Shown piece after piece: positions 1 through 64,000 of a stretch of 64,000 nucleotides of DNA (the first letter of the stretch is position 1; every line of letters starts with the position of its first letter). The stretch covers positions 1,519,419 to 1,583,418 of the forward strand of contig NZ_CP053069.1 in the NCBI RefSeq assembly GCF_013003965.1, in the 5' to 3' direction. A program made the position numbers and the translations under genes. The notes under the pieces were generated by a model that had not been told where the DNA came from, made no database searches, and worked only from the letters and a program-made list of their open reading frames with translations. Origin of the DNA: Usitatibacter rugosus. GTDB lineage: Bacteria; Pseudomonadota; Gammaproteobacteria; Burkholderiales; Usitatibacteraceae.

Positions 1-2152
1 CCTCGCCTTCCACTTGCGTGGAGCGGGCGACGAGAGACGTTGCGTGTCCTTCGCCGTCGAGGTCGATGCGAAGCGGCGTGAGGTTCTCCGCGAAGTCGAT
101 GCCTTCCTCGAGCGCCTTCTCCACCTCTTCATGGTTCAGCGTGTACGAAGGGCTGTCGACGAGGCGCTTGCGGTAGGCGATCGTGGCGCCGCCCCAGAGG
201 CGCAGCAGTTCGACGATGCGCGGCTCGCGGCCTTCGAGCTTGGCCGCCACGCGTTCGGAGCGGATCGCCTCCGCGTGCATGAGGAATTCCTCGGCGACGT
301 CGGTCTCTTCCTCGTTCCAGGCGTTGCGCACGGTACCGGCGCTGCGCTCGGCCACGAGCTTCTCGTAGCGCGCGAGGAACTTCTCTACTTGAACGACGTA
401 GTACGCGAGCGATTCCGTCGCGGTGTCGATGGCCGTGAGGCCGCCGCCGATGACGACGATCGGCAGGCGCACCTGCATGTTGGCGATCGAATCCTTGCGC
501 GCCGCGCCCGTGAGCTGCAGGCCCATGAGGAAGTCGGATGCCGTGCGTACGCCGCGAGCGAGGCCGTTGGGCATGTCGAGCACGGTGGGCTTGCCTGCAC
601 CCAGCGCCAAAGCAATGTGGTCGAAGCCCAGGCGGAACGCGTCTTCCGCGGTGAGCGTGCCGCCGAAGCGTACGCCGCCAAAGAGCGTGAACTGCGAACG
701 GCGCTCGACCAGCAGGCGCGCCATCTTGAGGAAGTTCTTGTCCCAGCGCACGGTGATGCCGTACTCCGCGACGCCGCCGAAGCCCGCCATCACGCGCTCG
801 TCGAGCGCTTCCTGCAGCGTCGCGACGTCCCGGATCGGCTTGAACGCCACGCGCGATCCATCGGCCGTCACGCCGGAGATGGCCGGATCGAGCGCCTCGA
901 TCTTGAGGCCGTCGATGCCGACCACGGTGTGGCCGTCGTTCATGAGGTGGTGCGCGAGCGTGAAGCCGGCCGGTCCCATGCCCACGACGAGCACGCGCTT
1001 GCCGGTCGCCTCTCGCGGAAGGGGACGCTTGATGTTGAGCGGGTTCCAGCGCGTGAGGAGCGAATAGATCTCGAAGCCCCACGGCAGGCCGAGCACATCC
1101 TTCAGCGTGCGTGTCTCCGCCTGCGGAATGTCCACCGGCGTCTGGCGCTGGTAGATGCACGCCTTCATGCAGTCGTTGCAGATGCGATGGCCGGTCGCGC
1201 ACACCGTCGGGTTGTCCACCACGATCATCGCCAGCGCGCCGATGGCCCACGCTTCGGTCTTCAGCTTGTGGAACTCCGAGATGCGTTCCTCGAGCGGGCA
1301 ACCGGCGAGGGGCACGCCGAACGGGCTCTTCTTGAATTCCACCGTGCCGTCGGCCGCGGGCTTTTCCTTCAGGCCCTTCGAGCACGAGTCCTTGCCCTGC
1401 TCGTGGCACCAGATGCAGTAGTTCGCCTGGTCGAGGGCGCCCGCGAGATCGGTCCCTTGATCCGTGAGCGCGAAGCCCTGGCGCCGGCGGATGTGATGCA
1501 GGCGATGCACCGTATAACCCTCGGGCTTGGTCTCGACGACCGTGGGCACGAGATGCATCGGATCGACACGCTGCGGCGGCTTGAAGAGCACGCCGGCGCG
1601 GTGGTGCCAGCGCCCTTCCGCGGTGTGCGCGGACCACGCGGCGAAGCGCTCCGCCACCGAGAGTGCGGCGGCATTCGCGGCTTCGTCTTCCTGCCATGCG
1701 AGAACGTGCTCGGCGAAGCGGAGCTCGTCGAACGTGCCGCCGATCAACGCGGCAACCTCCGCTTCGAGCGCGGGACCGTCGAGCGTCGCGGCCTCGTCGG
1801 CCTTGATCTTCAGCATCGCGCGGCGCTGCACGAACTTGCGCTTCACCCGGAAGAGGGGTGCGAGACGCTCGTGGCCGGCGCGCAATGCGTCCCACTCGGC
1901 TTCGATGTCGAACAGATTTGCGACGAAGCGGTCCAAATGCGGCGCGACGGCCAGCAGCAGCTCGGCTTCCGCGAGCGCGGCGAGTGTAAGGGGTGCAGTC
2001 CTGGCCGCGACCAAGCGTTCATGCAGGGCTGCGTCTTCGCGTTGCAATGCGGACAGGAAATGGCCGTCCAGCCTCGATAATCCCCCTTGGGAATAGAGGT
2101 CGTCGAAAGCCAGGCCGTGGGAAAGATTCGGTGACACGGATGAAGCGGGCAT
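1..2152 (-). CDS. Large FAD/NAD(P)-dependent iron-sulfur oxidoreductase, GltD-like (partial, 3' end off window)
   Basis: Read on the minus strand, an uninterrupted frame runs from an ATG at 2152 to the window edge, giving at least 717 residues. The N-terminal third has Cys clusters (CIWCHEQGKDSC; later CATGHRICNDCMKACIYQ) that look like iron-sulfur ligands. These are followed by a dinucleotide-binding GMGPAGF motif and, further on, a second one (GGGLTAID), as in glutamate-synthase small-subunit-type flavoproteins. The true start is supported by collinear, protein-like sequence from MPASSVSPNLSHG onward. The substrate is unknown. Family knowledge suggests electron transfer between NAD(P)H, FAD and Fe-S centres. 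It is transcribed divergently from egtD, about 100 bases away. The C-terminus is not visible, so fused extra domains cannot be excluded. Confidence 0.75.
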   Translation of the reverse strand, partial: MPASSVSPNLSHGLAFDDLYSQGGLSRLDGHFLSALQREDAALHERLVAARTAPLTLAALAEAELLLAVAPHLDRFVANLFDIEAEWDALRAGHERLAPLFRVKRKFVQRRAMLKIKADEAATLDGPALEAEVAALIGGTFDELRFAEHVLAWQEDEAANAAALSVAERFAAWSAHTAEGRWHHRAGVLFKPPQRVDPMHLVPTVVETKPEGYTVHRLHHIRRRQGFALTDQGTDLAGALDQANYCIWCHEQGKDSCSKGLKEKPAADGTVEFKKSPFGVPLAGCPLEERISEFHKLKTEAWAIGALAMIVVDNPTVCATGHRICNDCMKACIYQRQTPVDIPQAETRTLKDVLGLPWGFEIYSLLTRWNPLNIKRPLPREATGKRVLVVGMGPAGFTLAHHLMNDGHTVVGIDGLKIEALDPAISGVTADGSRVAFKPIRDVATLQEALDERVMAGFGGVAEYGITVRWDKNFLKMARLLVERRSQFTLFGGVRFGGTLTAEDAFRLGFDHIALALGAGKPTVLDMPNGLARGVRTASDFLMGLQLTGAARKDSIANMQVRLPIVVIGGGLTAIDTATESLAYYVVQVEKFLARYEKLVAERSAGTVRNAWNEEETDVAEEFLMHAEAIRSERVAAKLEGREPRIVELLRLWGGATIAYRKRLVDSPSYTLNHEEVEKALEEGIDFAENLTPLRIDLDGEGHATSLVARSTQVEGE

Positions 2153-2254
2153 AGAGGTTCAATTTTATGCGAATCCGATCGCGGACCGTACCCGTATCCC
2201 TCGGCGCCATGGGGGCTTTGTTATGATGCTTCGCTTCACGGAGAGGGAAACAGC

Positions 2255-3253
2255 ATGAGCACCGTCGTTCCCCTGAAGAGACAGCCGGCCGATGCGAAGG
2301 GTTATCGCATCCTGAATCGCGCGGCAGCCGTCGATCACGACGAGAAGCGCCGCGTGGTCGCGGGCTTGCTCGCCACGCCGGCCGAGCTCTCGCCCAAGTA
2401 CTTCTACGACGAGCTGGGTTGCGCGCTCTATGGCGCCATCTGCCAGCTTCCCGAGTACTACCCCACGCGCACCGAGATCGCGATCTTCCGCGATCACCGC
2501 ACCGAAATCGCGGATGCCGTGGGGCAGGGCGGACAGTTCGTCGACCTCGGAGCGGGCGACTGCTGCAAGGCCGAGGGCTGGCTTCCGTTCCTGAATCCCT
2601 CGCGCTACGTCGCGGTGGACATCGCCGGTCCCGAGATCGAGCGTTCGCTCGCGCGCATGGCGCCGGACTTCCCCGACATCGAAATGGTGGGAGTCGTCAC
2701 CGACTTCTCGCGCGCGCTGGATCTCGAGGGCGCATTGCTGCCCGGCCCGGCCACGTTCTTCTATCCGGGCTCGAGCATCGGCAACTTCACGCCGGAAGGC
2801 GCGCTCGGGTTCCTGTCCGGCGTGCGCCGCTACTTCGACGACGGCCGCGAGGGCAGCGGCCTGCTGATCGGCGTGGACGGCAAGAAGGAGAAGGCACGCC
2901 TCGATGCGGCGTACGACGACGCGCTCGGCGTTACCGCGGCTTTCAACCGCAATGCGCTTCTTCACCTGAATCGCAAGTTCGGCTTCGATTTCGACCTGAA
3001 CGGCTTCCTGCACCGCGGCTTCTACAACGAGGCCGAGGGGCGCGTGGAGATGCACCTGGAAGCGGTGCGCGATCAGGACGTGCGCATCGACGGCCACGTT
3101 CGCCATTTCGCCACCGGCGAACGGATCCACACCGAGAACTCGTACAAGTACGAGCCCGCCGCCTTCATCGCGCTGCTGAAGGGCGCAGGCTTCGACAACG
3201 TGCGGATCTGGAGCAGCCCCGACCGGGGCTACACGGTCTACTTCGCGACCTGA
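2255..3253 (+). CDS. egtD: L-histidine N-alpha-methyltransferase EgtD (ergothioneine pathway)
   Basis: The 332-residue protein has the family's usual length. It carries the EgtD N-terminal block (YFYDELGCALY then LPEYYPTRTE, residues 49-73) and the SAM-binding motif DLGAGD at about 97-102. By family knowledge it trimethylates histidine to hercynine with three SAM in the cytoplasm, the first step of ergothioneine or selenoneine synthesis. The start is an ATG preceded by GGAGAGGGAAA. Its 3' end overlaps the 3' end of the opposing methyltransferase gene by 16 bases. The convergent egtB on the other strand supplies the next pathway step, which strengthens the call. Confidence 0.95.
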   Translation: MSTVVPLKRQPADAKGYRILNRAAAVDHDEKRRVVAGLLATPAELSPKYFYDELGCALYGAICQLPEYYPTRTEIAIFRDHRTEIADAVGQGGQFVDLGAGDCCKAEGWLPFLNPSRYVAVDIAGPEIERSLARMAPDFPDIEMVGVVTDFSRALDLEGALLPGPATFFYPGSSIGNFTPEGALGFLSGVRRYFDDGREGSGLLIGVDGKKEKARLDAAYDDALGVTAAFNRNALLHLNRKFGFDFDLNGFLHRGFYNEAEGRVEMHLEAVRDQDVRIDGHVRHFATGERIHTENSYKYEPAAFIALLKGAGFDNVRIWSSPDRGYTVYFAT

Positions 3254-3873
3254 ACGGCGGGGCGCACACGCCCCGTGGCGACGTAGTGCTGCGTGAAGGG
3301 GCCCGTGTCCACGCGGAAGTCCTCGAGCATTTCCGCGAGCACCGCCCAGGGCGCCTCGAATCCCTCGAAGTTCGTGATGTACCCGCGATGCGTCGCCCGC
3401 AGGTACCAGTTCGCCGGGAAGAGCCAGCGCGCATAGAGCTTGGTGCTGGTGGCTGCGACGCGCGCACCGGGGCGCACCTGGCGGAAAAGATTGGCGAGCG
3501 CGGCCGGCGAGCGGATGAGGTCGTGCGTGTAGCTGAAGAGGATCGCGTCGGCCGGATGCGGAAGGACGACGGATTCCGCGCTCGCCTCCAGGAGATCCAC
3601 CGGCGCCGCGGCGCTTCGCGTGGCTGCGATCGAGAGCATTTCCGGAGATGGATCGAAAGCCATCACGCGCCCGTTGGATCCCACCGCGCGTGCCAGGTGC
3701 GGGATGGCCCAGCCCGTGCCGCAGCCCGCATCGAGGACGACCTCACCTTGCTTCAGGCCCAGCGACGCGATCGCCCGCAGGCGGATCGCATCGATGAATC
3801 GCGTGCGCCGGTCGTAGCGCGGTGCGAGATCGCGGTAGTGGTCGAGGGCTGCGCCGAGGTCCGGCTGCGTCAC
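3238..3873 (-). CDS. Class I SAM-dependent methyltransferase in the egtB operon
   Basis: This 211-residue protein starts with GTG inside the egtB stop (GTGA overlap), so it is translationally coupled to egtB. It has a clear Rossmann methyltransferase core: VLDAGCGTGWAIPHLA (motif I, about residues 44-59), then an acidic loop (AFDPSPEML). No membrane segment or signal peptide is seen. It sits where classical ergothioneine clusters carry EgtE, the PLP-dependent C-S lyase. The acceptor is unknown. Methylation of hercynine, ergothioneine or a selenium/sulfur intermediate is only an inference from context. It could equally be an unrelated small-molecule methyltransferase. Confidence 0.85.
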   Translation of the reverse strand: MTQPDLGAALDHYRDLAPRYDRRTRFIDAIRLRAIASLGLKQGEVVLDAGCGTGWAIPHLARAVGSNGRVMAFDPSPEMLSIAATRSAAAPVDLLEASAESVVLPHPADAILFSYTHDLIRSPAALANLFRQVRPGARVAATSTKLYARWLFPANWYLRATHRGYITNFEGFEAPWAVLAEMLEDFRVDTGPFTQHYVATGRVRPAVQVAK

Positions 3874-5165
3874 CGAGCGTCGCGTGCCAGGCGGACGCCC
3901 GAGAACTGCCAGCGTGCATCGGGCGGGAAGAAATTCCGGTAGGTGTCGCGGATGTGCGAGGAGGGCGTGGCGCACGAGCCGCCGCGCAGCACGTACTGCC
4001 CGCACATGAACTTGCCGTTGTACTCGCCGACCGCGCCCGCTGCCGGTTCGAAGCCGGGGTAGGGGCCGTAGTCGCTGCGCGTCCATTCCCACACGTCGCC
4101 GAACATCTGCGCCGGCACGCCCGCGGGCGTGGCATCGCGCAGCGCGAGCGGATGGTAGGCGCCGCTTTCGAGGAAATTTCCATCGCGCGGCGCGGTGGCC
4201 GACGCGATCTCCCATTCGGCTTCGGTCGGGAGGCGCGCACCAGCCCAGCGGGCAAAGGCCTCGGCCTCGAGGAAGCTCACATGGCAAACGGGCGTGTTGC
4301 GCTCGACCGGGGCGAGACCTCGCAACGTGAAGGTGTGCCACTGGCCGTCGCGCTTCTCCCAGTACATCGGTGCTTCCCAGCCGCGGGTGTTCACGGCGTC
4401 CCAGCCCATCGAGAGCCAGAGCTCCGGGCGCTGGTAGCCGCCGTCTTCGATGAAGTCGATGAAGTCGCCGTGCGTCACGGGATTCGACGCGATGTCGAAG
4501 TCCTCGATGAACACGCGATGGCGCGGCCCCTCGTTGTCGAAACTGAAGCCGTCGCCTTCGAAGCCGATCTCCTTCACGCCGCCCGCGATGCGGATCCACG
4601 AGCGCTTGCGCGGCTCGACGGCGGTGAGCGGCCATTGCTTCTGGTAGGCGGGGCGGAGCGGATTGCGCGACAGCATGTGCTTGAGATCCGTGAGGATCAG
4701 CTCCTGGTGCTGTTGCTCGTGGTGGAGGCCGAGCGTGATCAGCGCGAGGACTTCCGGCGCGAGCGGTTCTGCGAGGAGGGCTTGCATCGCGGCATCGACA
4801 TGGTCGCGATACGCGAGCACTTCGGAGAGCGCCGGCCGCGACAATAGTCCGCGCTCGGAACGCGGGTGCTTGTCGCCCACGCCGTTGTAGTACGAGTTGA
4901 AGAGGACCTTGAACGCCGGGTCGAACGCCTTGTAGCTCGGCTGGTTCGGCGCGAGCAGGAACGTCTCGAAGAACCACGTCGTGTGCGCGAGGTGCCACTT
5001 GGTGGGGCTCGCGTCGGGCATCGACTGGATGGCGCAATCCTCGGGGGAGAGCGGCGAGGCGAGCGCGCGCGAAGTCAGGCGCACCTCTTCAAAGCGGCGT
5101 GCGAGCGCGGACGGCGATGCGCTGGGCTGCGGAGCTGCGGTTGCGATGCGCGGGCTTCGATCCAC
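3870..5165 (-). CDS. egtB: EgtB-type non-heme iron sulfoxide synthase (DinB + FGE-sulfatase domains)
   Basis: The N-terminal DinB-like domain holds the three likely iron ligands: the His of WHLAHTTWFFETF and the HxxxH pair of HHEQQHQE. The C-terminal half is a formylglycine-generating-enzyme-like fold (LPTEAEWE, VWEWTRSDYGPYPGF, YVLRGGS). The family joins hercynine to a thiol donor with O2. I chose a GTG at 5165 because a strong AGGAGGT lies just upstream at 5176-5170; an upstream in-frame TTG at 5180 would place that site inside the gene. It lies 23 bases after selD and overlaps the following methyltransferase start. SenA, the selenoneine synthase, is a homologue, so the donor could be a selenosugar instead of cysteine. 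Confidence 0.92.
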   Translation of the reverse strand: MDRSPRIATAAPQPSASPSALARRFEEVRLTSRALASPLSPEDCAIQSMPDASPTKWHLAHTTWFFETFLLAPNQPSYKAFDPAFKVLFNSYYNGVGDKHPRSERGLLSRPALSEVLAYRDHVDAAMQALLAEPLAPEVLALITLGLHHEQQHQELILTDLKHMLSRNPLRPAYQKQWPLTAVEPRKRSWIRIAGGVKEIGFEGDGFSFDNEGPRHRVFIEDFDIASNPVTHGDFIDFIEDGGYQRPELWLSMGWDAVNTRGWEAPMYWEKRDGQWHTFTLRGLAPVERNTPVCHVSFLEAEAFARWAGARLPTEAEWEIASATAPRDGNFLESGAYHPLALRDATPAGVPAQMFGDVWEWTRSDYGPYPGFEPAAGAVGEYNGKFMCGQYVLRGGSCATPSSHIRDTYRNFFPPDARWQFSGVRLARDAR

Positions 5166-5188
5166 GGGACCTCCTCGCAAAAAAATAC

Positions 5189-6232
5189 CTACGACACGGT
5201 TACGCGTGCGGCTCCGGCGCGGATGCGGCCAATGATGCGCGCATCCGGGAAATTCTCCTCGCGAAACACCGCGAGGACGTCCTCGGTCGCAGCGGGATCG
5301 CAGGCAACGAGCAAGCCACCACTCGTCTGCGGATCCGTGAGGATTGTCCTCTCGGCCTCGGCCACTTTCGGTCCTAGATCGACCGATGACCCGTAGCCCG
5401 CCCAGTTGCGGCCCGATGCGCCGGTCAGGATGCCCTCGCGCGCGAACGCCAGGGCGCCCGGGAGCAGGGGCAGCGAATCCCAGTCGATCTCGGCGGTCAC
5501 TTTCGCACCCTTCGCGATCTCCACCAGGTGGCCGAGCAGGCCGAAACCGGTCACGTCCGTCAGAGCGTGCACGCCTTCGATCGTTCCCAGCTTCGTGCCG
5601 GGCGTGTTGAGCTTCGTGGTGCTCTCGATCATCGCGCGATAGCCCGCGTCGTCGAGCCGGCCCTTCTTGAGCGCGGCGCTGTAGACGCCTACGCCGAGCG
5701 GCTTGCCCAGCACCAGCTCATCTCCCGCGCGCGCTCCGCTGTTGCGCTTCACCCTCTTCGGATCGATCAGGCCGATGGCGACCAGGCCGTAGATCGGCTC
5801 CACGGAGTCGATGGTATGGCCGCCGGCGATCGGGATGCCGGCGCGGGCGCACACGGATTCCCCGCCTTCGAGAATCTTGCGGATGACCTCGACCGGGAGC
5901 TGATTCACGGGCATGCCCACCAGGGCCAGCGCGAAAAGCGGCTGCGCGCCCATGGCGTAGATGTCGGAGATGGCGTTGGTGGCGGCGATCGCGCCGAAAT
6001 CGAACGGATCGTCGACGATCGGCATGAAGAAATCGGTCGTGGCGACGATCGCCTGGTTCTCGTTGATCTGGTAGACGGCCGCGTCGTCGCTGGTTTCGAT
6101 GCCCACCAGCAGCTGTTTCGGCACGAGGCCGGGCTTCACCTTCGAGAGGATCTGCTCGAGGACGCCGGGGGCGATCTTGCAGCCGCAGCCGCCGCCGTGG
6201 CTGAACTGGGTGAGGCGGACCTGCATGTCCAT
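5189..6232 (-). CDS. selD: Selenide, water dikinase (selenophosphate synthetase), Cys form
   Basis: The protein has 347 residues, typical of SelD. It begins RLTQFSHGGGCGCK, very close to the enterobacterial N-terminus, with the catalytic Cys at residue 16 and Lys at 19. The active-site position is Cys, so no selenocysteine decoding is needed. It makes selenophosphate from selenide and ATP. It is the first gene of a minus-strand operon with egtB and a methyltransferase, rather than lying beside selA/selB or selU (mnmH). No other selenium gene is visible in the window. The product could feed tRNA selenation, selenocysteine, or a selenoneine-like pathway. Confidence 0.95.
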   Translation of the reverse strand: MDMQVRLTQFSHGGGCGCKIAPGVLEQILSKVKPGLVPKQLLVGIETSDDAAVYQINENQAIVATTDFFMPIVDDPFDFGAIAATNAISDIYAMGAQPLFALALVGMPVNQLPVEVIRKILEGGESVCARAGIPIAGGHTIDSVEPIYGLVAIGLIDPKRVKRNSGARAGDELVLGKPLGVGVYSAALKKGRLDDAGYRAMIESTTKLNTPGTKLGTIEGVHALTDVTGFGLLGHLVEIAKGAKVTAEIDWDSLPLLPGALAFAREGILTGASGRNWAGYGSSVDLGPKVAEAERTILTDPQTSGGLLVACDPAATEDVLAVFREENFPDARIIGRIRAGAARVTVS

Positions 6233-6336
6233 GGGGAATCCGGGGTATTTCGGGCTGAGTCGGAATTGTAGCCCGTCCCCTTACGCGCGCCGGCGCGCGG
6301 CCGTTACGCGGCGTGCGTCGCAAGGGGCAGGGCCTG

Positions 6337-6345
6337 TGCGATAAT
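6337..6345 (+). promoter_or_regulatory. Extended -10 promoter for SRP RNA
   Basis: TGC-GATAAT is an extended -10 element ending seven bases before the 5' end of the SRP RNA stem. No good -35 is seen at the expected distance, which fits an extended -10 promoter. Confidence 0.6.
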
Positions 6346-6352
6346 TCTCCTC

Positions 6353-6450
6353 GGCGGGCCTCCCCGCATTGAGGGGCGGCGAACCTGGTCAGGTCGGGAA
6401 CGAAGCAGCCATAGTCGATTTCCTCAAGTGCCGGGTGTGTTGGGCTCGCC
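6353..6450 (+). ncRNA. ffs: Signal recognition particle RNA (4.5S, small bacterial type)
   Basis: The region contains the conserved apical segment CCTGGTCAGGTCGGGAACGAAGCAGCC, shown here only as a motif around 6383-6410, followed by GTGCCGGGTGTG. The 5' GGCGGGCC pairs with the 3' GGGCTCGCC to close a single long hairpin of about 98 nt. It scaffolds Ffh for co-translational membrane targeting. It lies just upstream of dnaX-ebfC-recR, a common bacterial arrangement. Confidence 0.95.
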
Positions 6451-6471
6451 TTTCCCTCTTCTGACTCATCG

Positions 6472-8124
6472 ATGACCTACCAAGTCCTCGCCCGCAAGTG
6501 GCGCCCCCGGGCCTTCGAGGAACTCGTCGGCCAGCCCCACGTCGTGACGGCGCTCGCGAACGCGCTCGATTCGAAGCGCCTGCATCACGCCTACCTCTTC
6601 ACCGGCACGCGCGGCGTCGGCAAGACCACGCTCGCGCGCATCCTGGCGAAGGCGCTCAACTGCGAGACCAACGGCATCTCCTCGAAGCCGTGCGGCAAGT
6701 GCCGCGCCTGCACCGATATCGATTCCGGGCGCTTCGTGGACCTGCTGGAGGTCGACGCGGCCACCAACACCAAGGTCGACGAGATGCGCGAGCTCCTCGA
6801 GACCGCGCAGTACATGCCGACCGCGGGCCGCTTCAAGATCTACATCATCGACGAAGTGCACATGCTCTCGCGCAACGCCTTCAACTCGATGCTGAAGACG
6901 CTCGAAGAACCGCCCGAGCACGTGAAGTTCATCTTGGCCACCACCGACCCGCAGCGCCTGCCGGTCACGGTGCTGTCGCGCTGCCTGCAGTTCAACCTGA
7001 AGCCGCTCACGCCGCTGCTCATCGCCGGGCACCTGAAGAAGGTCCTCGCCGCGGAGAAAATCCCGTTCGAGGACGCCGCGATCGCGCAGATCTCGAAGGC
7101 CGCCAACGGCAGCGCGCGCGATAGCCTGAGCTTGCTCGACCAGGCCATCGCCCACGGCGGCGGCAAGGTGAATGCCTCGCAGGTGGCGGAGATGCTGGGC
7201 TCCGTCGGCTCCGATCTCGTCTGGCCGATCCTCGAGCGCATCGCCGCGGGCGACGGCAAGGGCGCGGTCGGCGAGTCGGAGAAGATCGCGGAGCGCAGCA
7301 TCTCCTACGACACGGCGCTGGAGGACATGGCGAGTGTCCTTCACCGCATCGCGCTTGCGCAGGCGGGGATCGCTCCGGAAGATGACGCACAGGATCGTGA
7401 TCGCGTGACTGCGATGGCGTCGCGCTTCGCGCCGGGCGCGGTGCAGGTCATGTACCAGATCGCGCTGCTGGGTCGCCGCGATCTTCCGCTGGCACCCGAC
7501 GAATTCGCCGGCTTCACGATGGCAGTCCTGCGCATGCTTGCATTCGCTTCGGGCGGCGCGGGCGTGCAGGCGACGACGTCGCGATCACCCGCTGCGGTGG
7601 CCAGTGCTCCTGCGGCGACGGCCAGCGCGCCGATAGCAGAGCGTTCGCCGGCGAGCGGTCCGCGCACGGGCAGCTCCTCGCCCCCGCCGCAGGCTCGCGA
7701 GCCCGCACCCGCTGCGGCTGCGAACATCGACTTCGACGGCGACTGGCCCGGGCTCGTCACGCGCCTCAACCTGAACGGCATGGCGGGGCTGCTCGCGCGC
7801 TATGCCGAGCTGGGATCGTTCAACAACAACCATCTCGAGCTGATCGTGCCCGAGGCGCATCGCGCCTACGCGGACAAGAACTACCTCGACAAGCTCAAGG
7901 TCGCGCTCGTGCCGCACTTCGGCGAGACGCTGCGCGTCTCCGTGCGCCCGGGCTCGACGGCCGGCGTGAGCCTCGCCGCCGCGCGCAGCCGCGAGAGCGA
8001 GCAGCGCCAGGCCACGGCCGCCGCGGCGATCGAGGACGATCCGTTCGTGAAGAGCCTCGTGCGCGATTTCGGCGCCGAGGTCGTGCCGACTTCTATCCGT
8101 CCTCCAGAGGAGCACAAACCATGA
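6472..8124 (+). CDS. dnaX: DNA polymerase III subunit gamma/tau
   Basis: This is the clamp-loader ATPase. It has Walker A GTRGVGKT at residues 45-52, four zinc Cys (64, 74, 77, 80), Walker B DEVH near 127-130 and an Ala/Pro/Ser-rich linker (about 370-415). A tau-type C-terminal domain begins near [11 protein letters not shown]. The full 550 residues represent tau. I found no A-rich slippery heptamer in the region where E. coli makes gamma by frameshifting, so gamma production is not supported here. Its last bases overlap the ebfC start (ATGA). Confidence 0.97.
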
Positions 8125-8453
8125 TGGGCAAAGGCGGTCTGGGCGCGCTCATGAAGCAGGCGCAGCAGATGCAGGAGAACATGGCGCGCATGCAGGAAGA
8201 GCTGAAGACCATCGAGGTCGAAGGCCAATCCGGTGCCGGCCTCGTGAAGGTCACGATGACGTGCCGCAACGCCGTGAAGAAGGTGAGCATCGATCCCAGC
8301 CTCCTCGGCGAGGACAAGGACATGCTCGAGGATCTCGTGATGGCCGCCGTGAACGATGCCGTCGCGAAGGCCGAATCCACCTCGCAGGCCAAGATGGCGG
8401 GCTTCACCGCGGGCATGAACCTCCCGCCCGGCATGAAGCTCCCGGGATTCTGA
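8121..8453 (+). CDS. ebfC: YbaB/EbfC family nucleoid-associated protein
   Basis: A 110-residue protein with a Met/Gln/Glu-rich N-terminal helix ([19 protein letters not shown]) and the conserved [19 protein letters not shown] sheet. The family forms dimers that bind DNA. It is translationally coupled to dnaX by an ATGA overlap and followed by recR, the usual trio. A second ATG directly follows the first, so the start could be 8124. Confidence 0.95.
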
Positions 8454-8466
8454 GCGCTCCCCCGCG

Positions 8467-9063
8467 GTGGAAAATCCCCCGTCACTCGACGAGCTGATCC
8501 GGGCGCTGCGCTGCCTCCCCGGCGTGGGCCCGAAGTCCGCGCAACGCATGGCGTTCCACTTGCTGCAGCGCGACCACGATGGCGCGCGTCGCCTCGCGGA
8601 TGGCTTGAATCTCGCGCTCGGACGGATCCGCCACTGCGGAAAGTGCAACACATTCACGGAAGCCGAGATGTGCGTCGTCTGCGCGTCGGTGCGCCGTGAT
8701 CCCACGCTGCTCTGCGTGGTGGAGACGCCCGCCGATCTCGCGGTGATGGAGCAGACGCAGAGCTACGCGGGCCACTACTTCGTGTTGATGGGCCGGCTCT
8801 CGCCGCTCGATGGCATCGGCCCGCGCGAGATCCACCTCGACCGTTTACTGCAACGGGCGAGCGATGGCGTCGTGAAGGAAGTGATCCTCGCCACCAACTT
8901 CACGGTCGAAGGCGAGGCGACGGCGCACTACGTGAGCGAGCTGCTCGGCGACAAGGGCGTGAAGGTGACGCGCATCGCGCGAGGCCTGCCGGTGGGCGGC
9001 GAGCTCGAGCACGTGGATAGCGGAACGCTGGCGCAGGCGCTGCTGGAGCGCCGGCCGGCTTAG
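8467..9063 (+). CDS. recR: Recombination mediator protein RecR
   Basis: A 198-residue protein of the expected size. It has a helix-hairpin-helix at about 9-30 ([16 protein letters not shown]), a C4 zinc finger (Cys 57, 60, 69, 72) and a Toprim domain ([14 protein letters not shown] ... [15 protein letters not shown]). With RecO it loads RecA at gaps. The start is a GTG 13 bases after ebfC. The last four bases overlap the opposing DUF4126 gene. Confidence 0.97.
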
Positions 9064-9683
9064 CTTCGGCGCAACTCTTTCGAAGGCTCGCGCGGGAGTG
9101 AGAGCGCGATCCACAGCCGCTTCATGAAGCGCCACAGCTTCGGCAGCACCCACGCGGCGAATCCGAGGAACAACACCAGCATCACCAGGAACACCCACGG
9201 GTAGGCGAAGGCGAGCCAGATGCCGCCCAGCACCATCGCTTCCTCGGTGAAGGACGCGGTCCAGTTGCTGACGGGCTCCGGCGACGTGTTGATGACCGCT
9301 CGGCTTCCCGCCTTCATGAAGTGCGTTCCAGCTGTAATCGTGCCGCCGAGCAAGCCCGCGGCGACGGTGAGGGCATTCAGCGTGTCACCCGTGGCGCCCG
9401 CCGCGAGCAACGCGCCGGCGGGAATGCGAACAAAGGTGTGGATTCCGTCCCATGCGCTGTCCAGCCCCGGAAACTTGTCGGCGAGGAACTCGATCGCGAG
9501 CAGGAAGCCGGCGGTGCCGATCACATAAGGGTGTGAAAGGACCTTCAGGCCCTCAGGGAGCGTGACGTAGCCGAGGTACGCGGCGAGGCCGATCACGAAG
9601 ACCGCGAGGTACAGGCGCAGGCCACTCGCCCATGCGAGCAGGCTAGCCAAGGCCACCGTCTGGAGCACTTGCAGTTCGCTCAT
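9060..9683 (-). CDS. DUF4126-family inner membrane protein
   Basis: About 207 residues with several hydrophobic segments (for example [22 protein letters not shown] and [14 protein letters not shown]). It has the family-like pattern of a Gly-rich central membrane stretch ([26 protein letters not shown]). I used the ATG at 9683 (MSELQVLQ), since an upstream GTG would add an unlikely charged leader. The function of the family is unknown. It is transcribed towards recR and away from the rRNA operon. Confidence 0.8.
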
Positions 9684-9753
9684 GCGATCACTATATAACG
9701 TCCTGACCGACAAAGATTTCCACCACTTCCCCTGTTCAAATCCGCGGTTTGGG

Positions 9754-9783
9754 TTGACGGGGGTGTCCCAAATTTGCGATAAT
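9754..9783 (+). promoter_or_regulatory. rRNA operon promoter (-35/-10)
   Basis: TTGACG at 9754-9759 and GATAAT at 9778-9783 are separated by 18 bases, with a TGC extension before the -10. It lies about 55 bases before tRNA-fMet and is the best promoter visible upstream of the rRNA genes. Confidence 0.7.
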
Positions 9784-9838
9784 CGTCCCTCTCGGCGCTA
9801 GTAAAACCTGCCGAGAAAGATTTTGGCAGGACACCTGG

Positions 9839-9916
<78 letters not shown>

Positions 9917-9952
9917 CTCCCTAGCGGCAAACGCTCGTCAAGGGAGAGTCGT

Positions 9953-9965
9953 CGCTCTTTAAAAA
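9953..9965 (+). promoter_or_regulatory. boxA-like antitermination site in 16S leader
   Basis: CGCTCTTTAAAAA matches the boxA consensus TGCTCTTTAACAA at 11 of 13 bases. It is expected to bind NusB/NusE for rRNA antitermination. Confidence 0.65.
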
Positions 9966-9972
9966 GTTACAG

Positions 9973-9993
9973 CCGATAGAGGTGGGTGTTGCG
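9973..9993 (+). other. 16S processing stem, 5' arm
   Basis: This leader segment (CCGATAGAGGTGGGTGTTGCG with a one-base bulge) is largely complementary to 11667-11688 downstream of 16S. Pairing would form the RNase III stem around 16S. Confidence 0.65.
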
Positions 9994-10111
9994 AGTGATC
10001 GCGTACCTGTTGTTTCTGGCCGTCAAAGGTTAGGGGCGATAGGAACTCATAGCGATACTTGTAGTGCACTCATCTTGGATCCAAGTGATTCGAGTGAGTT
10101 TTGATTGGATT

Positions 10112-11651
<1,540 letters not shown>

Positions 11652-11666
11652 GAGCGCGCGTTTGTT

Positions 11667-11688
11667 CGTAGCGCCCACCATCTATCGG
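11667..11688 (+). other. 16S processing stem, 3' arm
   Basis: Complementary to 9973-9993, with one bulge and a few wobbles. It lies 18 bases after mature 16S. Confidence 0.65.
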
Positions 11689-11716
11689 TTGTTCCTTTGG
11701 GGTTTGGCCTCGGTAC

Positions 11717-11793
11717 GGGTCTGTAGCTCAGTTGGTTAGAGCACCGTCTTGATAAGGCGGGGGTCGATGGTTCGAATCCATCCAGACCCACCA
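11717..11793 (+). tRNA. tRNA-Ile (GAT)
   Basis: A 77-nt cloverleaf: acceptor GGGTCTG pairs with CAGACCC, the anticodon loop is CTTGATAAG, the T-loop is GGTTCGAATCC, and CCA is encoded. It is in the usual 16S-23S spacer position. Confidence 0.97.
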
Positions 11794-11822
11794 ACGAAGC
11801 CGCTGGAATCGGAATCGTTACG

Positions 11823-11898
11823 GGGGCTGTAGCTCAGTTGGGAGAGCACCTGCTTTGCAAGCAGGGGGTCGTCGGTTCGATCCCGTCCAGCTCCACCA
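11823..11898 (+). tRNA. tRNA-Ala (TGC)
   Basis: A 76-nt cloverleaf: acceptor GGGGCTG pairs with CAGCTCC, the anticodon loop is CTTTGCAAG, the T-loop is GGTTCGATCC, and CCA is encoded. It follows tRNA-Ile in the spacer. Confidence 0.97.
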
Positions 11899-12316
11899 AT
11901 GCCTCGATGCTCCTGGGGCTTGAGGTTGTGTTCACGTAGAAGGTTGTTTTCGAGGAAACATCAACGAGTGTTTTTGAAGGGGCACTACGCGGATTGCGTG
12001 GGCTTTGGATGAATGCTCCTTGATGCTTCTTTATGAAGTGTCTATTCGGCTGCTCTTTAACAATTCGGATTTGAAGGTGGTGTGTTCGCGTGGCTCTTTT
12101 TGCGCGTGGACGCCTGGTGCGAGCGATCGCCCGGGATGTCCGCTACAGCGTGCGAAAGTTGGTAGAGCCGGGGCGCGAGCACATTAACTGGGTGATGTAT
12201 TGCATGTTCATCAAACGTGTTTGTTTTGATGGACGCACAAGCGCGCGAGAATTCCTATGATCGTGTGATGCCGTGAAGAACTTTACTTCGCGGTGCTTCT
12301 TAAAACGAGGCAGCAA
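11899..12316 (+). other. Spacer between tRNA-Ala and 23S
   Basis: About 420 bases without a gene. It carries the boxA at 12051-12063 and the start of the 23S processing stem at its end. The short frames inside it are not coding-like. I see nothing else I can name. Confidence 0.7.
12051..12063 (+). promoter_or_regulatory. boxA antitermination site before 23S
   Basis: TGCTCTTTAACAA is identical to the enterobacterial boxA consensus, about 260 bases before 23S. Confidence 0.85.
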
Positions 12317-12324
12317 GGTTATAG

Positions 12325-15223
<2,899 letters not shown>

Positions 15224-15362
15224 ATAACCTTGCAAACCTTGTGCAGATCACCATCGAGCACCATCCGATGGCACCGATCACGCAATGCATCACCCCCAGC
15301 ACCTTCAAATACCGAACATGAATCGTTGAGCCTCAATGCATCGACTCAACGACTCGACAGAA

Positions 15363-15478
15363 TTCCTGGCGACCATAGCGCGTTGGCCCCACCCCTTCCC
15401 ATCCCGAACAGGTCCGTGAAACGACGCCGCGCCGATGATATTGCGGATTGCCCGTGAGAAAGTAGGTCATCGCCAGGG
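15363..15478 (+). rRNA. rrf: 5S ribosomal RNA
   Basis: CCTGGCG at the 5' end pairs with CGCCAGG at the 3' end. Internal landmarks such as CCCATCCCGAACAG and GAAAGTAGGTCATCGCC fit 5S. Length is about 116 nt. Confidence 0.95.
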
Positions 15479-15487
15479 CCTTACCCA

Positions 15488-15525
15488 AAACGCCCAACTT
15501 CACACGAAGTTGGGCGTTTCCTTTT
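15488..15525 (+). terminator. Intrinsic terminator of the rRNA operon
   Basis: A 14-bp perfect stem (core CGCCCAACTTC / GAAGTTGGGCG) with loop ACAC is followed by TTTCCTTTT. It sits 10 bases after 5S. Confidence 0.93.
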
Positions 15526-15636
15526 GCGCCGCGCTGCGGCGCACCAATCGATCCATCGGACATTTGCAATTTGTACAAGCCCCCGGGGTGCTGCTAAGGT
15601 CGGCCGGCACACCACTCGGATAAGGGGAAGCGCGGC

Positions 15637-18429
15637 TTGTTGCGTCGTCTCGCAGGGGTCGTTTCGATGTCAGCCGCTTGCGCCTTCGCGCAGTCGCCCG
15701 GCGGGCCATCGCTCCTCAATCGGCTCCTGTCGCAGCAGTCTCAGCCGCCTGCCTCTCCCGCACCGGTGCCGGCCGCGTCCCCGCGTGGCAACTACGTCGT
15801 CGCCGAACCAACCTCGGGCTTGCCGCCCGGGAGGCTGATCCCGCTGCCGGTGATGGCGGAAGGGCAGGTCCGGGAGCTCGAAGAGGACCTGTCGACGCAC
15901 CTCGAGGTGACGCTCGGCTACGTCCGTTTGCCCGCTGCGCAGGTCGCGCAACTGCCCGCGTTCCCCCCGGCCGTCGTCCCCGCCCTCACGCTCGCCAAGG
16001 GGCCCGCGTCGAGGCGTGAGTTCGTGCGCATCGGCCACCTGTCCTCGCCGCGGAGGTTGCCGCAGCTCTGGATCCAGGGCTTCGTGTCCGAAGCCAGCGC
16101 CGCGCGGCCGAACCATGACATCGACGCGCCGGCCCTCGACAATGCCCTCAAGATGATCCTCGCCGAGCGAACGCGGATCTTCGCGCGGCTGCGCCTGGCG
16201 GACCTTGCGACGAAGACGCTGCCGCTGTCGTACGTGGATTCGGAAGCGGCGCTCTTCGCGCTGCGCGCCATGGGCTATGCGGTCGTCACGGACTCCGAGT
16301 CCCTCTCGCGCGATGATTCATACAAGGGCGACGACGTGGACGCCTTCGAGCTCGCTCGCCCCTCGCAGGCCGCGACAGCGCCGACGTCCGCGGGGGCGGA
16401 AGGAGGATCGCCCTTCGGAGGCGGCACGGCGAGCGCACTCTCCACGCTGCAGCCCGACCAGCAGAATCGCTTCCTGCCGCGCTTCCCGGCGATCCGGAAC
16501 CTGCCGACGACGATCGCGCTCGACCGCCTGCCGCTCGTGGTGAAGATCCCGTCGACCGACAAGACCAACATGGGCCTTGTCGGGGGCGAGCATGCTCCGG
16601 CCGGCCGCGACCAACTGGGCCTCACCATCATCCCGAACGCGGCCTCGCCGCTGTCCGAAACGGTGACGGGCGGATCCTCCGAGCTGCTGGTGATCTACCA
16701 CCCCCAGTACCCGGAGCAGCTGGCGAAAGTATCCCGGCTGATCAACGACACGATCGACCGGCCGGCGCGCCAGGTGTACGTCGAGGGCCTGGTGCTGGAG
16801 ATCAGCCAGGACGGCCTGAAGGAGCTCGGCGTCCAGTGGGACCTCAAGAGCGGCAGCAGCGTGCTTTCCCTGGGCTCGCTGATCCCGGTGCCGCCGGGCG
16901 GCAATGCCCTCAGTTACCTGTACGACCGCAACGCCAACGTGAGCCCGACGCAGCTCATCGCGCGCATCAACGCGCTCGTGCAGACGAACAAGGCGCAGGT
17001 GCTCTCGCGGCCGAGCATCATCACGCTCGACAACCGCCAGGCGACGATTCGCGTCGGCACCGACATTCCGGTGGCCACGTCGACGGACGCGTCCGGAACG
17101 GGCAGCGGTTCCAACCGCGTCGCGTTCTCCTTCCAGTACATCCCGACCGGCATCCTGCTCAACGTGCGGCCGCGCATCTCGGACGACCAGTCCGAGATCA
17201 GCATGCTGATCGATGCGACCGTCTCGGCCACGGTGCCCGGGCAGGACCTGCAGGTGCTCGATCCCGCCACGAAGATCGCGCTCGCATCGGCGCCCACCAT
17301 CTCGACGCGGCGAGTGCAGACCTATGCGCGCATCCTCGACAACCAGTCGTTGATCATCGGCGGGCTCCTATCGCGCAACCAGGTCACGAAGCGCAGCAAG
17401 ACGCCGTTGCTGGGCGACATCCCCTTCGTCGGCGCGTTCTTCAGCCACACCTCGACCGAGGACGACCGGCGCGAGGTGATCATCGTGCTCACGCCCTCCG
17501 TGGTCACGGAGAACATCCGCGAGACCAAGGCGCAGTACCCGAAGGATGACGACCGCTTCGACCAGGTCAATACGGAGCTCTTCAAGTCGCACTACCGGCT
17601 GCGGGCCGAGGACCTCATCGACAGCTCGGACTTCCGCTTCAACGCGCGCTTCCGGGCCTACCGGGACGCGGCCAACCGCGCCATCGAGCGCAAGCCCGAG
17701 CTCGCGACGCGCGCTCCGTTCCCGCAGTTCGCCGGCACGCGCGTGCCCGGCGAGTTCTTCTTCCTGTCGGGCACGGTCTACCGCATGCTCGACCGGATGG
17801 ACGCGGGCGACCCGATCCGCGTCGAGAACCTCAAGTTCTTCGAGCGCTCCCCCGGCGGCGACTTGCGTCCCGCGTCGGTGGCGCAGGCGCTCGCGCGCTA
17901 CGGCGACGGCACGGACCCGGCGAGCTTCTTCGCTCGCAACCCCGGCAAGGCGCTCGCGATGACCTTCCGGCTTTCGCGCACGTCGCTGGCACCCGGCGAC
18001 TCCTTCACCGAAACCATTCCCGAGATCCGTCTCGTGGATTGCGCGGACCGGGCCACCTGGCGGCAACAGCTCTGGGAATTGAGCAAGCCCGACGCGGCGG
18101 GCGTGGCGCGCTTCACCGTCCTCATCCAGGATCCCTCGGATCTGCGCCGGCTACAGCTCGCCTACGCGACGCAGAACACGATCCTCAACAACGGCGGCAC
18201 CGGCGCGATGGTCTTCGACCGCTGGCTGGTGGGCAGGATGGTTCACCTGCAGGAAGTGTCGCCGAGCTGGGAGCGCGTGATGAACGCGCAGATCGCGCAG
18301 TACTTCTTCCTCGGCGAGCACTACTACATGTACTTCATGCAGGAGCACGAGAAGGCGCTGGGGAATCTCGAGGTGGCGCTGCGCGCGCCCGAGATGCAGC
18401 CGCTGCTGGAAGGCGTGAAGCTGCCGTAA
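15637..18429 (+). CDS. Orphan secretin (GspD/PilQ superfamily) with a long C-terminal extension
   Basis: The 930-residue protein begins at TTG (site AAGGGGAAG upstream) with a signal peptide (LRRLAGVVSMSAACAFA-QS). A Pro/Ala linker and N-terminal region precede a secretin core at about residues 370-620, containing RQVYVEGLVLEI, VLSRPSIITLDNRQATI and the signature TPLLGDIPFVGAFF. Residues 620-930 have no similarity I recognise. They include a segment like RVPGEFFFLSGTVYRMLDRMD. Secretins form outer-membrane multimeric channels, but no type II, type III or pilus genes lie nearby. It directly follows the rRNA operon terminator and faces carbonic anhydrase with a 2-base gap. Confidence 0.85.
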   Translation: MLRRLAGVVSMSAACAFAQSPGGPSLLNRLLSQQSQPPASPAPVPAASPRGNYVVAEPTSGLPPGRLIPLPVMAEGQVRELEEDLSTHLEVTLGYVRLPAAQVAQLPAFPPAVVPALTLAKGPASRREFVRIGHLSSPRRLPQLWIQGFVSEASAARPNHDIDAPALDNALKMILAERTRIFARLRLADLATKTLPLSYVDSEAALFALRAMGYAVVTDSESLSRDDSYKGDDVDAFELARPSQAATAPTSAGAEGGSPFGGGTASALSTLQPDQQNRFLPRFPAIRNLPTTIALDRLPLVVKIPSTDKTNMGLVGGEHAPAGRDQLGLTIIPNAASPLSETVTGGSSELLVIYHPQYPEQLAKVSRLINDTIDRPARQVYVEGLVLEISQDGLKELGVQWDLKSGSSVLSLGSLIPVPPGGNALSYLYDRNANVSPTQLIARINALVQTNKAQVLSRPSIITLDNRQATIRVGTDIPVATSTDASGTGSGSNRVAFSFQYIPTGILLNVRPRISDDQSEISMLIDATVSATVPGQDLQVLDPATKIALASAPTISTRRVQTYARILDNQSLIIGGLLSRNQVTKRSKTPLLGDIPFVGAFFSHTSTEDDRREVIIVLTPSVVTENIRETKAQYPKDDDRFDQVNTELFKSHYRLRAEDLIDSSDFRFNARFRAYRDAANRAIERKPELATRAPFPQFAGTRVPGEFFFLSGTVYRMLDRMDAGDPIRVENLKFFERSPGGDLRPASVAQALARYGDGTDPASFFARNPGKALAMTFRLSRTSLAPGDSFTETIPEIRLVDCADRATWRQQLWELSKPDAAGVARFTVLIQDPSDLRRLQLAYATQNTILNNGGTGAMVFDRWLVGRMVHLQEVSPSWERVMNAQIAQYFFLGEHYYMYFMQEHEKALGNLEVALRAPEMQPLLEGVKLP

Positions 18430-18431
18430 GG

Positions 18432-19184
18432 CTACTTGCTCGCCTGTAGCGACCGTCCGTTCAGCGGTTGCGTGGGCCGTGCGTTCATCGGATAGAGCTT
18501 GCCGAACGCGGCGACCTGCGCGGAGGCGATCTTCACCGGGCTCTTCAGCACCAGCCAGCGAACGTCCTCGCTGCAGGGCGGCGTGGTGAGCGATCCTTCG
18601 AACGCGTAGTAGCCGCGGTTCGCCGGAAGCAGCTTCGCGACGTCGATGGTCACGCCCTCGACCGCGACCTCCTTCTCTTTCTCCTTCGGCAGGTTCTTCC
18701 AGATCGCGTCGATCACGTCGCTGTTGCCGCCCTTGTCGAGCAGCACGGCGACCACGGCGAGCTTGCCTTCCGCGTTCCTGTGAACGAGGTGCGCCACCAT
18801 CGCGTGCGGCTTGCCGTTCACCTTCTCCTCGCTCGGATGGTGGAAGTGGAACTGCAGGAGCTCGTACTTCGAGCCGCCGACGTCGATCGTGCTGCCCGGC
18901 GCGTAGTTCACCTGGATCGTGTGGCCGTTGTCGATCACCTTCAGCGCGGAAGGCTTGTAGTCGAACTGGATTGCGGGCAGGTCCGCGGCCTTCGCGCCGT
19001 GGATGTCGATCGGCGACTGGTGCTTGCCAAGCTTGCACGTCGAGAAGGCCGGATCGAGCGTGCCCCATTCCTTCGGACCGCCGTGGCCGGTGTAGCCCCA
19101 GTGGCCGCCTTCGGCCATCGCCGGAATCGCGGCGCAAAGCGCCACTGCGGCGGACGTGAGTGCCAGTGCCTGGACGATCTTCAT
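18432..19184 (-). CDS. Periplasmic alpha-carbonic anhydrase
   Basis: The 250-residue protein starts MKIVQALALTSAAVALCA with a Sec signal cleaved near AMA-EG. Zinc ligands are His 113, 115 and 132 in the family pattern (QFHFHHPSEE ... HLVH). Other conserved blocks are HQSPIDI and GSLTTPPCSE. It interconverts CO2 and bicarbonate in the periplasm. The ATG at 19184 has a good GGGAG site upstream; a longer open frame above it is not coding-like. The upstream gene on the same strand is the nucleotidyl cyclase, 115 bases away. Confidence 0.96.
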   Translation of the reverse strand: MKIVQALALTSAAVALCAAIPAMAEGGHWGYTGHGGPKEWGTLDPAFSTCKLGKHQSPIDIHGAKAADLPAIQFDYKPSALKVIDNGHTIQVNYAPGSTIDVGGSKYELLQFHFHHPSEEKVNGKPHAMVAHLVHRNAEGKLAVVAVLLDKGGNSDVIDAIWKNLPKEKEKEVAVEGVTIDVAKLLPANRGYYAFEGSLTTPPCSEDVRWLVLKSPVKIASAQVAAFGKLYPMNARPTQPLNGRSLQASK

Positions 19185-19299
19185 GGGTGCGCTCCCTGAG
19201 TTTATTTGAGTCTGCGGAGTCTGCGCCGCGCAGCGTCCGCGGCGCAAGCATCGCTTCAGCTTCGCGCCAGATCGAAGCCGGCCTCGCGCGAAGGCGTGA

Positions 19300-22200
19300 T
19301 CAATCCCAGGCGCGCAGCAGCTCGCTCGCGCGCTCGTATTCCCCGCACGCCGGATCGCCGCGGAACGAGCCGCGGGATTCGGCCAGCACCCGGGCCGCAC
19401 CCGTTGCGTCGCCTCGCGTGTGTTCGAGCTGGGCGAGGCGAATGGCCGCGCGCAGCTCGAGCAGCCCCGCGCCCTGGTCTCGCGCGCAAGTGATCGCCTC
19501 GCGGAAGCAATTCGCCGCGCCCTTCGCGTCCGCATCTCGGCCAAGCACGCCTTCGCCTTCGAGGCGGTGAAGCTCCGCGTCGAAGAAGTGTGCGTCCGTG
19601 CGGTCCGAGAAGACGAAGCCTTCCTCGCAAGCCTTCAACACACGGTCGTAGCGGCCGGCACGGAGGTTCGCGTCCGCGAGCAGGGTCGACAGATGGGCGC
19701 AGAAGAGGCCGGAACCGGTCTCCTGGTAGGAACGCAGTCCTTTCTCGATCATCTCGATGCCGCTCTCCGTCTCGCCTTGCGCGGCCATCGCCCAACCGAG
19801 CAGCCCCGTCTCCCACGCGACCCAATACGGAAACCCGCACCGCCGCGCGAGCTCGATCGTCTCGCGTGCGAGTTGCGCGGTCTTTGCCGCGTCTCCGAAG
19901 CTTTGGTAGAGCGCGGCCGACATCCCCGTGGCGTAGGCGAGGCCCAGGTCGAACGACAGCTCGCGCGCCAGCTCGATCGCGCGGGTGCTGTAGTCGACGG
20001 CCTGCCACGGGTTGCCGGCCAGGCCTTCCAGCCATGCGAGGTTCGCGAGCCCGATGACGCCCGGGTCCGACCCCACGGTGAGGATGTGGCGCGTGGACTG
20101 CGCCCGGTCGTAGGCCTCGAGCGATTCGCGCAGCGACGCGCGGCCCGATTCGATGTCGCCCATGCAGAAGCGGCACCAGCCGAGGCGGCGGTTCGCTTCG
20201 ATCAGCTGCAACGGGTTGGTGTCGCGCTCCGCCGTCTCGAGCAGCTCTTCCACCATCGAGCACGCCGTGCGAAGCGGCCCGCGCACGACGTAGAAGCTGT
20301 GCAGGCCGCGAAGCACCGGGAAGAGGTGGCGTGAATCGCCGAGCTGGCCGCAGAGCTCGCGCGCCCGCGCATAGGTCTGTTCCACTTCCGTCGCGGCCGA
20401 GCCCTTCAACGCGCTGAGTGCCGAGCCATAGGCGACCAGCAGCTGCACTTCCTCGAGCGATTTTTCGGAGGACGGCGGGCAGGCCGCGAGCTCGTCCAGG
20501 CCCTTGCGCAGATGCGCACTCGCTTCGACGTTCGCCGACCTCGAGAGAGCCCGTTCGCCGGCGCTGCGCCAGTACCCCGCCGCCTCCTGCGGGCGGCGCG
20601 CCTCCGTGAGGTGATGCGCGACGAGCTCGGGCTGTCCCTCGCAGATCCCCGGGAAGCCCTTCACCAATCCATCGGCGATCATCGCGTGGTAGTCGCGGCG
20701 CTGCGTGCGCAGGAGCGAGCGGTACGCCGTCTCCTGGATCATCGAATGCTTGAAGAGATACGTGGCGGCCGGCGGCGTGCCGAAGCGGAAGAGCAGCTCC
20801 GCGTCCACGAGCTGCGTGAGGCCCTGCTCGAGCTCCGCTTCCGGGAGATCGATGGTGGCCACGAGCAAGCCGTGGGAGAACTCGCGGCCCAGCACCGACG
20901 CGCGCTGCGCGACGCGCTTGGCGGCATTCATGCTGTCGAGCCTCGCCATGAGCGTGGCGTGCAGCGAGATCGGAATCTCCAGCTCGCCCTGTCCCGGTGC
21001 CGGTGCGGCAGCGTCGCGCAACGTCGGCGACTCCAGCACCGCGCGCGTGAGCTCCTCGATGAAGAGGGGCACGCCGTCCGTCCTCAGCGCCACCTGCTCG
21101 CGAAGCGCCGCCGAGAGCGGATCGCCGGCCGTCACGAGCGCGATCATCTCGTGCACGTGCGGTGCGGTGAGGCGATCGAGGCGCAGGTTGGCGACGAGCT
21201 TGTGTGCGCCCCACGGATGCTGGAACTGCGGCCGGAAGGCCGCGAGCAGCAGGATGCGGGCATCTCCGAGCTTGTCGAGGAGCGACGTCACGAGCTCGAG
21301 CGTCGAAGCATCGGCCCAGTGCAGGTCCTCGATCACGATGACGGTCGCGCGATCGGCAGCCAGGCGCATCAACCATTCGCTGAGGAACGCCATCGTGAGG
21401 TCGCGCTGCACGCGGCCCGTGACTTGCGGCGCGGGGTAGCGCGGCGAGTGCGGCAGCGACAGCAGCGCCGCCATCGCCGGCACGACCTCCGCGGGATCCA
21501 TGCCGATGGAGTCCACGATGTAGGCCAGCTGCTCGAGCGGATTCTCGTCCGACTTGTCGAGCCAGCGCGTGAGGAAATCGACGACCGGATGGAACGCGCT
21601 GTTGGTGAAGAACGGCGAGCACTGGAAGGACATCTTCAGGTGATCGCTGCCCGCGAGGTTGTCGGCGAACGCACGCACGAGGCGCGACTTGCCGATGCCC
21701 GGCTCGCCGCTGATGGCGACGGCCTGACCTTTGCCTTCCAGCGCGTCGTGCCAGCGCGCTTCCAGGAGCGCCAGCTCCTCGGTGCGGTTGGCGAGCGGCG
21801 TCACATGAGGAGTGGCTCCCAGCGAGCCCGGTGCAACCCGCGCCGCGGACAGCAGCTCGAAGATCCGCACGGGCCGCGACAGGCCGCGGATGGGCGTGTC
21901 GCCCACATCCCTGAAGTTGAAAGAGGCTGAGGCCAGCGCCTGGGTCACGCCGCTCACGAGAACCCCATCGGGCGGGGCAAGGCTCATGAGGCGCGCCGAG
22001 ACGTTCGGCGTCTCTCCCAGCACGCCCGCTTCCTCGCGAGCCGTGCCGCGGGCAAGATCGCCCACGACCACGAGTCCGGTGTGCACGCCAACCCGCACCT
22101 GGATGTGCGTGCCGCGTTCGGAGATGCGGCGCACGCGTTCGACGGTCTCCAGGGCCGCATGCAGTGCCCGCACCGGGTCGTCGTCGTGGGCTCGCGGGTA

Positions 22201-22512
22201 GCCGAAGTAGGCGACGATGCCATCGCCGACGTAGCGCGCCACGAAGCCTCCGAAGCTCGTCGTCGCGTTGGACACCACGTCCCGGTACGCGAGGATCACC
22301 TCGCCCAGCTCTTCGGGATCGAGGCGCTCCGAGAGGGCCGTGGAGCCCACGAGGTCGCAGAACATGACCGTGAGCGAGCGGCGCTCGGCCGCATGGGCCA
22401 TGCTCTTGTGGAAATCGAAGCCGCACTCGCCGCAGAAGCGGCGCGGGAGCCGCTCGAAGCTGCCGCAGCCCGGGCAACGGATACCGCCGCCGTTGGCAGG
22501 AATATCGGTCAT
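19300..22512 (-). CDS. Nucleotidyl cyclase / AAA (STAND) ATPase / TPR regulator
   Basis: About 1,070 residues. The N-terminus is a zinc ribbon (Cys 13, 16, 27, 30). A class III cyclase domain follows with metal Asp 53 (FCDLVGST) and Asp 97 (YVGDGIVAYFG). Next is a large ATPase with Walker A GEPGIGKS near 262-269 and Walker B VIVIEDLHWAD. The C-terminal half is an Ala/Leu-rich helical repeat region like TPRs. The family is thought to couple cAMP or cGMP synthesis to signal sensing. I chose the ATG at 22512 (MTDIPANGG); an upstream in-frame start would leave the divergent radical SAM gene almost no promoter. The input signal is unknown. Confidence 0.9.
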   Translation of the reverse strand: MTDIPANGGGIRCPGCGSFERLPRRFCGECGFDFHKSMAHAAERRSLTVMFCDLVGSTALSERLDPEELGEVILAYRDVVSNATTSFGGFVARYVGDGIVAYFGYPRAHDDDPVRALHAALETVERVRRISERGTHIQVRVGVHTGLVVVGDLARGTAREEAGVLGETPNVSARLMSLAPPDGVLVSGVTQALASASFNFRDVGDTPIRGLSRPVRIFELLSAARVAPGSLGATPHVTPLANRTEELALLEARWHDALEGKGQAVAISGEPGIGKSRLVRAFADNLAGSDHLKMSFQCSPFFTNSAFHPVVDFLTRWLDKSDENPLEQLAYIVDSIGMDPAEVVPAMAALLSLPHSPRYPAPQVTGRVQRDLTMAFLSEWLMRLAADRATVIVIEDLHWADASTLELVTSLLDKLGDARILLLAAFRPQFQHPWGAHKLVANLRLDRLTAPHVHEMIALVTAGDPLSAALREQVALRTDGVPLFIEELTRAVLESPTLRDAAAPAPGQGELEIPISLHATLMARLDSMNAAKRVAQRASVLGREFSHGLLVATIDLPEAELEQGLTQLVDAELLFRFGTPPAATYLFKHSMIQETAYRSLLRTQRRDYHAMIADGLVKGFPGICEGQPELVAHHLTEARRPQEAAGYWRSAGERALSRSANVEASAHLRKGLDELAACPPSSEKSLEEVQLLVAYGSALSALKGSAATEVEQTYARARELCGQLGDSRHLFPVLRGLHSFYVVRGPLRTACSMVEELLETAERDTNPLQLIEANRRLGWCRFCMGDIESGRASLRESLEAYDRAQSTRHILTVGSDPGVIGLANLAWLEGLAGNPWQAVDYSTRAIELARELSFDLGLAYATGMSAALYQSFGDAAKTAQLARETIELARRCGFPYWVAWETGLLGWAMAAQGETESGIEMIEKGLRSYQETGSGLFCAHLSTLLADANLRAGRYDRVLKACEEGFVFSDRTDAHFFDAELHRLEGEGVLGRDADAKGAANCFREAITCARDQGAGLLELRAAIRLAQLEHTRGDATGAARVLAESRGSFRGDPACGEYERASELLRAWD

Positions 22513-22583
22513 GACGGCTTGACGGCGCGGGCGTGCGTCCGCCACGCTTGCGTACCCCACCGGCGCAGGGAGGCGACCGGACG

Positions 22584-23594
22584 ATGAGGCCTCGCTACGA
22601 GACCCCGCCGCACCTCACCATCTCCATCACGGACACCTGCAACCTGGCTTGCAAGTGGTGCTATGCCGATTGCGGCAGCAAGCGGGAGCGCCGTCCGCTC
22701 GAGACCGGGGAGTGGCTTTCCTTCATCGACTACCTGGCCGAGAACGGCTTCATCCAGGTGTACTTCGAAGGCGGCGAGCCGTTCCATCTGCGCGGCTTCA
22801 TGCGCATCCTCGCGCACGCCACGCCCAGGATGATGACCTTCGTGAGGACCAACGGAACGCTGGTCACTCCGCGCCTCGCATCGCGCCTCGCAAAGCTCGG
22901 CGTGGGCCGGATGCTGGTCGACATCCAGGGCGCCAACGCTGGCACCCACGATGGGCTCACCGGCAGCCCCGGCAGCTTCGACAAGGCTTGCGCCGCGGTC
23001 CGGCGCCTCGCGGGCGAGGGCATAAAGACCGACGTACTCGTGATCCTCAACCGCCGGAACGCCGGCGAGCTCCAGGCGCTGGCCGACCTCGCGCGCGAGA
23101 TGGGCGCCAAGCGCCTGGGCATCCTGCGGCTCTATCCCCTCGGCCGCGCCAAGCGCGCGTGGACGGAGCTTTCCCTGTCCATCGAGGAGCAGCAGGCCGC
23201 GGTGACCGCCGTTCGTCCCGGCGAGGGCTTCGAGATCATGCAGTCCTGGCATCCGCGCGACCGCAACTGCTGCTGGCAGGCGGCCGCCGTGAACGCGACG
23301 GGCGATTCCATCGGCTGCATGTACCTGCGGGAATACGTGAACTTCGGCAACGTCCTCGAGACGCCGCTGCTCGAGACGTGGAGCACGCATCCGCTCTACC
23401 AGCAGCTGCGCAAGGGCAACGTGAAGAGCTCGTGCTCCTCGTGCAACGAGAACGACGGGACCCAGGGCGGCTGCCGCTCGACGGCCTACGCCTTCCGCGG
23501 CTCCTGGGACGCCCCGGACCCTTTCTGCTCGCATCTCAACGATGGGATCGATTTGCGTGTCCTCCCGATACGATTGCTACCGCAGGACGCCTGA
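22584..23594 (+). CDS. Radical SAM / SPASM-type maturase
   Basis: The 336-residue protein has the CxxxCxxC cluster at Cys 19, 23, 26 (CNLACKWCY) and a GGEP-like turn (EGGEPFHL). Its C-terminal auxiliary-cluster Cys follow CX9GX4C, then CX2CX9C, then X17C, close to the SPASM pattern. This architecture belongs to enzymes such as PqqE and AnSME that modify peptides or proteins. The ATG at 22584 has AGGGAGG upstream. The 3' end overlaps the PqqD-like gene by about 50 bases. No small precursor peptide is visible beside it, so the substrate is unknown. Confidence 0.92.
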   Translation: MRPRYETPPHLTISITDTCNLACKWCYADCGSKRERRPLETGEWLSFIDYLAENGFIQVYFEGGEPFHLRGFMRILAHATPRMMTFVRTNGTLVTPRLASRLAKLGVGRMLVDIQGANAGTHDGLTGSPGSFDKACAAVRRLAGEGIKTDVLVILNRRNAGELQALADLAREMGAKRLGILRLYPLGRAKRAWTELSLSIEEQQAAVTAVRPGEGFEIMQSWHPRDRNCCWQAAAVNATGDSIGCMYLREYVNFGNVLETPLLETWSTHPLYQQLRKGNVKSSCSSCNENDGTQGGCRSTAYAFRGSWDAPDPFCSHLNDGIDLRVLPIRLLPQDA

Positions 23595-23880
23595 CGTCCG
23601 CGTCCGCGAAGTTCCGGAAATGGAATTCTGCCTCGCCTATGTTCCGGCGCGGGCCGAGCTCTACCGCCTCAATCCGTCGGCGTGGTTCGTGCTGAGGATG
23701 TGCGATGGGCTCACCGAGCCGGAGTTGGCGCAGGCCTACCACGGGGCGCTGGAGCCCGTGCTGAGCCTCGAGGACTGCCGCCGCGAAGTGCGCGGCGGCC
23801 TGGAGAGCCTGCTGGGGATGGGAATCATCGAGAAGGTGCACGCGGTGCCACGCACCGCGAAGGTGACGAAGCGCAAATAA
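23542..23880 (+). CDS. PqqD-like peptide-binding protein
   Basis: About 112 residues with a typical PqqD/RRE pattern: YRRTPDVRVREVPEM, then AELYRLNPSAWFVLRMCDG and a helical C-terminus. The family delivers a peptide substrate to a radical SAM/SPASM partner. The gene overlaps the radical SAM gene, implying coupled translation. The start could be the ATG at 23542 or a GTG at 23557 (VSSRYDC); I kept the ATG. The basic tail is KVTKRK. Confidence 0.82.
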   Translation: MGSICVSSRYDCYRRTPDVRVREVPEMEFCLAYVPARAELYRLNPSAWFVLRMCDGLTEPELAQAYHGALEPVLSLEDCRREVRGGLESLLGMGIIEKVHAVPRTAKVTKRK

Positions 23881-23893
23881 AGGAGAAAAGGCG

Positions 23894-24460
23894 ATGGCCA
23901 TGAAGAGTGACAAGAAAGATGTCGAGCAGATTCTCAAGAGACGGGGCCGGGATCAGTCACCGCAAGTCGCGGTGAGCGCGACCGAGATCCGGTCGTGCGG
24001 CGTGATGGGCAAACCCGAGCCGATTCCGATGGGCACGCCCGGTGTGCTGGGCGGCATCGTGATCATCTGGGAGTTCGAGGTCCAGTTCGAGGACCTCCCG
24101 GCCTTCCGGACCTTCCTCGACAACAACGAGGTGCTGCTGCGCCAGGGAATCTCGACGCTCGATGCCCAGGCGCAATACCTCGGAACCTACATGCTGCACG
24201 AAGGCGGAACGCCGTACTTCCGCACGATCTGGGCCTACAAGGAATTGCAGACGATGCTCGACCTTTGGGCCAACCTCACCAGCGGCAACGTGAGGAACAT
24301 GGTCAAGGAGCTGCGGAGCTTCTGGCTCAAGGATCCGGGCCGGAGCGAGGCGCGGTGGGCACCCGCCCGGCGCAACATCATGGGACAGAATCACGATCAC
24401 GATGATGCCTTCACGCAATTGACGGTCGAGGCCGCGCAGGAGCTGGCCGCCGGGAGCTGA
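23894..24460 (+). CDS. Unknown protein of radical SAM/PqqD operon (possible alpha-beta barrel fold)
   Basis: The 188-residue protein lies 13 bases after the PqqD-like gene, with AAAGGAG upstream of its ATG. Residues 1-50 are polar and probably flexible, with a single Cys in EIRSCGVMGKP. Residues 50-145 alternate strand and helix (GGIVIIWEFEVQF, LPAFRTFLDNNEV, PYFRTIWAYKELQTML), suggestive of a dimeric ferredoxin-like alpha-beta barrel. I do not recognise the family. It could be the substrate or a partner of the maturase, both by position only. It ends one base from the facing subtilisin gene. Confidence 0.75.
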   Translation: MAMKSDKKDVEQILKRRGRDQSPQVAVSATEIRSCGVMGKPEPIPMGTPGVLGGIVIIWEFEVQFEDLPAFRTFLDNNEVLLRQGISTLDAQAQYLGTYMLHEGGTPYFRTIWAYKELQTMLDLWANLTSGNVRNMVKELRSFWLKDPGRSEARWAPARRNIMGQNHDHDDAFTQLTVEAAQELAAGS

Positions 24461-24461
24461 T

Positions 24462-27368
24462 TCAAGGACGTACCTCCAGGCTGGCCCCGCCGACGATCTG
24501 GCCCCCGGAGCGCTGTGCGACATGCACGCGCCGGGGGACGGCGGCGGCGGGAGCGCCGGTCACGGAGATCGACGCCCCCACAGGTTGCCCGGGGCCCAGG
24601 ACCAGGCGGGGAACGTAGAGCGGGCCTTGTCCCAGGGTGAGCTCGACCTCGCCGCCCGCCACATCGACGATCCTGGCCTCGCCGGTCACCTGCCCGCGAC
24701 GTGCGAGCGGCAGCGCCGATTGCGGCAGGCGAAGCACGACCTGCCCGCCCCCGAGCTCGGACGAGACCTCGAGGCCGGTCGATTCGCTGGCAGCAGCGCC
24801 CGCGACGGTGAACTGCATCGTCCACGGCGACGGATGGGACGCGGCGACGACCTGCACCGTCCTCATCGCCAGGTTGTTGCGCGTGCCCAGCAACGCCCAG
24901 GGTTGCGAAGCACCGAGCCACGGATCCTGCGCATTCTGGAGCTGCACGATGAGCGTGAGCGGCCGATCGGCGGGCCCCGCGGGGGGCGCGAAGCCGAACT
25001 CGAGCTCCGCGAATTGTCCGGGAGGCAGGGAGGCAATCTGCTGGGTGCTACCGGGTTGCGTGAACGCACCGCCCGTCGCCGCGACGAAAAGGCCGGCCGT
25101 CTGCCATGCGTCCATCGGCACATAGGTCGCACCTTCGGCCCACGCCAGGTGGACCTGCGTGTTGGCAGCCACCTGCGTGCCCCGGTTGCGCACGCGGACG
25201 CGCACGATGTTCGTTGCCGCGCCGCCGGGGCCTCTCGAAGGATTGGCGACCGGGACGCGCGCCATGTCGAGGATCTCGATATCGGGTGAAGCCCAGATGA
25301 CCGTCGCGACATTCGGTTCGAGTCCGGTATCGGACGGGTCATCCTGGATCCACACGTCGACCGCGCGCGGTGAGTTGCCGATGAGCGGACCGACCTGCAG
25401 GTATCCGAACCCGAAGCCGCGGTCGGGGATCGTCAACTGCTGGTTGCCCGCCGTGTCGGCCAGCAGCTGCTTCAAGTGGGCCCAGGTGAGGCTGAGCCCA
25501 TGGCGCTGGAACAGGCACGCACAGATTCCCGCCACGTACGGGGCGGAGAAGCTGGTCCCCGATTTCTCGCCGTACAGGGATTGAGGCGAGTCGATTCCGC
25601 GGTTGCAGGACCAGGGCACGCGCACGTTTTCGCCGCAGGCCGCGACCTCCGGCTTCACGCGGCCGTCGCGCGTGGGGCCCAGTCCGCTGGTGCTCGCGAG
25701 CTGCGGCGGAACCTTGCCGTCGTGGTTCCCGACGGTGATCGCATGGCGCGCCGTCCCCGGCGTCCCGAGCGTGAGCGACTTGTCGTCGACCCACGTCGTG
25801 AAGAAGACGTGCGCGATCTCCTTCATGGTCACCGGATCGTAAAGCCGGTTGTTGCGATCGATCCAGGCGTGGAAGGTCCCCGATCCGTTCACCTGGGTGG
25901 CATGGACCTCGATGAGCGTCACGCCCTGCGGCATGGCCGCACCCGCGGGCACGAGAAAGAGGACGCTCACGCGGTTGGCACCGGAGATTCCGGTCTCGGT
26001 CGAGTCGACGACGACCTGGACTCCGCTCGGGGTGATCGCCGTCACCGCGTCGCCCGGGGAAACCGTGAGCGTCAGTGGCGGGGGGCCGGGCACGGTGATC
26101 GTCACGTCGAAGCGATCGTCGTCGTCGTACCAGATCTCCACCGCGTCGCTCAGCACGGCCTGGGCATCGCAACTCATGTGCAACGTCGTCGAGGTGCCCT
26201 GCGCGAGCGTGCTGGTGGCGTGGCATGCGGTCCCCGTGGAATTGCCCGCCGAGAGCGTGATGGCCCGGCCCGGCTTCTCCAGCAACGCGTCGAGGAAACG
26301 CTCTCCCATCGAGGTCCCGTCATGCGACCCGAGGTTGTCGCCGTTGCTCAGGTTCACGACGCACGGCAGGCCCAGCGCTTCGGCTCGCGCGAAGATGTAG
26401 CTGAAGGCATCCATCACCTGCACGTTGTCGGCGAGCGCGTTGGCGGAATGGGGATCGGCCTGCGCGACGAAGATGATGTCGGCACCCGGCGCGCTTCCCA
26501 CGCAGGTGGGATCCGCCCGTCCGTTCCCCGTGGCGATGCCGGCGACGGCCGTGCCGTGCGACCCGACTTCTCCCCCGGTGTTGTGACGCACCTGCTGGTA
26601 GGCGGGGGTCCCGGGGAACGCGGAAAGCTGGTCGTCGATGTCCTTCCGGGTGTATTCGACGCCATATCCGAAGGAGGGGCTGATCTCATTGCGCACCGGC
26701 GCGAGCGTCTGGTCCCACAGGCCGAGCACGCGCGTGGCAAACCCCGGCTGCTTGCGGAAATCGGGATGGTAGAGGTCGAGCGTGGAGTCGATCACCCCGA
26801 CGATGGCACCCGTTCCGTTGAAGTCCGGCGAGGCACGCGCGGCGGTCCTCGGCGCCAGGACCTGGGTCGTGTCCGTGGAGGAGCCGGTCGGAACCACGCT
26901 GCGGGCGAGCTCGACATACCGGACTTCGGGCGCCTCCTCGAGGCGCGCGATCGCCGACTGCGGGACGAACGCCGTGAAGACGTCGCCCGCCTGGCTGCGC
27001 ACCGTCACGCCGAGCGCCGCGAGGCGGTCCGGCGTTGCGTCGGCGAGGATGAACGCGGAAAAAACGGGGTCGCCGGTCTTGCGCACCGAATCCGGCAGCG
27101 CGCCCTCGGCGAGCAGCCCGGCCGACATCGGGGCGAACAGGCGACCGTAGATCTCCCGGAGCTTGTGGATCATCGGCTCCTGCGCCCTCGCGGGGAAGGA
27201 CGCGAGGTCCTCGTTGACCGCCTTCAGCTCGGCGCCGATGTCCTCGATGCGCGAAAGCTCCCGGGACACCAGCTCGCGCCGTTCTTCCGCGTCCAGCTCG
27301 AGGAGCATGGCAAGGCGGGGATCGAGCTTGGGCCTCGGCTGGCGTTTGGCGGGTGCCGTCGGGGGCAT
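24462..27368 (-). CDS. Large subtilisin-like (S8) serine protease without signal peptide
   Basis: The 968-residue protein has the S8 triad: Asp in GVIDSTLD near residue 191, His in GSHGTAVAG near 271, and Ser in SGTSFSAPYVAG near 606. A large insert lies between His and Ser. Residues 1-170 look like an inhibitor-type prodomain preceded by a charged helical segment. After the catalytic domain come beta-rich regions of about 300 residues. No signal peptide or membrane helix is seen, so it may act in the cytoplasm or leave by a non-Sec route. It converges on the radical SAM operon, which raises a possible processing role. Confidence 0.93.
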   Translation of the reverse strand: MPPTAPAKRQPRPKLDPRLAMLLELDAEERRELVSRELSRIEDIGAELKAVNEDLASFPARAQEPMIHKLREIYGRLFAPMSAGLLAEGALPDSVRKTGDPVFSAFILADATPDRLAALGVTVRSQAGDVFTAFVPQSAIARLEEAPEVRYVELARSVVPTGSSTDTTQVLAPRTAARASPDFNGTGAIVGVIDSTLDLYHPDFRKQPGFATRVLGLWDQTLAPVRNEISPSFGYGVEYTRKDIDDQLSAFPGTPAYQQVRHNTGGEVGSHGTAVAGIATGNGRADPTCVGSAPGADIIFVAQADPHSANALADNVQVMDAFSYIFARAEALGLPCVVNLSNGDNLGSHDGTSMGERFLDALLEKPGRAITLSAGNSTGTACHATSTLAQGTSTTLHMSCDAQAVLSDAVEIWYDDDDRFDVTITVPGPPPLTLTVSPGDAVTAITPSGVQVVVDSTETGISGANRVSVLFLVPAGAAMPQGVTLIEVHATQVNGSGTFHAWIDRNNRLYDPVTMKEIAHVFFTTWVDDKSLTLGTPGTARHAITVGNHDGKVPPQLASTSGLGPTRDGRVKPEVAACGENVRVPWSCNRGIDSPQSLYGEKSGTSFSAPYVAGICACLFQRHGLSLTWAHLKQLLADTAGNQQLTIPDRGFGFGYLQVGPLIGNSPRAVDVWIQDDPSDTGLEPNVATVIWASPDIEILDMARVPVANPSRGPGGAATNIVRVRVRNRGTQVAANTQVHLAWAEGATYVPMDAWQTAGLFVAATGGAFTQPGSTQQIASLPPGQFAELEFGFAPPAGPADRPLTLIVQLQNAQDPWLGASQPWALLGTRNNLAMRTVQVVAASHPSPWTMQFTVAGAAASESTGLEVSSELGGGQVVLRLPQSALPLARRGQVTGEARIVDVAGGEVELTLGQGPLYVPRLVLGPGQPVGASISVTGAPAAAVPRRVHVAQRSGGQIVGGASLEVRP

Positions 27369-27426
27369 GGAAGGTCTCTAAACCGGCGCGGGCGGAGCTG
27401 TTTTATGTGGTTCGATGCTGGGCCCT

Positions 27427-27515
27427 GGGGTACCCCCCGTCAAACGGGGGAGTCGTCCGGCGCCAGTGGGAATATTCCCACTCTCTTCGCGGCAGGTTCC
27501 GTACCCCCCGGGGGG
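27427..27515. repeat. Cluster of palindromes between protease and solute-binding gene
   Basis: Four self-complementary motifs lie within 89 bases: GGGGTACCCC (27427-27436), a hairpin CCCCCGT-CAA-ACGGGGG (about 27434-27450), the perfect 18-mer AGTGGGAATATTCCCACT (27465-27482) and CCCCCCGGGGGG (27504-27515). GTACCCCCC occurs twice. They lie after the stop of the solute-binding gene and before the protease start. They may be operators or transcript-end structures; no poly-U follows. Confidence 0.6.
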
Positions 27516-28517
27516 CTACTTCACGATGGCGTAGTTGAACAGCGCCACGGGCGGCAGGATGTCGAGCTGCTTGGCGACTTCCATGCGCACGATGAACGAG
27601 TAGCGCGAGAGCGTCTCGATGGGGATGTCGCGCGCCCGGAGGCGCTTTTGCAGCACCTGGACGGCCTTGAAGCCGGCGAACTGCCCGACCAGGTAATAGC
27701 TGGAAACCAACCCGGTCAGGACGGGGAAGGGGGAGTTGAGGACGGCCTCGGTCGCGGAGAACGTGGCGATGCGGTGCTCGAGCGCGGCGGCGGCGACTTC
27801 CTTCATCTGCGTGAGCAGGTAGGTGTCGGGCCCCAGGTAGAGCCATTCGGCCCCGGCCTGCTTGAGTGTGGCGATCTTGTCGGCGATGCCGGTGGAAAGC
27901 GGTTTGCCGCTGGCATCGCGATCGAACGCGACATCCACCACGCCGAAGCGCTGCGCGTTTCCGAGGCGCTTCAGCGACGCGACGATCGCCACCGAGTTCG
28001 CCTCGGCCGCGTTGTAGATCACGCCGAGCTTCTCGAACTTGCGGTACGTGCGCATCGACTCGACTTGCGCGGCGAGCGGCGCGACGTGGAACACGCCCGT
28101 GATGTCGCGGCCCTGGACCCGGAGCGCGGGCACCACCTTCGCCCCGACGGGATCGGCCACCATCGCGAAGAGCAGCGGGATGTCGGTCACGAAGCGCTGC
28201 GGATCGGCCGCATCGTACGCACCCGCGATGCCGAGCGTGGCCGTGGTGCCCCAGGTGAAGACGAGGTCGGGGCGCAGCTCCTTGATCTCCTTCGCGAAGC
28301 CCTCGAGGCGCGCCGGGGTCTGCGCCGCATCGCGCCAGATGAACTCCACCGGCACGCCCTGCTTGCCGAAGAAGTCCTCCATGCCGATCTCGACCTGCGT
28401 CTTGCCGCGCCAGGTCACCGCGTAGATGCGCATCGGCGCGGCGGCCTGCCCCCAGGCGCGCTGCGCGAGCGCCGCCGCGGAAAGCGCTCCGGCCTGCTTG
28501 AGGAAGGTCCGGCGCAT
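27516..28517 (-). CDS. Tat-exported ABC-type solute-binding protein (PF04392-like)
   Basis: The 333-residue protein starts MRRTFLKQAGALSAAALA, a Tat signal. Its body has the ABC_sub_bind pattern (RIYAVTWRGKTQVEIG, LVFTWGTTATLGIAG, GVIYNAAEANSV). The start ATG overlaps the stop of the upstream MFS fusion by one base (TAATG), so the two are coupled. No ABC permease or ATPase is present nearby. It may therefore pass its ligand to the sensor-transporter, an inference. The ligand is unknown. Confidence 0.88.
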   Translation of the reverse strand: MRRTFLKQAGALSAAALAQRAWGQAAAPMRIYAVTWRGKTQVEIGMEDFFGKQGVPVEFIWRDAAQTPARLEGFAKEIKELRPDLVFTWGTTATLGIAGAYDAADPQRFVTDIPLLFAMVADPVGAKVVPALRVQGRDITGVFHVAPLAAQVESMRTYRKFEKLGVIYNAAEANSVAIVASLKRLGNAQRFGVVDVAFDRDASGKPLSTGIADKIATLKQAGAEWLYLGPDTYLLTQMKEVAAAALEHRIATFSATEAVLNSPFPVLTGLVSSYYLVGQFAGFKAVQVLQKRLRARDIPIETLSRYSFIVRMEVAKQLDILPPVALFNYAIVK

Positions 28518-30571
28518 TACACGGTCGCCTTCGCGGGATCGCTCGCGGCAGCGCGCCGCGGCAGGAAGATCGCGGCGAAGATCGCCGCGCACACGAGCAC
28601 CAGCACCCCGATCGCGATGAAGGCCGTCTTGAAGCCGCCCAGCTCGAGCAGTGCCGCGGCCACGAGCGGCCCGCTCGCGTTGCCCATGCGCTCGACCATG
28701 CGATAGACGCCGTACACCGCGCTTTGGCCGAGCGTGCGGATCTCGTCCTTGCAGACCTCCGCGACCATCGCGGCCTGTGGGGAAATCGACAGCGACTGGC
28801 CCACGCCGAGCAGGAAGACCAGGATCAGCGGCGAGAGGAGGCCCAGCGGCAGGGCCATCGCGAGGCCCGCGAGCCCCGAGAGCGCGAGGCCGGCCGCGAC
28901 GAACAGCGCCTCGGGGTCGTTCTTGCGGCGGGCTCGGAGTGCCACGACCCAGTTGGCCATCCACGGCACCAGCAGCACCATCATCACCGAGTACAGCATG
29001 ATCATGCGGCCCGCCATCGCGGAGCTGCTGCCGACGTCGATGATGTAGAGCGGGATGAGGTAGAAGCAGTAGGCGATGAGGATCAGCTTCGCGGGAACGG
29101 CGGCGAGCAGTAGCAGCCCGAGGAAGCGGCGATTCGAGAAGGCGAGCGAGAGGCTCGCCCTCTTGGGTGCGGCAGCCGAGGACGCCGGCAGGAGGCGCTC
29201 GCCCGCGCCATCGATGGGAAGCCGGCGATACGCAAGCGCCAGCGAGCCGAACGTGAGCACGCCCCCCAGGGCCAGCGTGCCGCGGTAGCCGATGCCGTCG
29301 GCGAGGATCCCGCCGATCGACGGCCCGCAGATCATCGAGACCATGATGATGCCGACGAAGGCGGCCAGGCCCACCGTGCGCGTGCGCGAGTCGGTGTGGT
29401 CGAGCACGTAGCCCTGTGCGGCGACGAACGCGATGGCCCACGCAGCACCGCCGGCCGAGCGCCACACCAGCAGCTCCAGCAGCGTGCTCGACTGCGCCGA
29501 GAGCATGTGCGCGACACACGCGAGCCCCGCGCCGGCGAGGAAGGAACGGCGCCGCCCGATGCGCTCGCTCCAACCGCCCAGCACGGGCTGCGAGAGCGCC
29601 ACGACCAGCATGAAGGCGAAGATCGGCAGGCTCGCGACGACGCTGGGCGACATCGGCAACGGGCCGACTTCCAGCCCCGCGGCGAAGAGCGGCATGAAGG
29701 ACCGCGAGAGATCGTCGGCGAGCAGCAGCAGGAAAAAGGGCGCGCGCATGGCGCCGAGGATCAGCGCGGCGCCATGCGAGCCGTACGAGCGGCGCGTGTC
29801 GGAGAAGCTGAACGTCGAGCGTAACGTGCGCAGCTCAGCGATCGCGCGATGGATTCCCGTGCGGCTGCCTTCGTGGCGAGCGCGATACTTCGCCCGCAAG
29901 GATTCGAGGACCTGCTCGTAGCGCCGGGCCACGGCCTCCGAGCGAGCGCCGAGTGCCGCGCTGAGATCGCGGCCCAACCAGGTTGAACGCGGCAGCGCGA
30001 AGATGGCGCCCTTCGAGAGCGCGGCCACCTGCGTGCGGATGCGCCCCAGGTCGGCGAGCAAGCCGCCGGCGAGGAAGTAGAGGAGCTCGAGGGAGATGAA
30101 GAGGCTCACGACGGCGACGACGAGGAGGTCCAGCGACATCTCCTCGAAGATGCGGCGCACGTATTGCGGGTCGATCGATACGGCGAGCTCCGCACGCTCG
30201 GCCTCGTAGCCGGGCACCGGGATCCGCGTCGTGAGATCCGCGGGCATCTGCGGCCCCTGCGTGTGGAGTGCCTTGCCGTCGCGCAGGAGCTCGATGCGTG
30301 CGATCTCCGGATGGTCGCGGGCGGTGCCGGCGAAGAGCTCGGGCACGCCCACGAGCTTTTCCAGCGGGAGGTCGTACGCCGCGGCTTGCGAGAGGAGGCT
30401 GTTCAGCGAGCGGCCGGCGGTCTTCGCTTTCTCGAGCATCTGGGGCGCGATGCTCGCGTCGAACGCGCGGTACATCAGGCCCACGGTCGCGGCGATCGAG
30501 CCCATCACCATGACCATCACGGCCACCATCACCAGCCAGAGCTGCCGCTGGAAGAAGGTGCGGCCCTTCAT
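28517..30571 (-). CDS. Extracytoplasmic sensor fused to MFS transporter
   Basis: The 684-residue protein has a first membrane helix at about 11-33, a periplasmic region at 34-146, and a second helix at 147-170. A cytoplasmic HAMP-like/helical linker spans 171-265. A full MFS domain of about 12 helices follows from about 268, with WSERIGRRRSFLAGAG as the loop 2-3 signature. The sensor half resembles that of chemoreceptors or histidine kinases, here attached to a transporter. It overlaps the preceding sensor gene (ATGA) and the following solute-binding gene. The substrate and direction of transport are unknown. Confidence 0.87.
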   Translation of the reverse strand: MKGRTFFQRQLWLVMVAVMVMVMGSIAATVGLMYRAFDASIAPQMLEKAKTAGRSLNSLLSQAAAYDLPLEKLVGVPELFAGTARDHPEIARIELLRDGKALHTQGPQMPADLTTRIPVPGYEAERAELAVSIDPQYVRRIFEEMSLDLLVVAVVSLFISLELLYFLAGGLLADLGRIRTQVAALSKGAIFALPRSTWLGRDLSAALGARSEAVARRYEQVLESLRAKYRARHEGSRTGIHRAIAELRTLRSTFSFSDTRRSYGSHGAALILGAMRAPFFLLLLADDLSRSFMPLFAAGLEVGPLPMSPSVVASLPIFAFMLVVALSQPVLGGWSERIGRRRSFLAGAGLACVAHMLSAQSSTLLELLVWRSAGGAAWAIAFVAAQGYVLDHTDSRTRTVGLAAFVGIIMVSMICGPSIGGILADGIGYRGTLALGGVLTFGSLALAYRRLPIDGAGERLLPASSAAAPKRASLSLAFSNRRFLGLLLLAAVPAKLILIAYCFYLIPLYIIDVGSSSAMAGRMIMLYSVMMVLLVPWMANWVVALRARRKNDPEALFVAAGLALSGLAGLAMALPLGLLSPLILVFLLGVGQSLSISPQAAMVAEVCKDEIRTLGQSAVYGVYRMVERMGNASGPLVAAALLELGGFKTAFIAIGVLVLVCAAIFAAIFLPRRAAASDPAKATV

Positions 30572-31338
30572 CGGGCGTTCCCCAGGCTGCCCTCGATGGC
30601 GCCGATGCCGCGGTCCGCTTCATCCAGCCGCTTCTGGATCAACGCGAGCTCGCCGGATAACGCGTGCGTGCCGGCGGGGGTGGCGGCAGGGTCCAGCGCC
30701 GCGGCCGCCGTCGAGAGCGCGCGCTCGAAGCCGCGCTCGATCCAGACGAGGATCGCGAACAGGCCGAGCCCGAAGACCGTGAAGACGATGAGGCAGTTGG
30801 CCACGAGCTTGCGCGTGAAAGCCGTCATCGCCTCGCGCTCGGGGCCGCGGCTGTAACGGATGACGGCGTAGCCCGCCGGCTGGCCGAAGCTGTTGCGGAT
30901 GCCGGAGACGACGAGCGCTTCCTCCGGCGAGAGCGACAGGCTGTTCAGCTTCGGGTTGCGCGAGAACGCCTCGATCCATTCGGGCGGCAGCGGCGAGCCG
31001 ATCTTCGCCATGTCCGTGGCATACGCGATCTTCCCATCCTTGCCGGCGACGTCGATGCCCGTGAAGAGCTGGTCGGCCTTGCGGCGGCGCTCGATCACGT
31101 CCTGCAGCGTGGCGATCTCCCAGAAATCCTGGCCGAGGGAGAGGTTCTTCTCGGCGATGCCGTCGATCTCGGTGGCCACCATCAGCACGCGGTCGCGCTG
31201 CAGCCCGGTGAAGACGGCCTGGTACTTGAAGTAGAGCAGCAGGCCGCTCATCGACACGGCGAAGCCGATCACCCAGAACGCGAGCCAGAACAGCTTTCGC
31301 GTGAGGGCCTGCACGGGCGGCGTGCTTGCCGGGCTCAA
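30568..31338 (-). CDS. Two-helix membrane sensor protein (single Cache-like domain)
   Basis: About 256 residues: a membrane helix near the start (LFWLAFWVIGFAVSMSGLLLY), an extracytoplasmic domain containing DQLFTGIDVAGKDGKIAYATD, and a second helix (CLIVFTVFGLGLFAILVWIERG). It has a short cytoplasmic helical tail. No kinase, methyl-accepting or cyclase output is attached. The likely start is TTG at 31338 overlapping the GNAT stop, or GTG at 31314; the longer frame to 31389 overlaps GNAT too far. It is coupled by ATGA to the sensor-MFS gene, probably a partner. Confidence 0.75.
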   Translation of the reverse strand: MSPASTPPVQALTRKLFWLAFWVIGFAVSMSGLLLYFKYQAVFTGLQRDRVLMVATEIDGIAEKNLSLGQDFWEIATLQDVIERRRKADQLFTGIDVAGKDGKIAYATDMAKIGSPLPPEWIEAFSRNPKLNSLSLSPEEALVVSGIRNSFGQPAGYAVIRYSRGPEREAMTAFTRKLVANCLIVFTVFGLGLFAILVWIERGFERALSTAAAALDPAATPAGTHALSGELALIQKRLDEADRGIGAIEGSLGNAR

Positions 31339-31943
31339 CTTCCGGCGCGCGCCAACAGGGCTTCCAGGTGCAGCTCGATCGCGGGCCACTCGCTGTCCAG
31401 GATGCTGTAGTAGACCGAGGATCGCGGCGTGCCGTCGGCGAGGATGATGTGGTTGCGCATCACGCCCTCGCGGTAGGCGCGCAGCCGCTCGATCGCGTCG
31501 AGCGAGGCGAAGTTGCGGTGGTCAATCTTGAACTGGACGCGCACGGCACCGAGCGTATCGAACGCGTGTTTCAGCATCAGGTGCTTGCTCTCGAGATTGA
31601 GCCCCTCGCGCTGGAAGCCGAGGCCGAGCCACGTGCCGATCTCGACCACGCGGTCCGCGAGCTGGATCTCCATGAAGCGCGTGGTGCCGACGGCGTTGCC
31701 GCTCTTGAGATCGATCATCGCGAAGGGCAGGTCGGATCCGGTGGCCTGCCTGTCAAGTAGCGTCTTCACCATGCCGGCCATGCCCTGCTCGCGATAGATT
31801 CGGGCATCGAGGAGGTAGCGCCAGATGGTGCGGCGCCCATCCGGAGAGTCCTTGCATGCGTATTCGAGGTCCGGCGTGTGAGCCGCGGTGAGGGGCTCGA
31901 GGCGAAGGTGCTTGCCGGTCAGTGTCACGGGTTTGATGTCCAC
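31335..31943 (-). CDS. GNAT family N-acetyltransferase (RimJ/RimL-like)
   Basis: A 202-residue protein beginning with GTG, with GGGAG six bases upstream. It has the RimJ/RimL-type pattern: LRLEPLTAAHTPDL at the start, NAVGTTRFMEI, IGTWLGLGFQREGLNLESK in the acetyl-CoA region and ALDAIERLRAYREGV-like motifs. It would acetylate an amine of a protein or small molecule. It is the first gene of the minus-strand run leading into the sensor genes. Confidence 0.88.
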   Translation of the reverse strand: MDIKPVTLTGKHLRLEPLTAAHTPDLEYACKDSPDGRRTIWRYLLDARIYREQGMAGMVKTLLDRQATGSDLPFAMIDLKSGNAVGTTRFMEIQLADRVVEIGTWLGLGFQREGLNLESKHLMLKHAFDTLGAVRVQFKIDHRNFASLDAIERLRAYREGVMRNHIILADGTPRSSVYYSILDSEWPAIELHLEALLARAGS

Positions 31944-32039
31944 GTCTTTCTCCCTGATAGCCTATGGAAACGGGGGGCGTGATTCGGACTTTAAGGTAGC
32001 ATCATTGCCCGCAGCACGGGCGCAAGGGAACGTTAATCG

Positions 32040-34349
32040 ATGGCTAACGACAGCAACAAGACCGACGAATCCTCGCTGCCGGACATTACCCGGCTCGCCC
32101 GCGATGGACGGCGCGCGGATCCCGATGCGACGGTCGTGATGCCCCCGTCCGCAGCGGCCGACAGCGATCCCACGGTAGTCCTGGCACGCCCGCCGGAGCC
32201 CGAGCCCAAGCCGGAAGACACCACGCCGCTCGCCCTTCCCGCGGGCTTCCGCCTCTTCGAGTATCGCGTCGACAAGGTGCTGGGCCAGGGCGGCTTCGGC
32301 ATCACCTACCTCGCGAGCGACGTGAACCTGAATTCACGCGTCGCCATCAAGGAGTACCTCCCCGAGCAGTTCGCCTGCCGCACCGAGGACATCTCGGTGG
32401 CGCCCCGGACGGTGACCGACGGAGACTTCTTCGAGCGCGGGCTGGAGAGCTACCTCGTCGAGGCCCGCACGCTCGCGACGTTCCGCCATCCGAACATCGT
32501 GAAGGTCGCGCGCTTCTTCGAGGCGCACAACACCGCGTACATGGTGCTCGAGTACGAGCATGGCGAGTCGCTGAAGAAGTGGTGGCCCCGGCACAAGGCG
32601 ATGTCCGAGATCGACCTCCTCGGCTTGCTGGCACCGCTGCTGGATGGGCTGGCCGTCGTGCACGAGGCCGGCTTCCTGCATCGCGACATCAAGCCCGACA
32701 ACATCTACGTTCGCGATGCGGATGGCTCGCTCGTGCTCCTGGATTTCGGAGCCGCGCGCCAGGTTACCAAGGCGCGAAGCGAAGAGGACAACTTCGTCAC
32801 GCCCGGCTACGGGCCGATCGAGCAATACGTGCTGGCCGAGCAGGGGCCGTGGACGGACGTCTACGCGCTCGGGGCGACGCTCTACTGGATGATCTGCGGC
32901 AAGCGCCCGCAGCAGGCGCCCGACCGCATGGTTTTTCCGGACCCCATGGTGCCCGCTCTCGAAATGGGCAAGGGCCGGTACAGCCTCGAGTTCCTCGCCG
33001 CCATCGACTGGGCGTTGAAGCCCGAGACACAGGACCGGCCGCGCGACATCGCCGAATTCCGCGAGGCGCTCTTCGCGGCGCATCCGTCGATCGGCAACCT
33101 GCAGGAGGCGCTGCGCGCCGGTGAAAAGGGCGGCGGGCGGATCGGCCAGATGCTCCTGCATCCGGGCACTTGGCCGCTCGCGGTCAAGATGACGATCGCG
33201 CTGGTGCTCACGGCGCTCACACCCATGCTGATCGTCGCGTACTACAACTACACGTCGAGCGTGGCGCGGGTGAGCGCTGCGGAGCTTCGCAATCTCGAGC
33301 AACTCTCCAGCAGCGTGTCCGGCCGCCTGGGCCAGCTGATGGCGGACAGCAGCGGGCTGGCACTCTTCCTCAGCCGCGATCCCGAGTTCGCCGCGTTGCT
33401 GCAGAAGCCGACCGAAGCGAGCAAGGCCAAAGTGCTCGCCACATTGAAGGATGTCGTCACCGCGAATCCGGACGTGCAAGTCGCGACGATCCTGAACGCC
33501 GACGGCAAGGCGCTGGTGTCGAGCTACCCCGGTGTCGCCGGCGGCAACTTCGGCTACCGGCAGTATTTCCTCGAGGGCATCCGCGGCCGCCGGTACGCCA
33601 CCAGCATCATCGTCGGCGCCACGGCGGGCGAACCGGGCGTGTTCTTCGCCAACCCGGTCAAGGATTCGGCCGGGAAGGTGATCGGGGTCGTGACGCTGCG
33701 CGTGAAGGGCTCGTCGATCTCGTCGATCCTCGAGGCCGCGCGCGAGGAATCGGATCGCAGCGCGATGCTCGTCGATGCCGACGGCATCATCGTCCATCAC
33801 ACCGACAAGTCGCAGCTCTACAAGAGCCTCGTGACACTGCCCGCGGACAAGGCGGGCGAGATCGTCTACGACCAGCGCTTCCGCCGCGAGAAGATCGACA
33901 CGGTCAACATGCCGGACCTGGCGGCGGCCGTGACCGGCGCCAAGGCGCGCGGCTACGTGGACTATCGTTCCACGATCTCCGGCAAGGAAGAGATCGCCGG
34001 CTTCGCGCCCGTGCCCGGCAACGAGTGGACGGTCGTGATGACCGAATCTCGCGAGGTGTTCGAGAAGCCGCTGCGGCGGGTCCTGGTGAACGTCATCACC
34101 AGCGTGCTGCTGGTGGGGCTCGTGTTCCTGGTGCTCGCCGTGTGGTTCGCGCGGAAGATCGTGCGCCCGATCGAGTCGCTGACGGCGGCCGCCCATGCGC
34201 TCAAGAGCGCGGACTACGACAAGGCCAACGTGCCGGTGACTTCCAGCGACGAGATCGGGCAATTCATGCGGGTCTTCAACACGATGATCGACGTGTTGCG
34301 CCAGCGGGAGCGCGAGCTCGCCGCGGGCGGGCGCGGGAAGCGCCGGTAG
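32040..34349 (+). CDS. Receptor Ser/Thr protein kinase with Cache sensor and HAMP domain
   Basis: The 769-residue protein has an N-terminal kinase with a Gly loop (GQGGFG), invariant Lys (VAIKEYL), catalytic HRDIKPDN near 215-222 and DFGAAR near 236. A membrane helix at about 380-400 leads into a dCache-like extracytoplasmic domain of about 270 residues. A second helix follows, then HAMP (KIVRPIESLTAAAHALK). Kinases usually carry PASTA or no sensor here, so Cache plus HAMP after the kinase is unusual. The residues before the kinase are Pro/Asp-rich. No phosphatase gene is adjacent. It is divergent from the GNAT/sensor run. Confidence 0.93.
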   Translation: MANDSNKTDESSLPDITRLARDGRRADPDATVVMPPSAAADSDPTVVLARPPEPEPKPEDTTPLALPAGFRLFEYRVDKVLGQGGFGITYLASDVNLNSRVAIKEYLPEQFACRTEDISVAPRTVTDGDFFERGLESYLVEARTLATFRHPNIVKVARFFEAHNTAYMVLEYEHGESLKKWWPRHKAMSEIDLLGLLAPLLDGLAVVHEAGFLHRDIKPDNIYVRDADGSLVLLDFGAARQVTKARSEEDNFVTPGYGPIEQYVLAEQGPWTDVYALGATLYWMICGKRPQQAPDRMVFPDPMVPALEMGKGRYSLEFLAAIDWALKPETQDRPRDIAEFREALFAAHPSIGNLQEALRAGEKGGGRIGQMLLHPGTWPLAVKMTIALVLTALTPMLIVAYYNYTSSVARVSAAELRNLEQLSSSVSGRLGQLMADSSGLALFLSRDPEFAALLQKPTEASKAKVLATLKDVVTANPDVQVATILNADGKALVSSYPGVAGGNFGYRQYFLEGIRGRRYATSIIVGATAGEPGVFFANPVKDSAGKVIGVVTLRVKGSSISSILEAAREESDRSAMLVDADGIIVHHTDKSQLYKSLVTLPADKAGEIVYDQRFRREKIDTVNMPDLAAAVTGAKARGYVDYRSTISGKEEIAGFAPVPGNEWTVVMTESREVFEKPLRRVLVNVITSVLLVGLVFLVLAVWFARKIVRPIESLTAAAHALKSADYDKANVPVTSSDEIGQFMRVFNTMIDVLRQRERELAAGGRGKRR

Positions 34350-34368
34350 CTCCGGGCACCAGCCTCGG

Positions 34369-34887
34369 CTAGTACCCCCTCGAGAGGTCCAGGTCGAAGG
34401 CCACCTTGGCGCCCGCGCGCAGCGTGTTGTTCACGACGCAGTATTGCTCCGTCACGCGCAACAGCTCGTCCAACTGCTCGGGAGATGCGTTCGACTGGAC
34501 ATCGAAGCGCAGCCGGATCTCCTTGAAGCCGACCGGCACCTCGCGCTCCATCCCGAGGCAGCCCCGCAGGTCCACGTCACCCTCCGCCCACACGCGCCCC
34601 GAGTGGATCTGGATGTCGAGCAGCGTGGCGGCCGCGCGCAGCGAGACGCCCGCGCAGGCGACGAGCGCCTCCAGCAGCATGTCGCCGGAGCAGAGCTCGA
34701 GCCCCGTGCCGCCGGTGGCCTCGTGCAGTCCGGCGACCGCGAGGCCGCGGCCGGTGTCGACCTTGCAGGTGAGGTTGGGCTCATCGAGCGTGCCCTGCGC
34801 TTTCAGGGTGAGCAGCGCTGCGCGCTCGTTCGTGCGGTAGAGCCGCTTGAGGGGAGCCTGGAGTGCGACGAATTCATGCGAGTTCAT
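34369..34887 (-). CDS. OsmC family protein
   Basis: A 172-residue protein with the OsmC layout: LCSGDMLLEALVACAGVSLRAAA around the two conserved Cys, and RFDVQSNASPEQLDELLRVTEQYCVVNNTL at the end. The family includes thiol-dependent peroxidases that detoxify organic hydroperoxides, and some members of unknown role. It is cytoplasmic. It converges on the receptor kinase gene with a 19-base gap. Confidence 0.9.
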   Translation of the reverse strand: MNSHEFVALQAPLKRLYRTNERAALLTLKAQGTLDEPNLTCKVDTGRGLAVAGLHEATGGTGLELCSGDMLLEALVACAGVSLRAAATLLDIQIHSGRVWAEGDVDLRGCLGMEREVPVGFKEIRLRFDVQSNASPEQLDELLRVTEQYCVVNNTLRAGAKVAFDLDLSRGY

Positions 34888-34987
34888 TTACGTGTTCCGC
34901 GTGGTTTCAATGGCCGCCCAGTATTCGCGACCGGCCCGCGCCGCGTCCTATCCGAGCATCTGCGATTCTTGCCCTTGACGCCGCCGG

Positions 34988-36400
34988 TCACCTTGCGACG
35001 AACAACAACCACGGCGTGCCGACCACGAGGAAAACCAGGAGGCAGAACCCGGTCGTGAGGATTCCGAGCCGGTAGAGCTCGCCCTGCGTGAGGTAGCGGC
35101 TGCCCACGAAGATCACGTTCTGGCTGCCGCCCTGCGGCGTGATCGTGGAGAAATAGCTGCTGGCGAACAAGAGCCCGAAGGCCATGAGCTCCACGGGAAC
35201 GCCGGCGCGCACGGCCACGTCGAGGAACACGGCGAAGAGCGCGAGGATGTGCGTCGACTGGCTGACGAACATGTAGTGCATCAATACGTAGAGCACGAGG
35301 AGCACCACGTACACCAGCCGCCAGTCCATGCCGCCGAGGAACGACGTGAGCTGCCCGCCGACGTATCCCATGAAGCCGAGCTCGTTCAGCTGGCCGCTCA
35401 ACGCGAACAGCACCGCGAGCCAGAGGAAGGTGACCAGCGTTCCTCCCTGCACCTCCATGTGCTCGAGCGTGAGGACGCGCGTTGCGAGCAGCGTCCCGAG
35501 ACCCGCGAAGGCCACGGCAGTGAGGTTGATGTTCCACGCGCCCGCCATCACCCAGCCCGTGACCATGACGGCGAACACGACCGCCACGATCCGCTCGTCG
35601 CGCGAGAGCGGGCCCATGGCGCGCAGGGCCTCGCGCGCGGCCGCCGGCGCATTGGGCGTCGCGGTGACGCCGGGCGGGAACCAGCGGTAGATCATGAGGG
35701 GAAGGAGGAAGATCGCCGTCAATGCCGGAACCGACGAGGCCACGAGCCACGAACCGAAGCCGATCTCCATGCCGTGCTGAGCGGCGAGCGAGATCCCAAG
35801 CGCGTTCGACGAAGTGGCGGTGAGCCAGAGGGCCGATGAAGCACTGAGGCTCGCCATCCCGCAGAACATCAGGTAGCCGCCGAGGCGCCGCTCGGGCTCC
35901 TGCTCCGGCTTGCCGCCGCTCTGGGCGAGGGACAGCACGATCGGGAAGAGCACGCCGCCCCGCGCGGTGTTGCTGGGAAAGGCCGGCGCCATCAGCGCAT
36001 CGGTGACGAAGATGCTGTAGCCCAGGCCGAGCGTCGAGCGGCCGAACACGCTCACGACGAGATAGCTGATGCGCCGCCCGAGCCCCGATTGCACGACGGC
36101 ATTGGCGACGAGGAACGCAACGACCACCAGGAGGACACTCGCGTTGGCGAAGCCGGAGAAGGCCTTCGCGGGCTCGACGGTGCGCGTGAGGACCGCTGCC
36201 GCCACCGCCAGCGTCGAAGCGGTGAGGAGGGGAAAGGCATTCACGATGACGGAGAAGATGGCCGAGGCGAAGATGGCGAAGACATGCCACGCCTGGACGG
36301 TCAGCCCTTCCGGCACCGGCGCGAACCAGATGCCGAGGGCCAGGGCGAAGGAGATGCCCTGCTTCACGAGGGGCTGCCGAAGGAAGGCGAGTGCGCTCAC
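34988..36400 (-). CDS. SLC13/DASS family permease
   Basis: About 470 residues and 11-12 hydrophobic helices, beginning with GTG (VSALAFLRQP). It has DASS features: a Asn/Ser-Asn-Thr-type motif in PAFPSNTARGG, TATSSNALG and a C-terminal SSYFSTITPQGGSQN. The family imports di- and tricarboxylates or sulfate with Na+. Its start overlaps the lipoprotein stop (GTGA), so the two are coupled. A long upstream extension of this frame is not coding-like. The substrate is not determined. Confidence 0.92.
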   Translation of the reverse strand: MSALAFLRQPLVKQGISFALALGIWFAPVPEGLTVQAWHVFAIFASAIFSVIVNAFPLLTASTLAVAAAVLTRTVEPAKAFSGFANASVLLVVVAFLVANAVVQSGLGRRISYLVVSVFGRSTLGLGYSIFVTDALMAPAFPSNTARGGVLFPIVLSLAQSGGKPEQEPERRLGGYLMFCGMASLSASSALWLTATSSNALGISLAAQHGMEIGFGSWLVASSVPALTAIFLLPLMIYRWFPPGVTATPNAPAAAREALRAMGPLSRDERIVAVVFAVMVTGWVMAGAWNINLTAVAFAGLGTLLATRVLTLEHMEVQGGTLVTFLWLAVLFALSGQLNELGFMGYVGGQLTSFLGGMDWRLVYVVLLVLYVLMHYMFVSQSTHILALFAVFLDVAVRAGVPVELMAFGLLFASSYFSTITPQGGSQNVIFVGSRYLTQGELYRLGILTTGFCLLVFLVVGTPWLLFVAR

Positions 36401-36957
36401 GGGTTGACCTTTCCGGCTTGCGCCACGAGACCGGTCCGCACGCGGCCCTTGAGGTCGACGACGCGGCCGCTCACCTCGTCGTTCTCCGAGTCGACGACGC
36501 TCTGCCACCGGAAGGTGTAGTCGCCCGTCACGCCGGTGTAGCGGCCCGAGCCTCCCACGATCGTGCCCTCGATGCGCGTGCCGGATCCGACCGCGTCCCC
36601 TTTCAACTCGCTGTAGATCTGGTCGCCGCGCTCGTCGGTCCAGACGCAGCGCCCGACCATGCCGGTCCGCGGGTCGGACAGGCCCATCACCTGGGCGCGG
36701 AACCCGACGCCCAGCCGCTTCTCGCCCGACAGCAGCAGCGATCCGGTGAGGCGGAAGGTGGAAACCCGGCGATCGGGGCCCAGGTCGACGAATTGGCGCG
36801 TTCCTGTCGCGGACCAGCTGCCCTCGAAAGTGCGCCACTCGCCCGTGGCCGCGGCATTCGGCACGGGGGCCGCGGGGCGCTCGCACCCGGCGACCCAGGT
36901 GAGGACAGCGCAAGCCGCCCACCGCGTCGCAAGCGAAAGCCGTGAACCTCGTGCCAT
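36397..36957 (-). CDS. Putative lipoprotein of unknown function
   Basis: About 186 residues, starting at the ATG at 36957 (MARGSRLSLATRW). The lipobox is TWVAGC with Cys at residue 25. The mature part is beta-rich: GEWRTFEGSW, STFRLTGSLLL, GRCVWTDERGDQIY, TIVGGSGRYTGVTGDYTF. The last stretch is reminiscent of allene-oxide-cyclase-like barrels, a weak comparison. It is coupled to the SLC13 permease by GTGA. An upstream ATG at 36978 is a less likely start. Confidence 0.7.
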   Translation of the reverse strand: MARGSRLSLATRWAACAVLTWVAGCERPAAPVPNAAATGEWRTFEGSWSATGTRQFVDLGPDRRVSTFRLTGSLLLSGEKRLGVGFRAQVMGLSDPRTGMVGRCVWTDERGDQIYSELKGDAVGSGTRIEGTIVGGSGRYTGVTGDYTFRWQSVVDSENDEVSGRVVDLKGRVRTGLVAQAGKVNP

Positions 36958-37096
36958 CGACGCCGTGCGTTCCATCATGTCCCCCGGATCGTTACCCGTG
37001 CCCGACCGTACGTTGCCGGGCGCTTCGCAACAATCGCCCCTTGGTGCTATGGACGCGCAGCCCGAGTCGGCGTGAACTCCGGAATGGGCGCGGGTC

Positions 37097-37131
37097 TACA
37101 ATGCCCTGAACTCGGGCCGTGGGGCGGCCCG
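37097..37131 (+). promoter_or_regulatory. Promoter -10 and leader hairpin of the symporter gene
   Basis: TACAAT at 37097-37102 is a good -10, but its -35 is weak. A 7-bp perfect hairpin CGGGCCG-TGGGG-CGGCCCG lies at 37113-37131, 28 bases before the start codon. It could shape translation. Confidence 0.4.
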
Positions 37132-37159
37132 ATTCCGTGGACACTGGGGAGGGGATTCC

Positions 37160-38449
37160 ATGAAGAAGAAGTTTCCGCCGGCCGTCACCATCCTGGCGTC
37201 CATGATCATCGGCATCCTGATCGGCTGGATGATCTTCGAGAACTTCCCGGACAAGAAATCCGCCTCGCAGATCGCGGGCTACGTCTCGATCATCTCCGAC
37301 GTGTTCCTGCGGCTGATCAAGATGCTGATCGGCCCGCTGGTCTTCTCCACGCTGGTGGTGGGTGTCGCGCACATGGGCGACGCCGCCTCGGTGGGCCGGG
37401 TCTTCGCCAAGGCGCTGGGCTGGTTCATCACGGCCTCGCTGATCTCGCTGCTCCTCGGCCTGATCCTCGCCAACATCCTGCAGCCGGGCCATAACCTCGG
37501 CCTGCCGCTACCGGACATCGGAGCCTCGGCCAACCTGGCGACCTCGAAGTTCACGCTGAAGGACTTCGTGAGCCACCTGGTGCCCAAGTCCTTCGCCGAG
37601 GCCATGGCCAACAACGAGATCCTGCAGATCGTGGTGTTCTCGATGTTCTTCGGCGTGGCGCTCGCCTCGCTCGGCGAGAAGGCGAAGACGCTCGTGCACG
37701 CGATCGAGGAACTGGCCGAAGCCATGCTCAAGATCACGGGCTACGTGATGAAGCTGGCACCCCTCGCCGTGATGGCCGCGATGGCCGCCACCGTCGCCGT
37801 CAACGGCCTGGGCATCCTGCTCAAGTTCGCCGTGTTCATGGGCGACTTCTACCTCGGGCTCTTCGTGCTGTGGGGCGTCCTCATCTTCGCCGGCTTCGTG
37901 GTCCTGGGCCCGCGGATCTTCAAGCTGCTGGTGCTGATCAAGGAAGCCTTCATGCTGTCCTTCGCGACGGCGAGCTCGGAGGCGGCGTATCCGAAGATCC
38001 TCGACGCGCTCGACCGCTTCGGCGTGAACCGCAAGATCTCCAGCTTCGTGATGCCGATGGGCTACTCGTTCAACCTCGACGGCTCGATGATGTACTGCAC
38101 GTTCGCCACGCTCTTCATCGCGCAGGCTTACGGCATCGAGCTCTCGATCGGCACGCAGGTCACCATGCTGCTGATCCTCATGCTCACGTCCAAGGGCATG
38201 GCGGGCGTGCCCAGGGCCTCCCTGGTCGTGATCGCCGCCACGCTGAACCAGTTCAACATCCCCGAGGCGGGGCTGCTGCTGATCCTCGGCGTCGATGCGT
38301 TCCTCGACATGGGGCGCTCGGCCACCAACGCGATCGGCAACTCGATCGCCACGGCGGCGGTCGCCAAGTGGGAAGGCGAGCTGAAGCCCCCGGCCGAAGC
38401 CGAGCGGTTCGCGGCCGACCTGGACGCGGGCCGTGTCGCTCCTGCCTGA
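37160..38449 (+). CDS. Dicarboxylate/amino acid:cation symporter (DAACS, GltP/DctA type)
   Basis: The 429-residue protein has DAACS family motifs: KMLIGPLVFSTLV (helix 3), ASSEAAYPKILDAL (Ser-rich hairpin), MGYSFNLDGSMMYCT and the AGVPRASLVVIAATL and DMGRSATNAIGNS segments in helices 7-8. It would take up glutamate, aspartate or C4-dicarboxylates with Na+ or H+ across the inner membrane. The start ATG has GGGGAGGGGA upstream. It is followed 12 bases later by an amino-acid-binding protein, probably in the same transcript. Confidence 0.96.
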   Translation: MKKKFPPAVTILASMIIGILIGWMIFENFPDKKSASQIAGYVSIISDVFLRLIKMLIGPLVFSTLVVGVAHMGDAASVGRVFAKALGWFITASLISLLLGLILANILQPGHNLGLPLPDIGASANLATSKFTLKDFVSHLVPKSFAEAMANNEILQIVVFSMFFGVALASLGEKAKTLVHAIEELAEAMLKITGYVMKLAPLAVMAAMAATVAVNGLGILLKFAVFMGDFYLGLFVLWGVLIFAGFVVLGPRIFKLLVLIKEAFMLSFATASSEAAYPKILDALDRFGVNRKISSFVMPMGYSFNLDGSMMYCTFATLFIAQAYGIELSIGTQVTMLLILMLTSKGMAGVPRASLVVIAATLNQFNIPEAGLLLILGVDAFLDMGRSATNAIGNSIATAAVAKWEGELKPPAEAERFAADLDAGRVAPA

Positions 38450-38461
38450 CGGGCGTCCCGC

Positions 38462-39364
38462 GTGAAGGCCACTTTCGCAGTCCTCTTCGTCGCCGGGCTC
38501 GCCCTCGGGGCGGCCAGCGCGCGCGCGCAATCCGAGCCGCCGGTGGAGCTCACCGGCACGCTCGCCAAGGCCCGCGCGAGCGGCGCCGTCACGATCGCCC
38601 ATCGCGAATCGTCCATCCCGTTCTCGTACCTCAACGCGCGCAAGGAGCCCATCGGCTACTCGATCGAGCTCTGCAAGCTGCTGGTCGAGGCCATGGGCGC
38701 GTCGGTCGGCAAGGAGCTGGAGGTCAAGTGGCTGCCGGTGACATCGGCCACGCGCATCGAGGCGATCACGTCAGGCAAGGCCGATATCGAGTGCGGCTCC
38801 ACGACCAACGACATCGAGCGCAGGAAGCTCGTGTCCTTCTCGCCGACGATCTTCGTCTCCGGCACCAAGCTCATGGTGAAGCGCGGCTCGCCGATCAAGT
38901 CCTTCCGCGACTTGGCCGGCAAGACCGTCGTGGTCACCGCGGGAACGACCAACGAGAAGGCGATGCAGGAGATCACGAAGCGCTTCAAGATCGCCTTTCG
39001 CCTCGTCGTCTCGCCCGACCATGCGCATTCGTTCATGCAGGTGGTCGAGGGCAAGGCCGATGCGTTCGCCACGGACGACGTGCTGCTCTACGGCCTCATC
39101 GCGCTCAACGTGGCGCAGAAGGACTTCGAAGTGATCGGCGAGTTCCTCTCGTACGATCCCTACGGCGTGATGTACCGGAAGGGCGACGCGCAGATGGAAC
39201 GGCTCGTGAACGAGACCTTCCACGCGCTCGCCGAGGACGGCGAGATCGAGCGCCAGTACAAGCGCTGGTTCCTCCGCAAGCTCCCCTCGGGCGCCAGCAT
39301 CGACCTGCCGATGAGCCCGCAGCTGGAGACGCTCATCCGCACGATGGCCACGAAGCCGGACTGA
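38462..39364 (+). CDS. Periplasmic amino-acid-binding protein (SBP family 3)
   Basis: The 300-residue protein starts at GTG with a signal peptide (ATFAVLFVAGLALGAASARA-QS). It has SBP3 landmarks: ITIAHRESSIPFSYL-like N-lobe, GKADIECGSTTNDIERRK and LAGKTVVVTAGTTNEK, resembling GltI/AatJ. It would bind glutamate/aspartate or similar ligands. No ABC permease or ATPase is nearby; its partner may be elsewhere or it may serve the adjacent DAACS symporter. It converges on the response regulator gene with a 5-base gap. Confidence 0.9.
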   Translation: MKATFAVLFVAGLALGAASARAQSEPPVELTGTLAKARASGAVTIAHRESSIPFSYLNARKEPIGYSIELCKLLVEAMGASVGKELEVKWLPVTSATRIEAITSGKADIECGSTTNDIERRKLVSFSPTIFVSGTKLMVKRGSPIKSFRDLAGKTVVVTAGTTNEKAMQEITKRFKIAFRLVVSPDHAHSFMQVVEGKADAFATDDVLLYGLIALNVAQKDFEVIGEFLSYDPYGVMYRKGDAQMERLVNETFHALAEDGEIERQYKRWFLRKLPSGASIDLPMSPQLETLIRTMATKPD

Positions 39365-39369
39365 TCCGG

Positions 39370-39993
39370 CTACCGCTGGAGCAGCTCCCAGGCCCTCACC
39401 AGGTCGGCGACCGATCGTGCCTGCATCTTTTCCATCACCTGCGACCGGTGGGCCTTGACCGTCCGCTCCGAGATGTCGAGGTCGGCGGCGACCTGCTTGT
39501 TCAGCTTGCCGGCCGAAACACCTTCGAAGACCTCGCGCTCGCGTGCCGTGAGCTTTCCGTAGCGCCCCTTCACTTCGTCGAGCTGCTGCTGGCCGCTCAC
39601 GGCCGTGGCATGGCGGGCGAAAGCCGCGGTGACGGCCCCGAGCAGCAGGTCGCGATCGACGGGCTTGGTGAGAACATCGATGGCGCCGGCCCGCATCGCG
39701 CGCACGCTCATCGGGATGTCGCCGTGCCCCGTGAGGAAGATGATCGGCACCGCGCTTCCCTCGCGTACCAGTGCTTCCTGCATCTCCAGCCCGCTCACTT
39801 CGGGCATCCGCTCGTCGAGGACGAGGCAGCAGGGGGAAACGGTCGCGGGCTCGGCCAGGTAGCTGGCCGGCGAAGCGTGGGTACGGACCTCGAATCCGGC
39901 AGCGCGAAGCAACCGTGCCAGGGCAATGCGCACGTGCTCGTCGTCGTCCAGCACGTGGACCAGGCCCGCGATGTCGCTGCCCTGGGGAATCAT
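39370..39993 (-). CDS. FixJ-type response regulator
   Basis: A 207-residue protein with a receiver domain (acidic pair in VLDDDEH, phosphoacceptor Asp 60 in LVLDERMP, Lys in LTKPVD) and a C-terminal LuxR-type HTH (LTAREREVFEGVSAGKLNKQVAADL). It overlaps the upstream single-receiver gene by ATGA and lies in the same operon as the histidine kinase. It is probably a transcription activator for that kinase's input. Confidence 0.94.
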   Translation of the reverse strand: MIPQGSDIAGLVHVLDDDEHVRIALARLLRAAGFEVRTHASPASYLAEPATVSPCCLVLDERMPEVSGLEMQEALVREGSAVPIIFLTGHGDIPMSVRAMRAGAIDVLTKPVDRDLLLGAVTAAFARHATAVSGQQQLDEVKGRYGKLTAREREVFEGVSAGKLNKQVAADLDISERTVKAHRSQVMEKMQARSVADLVRAWELLQR

Positions 39994-40370
39994 GGGGCCG
40001 GCTCGACCGCGCGCTTGATGGCCTCGATCAGCTCGGTGGCATCGACGGGCTTGCGCAAGTAGGCGGAGGCGCCCGCCGCGCGCGCCCGCTCTTCGGCGCC
40101 CGGCGTGTCGTGGCCCGTGATCATGATGGCCGGAAGGTGGGTCTCCGGCGTATTGAGGGACGCGAGCACGTCGAAGCCGCTGAGCCCCGGCATGTGAAGG
40201 TCGAGGATCACGCAGTCGAGGTGGTGCCCGGGGAGCGCGCCGAGGAAGTCGCTGCCGCTCTTCCACGTCTGCACCTCGAATCCGGCGCCGCGCATGAGGC
40301 GATCGAGCGCCTTGCGGACGTGGGCTTCGTCGTCGACGACGGCGACCTGGAGGCGTCTGGGTTTCAACAT
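39990..40370 (-). CDS. Stand-alone receiver domain (CheY-like)
   Basis: The 126-residue protein has only a receiver: VVDDEAH, Asp 57 in VILDLHMPG, Thr in MITGHD and Lys in LRKPVD. No output domain is attached, so it may act as a phosphate sink or shuttle between the kinase and the FixJ-type regulator. It lies 61 bases after the kinase gene and is coupled to the downstream regulator. Confidence 0.93.
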   Translation of the reverse strand: MLKPRRLQVAVVDDEAHVRKALDRLMRGAGFEVQTWKSGSDFLGALPGHHLDCVILDLHMPGLSGFDVLASLNTPETHLPAIMITGHDTPGAEERARAAGASAYLRKPVDATELIEAIKRAVEPAP

Positions 40371-40431
40371 GGCTGGAAAGTAGCACCTTGCCCGTGGGTT
40401 TCAAATGGACCTTTGATGCAGGTAGGCCCGG

Positions 40432-42672
40432 TCAGCACGATTCGCCCCCGGCCTTCGCGGCGGCGGAGTGTTCCGCGAGCACGAGCGTGAAGGAGGCGCC
40501 CCGGTCGCGGTTGTTGCGTCCGGTCAGCTGGCCCCCGTGGGACGTCATGATGGTCCTGCAGATCGCCAGGCCGAGGCCCAGGCCCTGCGGCTTCGTGGTG
40601 AAGAACGGCGCGAAGATCTCCTCGTGCTTGTCCTGCGCGATGCCGCTGCCGCAGTCCGAAACCGTCACGCGCACCCGGGAGTCGACCACCTCGCTGCTCA
40701 CCACGAGGATGCGCTCGGCGCGTGGGAGATCCGACATCGAATCGCACCCGTTCAGCAGCAGGTTGATCACGACTTGCTGCAGCTGCGTTCGATCGCCGAA
40801 CACCGCGGCGCGTTGCGCCCCGAGATGCGTCTCGACCGTCACGTGGCGGTTGACGAGGTCGTTGTGGATGAGGCGAAGCACGTCATGGACCAGCTCATCG
40901 ACAGCCAGCACCTCTTGCGCGGAATCCTCCTTCTTCAGCATCTTTCGAAGCGACTTGATGATGCCGCCGGCACGCTTGTCGTTGAGCACGATGTCGTCGA
41001 GGATGGACTCGATCTCGACCAAATCGACCGTCTCGCGGCGAATGAACATCTGGGCCGCCTGCGCGTTGGCCAGGATGGCGGTGAGGGGCTGGTTCAGCTC
41101 GTGGGCGATGGAGCCCGAGAGCTCCCCGACCATCGTGACCCGCGACAGGTGGGCGAGCTCGTTGCGCCGGAGCTGTGCTTCGAGCTCCGCGAGCTTTCGC
41201 TGGGTGATGTCGAGCGTCACGCCCAGCAGGCGAAGGGGCTTGAGCGGATCGCGCTCCACGCGGCCGCGCCCCGCGTACCAATGGACGTTGCCGGCGGAAT
41301 CCACGACGCGGTATTCGCTCTCGTAGCGGCCGTCGCCGTCGAGGGCCCGCCGCACGGCCAGCCTCACGGCTTCGCGATCTTCGGGGTGGATGGCGGCCAG
41401 GAATGTTCCGAGACTGATGCCGATGTCCGTCTCCCGCGGGAAATGCCCCGGCGAGGACACCCGCGAGATCCTGTCGCGCACGATGTCCCAGCTCCACATC
41501 GAGAGGTTGGCCGCGTCGGCCGCGAGCTTCATCGACTGCTCGTTCTCGAGCAGCGTCGATTCGGCCCGCGTCCGGCGCCTGCGCTGCACCAGCAGGAGCG
41601 CGATCAGCATCGACTGCAGCAGCACGGCGGATGCGATTCCGATCGCCTCGTAGCGATACTGGTCCCAGAACGTGAGCTCGCGGAAGCGTACGACCGTGTC
41701 CGGCGGAAGGAGGCTTTCCGGAATGTCCCAGCGCTTGAGTTGCCTCCAGTCCACGAAGGCAACCAGCTGCACCGGCGGCGGCAGCACCACGGAGGAGGGC
41801 GCGACGCCGGCGAGGAGCTGGCGGGCGACCGCCGCGGCCTGGCGCGGGACGGCTTCGATGGGAAGCGAATAGCTCGCGAGCGCTCCGCGCCCGACCGCAT
41901 TCTCGAACGTGTGCACGATGGGCACGGGCGTGATGTCGCGGATGCGATCGAGCAGAACCGTGAGGCTCGTGAAAGCCTGGCCGGTTCCATCCCGCAGGAA
42001 AGGCCCGGTAATCACGAGCGCGTCGCGGGGCAGCTTGGGAATCTCCTCCACGATCGACTCGAACGGGAGCCCGGTCAGCACGCGCAGCTTCAGGTTGGGA
42101 GCCAGCTCCGTGGCGGCTTGCCGCAGCTGTTCCTCGATGGAGAGATCCAGTTCGGCGGTCCCGGTAATGATCACCAGCTCGCGCGCCTGGGGGCGCAGGC
42201 GGAGCGCCAGCTCCACGGTGCCGCGCGCGTTCGTGGGATAGGAGGAGCCGACGAAGTCCGCGGGAAGCTTGAATCGCGAAAGGGTCGCGTCGCGCAGGCC
42301 CGCATAGGCGAGCGGCGTGCCGGGAAAGATCCGGTCGCGATGGCGCGCCATGAAGCGCAGCGACGTGGGATCCATGGCGACGATCGCGTCGACCTTCACG
42401 TCCGAGTAGCGTTGGCGCAGGAAATCCGCGAAGCGCTGTTCCTGCACCTCCCCGGGAAAGCGCGTGCCCTCGATGAATTCCGTGTAGTAGTGGAGATCGC
42501 TGCCGGGCTTCAGGACGCCCAGCTCCTCGCGCAGCACCTGGTCGAAGACGCGGATGGTATTCGCGCGCCATTCGAGCCCATGGAGCACGAGCACGGACTT
42601 CGCTTCCGCCTGCGGGAGCGCGAGGACGAACGACGCCAGCAGGCAACACCAGCCCCAGGCGTGGCGCCTCAT
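40432..42672 (-). CDS. Hybrid-free sensor histidine kinase with ABC-type solute-binding sensor and PAS
   Basis: The 746-residue protein starts MRRHAWGWCCLLASFVLALPQA with a signal peptide or anchor. The periplasmic region (to about 340) resembles the ABC_sub_bind fold. A membrane helix lies near 342-366, a PAS/PAC region (SMWSWDIVRDRI ... GVTLDITQRK) at about 375-505, the H-box SIAHELNQPL with His near 525, and a HATPase with NLLLNGCDS and GLGLGLAICR. Its partners are the next two genes. It is divergent from the lytic transglycosylase gene, 153 bases away. A longer open frame upstream is a shadow. Confidence 0.95.
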   Translation of the reverse strand: MRRHAWGWCCLLASFVLALPQAEAKSVLVLHGLEWRANTIRVFDQVLREELGVLKPGSDLHYYTEFIEGTRFPGEVQEQRFADFLRQRYSDVKVDAIVAMDPTSLRFMARHRDRIFPGTPLAYAGLRDATLSRFKLPADFVGSSYPTNARGTVELALRLRPQARELVIITGTAELDLSIEEQLRQAATELAPNLKLRVLTGLPFESIVEEIPKLPRDALVITGPFLRDGTGQAFTSLTVLLDRIRDITPVPIVHTFENAVGRGALASYSLPIEAVPRQAAAVARQLLAGVAPSSVVLPPPVQLVAFVDWRQLKRWDIPESLLPPDTVVRFRELTFWDQYRYEAIGIASAVLLQSMLIALLLVQRRRRTRAESTLLENEQSMKLAADAANLSMWSWDIVRDRISRVSSPGHFPRETDIGISLGTFLAAIHPEDREAVRLAVRRALDGDGRYESEYRVVDSAGNVHWYAGRGRVERDPLKPLRLLGVTLDITQRKLAELEAQLRRNELAHLSRVTMVGELSGSIAHELNQPLTAILANAQAAQMFIRRETVDLVEIESILDDIVLNDKRAGGIIKSLRKMLKKEDSAQEVLAVDELVHDVLRLIHNDLVNRHVTVETHLGAQRAAVFGDRTQLQQVVINLLLNGCDSMSDLPRAERILVVSSEVVDSRVRVTVSDCGSGIAQDKHEEIFAPFFTTKPQGLGLGLAICRTIMTSHGGQLTGRNNRDRGASFTLVLAEHSAAAKAGGESC

Positions 42673-42825
42673 GAAACGTGTCTTTCCAACGTCCGCCTTC
42701 CCGGATGCCCGATCGCACCCATGTTGCCCCTGCCGGCGGCCGGGGCCTATTGCCTGATGGTGCAGGGTGCCGACCGGCACCATCGGACAGGTACCCAGAG
42801 CCCGGGCGGGGCGTACCCTGACCCG

Positions 42826-44328
42826 ATGCAAAGAATCCTCTCCTTCAAGCATGCGGCCTTCGTCTTCGCATGGGCCTGCTGCCAGCTGGCCGCCGCAGCG
42901 CTCGCGCAGGAGCCGCCCGCAAAGGGTTCCGCCGGAAAGCTGACCATCGATCCCGCGGAGATGCAGAAGCCGTGGACCGGTGACCTGGACGGCATGGTCG
43001 AGCGGCGGACCGTCCGCGTGCTCACCCCGAACAGCAAGACGTTCTACTTCAACGACAAGGGGACGCTGCGCGGCAGCGTCGTCGACTTCTTCCGGCAGTA
43101 CGAAGAGGACCTCAACAAGAAGCTCGCCGCGGAGAAGAAGCTCAAGGACAAGAACCTGAAGGTCCGGGTGGTGTTCATCCCGATGCGCAGGGACCAGCTG
43201 CTGCCGGCCCTGGCCGCGGGAAAAGGCGACGTCGCCGCGGGCAACATCACGATCACGCCGGAGCGCCGGAAGCTGGTGGACTTCAGCGACGCGGGCATGG
43301 GCAATGTGAGCGAGGTCGCCGTCACCGGCCCGGCGTCGCCGAAGCTCGCGACGCTGGACGACCTTGCCGGCAAGGAAGTCTTCGTGCGCAAGTCGTCGAG
43401 CTACTACGAGAGCCTCGTCGTCCTCAACAAGAGGTTCGTGGCCGAGAAGAAGGCTCCCGTCACTTTCCGTGAGGCGCCCGAGACTCTCGAGGACGAGGAC
43501 CTGCTCGAGATGCTGAACGCCGGCCTGGTCGCGATCGTCATCGTCGACAAGCACAAGGCGGATTTCTGGAAGCAGGTCTTCCCGAAGATTGTCGTGCACG
43601 ACACGGTCGCCGTTCGCACCGGTGGCGAGGTCGCGTGGGCATTCCGCAAGGGCAGCCCCCAGCTCCAGGCGTCGTTGAACGATTTCGTGGCGAAGCACAA
43701 GGTCGGGACCTCCACCGGCAACCAGCTGCTGACGAAGTACCTCAAGAACGCGGGCTACGTGAAGAACGCGGCCTCCGAGACCGAGCGCAAGAAGTTCTTC
43801 GACCTGGTCCAGTACTTCCAGAAGTACGGCACGAAGTACGACGTGGACTGGGTGCTGATGGGCGCTCAGGGCTACCAGGAGTCGCAGCTGAACCAGCAGG
43901 CGAAGAGCGCGGTCGGTGCGATCGGCGTGATGCAGGTCATGCCCGCCACCGGCAAGGACATGAACGTCGGCGACATCCGCGAGACCGAGGCGAACATCCA
44001 CGCGGGCATCAAGTACATGCGCTGGATGATCGACAACTACTACGGGAAGGAGCCGATGACGGACCTCGACAAGGCCCTCTTCGCGTTCGCCTCGTACAAC
44101 GCCGGCGCGGGCAAGATCTCGCAGCTTCGCAAGGAGGCCGCCAAGCGCGGGCTCGATCCGAACGTCTGGTTCCAGAACGTGGAGTACGTCGTGGCCGAGA
44201 AGATCGGCCAGGAGACCGTGACCTACGTCAGCAACATCTATAAGTACTACATCGCGTACCGCCTGATCCAGGAGAGCCAGGCCGTTCGCAAGGACGCCAT
44301 CGACAAGGTGAAGAGCGGCGGCAAGTGA
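42826..44328 (+). CDS. MltF-like membrane-associated lytic transglycosylase
   Basis: About 500 residues with a signal peptide (FAWACCQLAAAALA-QE). The N-terminal half is an SBP3-like domain (RRTVRVLTPNSKTFY, GKGDVAAGNITITPERRKLVDFS). The C-terminal half is an SLT domain with catalytic Glu near 352 (QGYQESQLNQQAKS) and GVMQVMPATG, FASYNAGAGKI. This matches MltF, which cleaves glycan strands and may sense muropeptides. The predicted start ATG is preceded by a run reading as a shadow in other frames. It is divergent from the histidine kinase. Confidence 0.93.
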   Translation: MQRILSFKHAAFVFAWACCQLAAAALAQEPPAKGSAGKLTIDPAEMQKPWTGDLDGMVERRTVRVLTPNSKTFYFNDKGTLRGSVVDFFRQYEEDLNKKLAAEKKLKDKNLKVRVVFIPMRRDQLLPALAAGKGDVAAGNITITPERRKLVDFSDAGMGNVSEVAVTGPASPKLATLDDLAGKEVFVRKSSSYYESLVVLNKRFVAEKKAPVTFREAPETLEDEDLLEMLNAGLVAIVIVDKHKADFWKQVFPKIVVHDTVAVRTGGEVAWAFRKGSPQLQASLNDFVAKHKVGTSTGNQLLTKYLKNAGYVKNAASETERKKFFDLVQYFQKYGTKYDVDWVLMGAQGYQESQLNQQAKSAVGAIGVMQVMPATGKDMNVGDIRETEANIHAGIKYMRWMIDNYYGKEPMTDLDKALFAFASYNAGAGKISQLRKEAAKRGLDPNVWFQNVEYVVAEKIGQETVTYVSNIYKYYIAYRLIQESQAVRKDAIDKVKSGGK

Positions 44329-44392
44329 GTTGATACCCGTCGCGCCGTGAAGTGCGTACGATCGCGGATTCCTTCCCCACGGCGAAGAGTCC

Positions 44393-45553
44393 ATGCCCGG
44401 CGCAAGAAAGACCCGCATCGCGATCGCCTGCCAGGGCGGCGGTGCACAGACCGCCTTCACCGCAGGCGCCCTGAAAGCCCTCTTCCAGGAGGGCGTCCAC
44501 GAGGAGTTCGATATCGTCGGCCTCTCCGGCACTTCGGGAGGCGCGATGTGCACGGCGCTCGCCTGGTATGCGCTGCGCAAGGGCGACAAGGAGCCGTGGA
44601 AACGGCTGGATGCGTTCTGGGAGGAGAACACCGCGAAGTCGCCGATCGAGATCGCCTTCAACCGCTATCTCGTGGATACGCTGCGCATGACCAACCGCGG
44701 CCTGCTGGCGCAGGTCGCGCGCGGCCCCAAGTCGCCGATCACCGCGGCGTTCATGCAGGGGTGGTCCCGCCACATGCGCCCGCGCTTCACCGACATGGAG
44801 GGGTTGCTTCGCGCGCATATCGACTTCGACGAGTTGAAGCGCTGGGGCAAGCAACCGAAGGGCCCCGTGCTCCTCATCGGCGCGATCGAAGTGCTGAGCG
44901 GCCGGCTGGCGACGTTCTCCTCGGCCAACGAGGCGATCCGCGTGGAGCACATCATGGCCTCCAGCACCGTGCCGATGCTCTTTCCCGCGGTCGAGATCGG
45001 GAAGGGCGTTTATTGGGACGGCGTGTTCTCGGACAATCCGCCGGTGAACGAGCTCGTGCAGCCCGTCCACGTCGGCGCGGGCAACCTGCCGGAAGAGATC
45101 TGGGTCGTGAAGATCAACCCGACGACGTGCGCGCAAACGCCGGTGGGGCCCGAGGAAATCGTCGATCGCCGCAACCAGCTCACGGGCAACATCTCGCTCT
45201 TCCACCAGCTCGACACGATCGCGTGGCTGAACAACCTTTATCTCAAGGGCGCGATCGACAAGGCGTTCATGGCGAAGAACAACATCCCGGGGCCCGTGCG
45301 CATCCCGAAGTCGTACGCGGACGATCCGGACCTCGAATACCACATCCCCTGCATCGAGATGTCCGGCGCGCTGACGGGCAAGCTCGGCATCGAGAGCAAG
45401 CTCGACCGCAGCGCGGAGAACCTGAAGCCGCTGATCGCGGACGGCGAGCGCCAGGCGCGGGCGTTCCTCGCCGAGCGCGCGAAGCTCAGCCGGAAACCTC
45501 GGCCATCTTCCGCTTCGGCACGTTCGAAGACTTTGCGACGGCCGTCGCGATGA
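44393..45553 (+). CDS. Patatin-like phospholipase
   Basis: The 386-residue protein has an oxyanion Gly-rich loop ([13 protein letters not shown], about 13-25), the nucleophile Ser 48 in GLSGTSGG and the catalytic Asp near 209 in WDGVFSDNP. The Ser-Asp dyad hydrolyses acyl esters of lipids. No signal peptide is seen. Its last 68 bases overlap the 3' end of the opposing gfa-like gene; the Arg/Ser-rich last 20 residues look atypical. Confidence 0.93.
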
Positions 45554-46079
45554 AGTCCATGAGGCCCGGCGACAGGCAGTCGTAGGGCTCGAGCCCCAGC
45601 TCGCGCAGGCGCGCCCGGACGTCGCCCATCCGTTCCGGATCGGCGCCCGATTCGATGATCGACGAGACGAACGCCGCGAAGCCCGGTGGCGCCCAGCCGG
45701 CGTCGGTCGACAGCTCGGTGTGGAAGAAGTCGAATCCGTGGAGCGGATGGCCCGGCCTGTTGACCCGGCCATGCATGTGGACGCCGCACTGCGCGCACGC
45801 GTAGCGCTGGATGAGCGCCTTGTCGTCCACGACCTTCAGCTTGTCCGCATTCGCCGTGACCGAGACGTTGGTGCTCGCCGTCGCCGCGACCTGGGAGAAC
45901 AACGACCCGGCCGGCTTCCAGCACTTCGTGCAGCCGCACACGTGGTTGAACTGGGCCTGTCCCTTGATCGCGACCGTGACCTTGCGATCCGCGCAATGGC
46001 AGGAGAGGTTGCCGCCGGTGAAATTCGCCGCCGCGGCCTTCGCGCCGCGGTCGACCTGGGGATGGATGGAGAGAGGCAT
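45486..46079 (-). CDS. gfa: S-(hydroxymethyl)glutathione synthase-like protein (GFA family)
   Basis: The 197-residue protein has the GFA zinc pattern: CHC at 27-29 (SCHCADRK), CGCTKC at 48-53 and a later CAQCG. It is close to Gfa, which condenses glutathione with formaldehyde before oxidation. The ATG at 46079 has AAAAGGAG upstream. The gene name is by similarity only; no adh gene for the next step lies nearby. Confidence 0.85.
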
Positions 46080-46197
46080 GTGTCGCTCCTTTTGGGGGTT
46101 CGTCACTCGAGAGGGACCTGCGCGACCATCGTACTCCGAGTTATCCACAATTCGCTTCGAGCCGTGCACTCGCGCTGCGCGTCCGTAGACTGTTCGA

Positions 46198-47292
46198 ATG
46201 CCATTGAAGTCCACTGCTGGAAACCACGGCGCGCCTGCGAAGGGCCGAGGTGCCGCGTCGAATCCCGAGGGGCGTTTCGAGAACTGGGAGCGCGGTTCGG
46301 TCGACGACGGTTGGGTTCAGGATCCCGAAGAGGAGCCCGTAAAGCCGAAGACGATCGTCACGATCGAGCGTGCGAAGAGTGTGATCTCGCGCAACGATTC
46401 ACCCGACGTTGGCCTGACCCAATCTTTGAACCCTTACCGTGGATGCAGCAACGGGTGCCCTTATTGCTTCGCTCGTCCGAGCCACGCGTATCTCGGATTG
46501 TCTCCGGGGCTCGATTTCGAGACGCGCCTCTTCGCCAAGACGAATGCAGCCGAGATTTTCCGCGAGGAGATCTCGAAGCCGGGATATCGCTGTGAGCCGC
46601 TCGCAATCGGCGTCAACACCGACGCGTACCAGACGATCGAGCGCGAGTACCGCATCACGCGCTCAGTCCTCGAGGTCTGCTATGAAACGAATCACCCCGT
46701 CTCCCTCATCACGAAGTGCGCGATGATCGAGCGGGACCTCGATCTGCTTGCGCCGATGGCCAGGAATAATCTCGTCCACGCCACGCTTTCGGTTACGACA
46801 CTCGATCACGGAATCGCGCGTTACATGGAACCTCGAGCAAGCGCGCCAGCTCGCAGGATCCTCGCCATCGAGCGCCTCTCGAAAGCCGGGATCCCCGTCG
46901 GTGTCAATGTCGCCCCCGTCATTCCCTTCCTCACCGACTCGGAACTCGAATCCATTCTGGAGGCCGCGAAGAACGCGGGAGCCAAGAGCGCCGGCTACAT
47001 CCTCATGCGGCTTCCCTGGGAGGTGAAGGACATCTTCCGCGAGTGGCTGCAGGTGCATTTCCCATTGAAGGCCGATCACGTGATGTCCCGCGTGCATCAG
47101 ATGCGGAACGGCAAGGACAACGACCCGCGCTTCGGCTCGCGCATGAAGGGCGAGGGCCTGTTCGCGGAGCTCCTGAAGCAGCGCTTCGACAAGGCGTACG
47201 CGCGCCTCGGTTTCGAGGACACGGCGTACGAGCCGCTCGATACCACGAAGTTCGTCCCTCCCTCGCGCAACGGCCAGGCCTCGCTTTTCTAG
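46198..47292 (+). CDS. PA0069-family radical SAM protein
   Basis: The 364-residue protein has the cluster at Cys 83, 87, 90 ([12 protein letters not shown]) and family markers such as [14 protein letters not shown] and [23 protein letters not shown]. The family is similar to spore photoproduct lyase-like SplB proteins, but its reaction is unknown. The gene is slightly richer in A/T than its neighbours. It precedes the VanX-like gene by 28 bases. Confidence 0.92.
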
Positions 47293-47320
47293 CCGTGCGC
47301 TCGCCTGCTACATTTGAGGC

Positions 47321-47929
47321 GTGAAGACGCTTTCCATCGAACACGTCCCCGGCCATCCGGACTTCCGCGCGCTCTCGTCGATCGGCGGCATTGGCATCGA
47401 CCTGCGTTACGCGAGCGCCAACAACCTGGTCGGCTCCGATCTCTATGCGCCCTTCGATTGCTCGTGGCTGCATCGCGAGGGCGCGGAGCGCCTCGAGCAG
47501 GCCGTCGCCCACCTCGCGAACCAGCGTCCCGATCTCAAGCTCGTGGTCCTCGATGCCGTGAGGCCGCAGCGCGTACAGCAGCGCCTGTGGGATCGGCTGG
47601 AGGGGACGGACCTGCGCATGTACTTCGCCGACCCCGCGCGCGGCTCCATCCATTCGTTCGGCATGGCGGTGGACATCACGCTCGCGGACCGGAGCAACAC
47701 CGAGCTCGACATGGGCACGCCCTTCGACGACCTCACCGAGCTCTCGCACCCGCAGCGCGAAGCGGCGTGGCTCGCCAGCGGCGCACTCACACGGGCGCAG
47801 CTCGACAACCGCATGCTTCTTCGCGATGTGATGAGCCGTGCCGGATGGCAGGGCATCTCCACCGAGTGGTGGCACTTCGACGGCGGGGACCGCGAGCGGA
47901 TCCGCGCCGAGTTCGCCCGCGTTCTCTAA
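47321..47929 (+). CDS. D-alanyl-D-alanine dipeptidase (VanX/DdpX family, M15)
   Basis: The 202-residue protein begins with GTG. It has the M15D zinc site: His in SIHSFGMAVD with the Asp seven residues on, and the EWWHF motif near 184-188 (Glu and His). LRYASANNLVG near the start is typical. It splits D-Ala-D-Ala. No vanA or vanH homologue is nearby, so it probably recycles D-Ala or processes murein fragments. No signal peptide is seen. Confidence 0.93.
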   Translation: MKTLSIEHVPGHPDFRALSSIGGIGIDLRYASANNLVGSDLYAPFDCSWLHREGAERLEQAVAHLANQRPDLKLVVLDAVRPQRVQQRLWDRLEGTDLRMYFADPARGSIHSFGMAVDITLADRSNTELDMGTPFDDLTELSHPQREAAWLASGALTRAQLDNRMLLRDVMSRAGWQGISTEWWHFDGGDRERIRAEFARVL

Positions 47930-47942
47930 GCGCGCTACCGCG

Positions 47943-49415
47943 CTAGAGCGCAGGGCCCGTCGATCGAGCTACCCAGTCGATGATCGCGTCGAGGATCGGC
48001 CGCGCCACGTAGCGCGTCGCCCGCTCGTGATTGAGCATCGCCACCACGACGTTGGTTCCACCACCCGAATCGCGCACGTAGCCGGCAATCGCGGTGACGT
48101 CACGCAGCGTCCCGGTCTTGATGCGAGCCGTCGCCGCCGCCGGGCTCGTGCGCAGGCGATTGCGCATCCCGCCATCCACCGCCACCACCGGCAGGCTGGC
48201 CATGTACTCGGGCGCCCACGGGCCGGCCGCCGCGAGGCGTAGCACCGCCGCCAATTGGTTCGGCGTGACGCGCTCCGTCCGCGACAATCCCGATCCGTTC
48301 TCGAGGACGAGCCCCGCACTATCGATGCCGTGTGTCTCCATCCACGCGCGAATCACGGCATCCGCGGACTGCGCCGTCGGCCGGCCCGCGCCCGAGGCCA
48401 CGCCCAGCGTGAGGAACATCACGCGGGTCACGGGATTGTCCGAGCGCTTGTTGATGTCGATCAGCACCTGCGAGAGCGGTCGCGATCCGTGCGATGCAAC
48501 GAGCCGCGCGGTGGAGGGCGCCACGCCATCACGAACCCTGCCGCGGAATTTCCCGCCCAGCCGCTGCCACGTGGCCCGGAAGAGCCGCTCCGTGTAGGCG
48601 ACGCGATCGATGACGTTGATCGCCGTCGAGGCGCGGCAATCGCGCGGATATTCCCCGAGCAGCGTCACGACCACGAAGCCGTCACGCCCGGTTCGCACGG
48701 CCGGATACTTCCAGCCGTCCTCCCAGTCCTCGCAGGAACGATCGACGAGCTCCATCTTCGTCTCGACGGTCACGCCGGAGAGCGGCGTGGCCACGAGCAC
48801 CCGCACGGTGTCCTGGTCCGAGGCGAGGTCGAGATGCATCAGGTTCGAGCCCGCCATCAGCGCGTCGGGGATGAGGTTGTAGCGGAACTCCGGGGCCTCG
48901 TCGAAGGGCGGCACGCCCACGTCGGTGCGGGCCGGGTCGAAGAAGGTGCGGTCGAGCACGAGGTCGCCGCGGATCTCCTGGATGCCCTCGAGGCGAAGCG
49001 CCCCCAGCAGCCGCTCGAAGGCCACGGCGTCCAGGTCCACGTCCCCGAGCCCGCGCAGGATCACGTCGCCCTCGAACACGCCCGCGGTCTTGACCCCGGA
49101 CAGGAGCAGCTCGGAGCGTCCGCGATAGATTGGGCCCAGCGTATCGAGGGCGACCAGGGACGTGAGGAGCTTCAGCGTGGAGGCGGGCTGGACGCTGCGA
49201 TCGGCCCCCGCCGCGGCCCAGGTGGCGCCATCCGGGAGCCGCTGCACCGTGTAGGAGAGGGCATCGGGGGGCAGGCCCGCGGCCTCGACCTGCGCGCGCA
49301 AGGTGTCCGGCAAGCTGGACTGGGCGAGGCACTTTTCGAAGGGGGCGCAGAGGAAGAGGCAGAGCAGGAAGGCGCGCAAGGACACGGCGGTATGAACTCT
49401 CGATTCATTAGGCAT
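47943..49415 (-). CDS. dacB: D-Ala-D-Ala carboxypeptidase/endopeptidase PBP4
   Basis: The 490-residue protein has a signal peptide (VSLRAFLLCLFLCAPFEKCLA-QS). It has penicillin-binding motifs SxxK at 79-82 (PASTLK), SDN near 325 (KRSDNP) and KTG near 433 (IKTGTL), with the PBP4 insertion between SxxK and SDN. It acts in the periplasm on murein peptides. The ATG at 49415 is used; the open frame above it is a shadow. It is divergent from the TonB receptor, 110 bases away. Confidence 0.95.
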   Translation of the reverse strand: MPNESRVHTAVSLRAFLLCLFLCAPFEKCLAQSSLPDTLRAQVEAAGLPPDALSYTVQRLPDGATWAAAGADRSVQPASTLKLLTSLVALDTLGPIYRGRSELLLSGVKTAGVFEGDVILRGLGDVDLDAVAFERLLGALRLEGIQEIRGDLVLDRTFFDPARTDVGVPPFDEAPEFRYNLIPDALMAGSNLMHLDLASDQDTVRVLVATPLSGVTVETKMELVDRSCEDWEDGWKYPAVRTGRDGFVVVTLLGEYPRDCRASTAINVIDRVAYTERLFRATWQRLGGKFRGRVRDGVAPSTARLVASHGSRPLSQVLIDINKRSDNPVTRVMFLTLGVASGAGRPTAQSADAVIRAWMETHGIDSAGLVLENGSGLSRTERVTPNQLAAVLRLAAAGPWAPEYMASLPVVAVDGGMRNRLRTSPAAATARIKTGTLRDVTAIAGYVRDSGGGTNVVVAMLNHERATRYVARPILDAIIDWVARSTGPAL

Positions 49416-49524
49416 TTGTAATATTGCCGGACTTTCAGCAGAATCGATCGGCGAGGGAAACAAGCGATTACGACGGCCACCAAGGCCGCAGCCATTTCCA
49501 TTCATTTTCCAAGGGGGATCACCG

Positions 49525-52272
49525 GTGAAATTCCGACTGCTGGCACACGCAGTGGCGTTGACGTTCGTGGCAGGGGCCGCGCACGCGCAGGACGCGCAGA
49601 AGGTCGAGCGGCTCGAGATCACGGGCTCCAGCATCAAACGCATCCAGGAAGAAGGCTCGCTCCCGGTCCAGGTCATCACGCGCGAGGACATCCAGCGCCG
49701 CGGCATCACCAACGCCGAACAGCTGCTGATGCAGATCTCGGCCAACGGCACGGGCGCGGACAACCTCTCCTCCAACGTCGGCATCCAGCTCGGCACCACC
49801 GACCGCAACAACAACGGCAACTCCAGCGCCAACCTGCGCGGCCTGGGCGCCTCGAACACCCTCGTGCTGCTGAACGGCCGCCGCCTGGCCACGCACGGCG
49901 CCAAGGGCAACGCGGTCGATTTGAACTCGATCCCGATGTCCGCCATCGAGCGCGTCGAGATCCTCAAGGACGGCGCCTCGGCCATCTACGGCACGGACGC
50001 GATCGCGGGCGTGATCAACTTCATCCTGCGCAAGGACTTCACCGGCGTCGAGATCACCGGCTACGGCGACGTCACGGAGCAAGGCGGCGGGGACCGCTAC
50101 AACGCCAGCATCACGGCGGGGTGGGGCAACCTCGACAAGGACCGCTGGAACGTGATGGGCGTCCTCACGTGGGACCGCCAGGAGATCCTGAACGGGGTCG
50201 ACCGCGCGTTCTCCAACGGCTACCAGCCGAGCCGTGGCCTCTCGCCGGATACGGCGGGCACGCCGTTCGCCACACAGACGGGCCTCGCCGGCACCGCCAT
50301 CGGCGCCTCGTTCCGCACGCCCGCGGGCGGCGCGACGCAGACCTTCAACCGCGCCAACCTGCTGTCGTTCCAGGGCAACTGCGGAGCGGTCGACGGGCAG
50401 AGCCAGTACGAGACGGGCATCTGGAACGCCCCGGGCTTCCGTTACGCATGCTCGTACGACTACGGCGGGCGGGAAGTCCTCATCCAGCCGGTCGACCGCA
50501 CGCAGGTCGTCGCGCGCGGCACCTTCAAGGTGAGCAACGAGCTCACGGCGTTCGCCGAATTCGTCGCCTCGCGCACCGAGGCCACGAAGATGTTCGAGGA
50601 GTACCAGATCACCACGACCGGTGATTTCCTCGGCATGCGCTACCCGGTCGGCGGCCCGTTCTACCAGGACCTCTCGGCGTACATCCCGCTCTTCAACAAC
50701 CAGCTGCCCATCGCCTATCGCTGGCGTTGCATGGAGTGCGGCCTGCGCACCATCGAGACGACGACGGATACGTACCGCTTCCTCGCGGGCGTGGACGGCA
50801 CGCTGTTCAACAAGTGGGACTACAAGTTCGGCGTCTCCACCGCGGGCAGCGAAGCCGAATCGGTCCTCGGCAACGGCTACATGTTCACGGCGCCGCTCAC
50901 CGCGGCACTGGCGAGCGGCCTGGTGAACCCCTGGCTGATGCCTGGCCAGACGCAGACCGCCGCCGGCAATGCGCTGCTGGAAGCAGCGCGCGCCAACGGC
51001 ACCAAGCTCTTCGCGGGCGAATCCTCGTTGATCCAGTTCGACGGCGCGATCTCGGGCGAGCTCTGGCAGCTTCCCGCCGGCCCGATGTACGGCGCCGCGG
51101 GCTTCGACTACCGCAAGGAGACGTACAAGTTCGACGACGGCTCGCGCACCACGCAGCCGGTGTACCAGGCGCCGTTCGATCCGCAGTTCGCCAAGGCCGA
51201 GCGCACGGTAAAGGCCTTCTACGCGGAAGTCGCGGTGCCGGTCCTGAAGGGCTTCGAGATCACGGGCGCCATCCGCCACGACGACTACAGCGACTTCGGC
51301 GGCACCACGAACCCGAAAGTGTCGTTCCGCTGGAACCCGATCGAGCCGCTCGTGTTCCGCGGCTCGTATGGCGAGGGCTTCCGGGCTCCGAGCTTCTTCC
51401 AGCTCTACACGACGACGACGGTATCGCCGGTCCCGGGCAACGTGGCCGATCCGGTGCTGTGCCCGCTGAGCCCGAACGACCTCTCGGTGTGCGCCATTCG
51501 TCCGGACTCGCGCCAGGGCGGCAACCCCGACCTCAAGCCGGAAACGTCGAAGCAGTGGTCGGTCGGCTTCGTCGCCGCGCCCACGCCCTGGATGAACGGC
51601 AGCGTCGACCTCTGGCAAGTCCGCCGCGATGACCGGATCTACGAGCTCAACGCCCAGCAGGTGCTGGCGCAGTACAACACGTTCCCCGAAGCGCTCGTGC
51701 GCGGCACCAACGGCCGCCTCGACGGTCCCGGCGGCTACATCCAGGCGGGCTTCGTGAACGCCGCGGATGACATCACGCGCGGCGTGGATCTCAGCCTGCG
51801 CTTCCAGGGCAAGATGTTCGCCGGCAGCTGGAACGCCTCGATCGACGGCACGTACATCGAGCTCTACAAGTCGCGCGTGTACATCAACCTGGACTACGAC
51901 TCGCTGGCCGGAGCGTGGAGCAATCGTGATCTCTACCCGCGCTGGAAGCACTTCGCGCAGTTCACGTACACGCAGGGCCCGTGGAGCGGCACGCTGTACC
52001 AGCAGTACACGTCCAGCTACGGCGACCAGAACCCGCCGGGCATTGCGGCCGCCGGGTTCCCGTCCGTCGACTCGTACCTCATCTACGGCGTGAGCGGCAC
52101 GTACTCGGGCTTCAAGAACTGGGTGCTGACCGCGGGTGTCCGCAACCTGTTCGACGAGGATCCGCCCTTCACCGCGCATAACCTGGACTTCGCCGCGGGC
52201 GCAGGCTGGGATCCGCGCGTGGCAGACCCGAGGGGCCGTGCGTACTACGCGCGGGTGACGTTCAAGTTCTGA
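49525..52272 (+). CDS. TonB-dependent outer membrane receptor
   Basis: The 915-residue protein starts at GTG with AAGGGGGA upstream and a signal peptide (LAHAVALTFVAGAAHA-QD). The plug domain has SLPVQVITREDIQRRG, NLRGLGASNTLVLLNGRRL and the IERVEILKDGASAIYGTDAIAGVINFI block. The barrel ends FKF, with the terminal aromatic typical of outer-membrane insertion. The ligand is unknown. The neighbouring murein enzymes suggest a peptide or muropeptide. The last stop base region overlaps the start of the S66 peptidase frame. Confidence 0.95.
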   Translation: MKFRLLAHAVALTFVAGAAHAQDAQKVERLEITGSSIKRIQEEGSLPVQVITREDIQRRGITNAEQLLMQISANGTGADNLSSNVGIQLGTTDRNNNGNSSANLRGLGASNTLVLLNGRRLATHGAKGNAVDLNSIPMSAIERVEILKDGASAIYGTDAIAGVINFILRKDFTGVEITGYGDVTEQGGGDRYNASITAGWGNLDKDRWNVMGVLTWDRQEILNGVDRAFSNGYQPSRGLSPDTAGTPFATQTGLAGTAIGASFRTPAGGATQTFNRANLLSFQGNCGAVDGQSQYETGIWNAPGFRYACSYDYGGREVLIQPVDRTQVVARGTFKVSNELTAFAEFVASRTEATKMFEEYQITTTGDFLGMRYPVGGPFYQDLSAYIPLFNNQLPIAYRWRCMECGLRTIETTTDTYRFLAGVDGTLFNKWDYKFGVSTAGSEAESVLGNGYMFTAPLTAALASGLVNPWLMPGQTQTAAGNALLEAARANGTKLFAGESSLIQFDGAISGELWQLPAGPMYGAAGFDYRKETYKFDDGSRTTQPVYQAPFDPQFAKAERTVKAFYAEVAVPVLKGFEITGAIRHDDYSDFGGTTNPKVSFRWNPIEPLVFRGSYGEGFRAPSFFQLYTTTTVSPVPGNVADPVLCPLSPNDLSVCAIRPDSRQGGNPDLKPETSKQWSVGFVAAPTPWMNGSVDLWQVRRDDRIYELNAQQVLAQYNTFPEALVRGTNGRLDGPGGYIQAGFVNAADDITRGVDLSLRFQGKMFAGSWNASIDGTYIELYKSRVYINLDYDSLAGAWSNRDLYPRWKHFAQFTYTQGPWSGTLYQQYTSSYGDQNPPGIAAAGFPSVDSYLIYGVSGTYSGFKNWVLTAGVRNLFDEDPPFTAHNLDFAAGAGWDPRVADPRGRAYYARVTFKF

Positions 52273-53300
52273 ACCGACGGCAATTTGCAGTAGCACTTGC
52301 GACGCTCGCGGCTTCGGCCGCGGGCGTTGTCCGTTCTGCGCCGCAATCCGGACTCATCAAGCCTCCGCGCCTCAAGCCCGGCAGCCTCGTCGGCTTGGTG
52401 GAACCCAGCGGCATCGTCGATGACGCCCTGATCGAGAAGGGCGTGCGCAACCTCGAGAGCTTCGGCCTGCGCGTGAAGCTCGCTCCCAATATTCGTGCCG
52501 TGCTCGGCGGCTACGCGGGCACGGTCAACCAGCGCCTGGCCGACCTGCACGGCATGTTCCTCGACCGCGAGGTGGAAGGCCTCTGGGTGCTCAGGGGCGG
52601 CTCGGGGGGCGGGCACCTTTTGCCGCATCTCGATTACGAGCTGATTCGCAGCCATCCCAAGGCCTTCGTCGGCTACTCGGACACGACGTCGCTGCACTTG
52701 GGCTTGCTTCGCGGCGCGGGGCTGGTGACGTTCCATGGCCCCGTGGCGTCGTCCACGTTCTCCGAGTACTCCGCGGGCAACCTGCGCGCCGTGTTGATGG
52801 AGCCGCGCGCGACGCGGGCCTTCGAGGGCGCGAAGGAGAACGCGGAGAAGGCGCTCCAGCAGAAGCAGTTCGCGCCGCTCACGTTTCGCACGGGCACCGC
52901 CGAGGGGCCGCTCGTGGGCGGCAACCTGGCCGTGCTCTCGTCGCTCATCGGCACGCCGTTCGCGCCGCGTACGAAAGGATGCGTGCTCTTCCTCGAGGAG
53001 ATCAGCGAGGCGCCGTATCGCGTGGATCGCCTGCTCGAGCAGCTCCGCCAGTCGGGCGTGCTGACGGCGGCCTCCGGCGTAGCGCTCGGCGTGTTCCAGA
53101 AATGCGATCCGCCGGATTCGGACCCGTCGCTGACATTGGCCGAGGTACTGGAAGCGCAGTTCCGCGATTCGAAGGTGCCCGCGGCCTACGGATTTTCCTT
53201 CGGCCACATCGCGCACCAGATGACGCTGCCGCTGGGGATTCGCGCGCGGATGGATGCGGCCGAGCGCACGCTCACGCTGCTCGAGCCCGCCGTCGCCTGA
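52269..53300 (+). CDS. LD-carboxypeptidase (S66, LdcA-like) with Tat-like signal, probable CTG start
   Basis: The S66 core is clear: LKPGSLVGLVEPSG at the start of the fold, LRGGSGGGHLLPHLDY, and the nucleophile Ser near 137 in VGYSDTT, with a C-terminal FSFGHIAHQMTLPLG containing the catalytic His. The conserved first motif needs in-frame translation above the first ATG/GTG/TTG, and there the frame reads NRRQFAVALATLAASAAG, a Tat-like signal. The only start I find is CTG at 52269, overlapping the receptor stop (CTGA). A TTG at 52395 would cut into the fold. Most LdcA proteins are cytoplasmic; this one may be exported. Confidence 0.8.
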   Translation: MNRRQFAVALATLAASAAGVVRSAPQSGLIKPPRLKPGSLVGLVEPSGIVDDALIEKGVRNLESFGLRVKLAPNIRAVLGGYAGTVNQRLADLHGMFLDREVEGLWVLRGGSGGGHLLPHLDYELIRSHPKAFVGYSDTTSLHLGLLRGAGLVTFHGPVASSTFSEYSAGNLRAVLMEPRATRAFEGAKENAEKALQQKQFAPLTFRTGTAEGPLVGGNLAVLSSLIGTPFAPRTKGCVLFLEEISEAPYRVDRLLEQLRQSGVLTAASGVALGVFQKCDPPDSDPSLTLAEVLEAQFRDSKVPAAYGFSFGHIAHQMTLPLGIRARMDAAERTLTLLEPAVA

Positions 53301-54665
53301 TCAGGCGGGCTTGCCGCCCAGCGCCCGCTGGTACAGCGCGGTGAGGATGCGCTCCTCGAAGCGGAAATACGACGAGTAGATGCCGGGATTGGTGCGCGGA
53401 TCGAACCCCGTGCCGCCGCAGAGGAAGAGCAGGCCGTTCTTCGTTTCGCGATTGAAGGCGAAGGTGCCGATGAGCCCCCACGCATCGCCCAGGTGGCCCA
53501 CCGCCGTGAAGCCGCCGCCGTCCACGAGCCTGTCCCCGCCTTGCACGTCCATGAAGTGCTGGCAGCCCAATCCCCACGCGTTGAAGCGGCGAGCGGCGCT
53601 CCCGTAGTCCGCGAGGCCGTTCTCCGGCCCGGCGTAGCGCCATTGCACGGAGACCATTTCGTCCACGCGCGCGGCCGACAGGAAGCGCTTTCCGTCCAGC
53701 TCGCCGCCGGCCATCAGCATGCGCATCACGCGGCCGAGATCCGCGGCGGTGGCGCGCAGGTTGCCCTGCGGCCCGAAGAGCGTGCCGTTGCTGCCGGGGA
53801 CGTAGCCCGGACTCGCGCGCGGCACCGGATCGCTCGTGCTGTAGTCGTCTACCTGCGGGATCCACGGGCCGTCGAAATACCAGGGCGCGTTGTCGTCGGC
53901 GTTCGAGCGCTTGCGGTAGAGCGTCGCGATGCGGCCCTGGCGCTCCTTGGGAAGGTCCGCCGGGCTGAAGCCGCCCTGCATGCCGAGCGGCTCGAGGACG
54001 AGGCGCTGCATCAATCGGTCGAAGCGCTCGCCGGTGACCTTCTCGAGCACCGTGCCGATCACGCCCCAGCTCAGGTTGGTGTACTCGAAATAGGCACCGG
54101 GCGCGGCCTTGCTCGACCACATGGCGCCCTGCCCATGCTTGGTGCCGCCGGGCAGGAGCACATCGCGAAGATCCACGCGCTCGTCCCAGTAGTAGCCGCC
54201 GTCGTCGCGCAGCGAGGAGGTGTGGCACAGCATCATGCGCAGCGTGACGGGCGCGCCCGGGAAGTGAGGGTTGCGCAGCGCGTAGCCGAGATAGGAGCCC
54301 GCATCGGCATCGAGGTCGAGGCGGCCCTGCTCGACGAGGCGCAACACGCCGAGCGTGGTCACGAGCTTGGAGATCGAGGCGATGCGGTAGAGCGTCGTCG
54401 GCTGCGCGGGGCGGTCGCGCACGCGGCTGGTGGGATCGATGAAGCGGCGGCCGAAATGGCCCTCGTAGACGACGTTCCCGTCGCGCACGGCCAGTGTTGC
54501 AAGGCTCGCCAGCGGCTGCCCCGCGTCACGGACGATGGCGCCCAGCTCGGCGTCGAGCGCGTCGGCAAAGGGCTCGCGGCGCCGCGCGGCGTTGGCCGTT
54601 CCGGGAAGGGTCATGGCAAGGAGGCCGAGCGCGGAGAGGGTGGTGAGCGCACGCCGGCGGCTCAT
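53301..54665 (-). CDS. Beta-lactamase-family (S12) serine hydrolase
   Basis: The 454-residue protein has an N-terminal twin-Arg-like signal (SRRRALTTLSALGLLAMTLPGTANA). It has SxxK at 97-100 (ASISK), a Tyr-Thr-Asn motif (FEYTNLSW) and a C-terminal HLGDAWG taking the KTG position. This class-C type covers D-aminopeptidases, esterases and murein DD-peptidases. It overlaps the amidase stop by ATGA and is coupled to it. It faces the S66 peptidase with no gap. Confidence 0.92.
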   Translation of the reverse strand: MSRRRALTTLSALGLLAMTLPGTANAARRREPFADALDAELGAIVRDAGQPLASLATLAVRDGNVVYEGHFGRRFIDPTSRVRDRPAQPTTLYRIASISKLVTTLGVLRLVEQGRLDLDADAGSYLGYALRNPHFPGAPVTLRMMLCHTSSLRDDGGYYWDERVDLRDVLLPGGTKHGQGAMWSSKAAPGAYFEYTNLSWGVIGTVLEKVTGERFDRLMQRLVLEPLGMQGGFSPADLPKERQGRIATLYRKRSNADDNAPWYFDGPWIPQVDDYSTSDPVPRASPGYVPGSNGTLFGPQGNLRATAADLGRVMRMLMAGGELDGKRFLSAARVDEMVSVQWRYAGPENGLADYGSAARRFNAWGLGCQHFMDVQGGDRLVDGGGFTAVGHLGDAWGLIGTFAFNRETKNGLLFLCGGTGFDPRTNPGIYSSYFRFEERILTALYQRALGGKPA

Positions 54666-55444
54666 GGGCCGGTGAGCACGTCGAGCATCGCGGCGGTCTC
54701 GGCGTCGGGCATGCCGTCGTAGCGCGAGGGACGGTACTTCATCTGGAAGGCGGCGAGGACGCGGACCGTGGCCTCGTCGAGCGCGCCGTTTTGCGGGACG
54801 GAAAAGCCGTGCTTCTGGAGGCGGTCCTGGAACCACACGATGTCGGGCATCGCGACTTCGAACGCCGGCAGCCTGCGTGCGACGTCCGCCGCATCCGGCC
54901 ACACGATGAGCCCTTCGTCCGCGAGGCGCTTCCACGGAAAGCGCGGGCCCGGGTCGACCTTGCGCTGCGGCGCGATGTCGCTGTGGCCCACGACGCGGTC
55001 GGGGCGGATCTGGTGGCGTTTGATGATGTCTCGCACCAGGGCCATCACGACTTCCATTTGCGCCTCGGGATACTCGGCCCACGTCTGCGCGCCCGGCGGC
55101 CCCTTGAGGCCCAGGTTCACGATCTCGATGCCGATGGAGGCGGCGTTGAGCTGCGTCTGGCCGAGCCACGAGCTCGCGCCCGCGTGCCAGGCGCGGCGGT
55201 TCTCGTCCACGAGCTGGTAGACCGTGGGCGGGTTGTCGCGCACGAGGTAATGGCTGCTCACCTTGCCGTCGCCTCGCGTGAGTGTTTCGAGCGACGACTC
55301 GAAGCCCTCCGAGGTGAAGTGGATCACCAGGTACTGGGCCCGGCTGTCCTGGTTGGCGGAGGTGTAGGTGGTATCGAGGCGCGGCGGGCCGGCGGCGCAG
55401 CCCGCGAGGACCAGGGCCGCGACCGCGAAGAGCGATCGTTTCAT
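54662..55444 (-). CDS. AmiD-like N-acetylmuramoyl-L-alanine amidase lipoprotein
   Basis: The 260-residue protein starts MKRSLFAVAALVLAGCAAGP with a lipobox and Cys 16. The Amidase_2 domain has zinc His in LVIHFTS near 42 and GHSDIAPQRKVDPG near 165. A peptidoglycan-binding domain closes it (WFQDRLQKHGF, NGALDEATVRVLAAFQ). It resembles AmiD, an outer-membrane lipoprotein that cleaves stem peptides from anhydro-muropeptides. The ATG at 55444 fits the signal; a longer upstream frame does not. Confidence 0.93.
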   Translation of the reverse strand: MKRSLFAVAALVLAGCAAGPPRLDTTYTSANQDSRAQYLVIHFTSEGFESSLETLTRGDGKVSSHYLVRDNPPTVYQLVDENRRAWHAGASSWLGQTQLNAASIGIEIVNLGLKGPPGAQTWAEYPEAQMEVVMALVRDIIKRHQIRPDRVVGHSDIAPQRKVDPGPRFPWKRLADEGLIVWPDAADVARRLPAFEVAMPDIVWFQDRLQKHGFSVPQNGALDEATVRVLAAFQMKYRPSRYDGMPDAETAAMLDVLTGP

Positions 55445-55499
55445 GGCTATACAATACGACACGAACGCCGTTCGATCATTGATCCGGGAGATGAAAAGC

Positions 55500-57083
55500 A
55501 TGCTGGTTCGGTTCCTTGTTTTCTGCGTCGCCCTGGGCGTCGCGAACGTGTCCCTTGCCGCGAAGGTGTTCAAGTGGTCTTCGTCGGGCGACATCACGAC
55601 GCAGGACCCCCACGGGCAGGACGAGACCTTCACCAAGTCCATCAACGCCATGATCTACGAGCGCCTGATCATGCCGGGCAAGGACATGTCGCCCACGCCG
55701 TGGCTGGCGACGTCGTGGAAAGTGGTCTCGCCGACGCAACGCGTGCTCTACCTCCGCAAGGACGTGAAGTTCCACGACGGCACGCCGATGACGGCCGACG
55801 ACGTCGTGTTCTCCTTCCAACGCGCGGCGAAGTCGAAGCAGTTCCGCACGTATTCCATCCCCGCCGGCACCGCGCGCAAGATCGACGACTACACGGTCGA
55901 GTTCACCACCGAGAAGCCGAATCCGATCGGGCTCGTCTCCATCGGCGAGATCCCGATCATGAGCAAGGCCTGGTGCGAGAAGAACAAGGCGGTCGATCCG
56001 CAGGACTTCTCCAGCAAGGACATCACCTACGCATCGCGCAACGCCATGGGCACGGGGCCGTTCAAGCTCGTCGCCTACGAGCCCGGCATCAAGACGGTTC
56101 TCGAGAAGAACGCGGCGTGGTGGGGCTTGAAAGACGGCCGCGGCGCCGAGACCAACCTCGAGGTGATCGAATACCGCCCGATCGCGGCGGCCGCCACGCG
56201 CCTTGCCGCGCTCAAGTCCGGCGAGCTCGATTTCGTGCTTGATCCTCCCGTGCAAGACGTGCCGCGCCTGAAGGAAGATCCGGCATTCAAGGTGTGGGAA
56301 GGCGACGAGACGCGCGTCATCACCATCACGCTCGACCAAGCGAGGGACGAGCTGCTTTTCTCGGACGTGAAGGGCAAGAACCCGTTCAAGGACAAGCGCG
56401 TGCGCCAAGCCCTCTACCAGGGCATCGACATCATGGCGATCCGCACGCAGGTGATGCGCGGTCTGTCGACGCCGACCGCGATCGGCACGCCGAACCCGAA
56501 AGGCGAGGGCATCCCGGTCTCGTACGACAAGCGTTTGCCCTATGACGTCGCCGGTGCCAAGAAACTGCTGGCCGACGCGGGCTATCCCAACGGCTTCGGC
56601 TTCACGCTGCACTGCCCCAACGACCGCTACGTGAACGACGAGCGCATCTGCACGGCGCTGGCGGGCATGTGGGCGCGCATCGGCCTCAACGTGAAGGTGG
56701 AAGCGATGCCCAAGGCCCAATACTTCCAGCGCACGCCGAAGAAGGAATTCAGCGCGTGCATGCAGGGCTGGGGCGACAACAACCGCGACGCCATGTTCAC
56801 GCTGAAGCCGCTGTACCACACGCTGAACGACAAGGGCGCGGGCGACACCAACTACGGCAACTTCAGCAACGCCGAGCTGGACGCGCTGATCGACGCCGCG
56901 GACGTGGAGATGGATCCCGCCAAGCGCCAGGAGCAGCTGAACAAGGCGATCGAGGTCCTGCAGCGAGAGGTGCTCGTGATCCCGCTGCATCGCCAGGTCA
57001 TTCCCTGGGTGTCGCGCTCCAACGTGACGCTTGTCCACCGTTCGGACAACAAATTTGCGCCGCTCTGGGTGAAGGTCGATTGA
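55500..57083 (+). CDS. Periplasmic peptide-binding protein (SBP family 5)
   Basis: About 527 residues with a signal peptide (MLVRFLVFCVALGVANVSLA-AK). It has the SBP5 layout: NAMIYERLIMPGKD, LRKDVKFHDGTPMTADDVVFS, NAMGTGPFKLVAYE, and C-terminal LVIPLHRQVIPWV. It is a Dpp/Opp/MppA-type binding protein. I chose the ATG at 55500, nine bases after GGGAG; the ATG at 55491 would directly abut that site. No permease or ATPase follows. It is divergent from the amidase gene, about 55 bases away. Confidence 0.92.
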   Translation: MLVRFLVFCVALGVANVSLAAKVFKWSSSGDITTQDPHGQDETFTKSINAMIYERLIMPGKDMSPTPWLATSWKVVSPTQRVLYLRKDVKFHDGTPMTADDVVFSFQRAAKSKQFRTYSIPAGTARKIDDYTVEFTTEKPNPIGLVSIGEIPIMSKAWCEKNKAVDPQDFSSKDITYASRNAMGTGPFKLVAYEPGIKTVLEKNAAWWGLKDGRGAETNLEVIEYRPIAAAATRLAALKSGELDFVLDPPVQDVPRLKEDPAFKVWEGDETRVITITLDQARDELLFSDVKGKNPFKDKRVRQALYQGIDIMAIRTQVMRGLSTPTAIGTPNPKGEGIPVSYDKRLPYDVAGAKKLLADAGYPNGFGFTLHCPNDRYVNDERICTALAGMWARIGLNVKVEAMPKAQYFQRTPKKEFSACMQGWGDNNRDAMFTLKPLYHTLNDKGAGDTNYGNFSNAELDALIDAADVEMDPAKRQEQLNKAIEVLQREVLVIPLHRQVIPWVSRSNVTLVHRSDNKFAPLWVKVD

Positions 57084-57103
57084 GCGCCTTCGCTTGAGCA
57101 ACC

Positions 57104-57158
57104 GTCATTCCCGCGTAGGCGGGAATCCAGCCTGGGTCCCCGCCTGCGCGGGGACGAC
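57104..57158 (+). repeat. REP/dRS3-like element supplying a ribosome binding site
   Basis: Two adjacent 20-base palindromes: ATTCCCGCGTAGGCGGGAAT (57107-57126) and GTCCCCGCCTGCGCGGGGAC (57136-57155). The first fits the ATTCCCN8GGGAAT pattern of Neisseria dRS3-type repeats. The GGGGA at 57150-57154 in the second lies seven bases before the next ATG, so the repeat holds the likely ribosome site. Confidence 0.85.
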
Positions 57159-57161
57159 AAA

Positions 57162-58400
57162 ATGGCTTTGAGTTACCTCTGGGCCGGCTTCTTCATCGTC
57201 GGCTTCCTCGCCGCGCTCGGGCAATGGCTGTTCCTGGGCGACACGGAGGTGTTCAAGCGCATCGTGGACGGCACGTTCGAGTCCGCGCGCGTGGGCGTGA
57301 TGGAGATCGCGTTGCCCTTGGCCGGAGTGATGACGCTGTGGCTGGGCATTCTCGCGGTCGGTGAGAAGGCGGGCGCGATCGAGGCGGTGTCGCGGATCAT
57401 CGGCCCGTTCTTCTCGCGAATCTTTCCGGGCGTGCCGAAGGATCATCCGGCCAACGGCCTCATCGTGATGAACTTCTCGGCCAACTTCCTCGGGCTGGAC
57501 AACGCCGCCACGCCGATCGGGCTCAAGGCCATGGCGAGCCTTCACACGTTGAACCCCAGGAAGGACGAGGCCTCGGACGCGCAGCTCATGTACCTCGTGC
57601 TGCTGACGGCGGGGCTGACGCTGATTCCGGTCACGGTGATGGCGCAGCGCGCGATCCTCGGCGCGAAGGATCCGACGGACATCTTCATTCCCACCCTGAT
57701 CGCGACCTACGCCGGGACGCTCGTCGCTTTCCTCGCGGTGGCGCTCAAGCAGCGCATCCGGCTGCTCGATCCGGTCGTGCTGTCGTGGCTCATCGGCCTT
57801 ACCTCGTTCGTCGGCGGCATCGTCTGGTTCTTCAGCACGCAGCTCACGCGCGAGCAGGTGCAGCTGGTCTCGAAGATCGCGGGCAACCTCGTGATCCTGG
57901 TCGTGATCGTGGGCTTCCTGCTGGGCGCGATGCGGCGGAAGGTAAACGTCTACGACGTCTTCATCGAGGGCGCGAAGGAGGGGATCCAGACCTCGATCAT
58001 GATCATCCCGTTCCTGGTCGGGATGCTCGTGGCGATCGGCGTGCTGCGCAATTCCGGCGTGCTGGACTTCGTGGTCGGCCTGATCGCGTGGTGCATCTCG
58101 GCGATGGGCTTCAACACGGACTTCATCCCTGCGCTGCCCACGGCGCTGATGAAATCGGTCTCCGGCAGCGGGGCGCGCGCGATGATGATCGAGGCGATGA
58201 AGGTCTACGGGCCGGATTCTTTCGTCGGGCGCCTGGTGTGCATCCTGCAGGGCTCATCGGACACCACGTTCTACATCATCGCGCTGTACTTCGGGTCGGT
58301 GGGGATCACGAAGACCCGATATGCGGTGACGTATGGCCTCCTGGCGGACTTTGCGGCTGTCGCCGCTGCCATTGGCGTGGCCTATTTGTTCTTTCACTAA
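57162..58400 (+). CDS. SpmA-SpmB-like nucleoside-recognition membrane protein
   Basis: The 412-residue protein has two halves, each like a gate/nucleoside-recognition domain: one from ESARVGVMEIALPLAGVMTLWLG with NFSANFLGLDNAATPIG, the other from DVFIEGAKEGIQTSIMIIPFLVGM with QGSSDTTFY. This matches fused SpmA/SpmB. The true role in non-spore-formers is unknown. Its start is within 4 bases of the REP element. It converges on the desuccinylase-like gene across an inverted repeat. Confidence 0.9.
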   Translation: MALSYLWAGFFIVGFLAALGQWLFLGDTEVFKRIVDGTFESARVGVMEIALPLAGVMTLWLGILAVGEKAGAIEAVSRIIGPFFSRIFPGVPKDHPANGLIVMNFSANFLGLDNAATPIGLKAMASLHTLNPRKDEASDAQLMYLVLLTAGLTLIPVTVMAQRAILGAKDPTDIFIPTLIATYAGTLVAFLAVALKQRIRLLDPVVLSWLIGLTSFVGGIVWFFSTQLTREQVQLVSKIAGNLVILVVIVGFLLGAMRRKVNVYDVFIEGAKEGIQTSIMIIPFLVGMLVAIGVLRNSGVLDFVVGLIAWCISAMGFNTDFIPALPTALMKSVSGSGARAMMIEAMKVYGPDSFVGRLVCILQGSSDTTFYIIALYFGSVGITKTRYAVTYGLLADFAAVAAAIGVAYLFFH

Positions 58401-58524
58401 GGCGAAAGGCGTCCTCCGCAGATAAACACAGATAAACGCAGATAAAACCTTCGAGCTTTAGCCCGGCAAGGTTTTGACTTCATCGGCGTTTATCTGTGTT
58501 TATCTGCGGAGGGCGCCTTTTGCC
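58401..58524. repeat. 124-bp inverted-repeat element between convergent genes
   Basis: Arms of 39 bases (58401-58439 and 58486-58524) are complementary with two mismatches, one a possible wobble. Each contains GATAAACACAGATAAACGC. A second nested stem AAAACCTT/AAGGTTTT lies at 58444-58451 and 58468-58475. The transcript would fold into a long hairpin and may end both genes. It also looks like a miniature non-autonomous mobile repeat. Confidence 0.85.
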
Positions 58525-58531
58525 TTGATTC

Positions 58532-59488
58532 TTAAATCGAGTCGGTGGTTTCCGCGAGGTAGAACCACTCGTGGCCGGGCTGGGCGCTGACGTCGGGGAA
58601 GACGATGCGGCCGCGCTTCGTGGCCTTGATCACCGTGCCGTCGTGGCGCGTGGCGATCACGTCGCCGGGCTCGAGCGGATCGAAGCTCGCCCACGCGCGG
58701 CTGAACTTGTCGTCGGCGTGATCCTTGTCCACCACTTCGTGCAGGCGGAGCGACTCGTATTTCTCGACAGGCGGCGGTGCAGGTTCCCCCGTGTGGCCGA
58801 GGAAGGCGAGCGTATTGCGGATGGCGCGATAGGCCACCTCGGGCGACGTGGGATCGTCGTGCTGCCCGCACTCGAGCGTCATCGAGTAGCCACCCTGCGA
58901 GCGCATGTACTCCGTGGTGCCCACGCCGTAGATCGCATCGGCAGCCAGCGGATTGGCAGCCACGTTCGCACGCCGGCGGGCGACGCCGCGCGCATAGGTA
59001 TCGAGCCAGCCTTCCACGAAGCGCCGCACGCCGAGGCGTCGTGCGAGATCGCGCTCGGCCTTCGAGTGCTTGAAGGGCTCGATGATGCCGTCGTTGTCGT
59101 TCGGGCCGACCAGGCAGAACGCCTCGGTCTGGCCGCGGGTGGAGTGCAGGTCCAGCAGCGCCTCGTGGCTCGCCATGAGTGGGCAGAGCCAGTTGGCGAC
59201 GTGGTCCTCGAAGTCTTTCGGCGTCTTCGTGGGCGACAGGTTGCGGTTCAGGTTCCGGTCGCCCATGCGGTCGCGCTTCGCGTAGGCGAGCGGATTGCAG
59301 ACGGGCACGAACGTCACGTGGCCGCGCACGATGGGCAGCGCGCCGGACTGGATCTCCGAGACGACGCGGCGAATGCCCTGTGTGCCGCAAGTCTCATTGC
59401 CGTGGACGGCGCCGGTGACGATGAGGCGCACGCCGGGCTCGAGGCCGGTGTACGCGATGGATTCGAAGGGAAGCGGTTTCGTTGTCAT
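58532..59488 (-). CDS. Succinylglutamate desuccinylase/aspartoacylase family protein (M14)
   Basis: About 318 residues. Zinc ligands fit the AstE/AspA pattern: His 29 and Glu 32 in GAVHGNETCG, and His in LLDLHSTRGQ near 116. Other features are RDRMGDRNLNRNLSP and ECGQHDDP with a probable catalytic Glu. The family removes acyl groups from amino acids. The ATG at 59488 is chosen; upstream residues are Arg/Ser-rich and not coding-like. It follows the acetyl-CoA transferase gene by 10 bases and may be in the same operon. Confidence 0.9.
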   Translation of the reverse strand: MTTKPLPFESIAYTGLEPGVRLIVTGAVHGNETCGTQGIRRVVSEIQSGALPIVRGHVTFVPVCNPLAYAKRDRMGDRNLNRNLSPTKTPKDFEDHVANWLCPLMASHEALLDLHSTRGQTEAFCLVGPNDNDGIIEPFKHSKAERDLARRLGVRRFVEGWLDTYARGVARRRANVAANPLAADAIYGVGTTEYMRSQGGYSMTLECGQHDDPTSPEVAYRAIRNTLAFLGHTGEPAPPPVEKYESLRLHEVVDKDHADDKFSRAWASFDPLEPGDVIATRHDGTVIKATKRGRIVFPDVSAQPGHEWFYLAETTDSI

Positions 59489-59498
59489 GACCTGAATT

Positions 59499-61367
59499 CT
59501 ACGGTGCGGCAGGCGCGGTCCGGCGCAATGCCAGGAGAAGCAGCTTTCGCTGGAAGTGCTCGCCGAAGCTTTCCGGATGAACGAGCGCCATTCGTTCCAG
59601 TGCCGGGGCGTCGCCGGCCGTCGCGGTTGCCGACAGCGCCTGCATCGCGAGCGCCACCTTGCGATGCGCGTTGGCCTTGAGCCAGGCGAGCGCAGGAAGC
59701 AGCCGCTGCTCGACCTCGTCGAAGTCGGTACCGAGCGGGAAGGACGGGAGCGCACCACGTGCCACCAGCGGGGCCAGCTTCGCCGCAAGCTGCTCCGGTG
59801 TATTCGACCGTGTGGCGAAAGGTACCTTCCAGTCGGCCGGAAGCTTGCCCGCGGCCTTCGCAGCATTCGCGAGCCCATCCTGGAAGCGAGCGTCGGCAAT
59901 CCCGATCAGGGCCGCAGCAACTTCTCCATCGGTACGCCCGCGCAAATCCGCGATGCCGTACTCGGTGACGGCGATGTCGCGCAGGTGCCGCGGGATCGTC
60001 GTGTGCCCGTAGTTGAAGACGATGTTCGACTCGACGCGCCCAGCAGCCTCGCGAGTGGAACGGAGCAGCAGCACCGAGCGAGCGCGCTCGAGTGCGTGCG
60101 CCATTGCGACGAAGTTGTACTGGCCACCCACGCCGCTCACCACGCGTCCGTCGGCGAGGGCATCGGAAACCGCCGCGCCGAAGAGCGTCATCATCATGCA
60201 CACGTTGATGAAGCGCGCGTCGTGGCGCTGGCGCCGGGCCGTCGCCTCCTCGCCGAAGAGGTCGTTCACGCGCGTGACCGACGTCATGAGGATCTTCTCG
60301 CGCTCGGCTTCAGGGAGCTCGCGCAGCACGCGGTAGAACTCCCGCGGCCCCATGAAGAACCCGGCCTGCAGCGCGGGGCCCGAATCCCCTTCGGCGCGGC
60401 GGCGGATCACGCCCGCCTGCATGAGGCACATCATTCCCCACGTGAACATCTCGCTGGACGCAAACAGGCCCTCGGCGAACGGCCCGAACCCGCCTTCCGC
60501 CGCCACGAGGGCCTCATAGCGGTCTATGCCCAGCGCCAAGGCCATCTCGCGATACGTATCGGGTTGCACGTGGCGCTCGCGCAGCCAGTGCGCCACGCCG
60601 TCGCCGATGGAGCCGATGCCGAGTTGGAGCGTGCCGCCGTCCTTCACCAGCGACGAGGCGTAGAGGCCGATGGCATGGTCCGCCGTGTCGAGGGAAGGAT
60701 TGGGCACGCCGAAGAGCGCGTGCTCGTGCTCGGGCGAATCCACGATCACGTCGAAGAACGACTCGGGCACCTCGGCGTCGCCCAGCATGAAGGGAAGCTT
60801 GCGGTTCACCACGCCCACCACGATGCAGGGCCGGCCCGAGGCGCGCATTCCCTGCGCGACATCCGCGGTGAGATCGGGATTGCACGAAAGGCTGAAGCGG
60901 CCGTCGCGCTCGGCGATCATCGCCGCGACCACGTTGGCGCCGCGGGCCACCATGTCGCGCCCCGCGTGGGTGTAGTTGCTCGAGAGGTAGTTCTGCTGGG
61001 CGGCCGGAAACGCGAGCATCGAGCCGGGCCGGAAATAGAACTCGTAGAGGCCGACGTTGGGCGGCATCCGGCCGGCGGCGAGATCACGGATGTAGTCGAG
61101 CCGCGGCACGCCTTCGAAGACGCGGCGCACGAAAGGATCGAGGAAACGCCCCTCGAGCCCGCCCTTCGATCTCGGGATGTCGAGCGAGAGGGCGGTGAGG
61201 ATGTCGAGCCGCAGAATGCCGTTGGCCTTCACGCGTCCGTAGAGGGCGTTCAGGAGCGTCACGGGCTTGCCGAGGCCCAGGGGCGTCCCGCAGGCGACCT
61301 GCCCGCCGGTCACGGCGAGGATCGCGTCAACGGCGGCTTCGAGGCTTGCGGTACGGGTCGTTGGCAT
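59499..61367 (-). CDS. Acetyl-CoA hydrolase/transferase family protein
   Basis: The 622-residue protein has family features: GTPLGLGKPVTLLNAL at the start, LQLGIGSIGDGVAHWL in the middle and, in the C-terminal half, SGVGGQYNFVAMAHALERA and TTIPRHLRDIAVTEYGIADLRG. The C-terminal domain with the probable catalytic Glu (TEYGIADLRG) fits CoA-transferases such as 4-hydroxybutyrate or acetate CoA-transferase. The acceptor is unknown. It is divergent from the indolepyruvate oxidoreductase gene. Confidence 0.9.
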   Translation of the reverse strand: MPTTRTASLEAAVDAILAVTGGQVACGTPLGLGKPVTLLNALYGRVKANGILRLDILTALSLDIPRSKGGLEGRFLDPFVRRVFEGVPRLDYIRDLAAGRMPPNVGLYEFYFRPGSMLAFPAAQQNYLSSNYTHAGRDMVARGANVVAAMIAERDGRFSLSCNPDLTADVAQGMRASGRPCIVVGVVNRKLPFMLGDAEVPESFFDVIVDSPEHEHALFGVPNPSLDTADHAIGLYASSLVKDGGTLQLGIGSIGDGVAHWLRERHVQPDTYREMALALGIDRYEALVAAEGGFGPFAEGLFASSEMFTWGMMCLMQAGVIRRRAEGDSGPALQAGFFMGPREFYRVLRELPEAEREKILMTSVTRVNDLFGEEATARRQRHDARFINVCMMMTLFGAAVSDALADGRVVSGVGGQYNFVAMAHALERARSVLLLRSTREAAGRVESNIVFNYGHTTIPRHLRDIAVTEYGIADLRGRTDGEVAAALIGIADARFQDGLANAAKAAGKLPADWKVPFATRSNTPEQLAAKLAPLVARGALPSFPLGTDFDEVEQRLLPALAWLKANAHRKVALAMQALSATATAGDAPALERMALVHPESFGEHFQRKLLLLALRRTAPAAP

Positions 61368-61531
61368 CGCGGCACGTTACCGGAAAATCGACTCTGACCC
61401 CGGTTTTGGGGTGCAACGAGGCTGGCTTCGCGGGGTCCAACCCCAGTATAATTTGATGCTTTTTCCGGCGCGGGACACAATCCTTCAGCCGCGAAGCGTA
61501 CGACCCCAAAGCACAACTTTTGAGGACCGAT

Positions 61532-64000
61532 ATGCCGCAAGCCCTGACCGTCACGCTCGAGGACAAGTACACCCAGCCCTCGGGACGCATTTACCTCACC
61601 GGAACCCAGGCCCTCGTCCGCCTCGCGATGATCCAGCGCGAGCGCGATGTGCTGGCCGGCCTCAACACCGGTGGCTTCATCTCGGGCTATCGCGGCTCCC
61701 CCCTCGGCGGCTTCGACCAGGCGCTCTGGAAGGCGAAGAAGCACCTCAAGGACCACCACATCCACTTCACGCCCGGCGTGAACGAGGAGCTCGCGGCCAC
61801 GGCCGTGTGGGGCTCGCAGCAGGTCGGCCTCTTCCCCGGTCCCAAATACGACGGCGTCTTCGCGATCTGGTACGGCAAGGGTCCCGGCGTGGACCGTAGC
61901 GGGGACGTGTTCAAGCACGCCAACGCGGCCGGCTCCTCCAAGCACGGCGGCGTGCTGCTCCTCGCGGGCGACGACCACGCGTGCAAGTCCTCGACACTCC
62001 CGCACCAGAGCGAGCACGCGTTCGACGCAGCGATGATTCCGGTGCTCTATCCGACGGGCGTGCAGGAGATCATCGAGATGGGCCTGCACGGCATCGCGAT
62101 GTCGCGCTACTCGGGCTGCTACGTGGCGTTCAAGGTGATCTCGGAGACCGTGGATTCCTCGGCGTCCATCACGCTCGATCCCGAGAACCCGAGGATCATC
62201 CTGCCCGAGCTCACGGATCTCCCCGCCGGCGGCCTCAACATCCGCTGGCCCGACGCTCCGATGGACCAGGAGCTTCGCCTCCAGCACGACAAGATCTACG
62301 CGGCTCTCGCCTATGCGCGCGCGAACAAGCTGAACCGCATCACCATCGATTCGCCGAACCCACGCCTGGGCATCATCGCGTCGGGCAAGAGCTACCTGGA
62401 TGTCCTGCAGGCCCTCGAGGACCTGGGCATCGACGAGAAGCACGCCGCCGAGATCGGCATCCGCCTCTACAAGGTCGGCATGCCCTGGCCGCTCGAATCC
62501 AACGGCGTGCGCGAGTTCGCCGAAGGCCTGGATGAAGTGCTGGTGGTGGAAGAAAAGCGCCAGGTCATCGAGTACCAGATGAAGGAACAGCTCTACAACT
62601 GGCGCGACGATGTCCGTCCGCGCGTCGTCGGCAAGTACGACGAGCACGGCGAGTGGGAAGTGCATCGTTCCGAATGGCTGCTGCCGGCCGCGGGTGAGCT
62701 GACCCCGGCGATGATCGCGCGCGTGATCGCGCAGCGCATCGGCAAGTTCTATACGTCGAAGATCGTCGAGGCGCGCCTCAAGTTCATCGAGTCGAAGGAA
62801 GCGGAGCTCGCGCGCCCGAGGAACAAGATCGCGCGCATCCCGTACTTCTGCTCGGGCTGCCCGCACAACACGTCGACGAAGGTCCCCGAGGGCAGCAAGG
62901 CGCTCGCGGGCATCGGCTGCCACTACATGGCGATCTGGATCCGCCCCGAGCAGACCATGACCTTCACCCAGATGGGCGGCGAAGGGGTGCCGTGGGTCGG
63001 CATCCAGCCGTTCACCGAGACCAAGCACGTGTTCGCGAACCTGGGCGATGGCACGTACTACCACTCGGGCCTGCTCGCGATCCGCCAGTCGGTCGCGGCC
63101 AACTCGAACATCACCTACAAGATCCTCTACAACGACGCGGTCGCGATGACCGGCGGCCAGACGCACGACGGCCCGCTCACCGTGCCGATGATCACCGAGC
63201 AGGTTCATGCCGAGGGAGTGAAGAAGGTCATCGTCGTTTCCGACGAGCCCGAGAAGTACCCGGCCAATGCGGAGTTCTCGCCCGGCGTCACCATCCACCA
63301 CCGCGACGATCTCGACGCCGTGCAGCGCGAGATGCGCGAGGTGAAGGGCACCACCGTCATCGTGTACGACCAGACGTGTGCGGCCGAGAAGCGCCGTCGT
63401 CGTAAACGCGGCACGTTCCCGGATCCGCAGAAGCGCGTGATGATCAACGAGCTCGTCTGCGAAGGCTGCGGCGATTGCTCCAAGAAATCCAACTGCCTCT
63501 CGGTCGTGCCGGTGGAAACCGAGTTCGGCCGCAAGCGCGCCATCGACCAGTCGTCCTGCAACAAGGACTACTCGTGCGTGAAGGGCTTCTGCCCGAGCTT
63601 CGTGACCATCGAAGGCGGGACGCTGCGCAAGAAGAAGGGCGTGGCGCAATCCGTGGAGCAGATGCTGCCGGAGCCCACGCAGCCGTCGCTCGAGAGCCCG
63701 TACGGCATCCTCGTCACCGGCGTCGGCGGCACGGGCGTCGTGACTATCGGAGCGCTGCTCGGCATGGCCGCGCACATCGAAGGCAAGGGCGCCGCGGTGC
63801 TCGACATGGCCGGCCTCGCACAGAAGGGCGGATCGGTCTACACGCACATCCGCCTCGCCGCGAAGCCGGAAGACATCCACGCCGTGCGCATCGCCGCGGG
63901 CGAAGCGAACCTCGTGATCGGCGCGGACATGATCGTGTCGGCCTCGGACGAAGCCATCGCCAAGATGCAGCGCGGCCACACGCGCGCCGTGATCAACGGC
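61532..64000 (+). CDS. Indolepyruvate:ferredoxin oxidoreductase family, fused alpha/beta (partial, 3' end off window)
   Basis: At least 823 residues are visible. The start ATG has GAGGA six bases upstream. The pyrimidine domain is recognisable (GFISGYRGSPLGGFDQ), as are the thiamine region with GIGCHYMAIW and GDGTYYHSG, a ferredoxin segment with Cys in CEGCGDCSKKSNC, and the gamma-domain start (LVTGVGGTGVVTIGALLG). The fused enzyme oxidatively decarboxylates aryl- or branched-chain 2-oxo acids to acyl-CoA with a ferredoxin-type acceptor. The window ends in the gamma domain. Confidence 0.94.
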   Translation, partial: MPQALTVTLEDKYTQPSGRIYLTGTQALVRLAMIQRERDVLAGLNTGGFISGYRGSPLGGFDQALWKAKKHLKDHHIHFTPGVNEELAATAVWGSQQVGLFPGPKYDGVFAIWYGKGPGVDRSGDVFKHANAAGSSKHGGVLLLAGDDHACKSSTLPHQSEHAFDAAMIPVLYPTGVQEIIEMGLHGIAMSRYSGCYVAFKVISETVDSSASITLDPENPRIILPELTDLPAGGLNIRWPDAPMDQELRLQHDKIYAALAYARANKLNRITIDSPNPRLGIIASGKSYLDVLQALEDLGIDEKHAAEIGIRLYKVGMPWPLESNGVREFAEGLDEVLVVEEKRQVIEYQMKEQLYNWRDDVRPRVVGKYDEHGEWEVHRSEWLLPAAGELTPAMIARVIAQRIGKFYTSKIVEARLKFIESKEAELARPRNKIARIPYFCSGCPHNTSTKVPEGSKALAGIGCHYMAIWIRPEQTMTFTQMGGEGVPWVGIQPFTETKHVFANLGDGTYYHSGLLAIRQSVAANSNITYKILYNDAVAMTGGQTHDGPLTVPMITEQVHAEGVKKVIVVSDEPEKYPANAEFSPGVTIHHRDDLDAVQREMREVKGTTVIVYDQTCAAEKRRRRKRGTFPDPQKRVMINELVCEGCGDCSKKSNCLSVVPVETEFGRKRAIDQSSCNKDYSCVKGFCPSFVTIEGGTLRKKKGVAQSVEQMLPEPTQPSLESPYGILVTGVGGTGVVTIGALLGMAAHIEGKGAAVLDMAGLAQKGGSVYTHIRLAAKPEDIHAVRIAAGEANLVIGADMIVSASDEAIAKMQRGHTRAVING

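What the first reader, a model, noticed from the sequence alone, without database searches (positions are those of the whole stretch)
22584..27368. Radical SAM/SPASM - PqqD - unknown protein operon facing a subtilisin: candidate modification and maturation system
Seen: a SPASM-like enzyme with a complete CX9GX4C...CX2CX9C...X17C pattern overlaps a PqqD-like gene, then a 188-residue protein, and one base later a 968-residue cytoplasmic-looking S8 protease. Known: radical SAM/SPASM with PqqD modifies peptide substrates, and subtilisins can remove leaders. Inference: the 188-residue protein may be the substrate or partner, and the protease may process it. No short precursor peptide is visible.
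Basis: partly seen in the sequence, partly recalled or inferred. Interest (0 to 1): 0.68.

Follow-up and report, generated by a model that had tools for sequence, protein, structure and literature searches.

The report
Radical-enzyme cassette with unusual protein substrate
A rare four-gene bacterial cassette pairs a radical enzyme and its peptide-holding helper with an unnamed protein, which is probably what they modify, and with a signalling ATPase; a protein-cutting enzyme sits beside it in some species only.

Summary
The four genes are real and correctly placed. The finding missed the gene that completes the unit: a divergent zinc-ribbon/cyclase/AAA-ATPase/TPR protein (19300-22560, minus). 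Its only full-length NCBIfam match is TIGR03903 'TOMM kinase/cyclase', without the kinase and below cut-off.

I found twelve relatives, in Mesorhizobium, Reyranella, Roseomonas, a Microvirga plasmid, a MAG labelled Rhodospirillales and five genomes of one unnamed genus. All twelve keep the same cassette: divergent cyclase-ATPase, then rSAM/SPASM, PqqD and the 188-residue protein.

The 188-residue protein has a disordered N-terminal tail with an invariant P-x7-E-[VI]-R-[ST] motif (13/13). The tail is its most constrained segment in five of six pairs compared. A predicted NIPSNAP-like alpha/beta-barrel domain follows. This suits a protein presented to the PqqD-rSAM pair by its tail, more than a free peptide precursor.

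The protease is not core: absent from 10 of 13 loci, and its nearest relative found has no rSAM gene nearby. But the slot recurs: subtilisin in the window and Roseomonas, a thermolysin-like metalloprotease in one Reyranella.

Verdict: a genuine, apparently unnamed variant of rSAM/SPASM-PqqD maturation. That the protein is modified, at which residue and to what end are inferred.

The parts
19300..22560 (-). Divergent zinc-ribbon / class III cyclase homology / AAA_16 ATPase / TPR protein (alternative ATG start at 22512); core partner
   Evidence: Pfam Guanylate_cyc 65.8 bits, AAA_16 70.8, TPR_12 42.8; TIGR03903 511 bits vs cut-off 705.75, aligned from model position 282 so no kinase part; homologue in the same place in all 12 relatives; cyclase metal Asp pair, Asn and Arg kept in 13/13, Walker A recognisable in 13/13
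22584..23594 (+). Radical SAM/SPASM enzyme, 336 aa
   Evidence: relatives 53-60% identical, next full-length hits about 31%; SPASM lacks the CX5C cysteine in 13/13
23542..23880 (+). PqqD-like (RRE) protein, 112 aa, overlaps the rSAM gene
   Evidence: PF05402 24.5 bits, over cut-off; homologue in 13/13 loci
23894..24460 (+). 188-aa protein, proposed substrate: disordered N-terminal tail + NIPSNAP-like domain + variable C-terminal tail
   Evidence: family of 13 with rSAM and PqqD; models and fold searches
23960..23995 (+). Invariant P-x7-E-[VI]-R-[ST] motif (residues 23-34) of the 188-aa protein
   Evidence: 13/13 sequences; segment 21-45 has the lowest dN/dS in 5 of 6 pairs
24047..24397 (+). 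Predicted NIPSNAP-like dimeric alpha/beta-barrel domain (residues 52-168)
   Evidence: VIA-align Z 9.2 (window protein) and 10.2 (Mesorhizobium homologue) to 1vqy; Foldseek best E 2.2e-3 and 2.2e-4; Pfam NIPSNAP only 14.7 bits, below the 22.3 cut-off
24462..27368 (-). Cytoplasmic-looking S8 protease, 968 aa; accessory, not core
   Evidence: PF00082 119 bits; S8 beside the cassette also in Roseomonas L009, M4 metalloprotease in Reyranella L008; absent beside 10 of 13 cassettes
24465..25382 (-). C-terminal 306-aa region of the protease, shared with the Roseomonas protease
   Evidence: 27% identity, E 3e-12; no match in the plasmid collection

Best explanation
A radical-SAM protein-modification cassette. 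PqqD recognises the disordered N-terminal tail of the 188-aa protein (motif P-x7-E-[VI]-R-[ST]) and presents it to the radical SAM/SPASM enzyme, which alters a residue in or next to that tail while the NIPSNAP-like domain carries it. The divergent cyclase/AAA-ATPase/TPR protein switches the system on or reads out its product. Where a protease is present it acts downstream as an accessory, either trimming the modified protein or serving as the effector that the modified protein controls. Shown: the conserved four-gene linkage, the motif and its constraint, the predicted fold, the protease being optional. Inferred: that the 188-aa protein is modified, where, and what the output is.
For: Same four genes in the same arrangement in 13 of 13 loci, with no fifth gene shared by the first eight loci apart from shadow frames of these four. 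In five pairwise comparisons the 188-aa protein diverges most or nearly so (window vs Microvirga: rSAM 58, CYC 42, PqqD 41, 188-aa 32%). The P-x7-E-[VI]-R-[ST] motif is invariant in 13 sequences, of which the seven in the first alignment are only 18-31% identical to the window's. Segment 21-45, predicted disordered (pLDDT 23-38 in both models), has dN/dS 0.00-0.10 in six pairs against 0.12-0.81 for residues 46-140; a plain enzyme would be expected to show the opposite. An N-terminal position fits leader recognition by PqqD-type RRE domains (own knowledge of RiPP systems). One copy per genome.
Against: No biochemical evidence. The 188-aa protein is much larger than usual rSAM/PqqD substrates and has a folded domain. 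The motif holds no Cys, Tyr or Trp, the commonest targets of SPASM enzymes, so the tail could be a docking site rather than the modified site. The dN/dS windows are short (25 codons) and several pairs share ancestry. Both structure models rest on seven sequences and are modest (mean pLDDT 48 and 61).
Confidence: 0.5

Rival explanations
1. The 188-aa protein is a folded partner or enzyme (NIPSNAP/dimeric alpha/beta-barrel type) that docks on the rSAM-PqqD pair through its tail; the real substrate is another molecule made elsewhere, for example a small molecule or tetrapyrrole.
For: The fold matches are to NIPSNAP, antibiotic-biosynthesis monooxygenase and heme-degrading proteins. The best-scoring NCBIfam models of the rSAM proteins include NirJ2 and AhbD heme enzymes.
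Against: The presumed active domain is less constrained than the disordered tail. Heme-type rSAM enzymes do not need PqqD (own knowledge). All rSAM models score far below their cut-offs.
Confidence: 0.27
2. Qhp-like maturation: the rSAM enzyme cross-links the 188-aa protein and the subtilisin then cuts off its N-terminal leader, as QhpD and QhpE do on QhpC.
For: A cytoplasmic subtilisin next to an rSAM enzyme and its protein substrate is a published precedent: QhpE removes the 28-residue leader of QhpC after QhpD cross-links it (PMC7876137). Subtilisin here and in Roseomonas.
Against: 10 of 13 cassettes have no adjacent protease. Qhp cross-links use Cys, but the window protein has a single Cys. 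The tail is the most conserved part, odd for a piece to be discarded, though leaders can be conserved. No secretion gene is conserved in the cassette.
Confidence: 0.12
3. A signalling or conflict system: the cyclase/AAA/TPR protein is the sensor, the rSAM-modified protein is the signal, and the protease is an effector that varies between species. (Overlaps with the best explanation; differs in what the output is.)
For: A STAND-like ATPase with TPRs plus cyclase, rSAM/SPASM, a diverging small protein and swappable peptidases resemble the peptide-processing systems of Kaur et al. 2020 (PMC7159879). The protease slot holds S8 or M4; the M4 gene is the only M4 in that genome. One cassette lies beside a PDC-S37 defence gene, another beside an integrase.
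Against: No vWA, MoxR or VMAP gene was seen and no protease in most loci. Defence-island or integrase context in only two of 13 loci. The window protease matches best a generic PADLOC subtilase model.
Confidence: 0.25
4. The protease is a chance neighbour unrelated to the cassette.
For: Convergent orientation in the window; separate in 10 of 13 loci; its nearest relative found has no rSAM nearby.
Against: The window genome has four S8 genes, the Roseomonas genome two, and the L008 genome one M4 gene, each with one of them in this slot. With about one such protease per 1500 genes and one slot, three hits in about six lineages is roughly 1e-8; allowing any peptidase (assumed 2% of genes) it is still about 1e-4 (my estimate, post hoc).
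Confidence: 0.15

Closest known systems
Qhp operon (QhpC substrate, QhpD rSAM, QhpE subtilisin) of quinohemoprotein amine dehydrogenase
   Same: rSAM enzyme acting on a protein-sized substrate encoded in the same operon; cytoplasmic subtilisin for leader removal (PMC7876137)
   Different: Here a separate PqqD, a NIPSNAP-like substrate candidate with little Cys, a cyclase-ATPase-TPR partner, and the protease is optional
FxSxx-type peptide-processing systems of Kaur et al. 2020
   Same: rSAM/SPASM, a rapidly diverging small protein, a zincin-like metallopeptidase, ATPases with TPRs, link to cyclic nucleotides (PMC7159879)
   Different: No vWA/VMAP/MoxR genes seen; PqqD present; conserved motif is N-terminal, not C-terminal; peptidase optional and of two unrelated types; mostly alphaproteobacteria rather than actinobacteria
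PqqA/PqqD/PqqE and MftA/MftB/MftC
   Same: rSAM/SPASM with a PqqD-type partner; MftC and PqqE models match the rSAM protein over nearly its whole length
   Different: Scores far below both cut-offs (139.8 vs 265; 112.3 vs 381); no short precursor peptide; SPASM ligand set differs
TOMM kinase/cyclase fusion protein TIGR03903
   Same: The divergent protein matches it along cyclase, ATPase and TPR parts, 392-628 bits in six loci tested
   Different: No kinase part, below the 705.75 cut-off; no heterocyclase gene found in the cassette

Membership tests
rSAM/SPASM enzymes | CX3CX2C radical SAM motif and SPASM domain | tested here: met
   Pfam PF04055 and PF13186 over cut-off; CX3CX2C in 13/13
rSAM/SPASM enzymes | Two all-cysteine auxiliary cluster sites (typical, not strictly defining: PqqE deviates) | tested here: not met
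   CX5C cysteine is Thr/Ser in 13/13 and the last Cys is Asp in 6/13; in PqqE one AuxII ligand is Asp (PMC10452713)
RiPP systems with PqqD-type RRE | PqqD-like recognition protein with the modifying enzyme | tested here: met
   PF05402 over cut-off, 13/13 loci
RiPP systems with PqqD-type RRE | Short precursor peptide (leader plus core) | tested here: not met
   Almost no intergenic room in the window; the candidate substrate is 177-212 aa with a predicted folded domain
RiPP systems with PqqD-type RRE | Substrate actually modified | not testable with these tools
   needs expression and mass spectrometry
Qhp-type maturation | Subtilisin always with the rSAM and its substrate | tested here: not met
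   absent beside 10 of 13 cassettes
Qhp-type maturation | Several Cys in the substrate for thioether cross-links | tested here: not met
   one Cys in the window protein, no Cys conserved across the family
TOMM kinase/cyclase systems (TIGR03903) | Score over the curated cut-off, kinase domain included | tested here: not met
   511 bits vs 705.75, aligned from position 282; also below cut-off in five relatives tested
FxSxx-type peptide-processing systems | rSAM/SPASM with a small diverging protein and a metallopeptidase | tested here: inconclusive
   rSAM and diverging protein in 13/13; metallopeptidase only in L008
FxSxx-type peptide-processing systems | C-terminal FxSxx motif in the small protein | tested here: not met
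   C-terminal tails vary between lineages with no such motif
NIPSNAP | Sequence match over the Pfam cut-off | tested here: not met
   14.7 bits vs 22.3; no Pfam NIPSNAP match in five relatives
NIPSNAP | Dimeric alpha/beta-barrel fold | tested here: inconclusive
   two low-to-middling models both rank NIPSNAP structures first, Z 9.2 and 10.2, with other barrel families close behind

The most novel reading that the evidence does not exclude
A signalling or defence system in which a radical SAM/PqqD pair post-translationally modifies the disordered tail of a folded barrel protein, under control of a cyclase-STAND-TPR sensor, with species-specific proteases as effectors.
Probability: 0.22. Interest if true: 0.82.

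Novelty: new variant of a known kind. Interest (0 to 1): 0.58.

Why it matters
If the 188-aa protein is modified, it would be a radical SAM/PqqD target that is a folded protein rather than a disposable peptide, with a short conserved tail as the handle. That would give a cleanly testable system with four genes and one obvious mass-spectrometry experiment, and would link this chemistry to a cyclase-ATPase-TPR regulator. The recurring but swappable protease raises the question whether proteolysis is the output.

Tried and rejected
Single-sequence search of genome contigs with the 188-aa protein found nothing; the rSAM pair alignment found the family. A first genome-wide scan for the tail motif used one base too many and is discarded; the corrected scan gave 36 matches in the own genome, of which 30 were loaded and read in frame: only the 188-aa gene looks like an N-terminal tail of a real gene, one other (L054) is unconvincing, six were not read. 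Looked for shared ancestry of the L008 metalloprotease and the window protease C-terminus: none seen. Rfam search of 19-28 kb: nothing. Promoter and terminator scan: no more than chance. Profile search of solved structures by sequence with the 188-aa family gave only weak TPR/moesin matches, not believed. Papers joining NIPSNAP with radical SAM: none in the library; TIGR03903 by name: none.
Full report
Observation. The finding's four genes are all present at the stated coordinates. The rSAM gene (22584-23594) carries Radical_SAM and SPASM domains over their cut-offs; the PqqD gene (23542-23880) overlaps it by 53 nt; the 188-aa gene (23894-24460) follows; the S8 protease (24462-27368, minus) converges on it with one base between the stops. 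The cysteine pattern is as written, but it is not a full SPASM set: the CX5C cysteine is Thr or Ser in all 13 relatives and the last cysteine is Asp in 6. PqqE is a known case in which one cluster ligand is Asp (PMC10452713).

What was missed. Divergent from the rSAM gene lies a 1086-aa protein (19300-22560, minus) with a zinc ribbon, a class III cyclase domain, an AAA_16 ATPase and TPRs. It matches TIGR03903, TOMM kinase/cyclase, at 511 bits, from model position 282 on and below the 705.75 cut-off. The cyclase metal-binding Asp pair, Asn and Arg are kept in 13 of 13, and a Walker A motif is recognisable in all.

Relatives. A Microvirga plasmid gave the first relative: there the PqqD and 188-aa genes are not in the PLSDB gene table. 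A scan with the aligned rSAM pair gave six more at 53-60% identity, with the next hit at 31%: two Reyranella MAGs, a Rhodospirillales MAG, two Mesorhizobium and Roseomonas acroporae. A profile of the 188-aa protein gave five genomes of one unnamed genus of the same phylum as the window. All 13 loci have the divergent cyclase-ATPase, the rSAM, the PqqD and the 188-aa gene (the L009 copy was read from the sequence and translated; the L008 copy by eye, and by clustering). The family profile matches once in each genome that carries it. The cassette is rare: counting the window's own genome, 1 of 369 genomes sampled from the window's class (single-sequence query), 1 of 100 from its order (same query), 3 of 398 from its phylum (profile).

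The 188-aa protein. Two AlphaFold2 models, of the window protein (mean pLDDT 48) and of a Mesorhizobium homologue (mean pLDDT 61, domain 71-91), agree: short helix, disordered stretch to about residue 50, then beta-alpha-beta-beta-alpha-alpha-beta. Both rank a NIPSNAP structure first: 1vqy, Z 9.2 over 101 residues at 3.6 A, and Z 10.2 over 99 residues at 2.7 A, with other dimeric alpha/beta-barrel families close behind. By sequence the Pfam NIPSNAP match is below cut-off. All 13 sequences share P-x7-E-[VI]-R-[ST] at fixed spacing in the disordered tail. In six pairs, segment 21-45 has dN/dS 0.00-0.10 against 0.12-0.81 for residues 46-140; it is the lowest segment in five of six pairs (in L004/L005 residues 1-20 are slightly lower). 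This is the main reason for reading the tail as the working part.

The protease. Ten of 13 cassettes have no protease next to the 188-aa gene: Microvirga, L004 and L005, L006, L007 and the five genomes of the unnamed genus (no match to the window protease or to the L008 metalloprotease; larger frames also read by eye for L034, L039, L040 and L041). The nearest relative found of the window protease (44%, S. medicae plasmid) lies next to type IV secretion genes with no rSAM gene annotated in the 18 kb seen. Yet Roseomonas L009 has an S8 protease directly downstream on the same strand, split in two frames in the draft assembly, sharing a C-terminal region with the window protease (27%, E 3e-12); and Reyranella L008 has an 823-aa thermolysin-type protein in that slot (M4_C 35.4 bits, HEXXH visible). 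In genome-wide counts the window genome has four S8 genes, the Roseomonas genome two, and the L008 genome a single M4 gene, which is this one; none of the other eight genomes scanned has M4. So the slot attracts proteases beyond chance, but they are accessory.

Mechanism. The best reading is rSAM modification of the 188-aa protein's tail, guided by PqqD and regulated by or reporting to the cyclase-ATPase-TPR protein. Steps shown: linkage, motif, constraint, predicted fold. Steps inferred: modification, site, regulation, role of the protease. Precedents are Qhp (rSAM plus subtilisin on a protein substrate, PMC7876137) and the peptide-processing systems of Kaur et al. (rSAM/SPASM, small diverging protein, metallopeptidase, TPR ATPases, PMC7159879). 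Membership in either is not met on tested features.

Limits. No experiment. Loci come from uneven sampling; relatedness within the five-genome genus and within the pairs L004/L005 and L006/L007 means about six independent lineages. The organism of the window was not identified. The probability estimates for the protease slot are mine, made after the fact, and assume gene densities.

Noticed in passing
window 18432-19190 (minus): Alpha-type carbonic anhydrase-like protein with a signal sequence (by eye), directly downstream of the cyclase-ATPase gene on the same strand; suggestive of bicarbonate sensing, but no such gene was among the clusters shared with the relatives.
   Followed up: no
window 15637-18429 (plus): Secretin-like 930-aa protein by eye.
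   Followed up: no
L041 9144-13844 (minus): The cassette of this genome lies beside a 1566-aa protein matching PADLOC PDC-S37 at 1796 bits.
   Followed up: partly
L006 12146-13534 (plus): Integrase-like gene directly downstream of the Mesorhizobium cassette (Arm-DNA-bind_3 over cut-off), suggesting an integrated element.
   Followed up: partly
L003 9641-10609 (plus): PqqD and 188-aa genes of Microvirga ossetica plasmid NZ_CP016618.1 are absent from the PLSDB gene table (which is incomplete).
   Followed up: yes
L009 12270-15559 (plus): Roseomonas S8 protease split over two frames; frameshift or assembly error not resolved.
   Followed up: no
L042 7788-10124 (plus): Closest S8 relative of the window protease, 778 aa, on a conjugative S. 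medicae plasmid next to type IV secretion genes, with methyltransferase, amidohydrolase and DUF6065 genes downstream.
   Followed up: partly
window 32040-34349 (plus): Ser/Thr protein kinase-like gene with a membrane sensor part by eye; it also matched the kinase part of TIGR03903.
   Followed up: no
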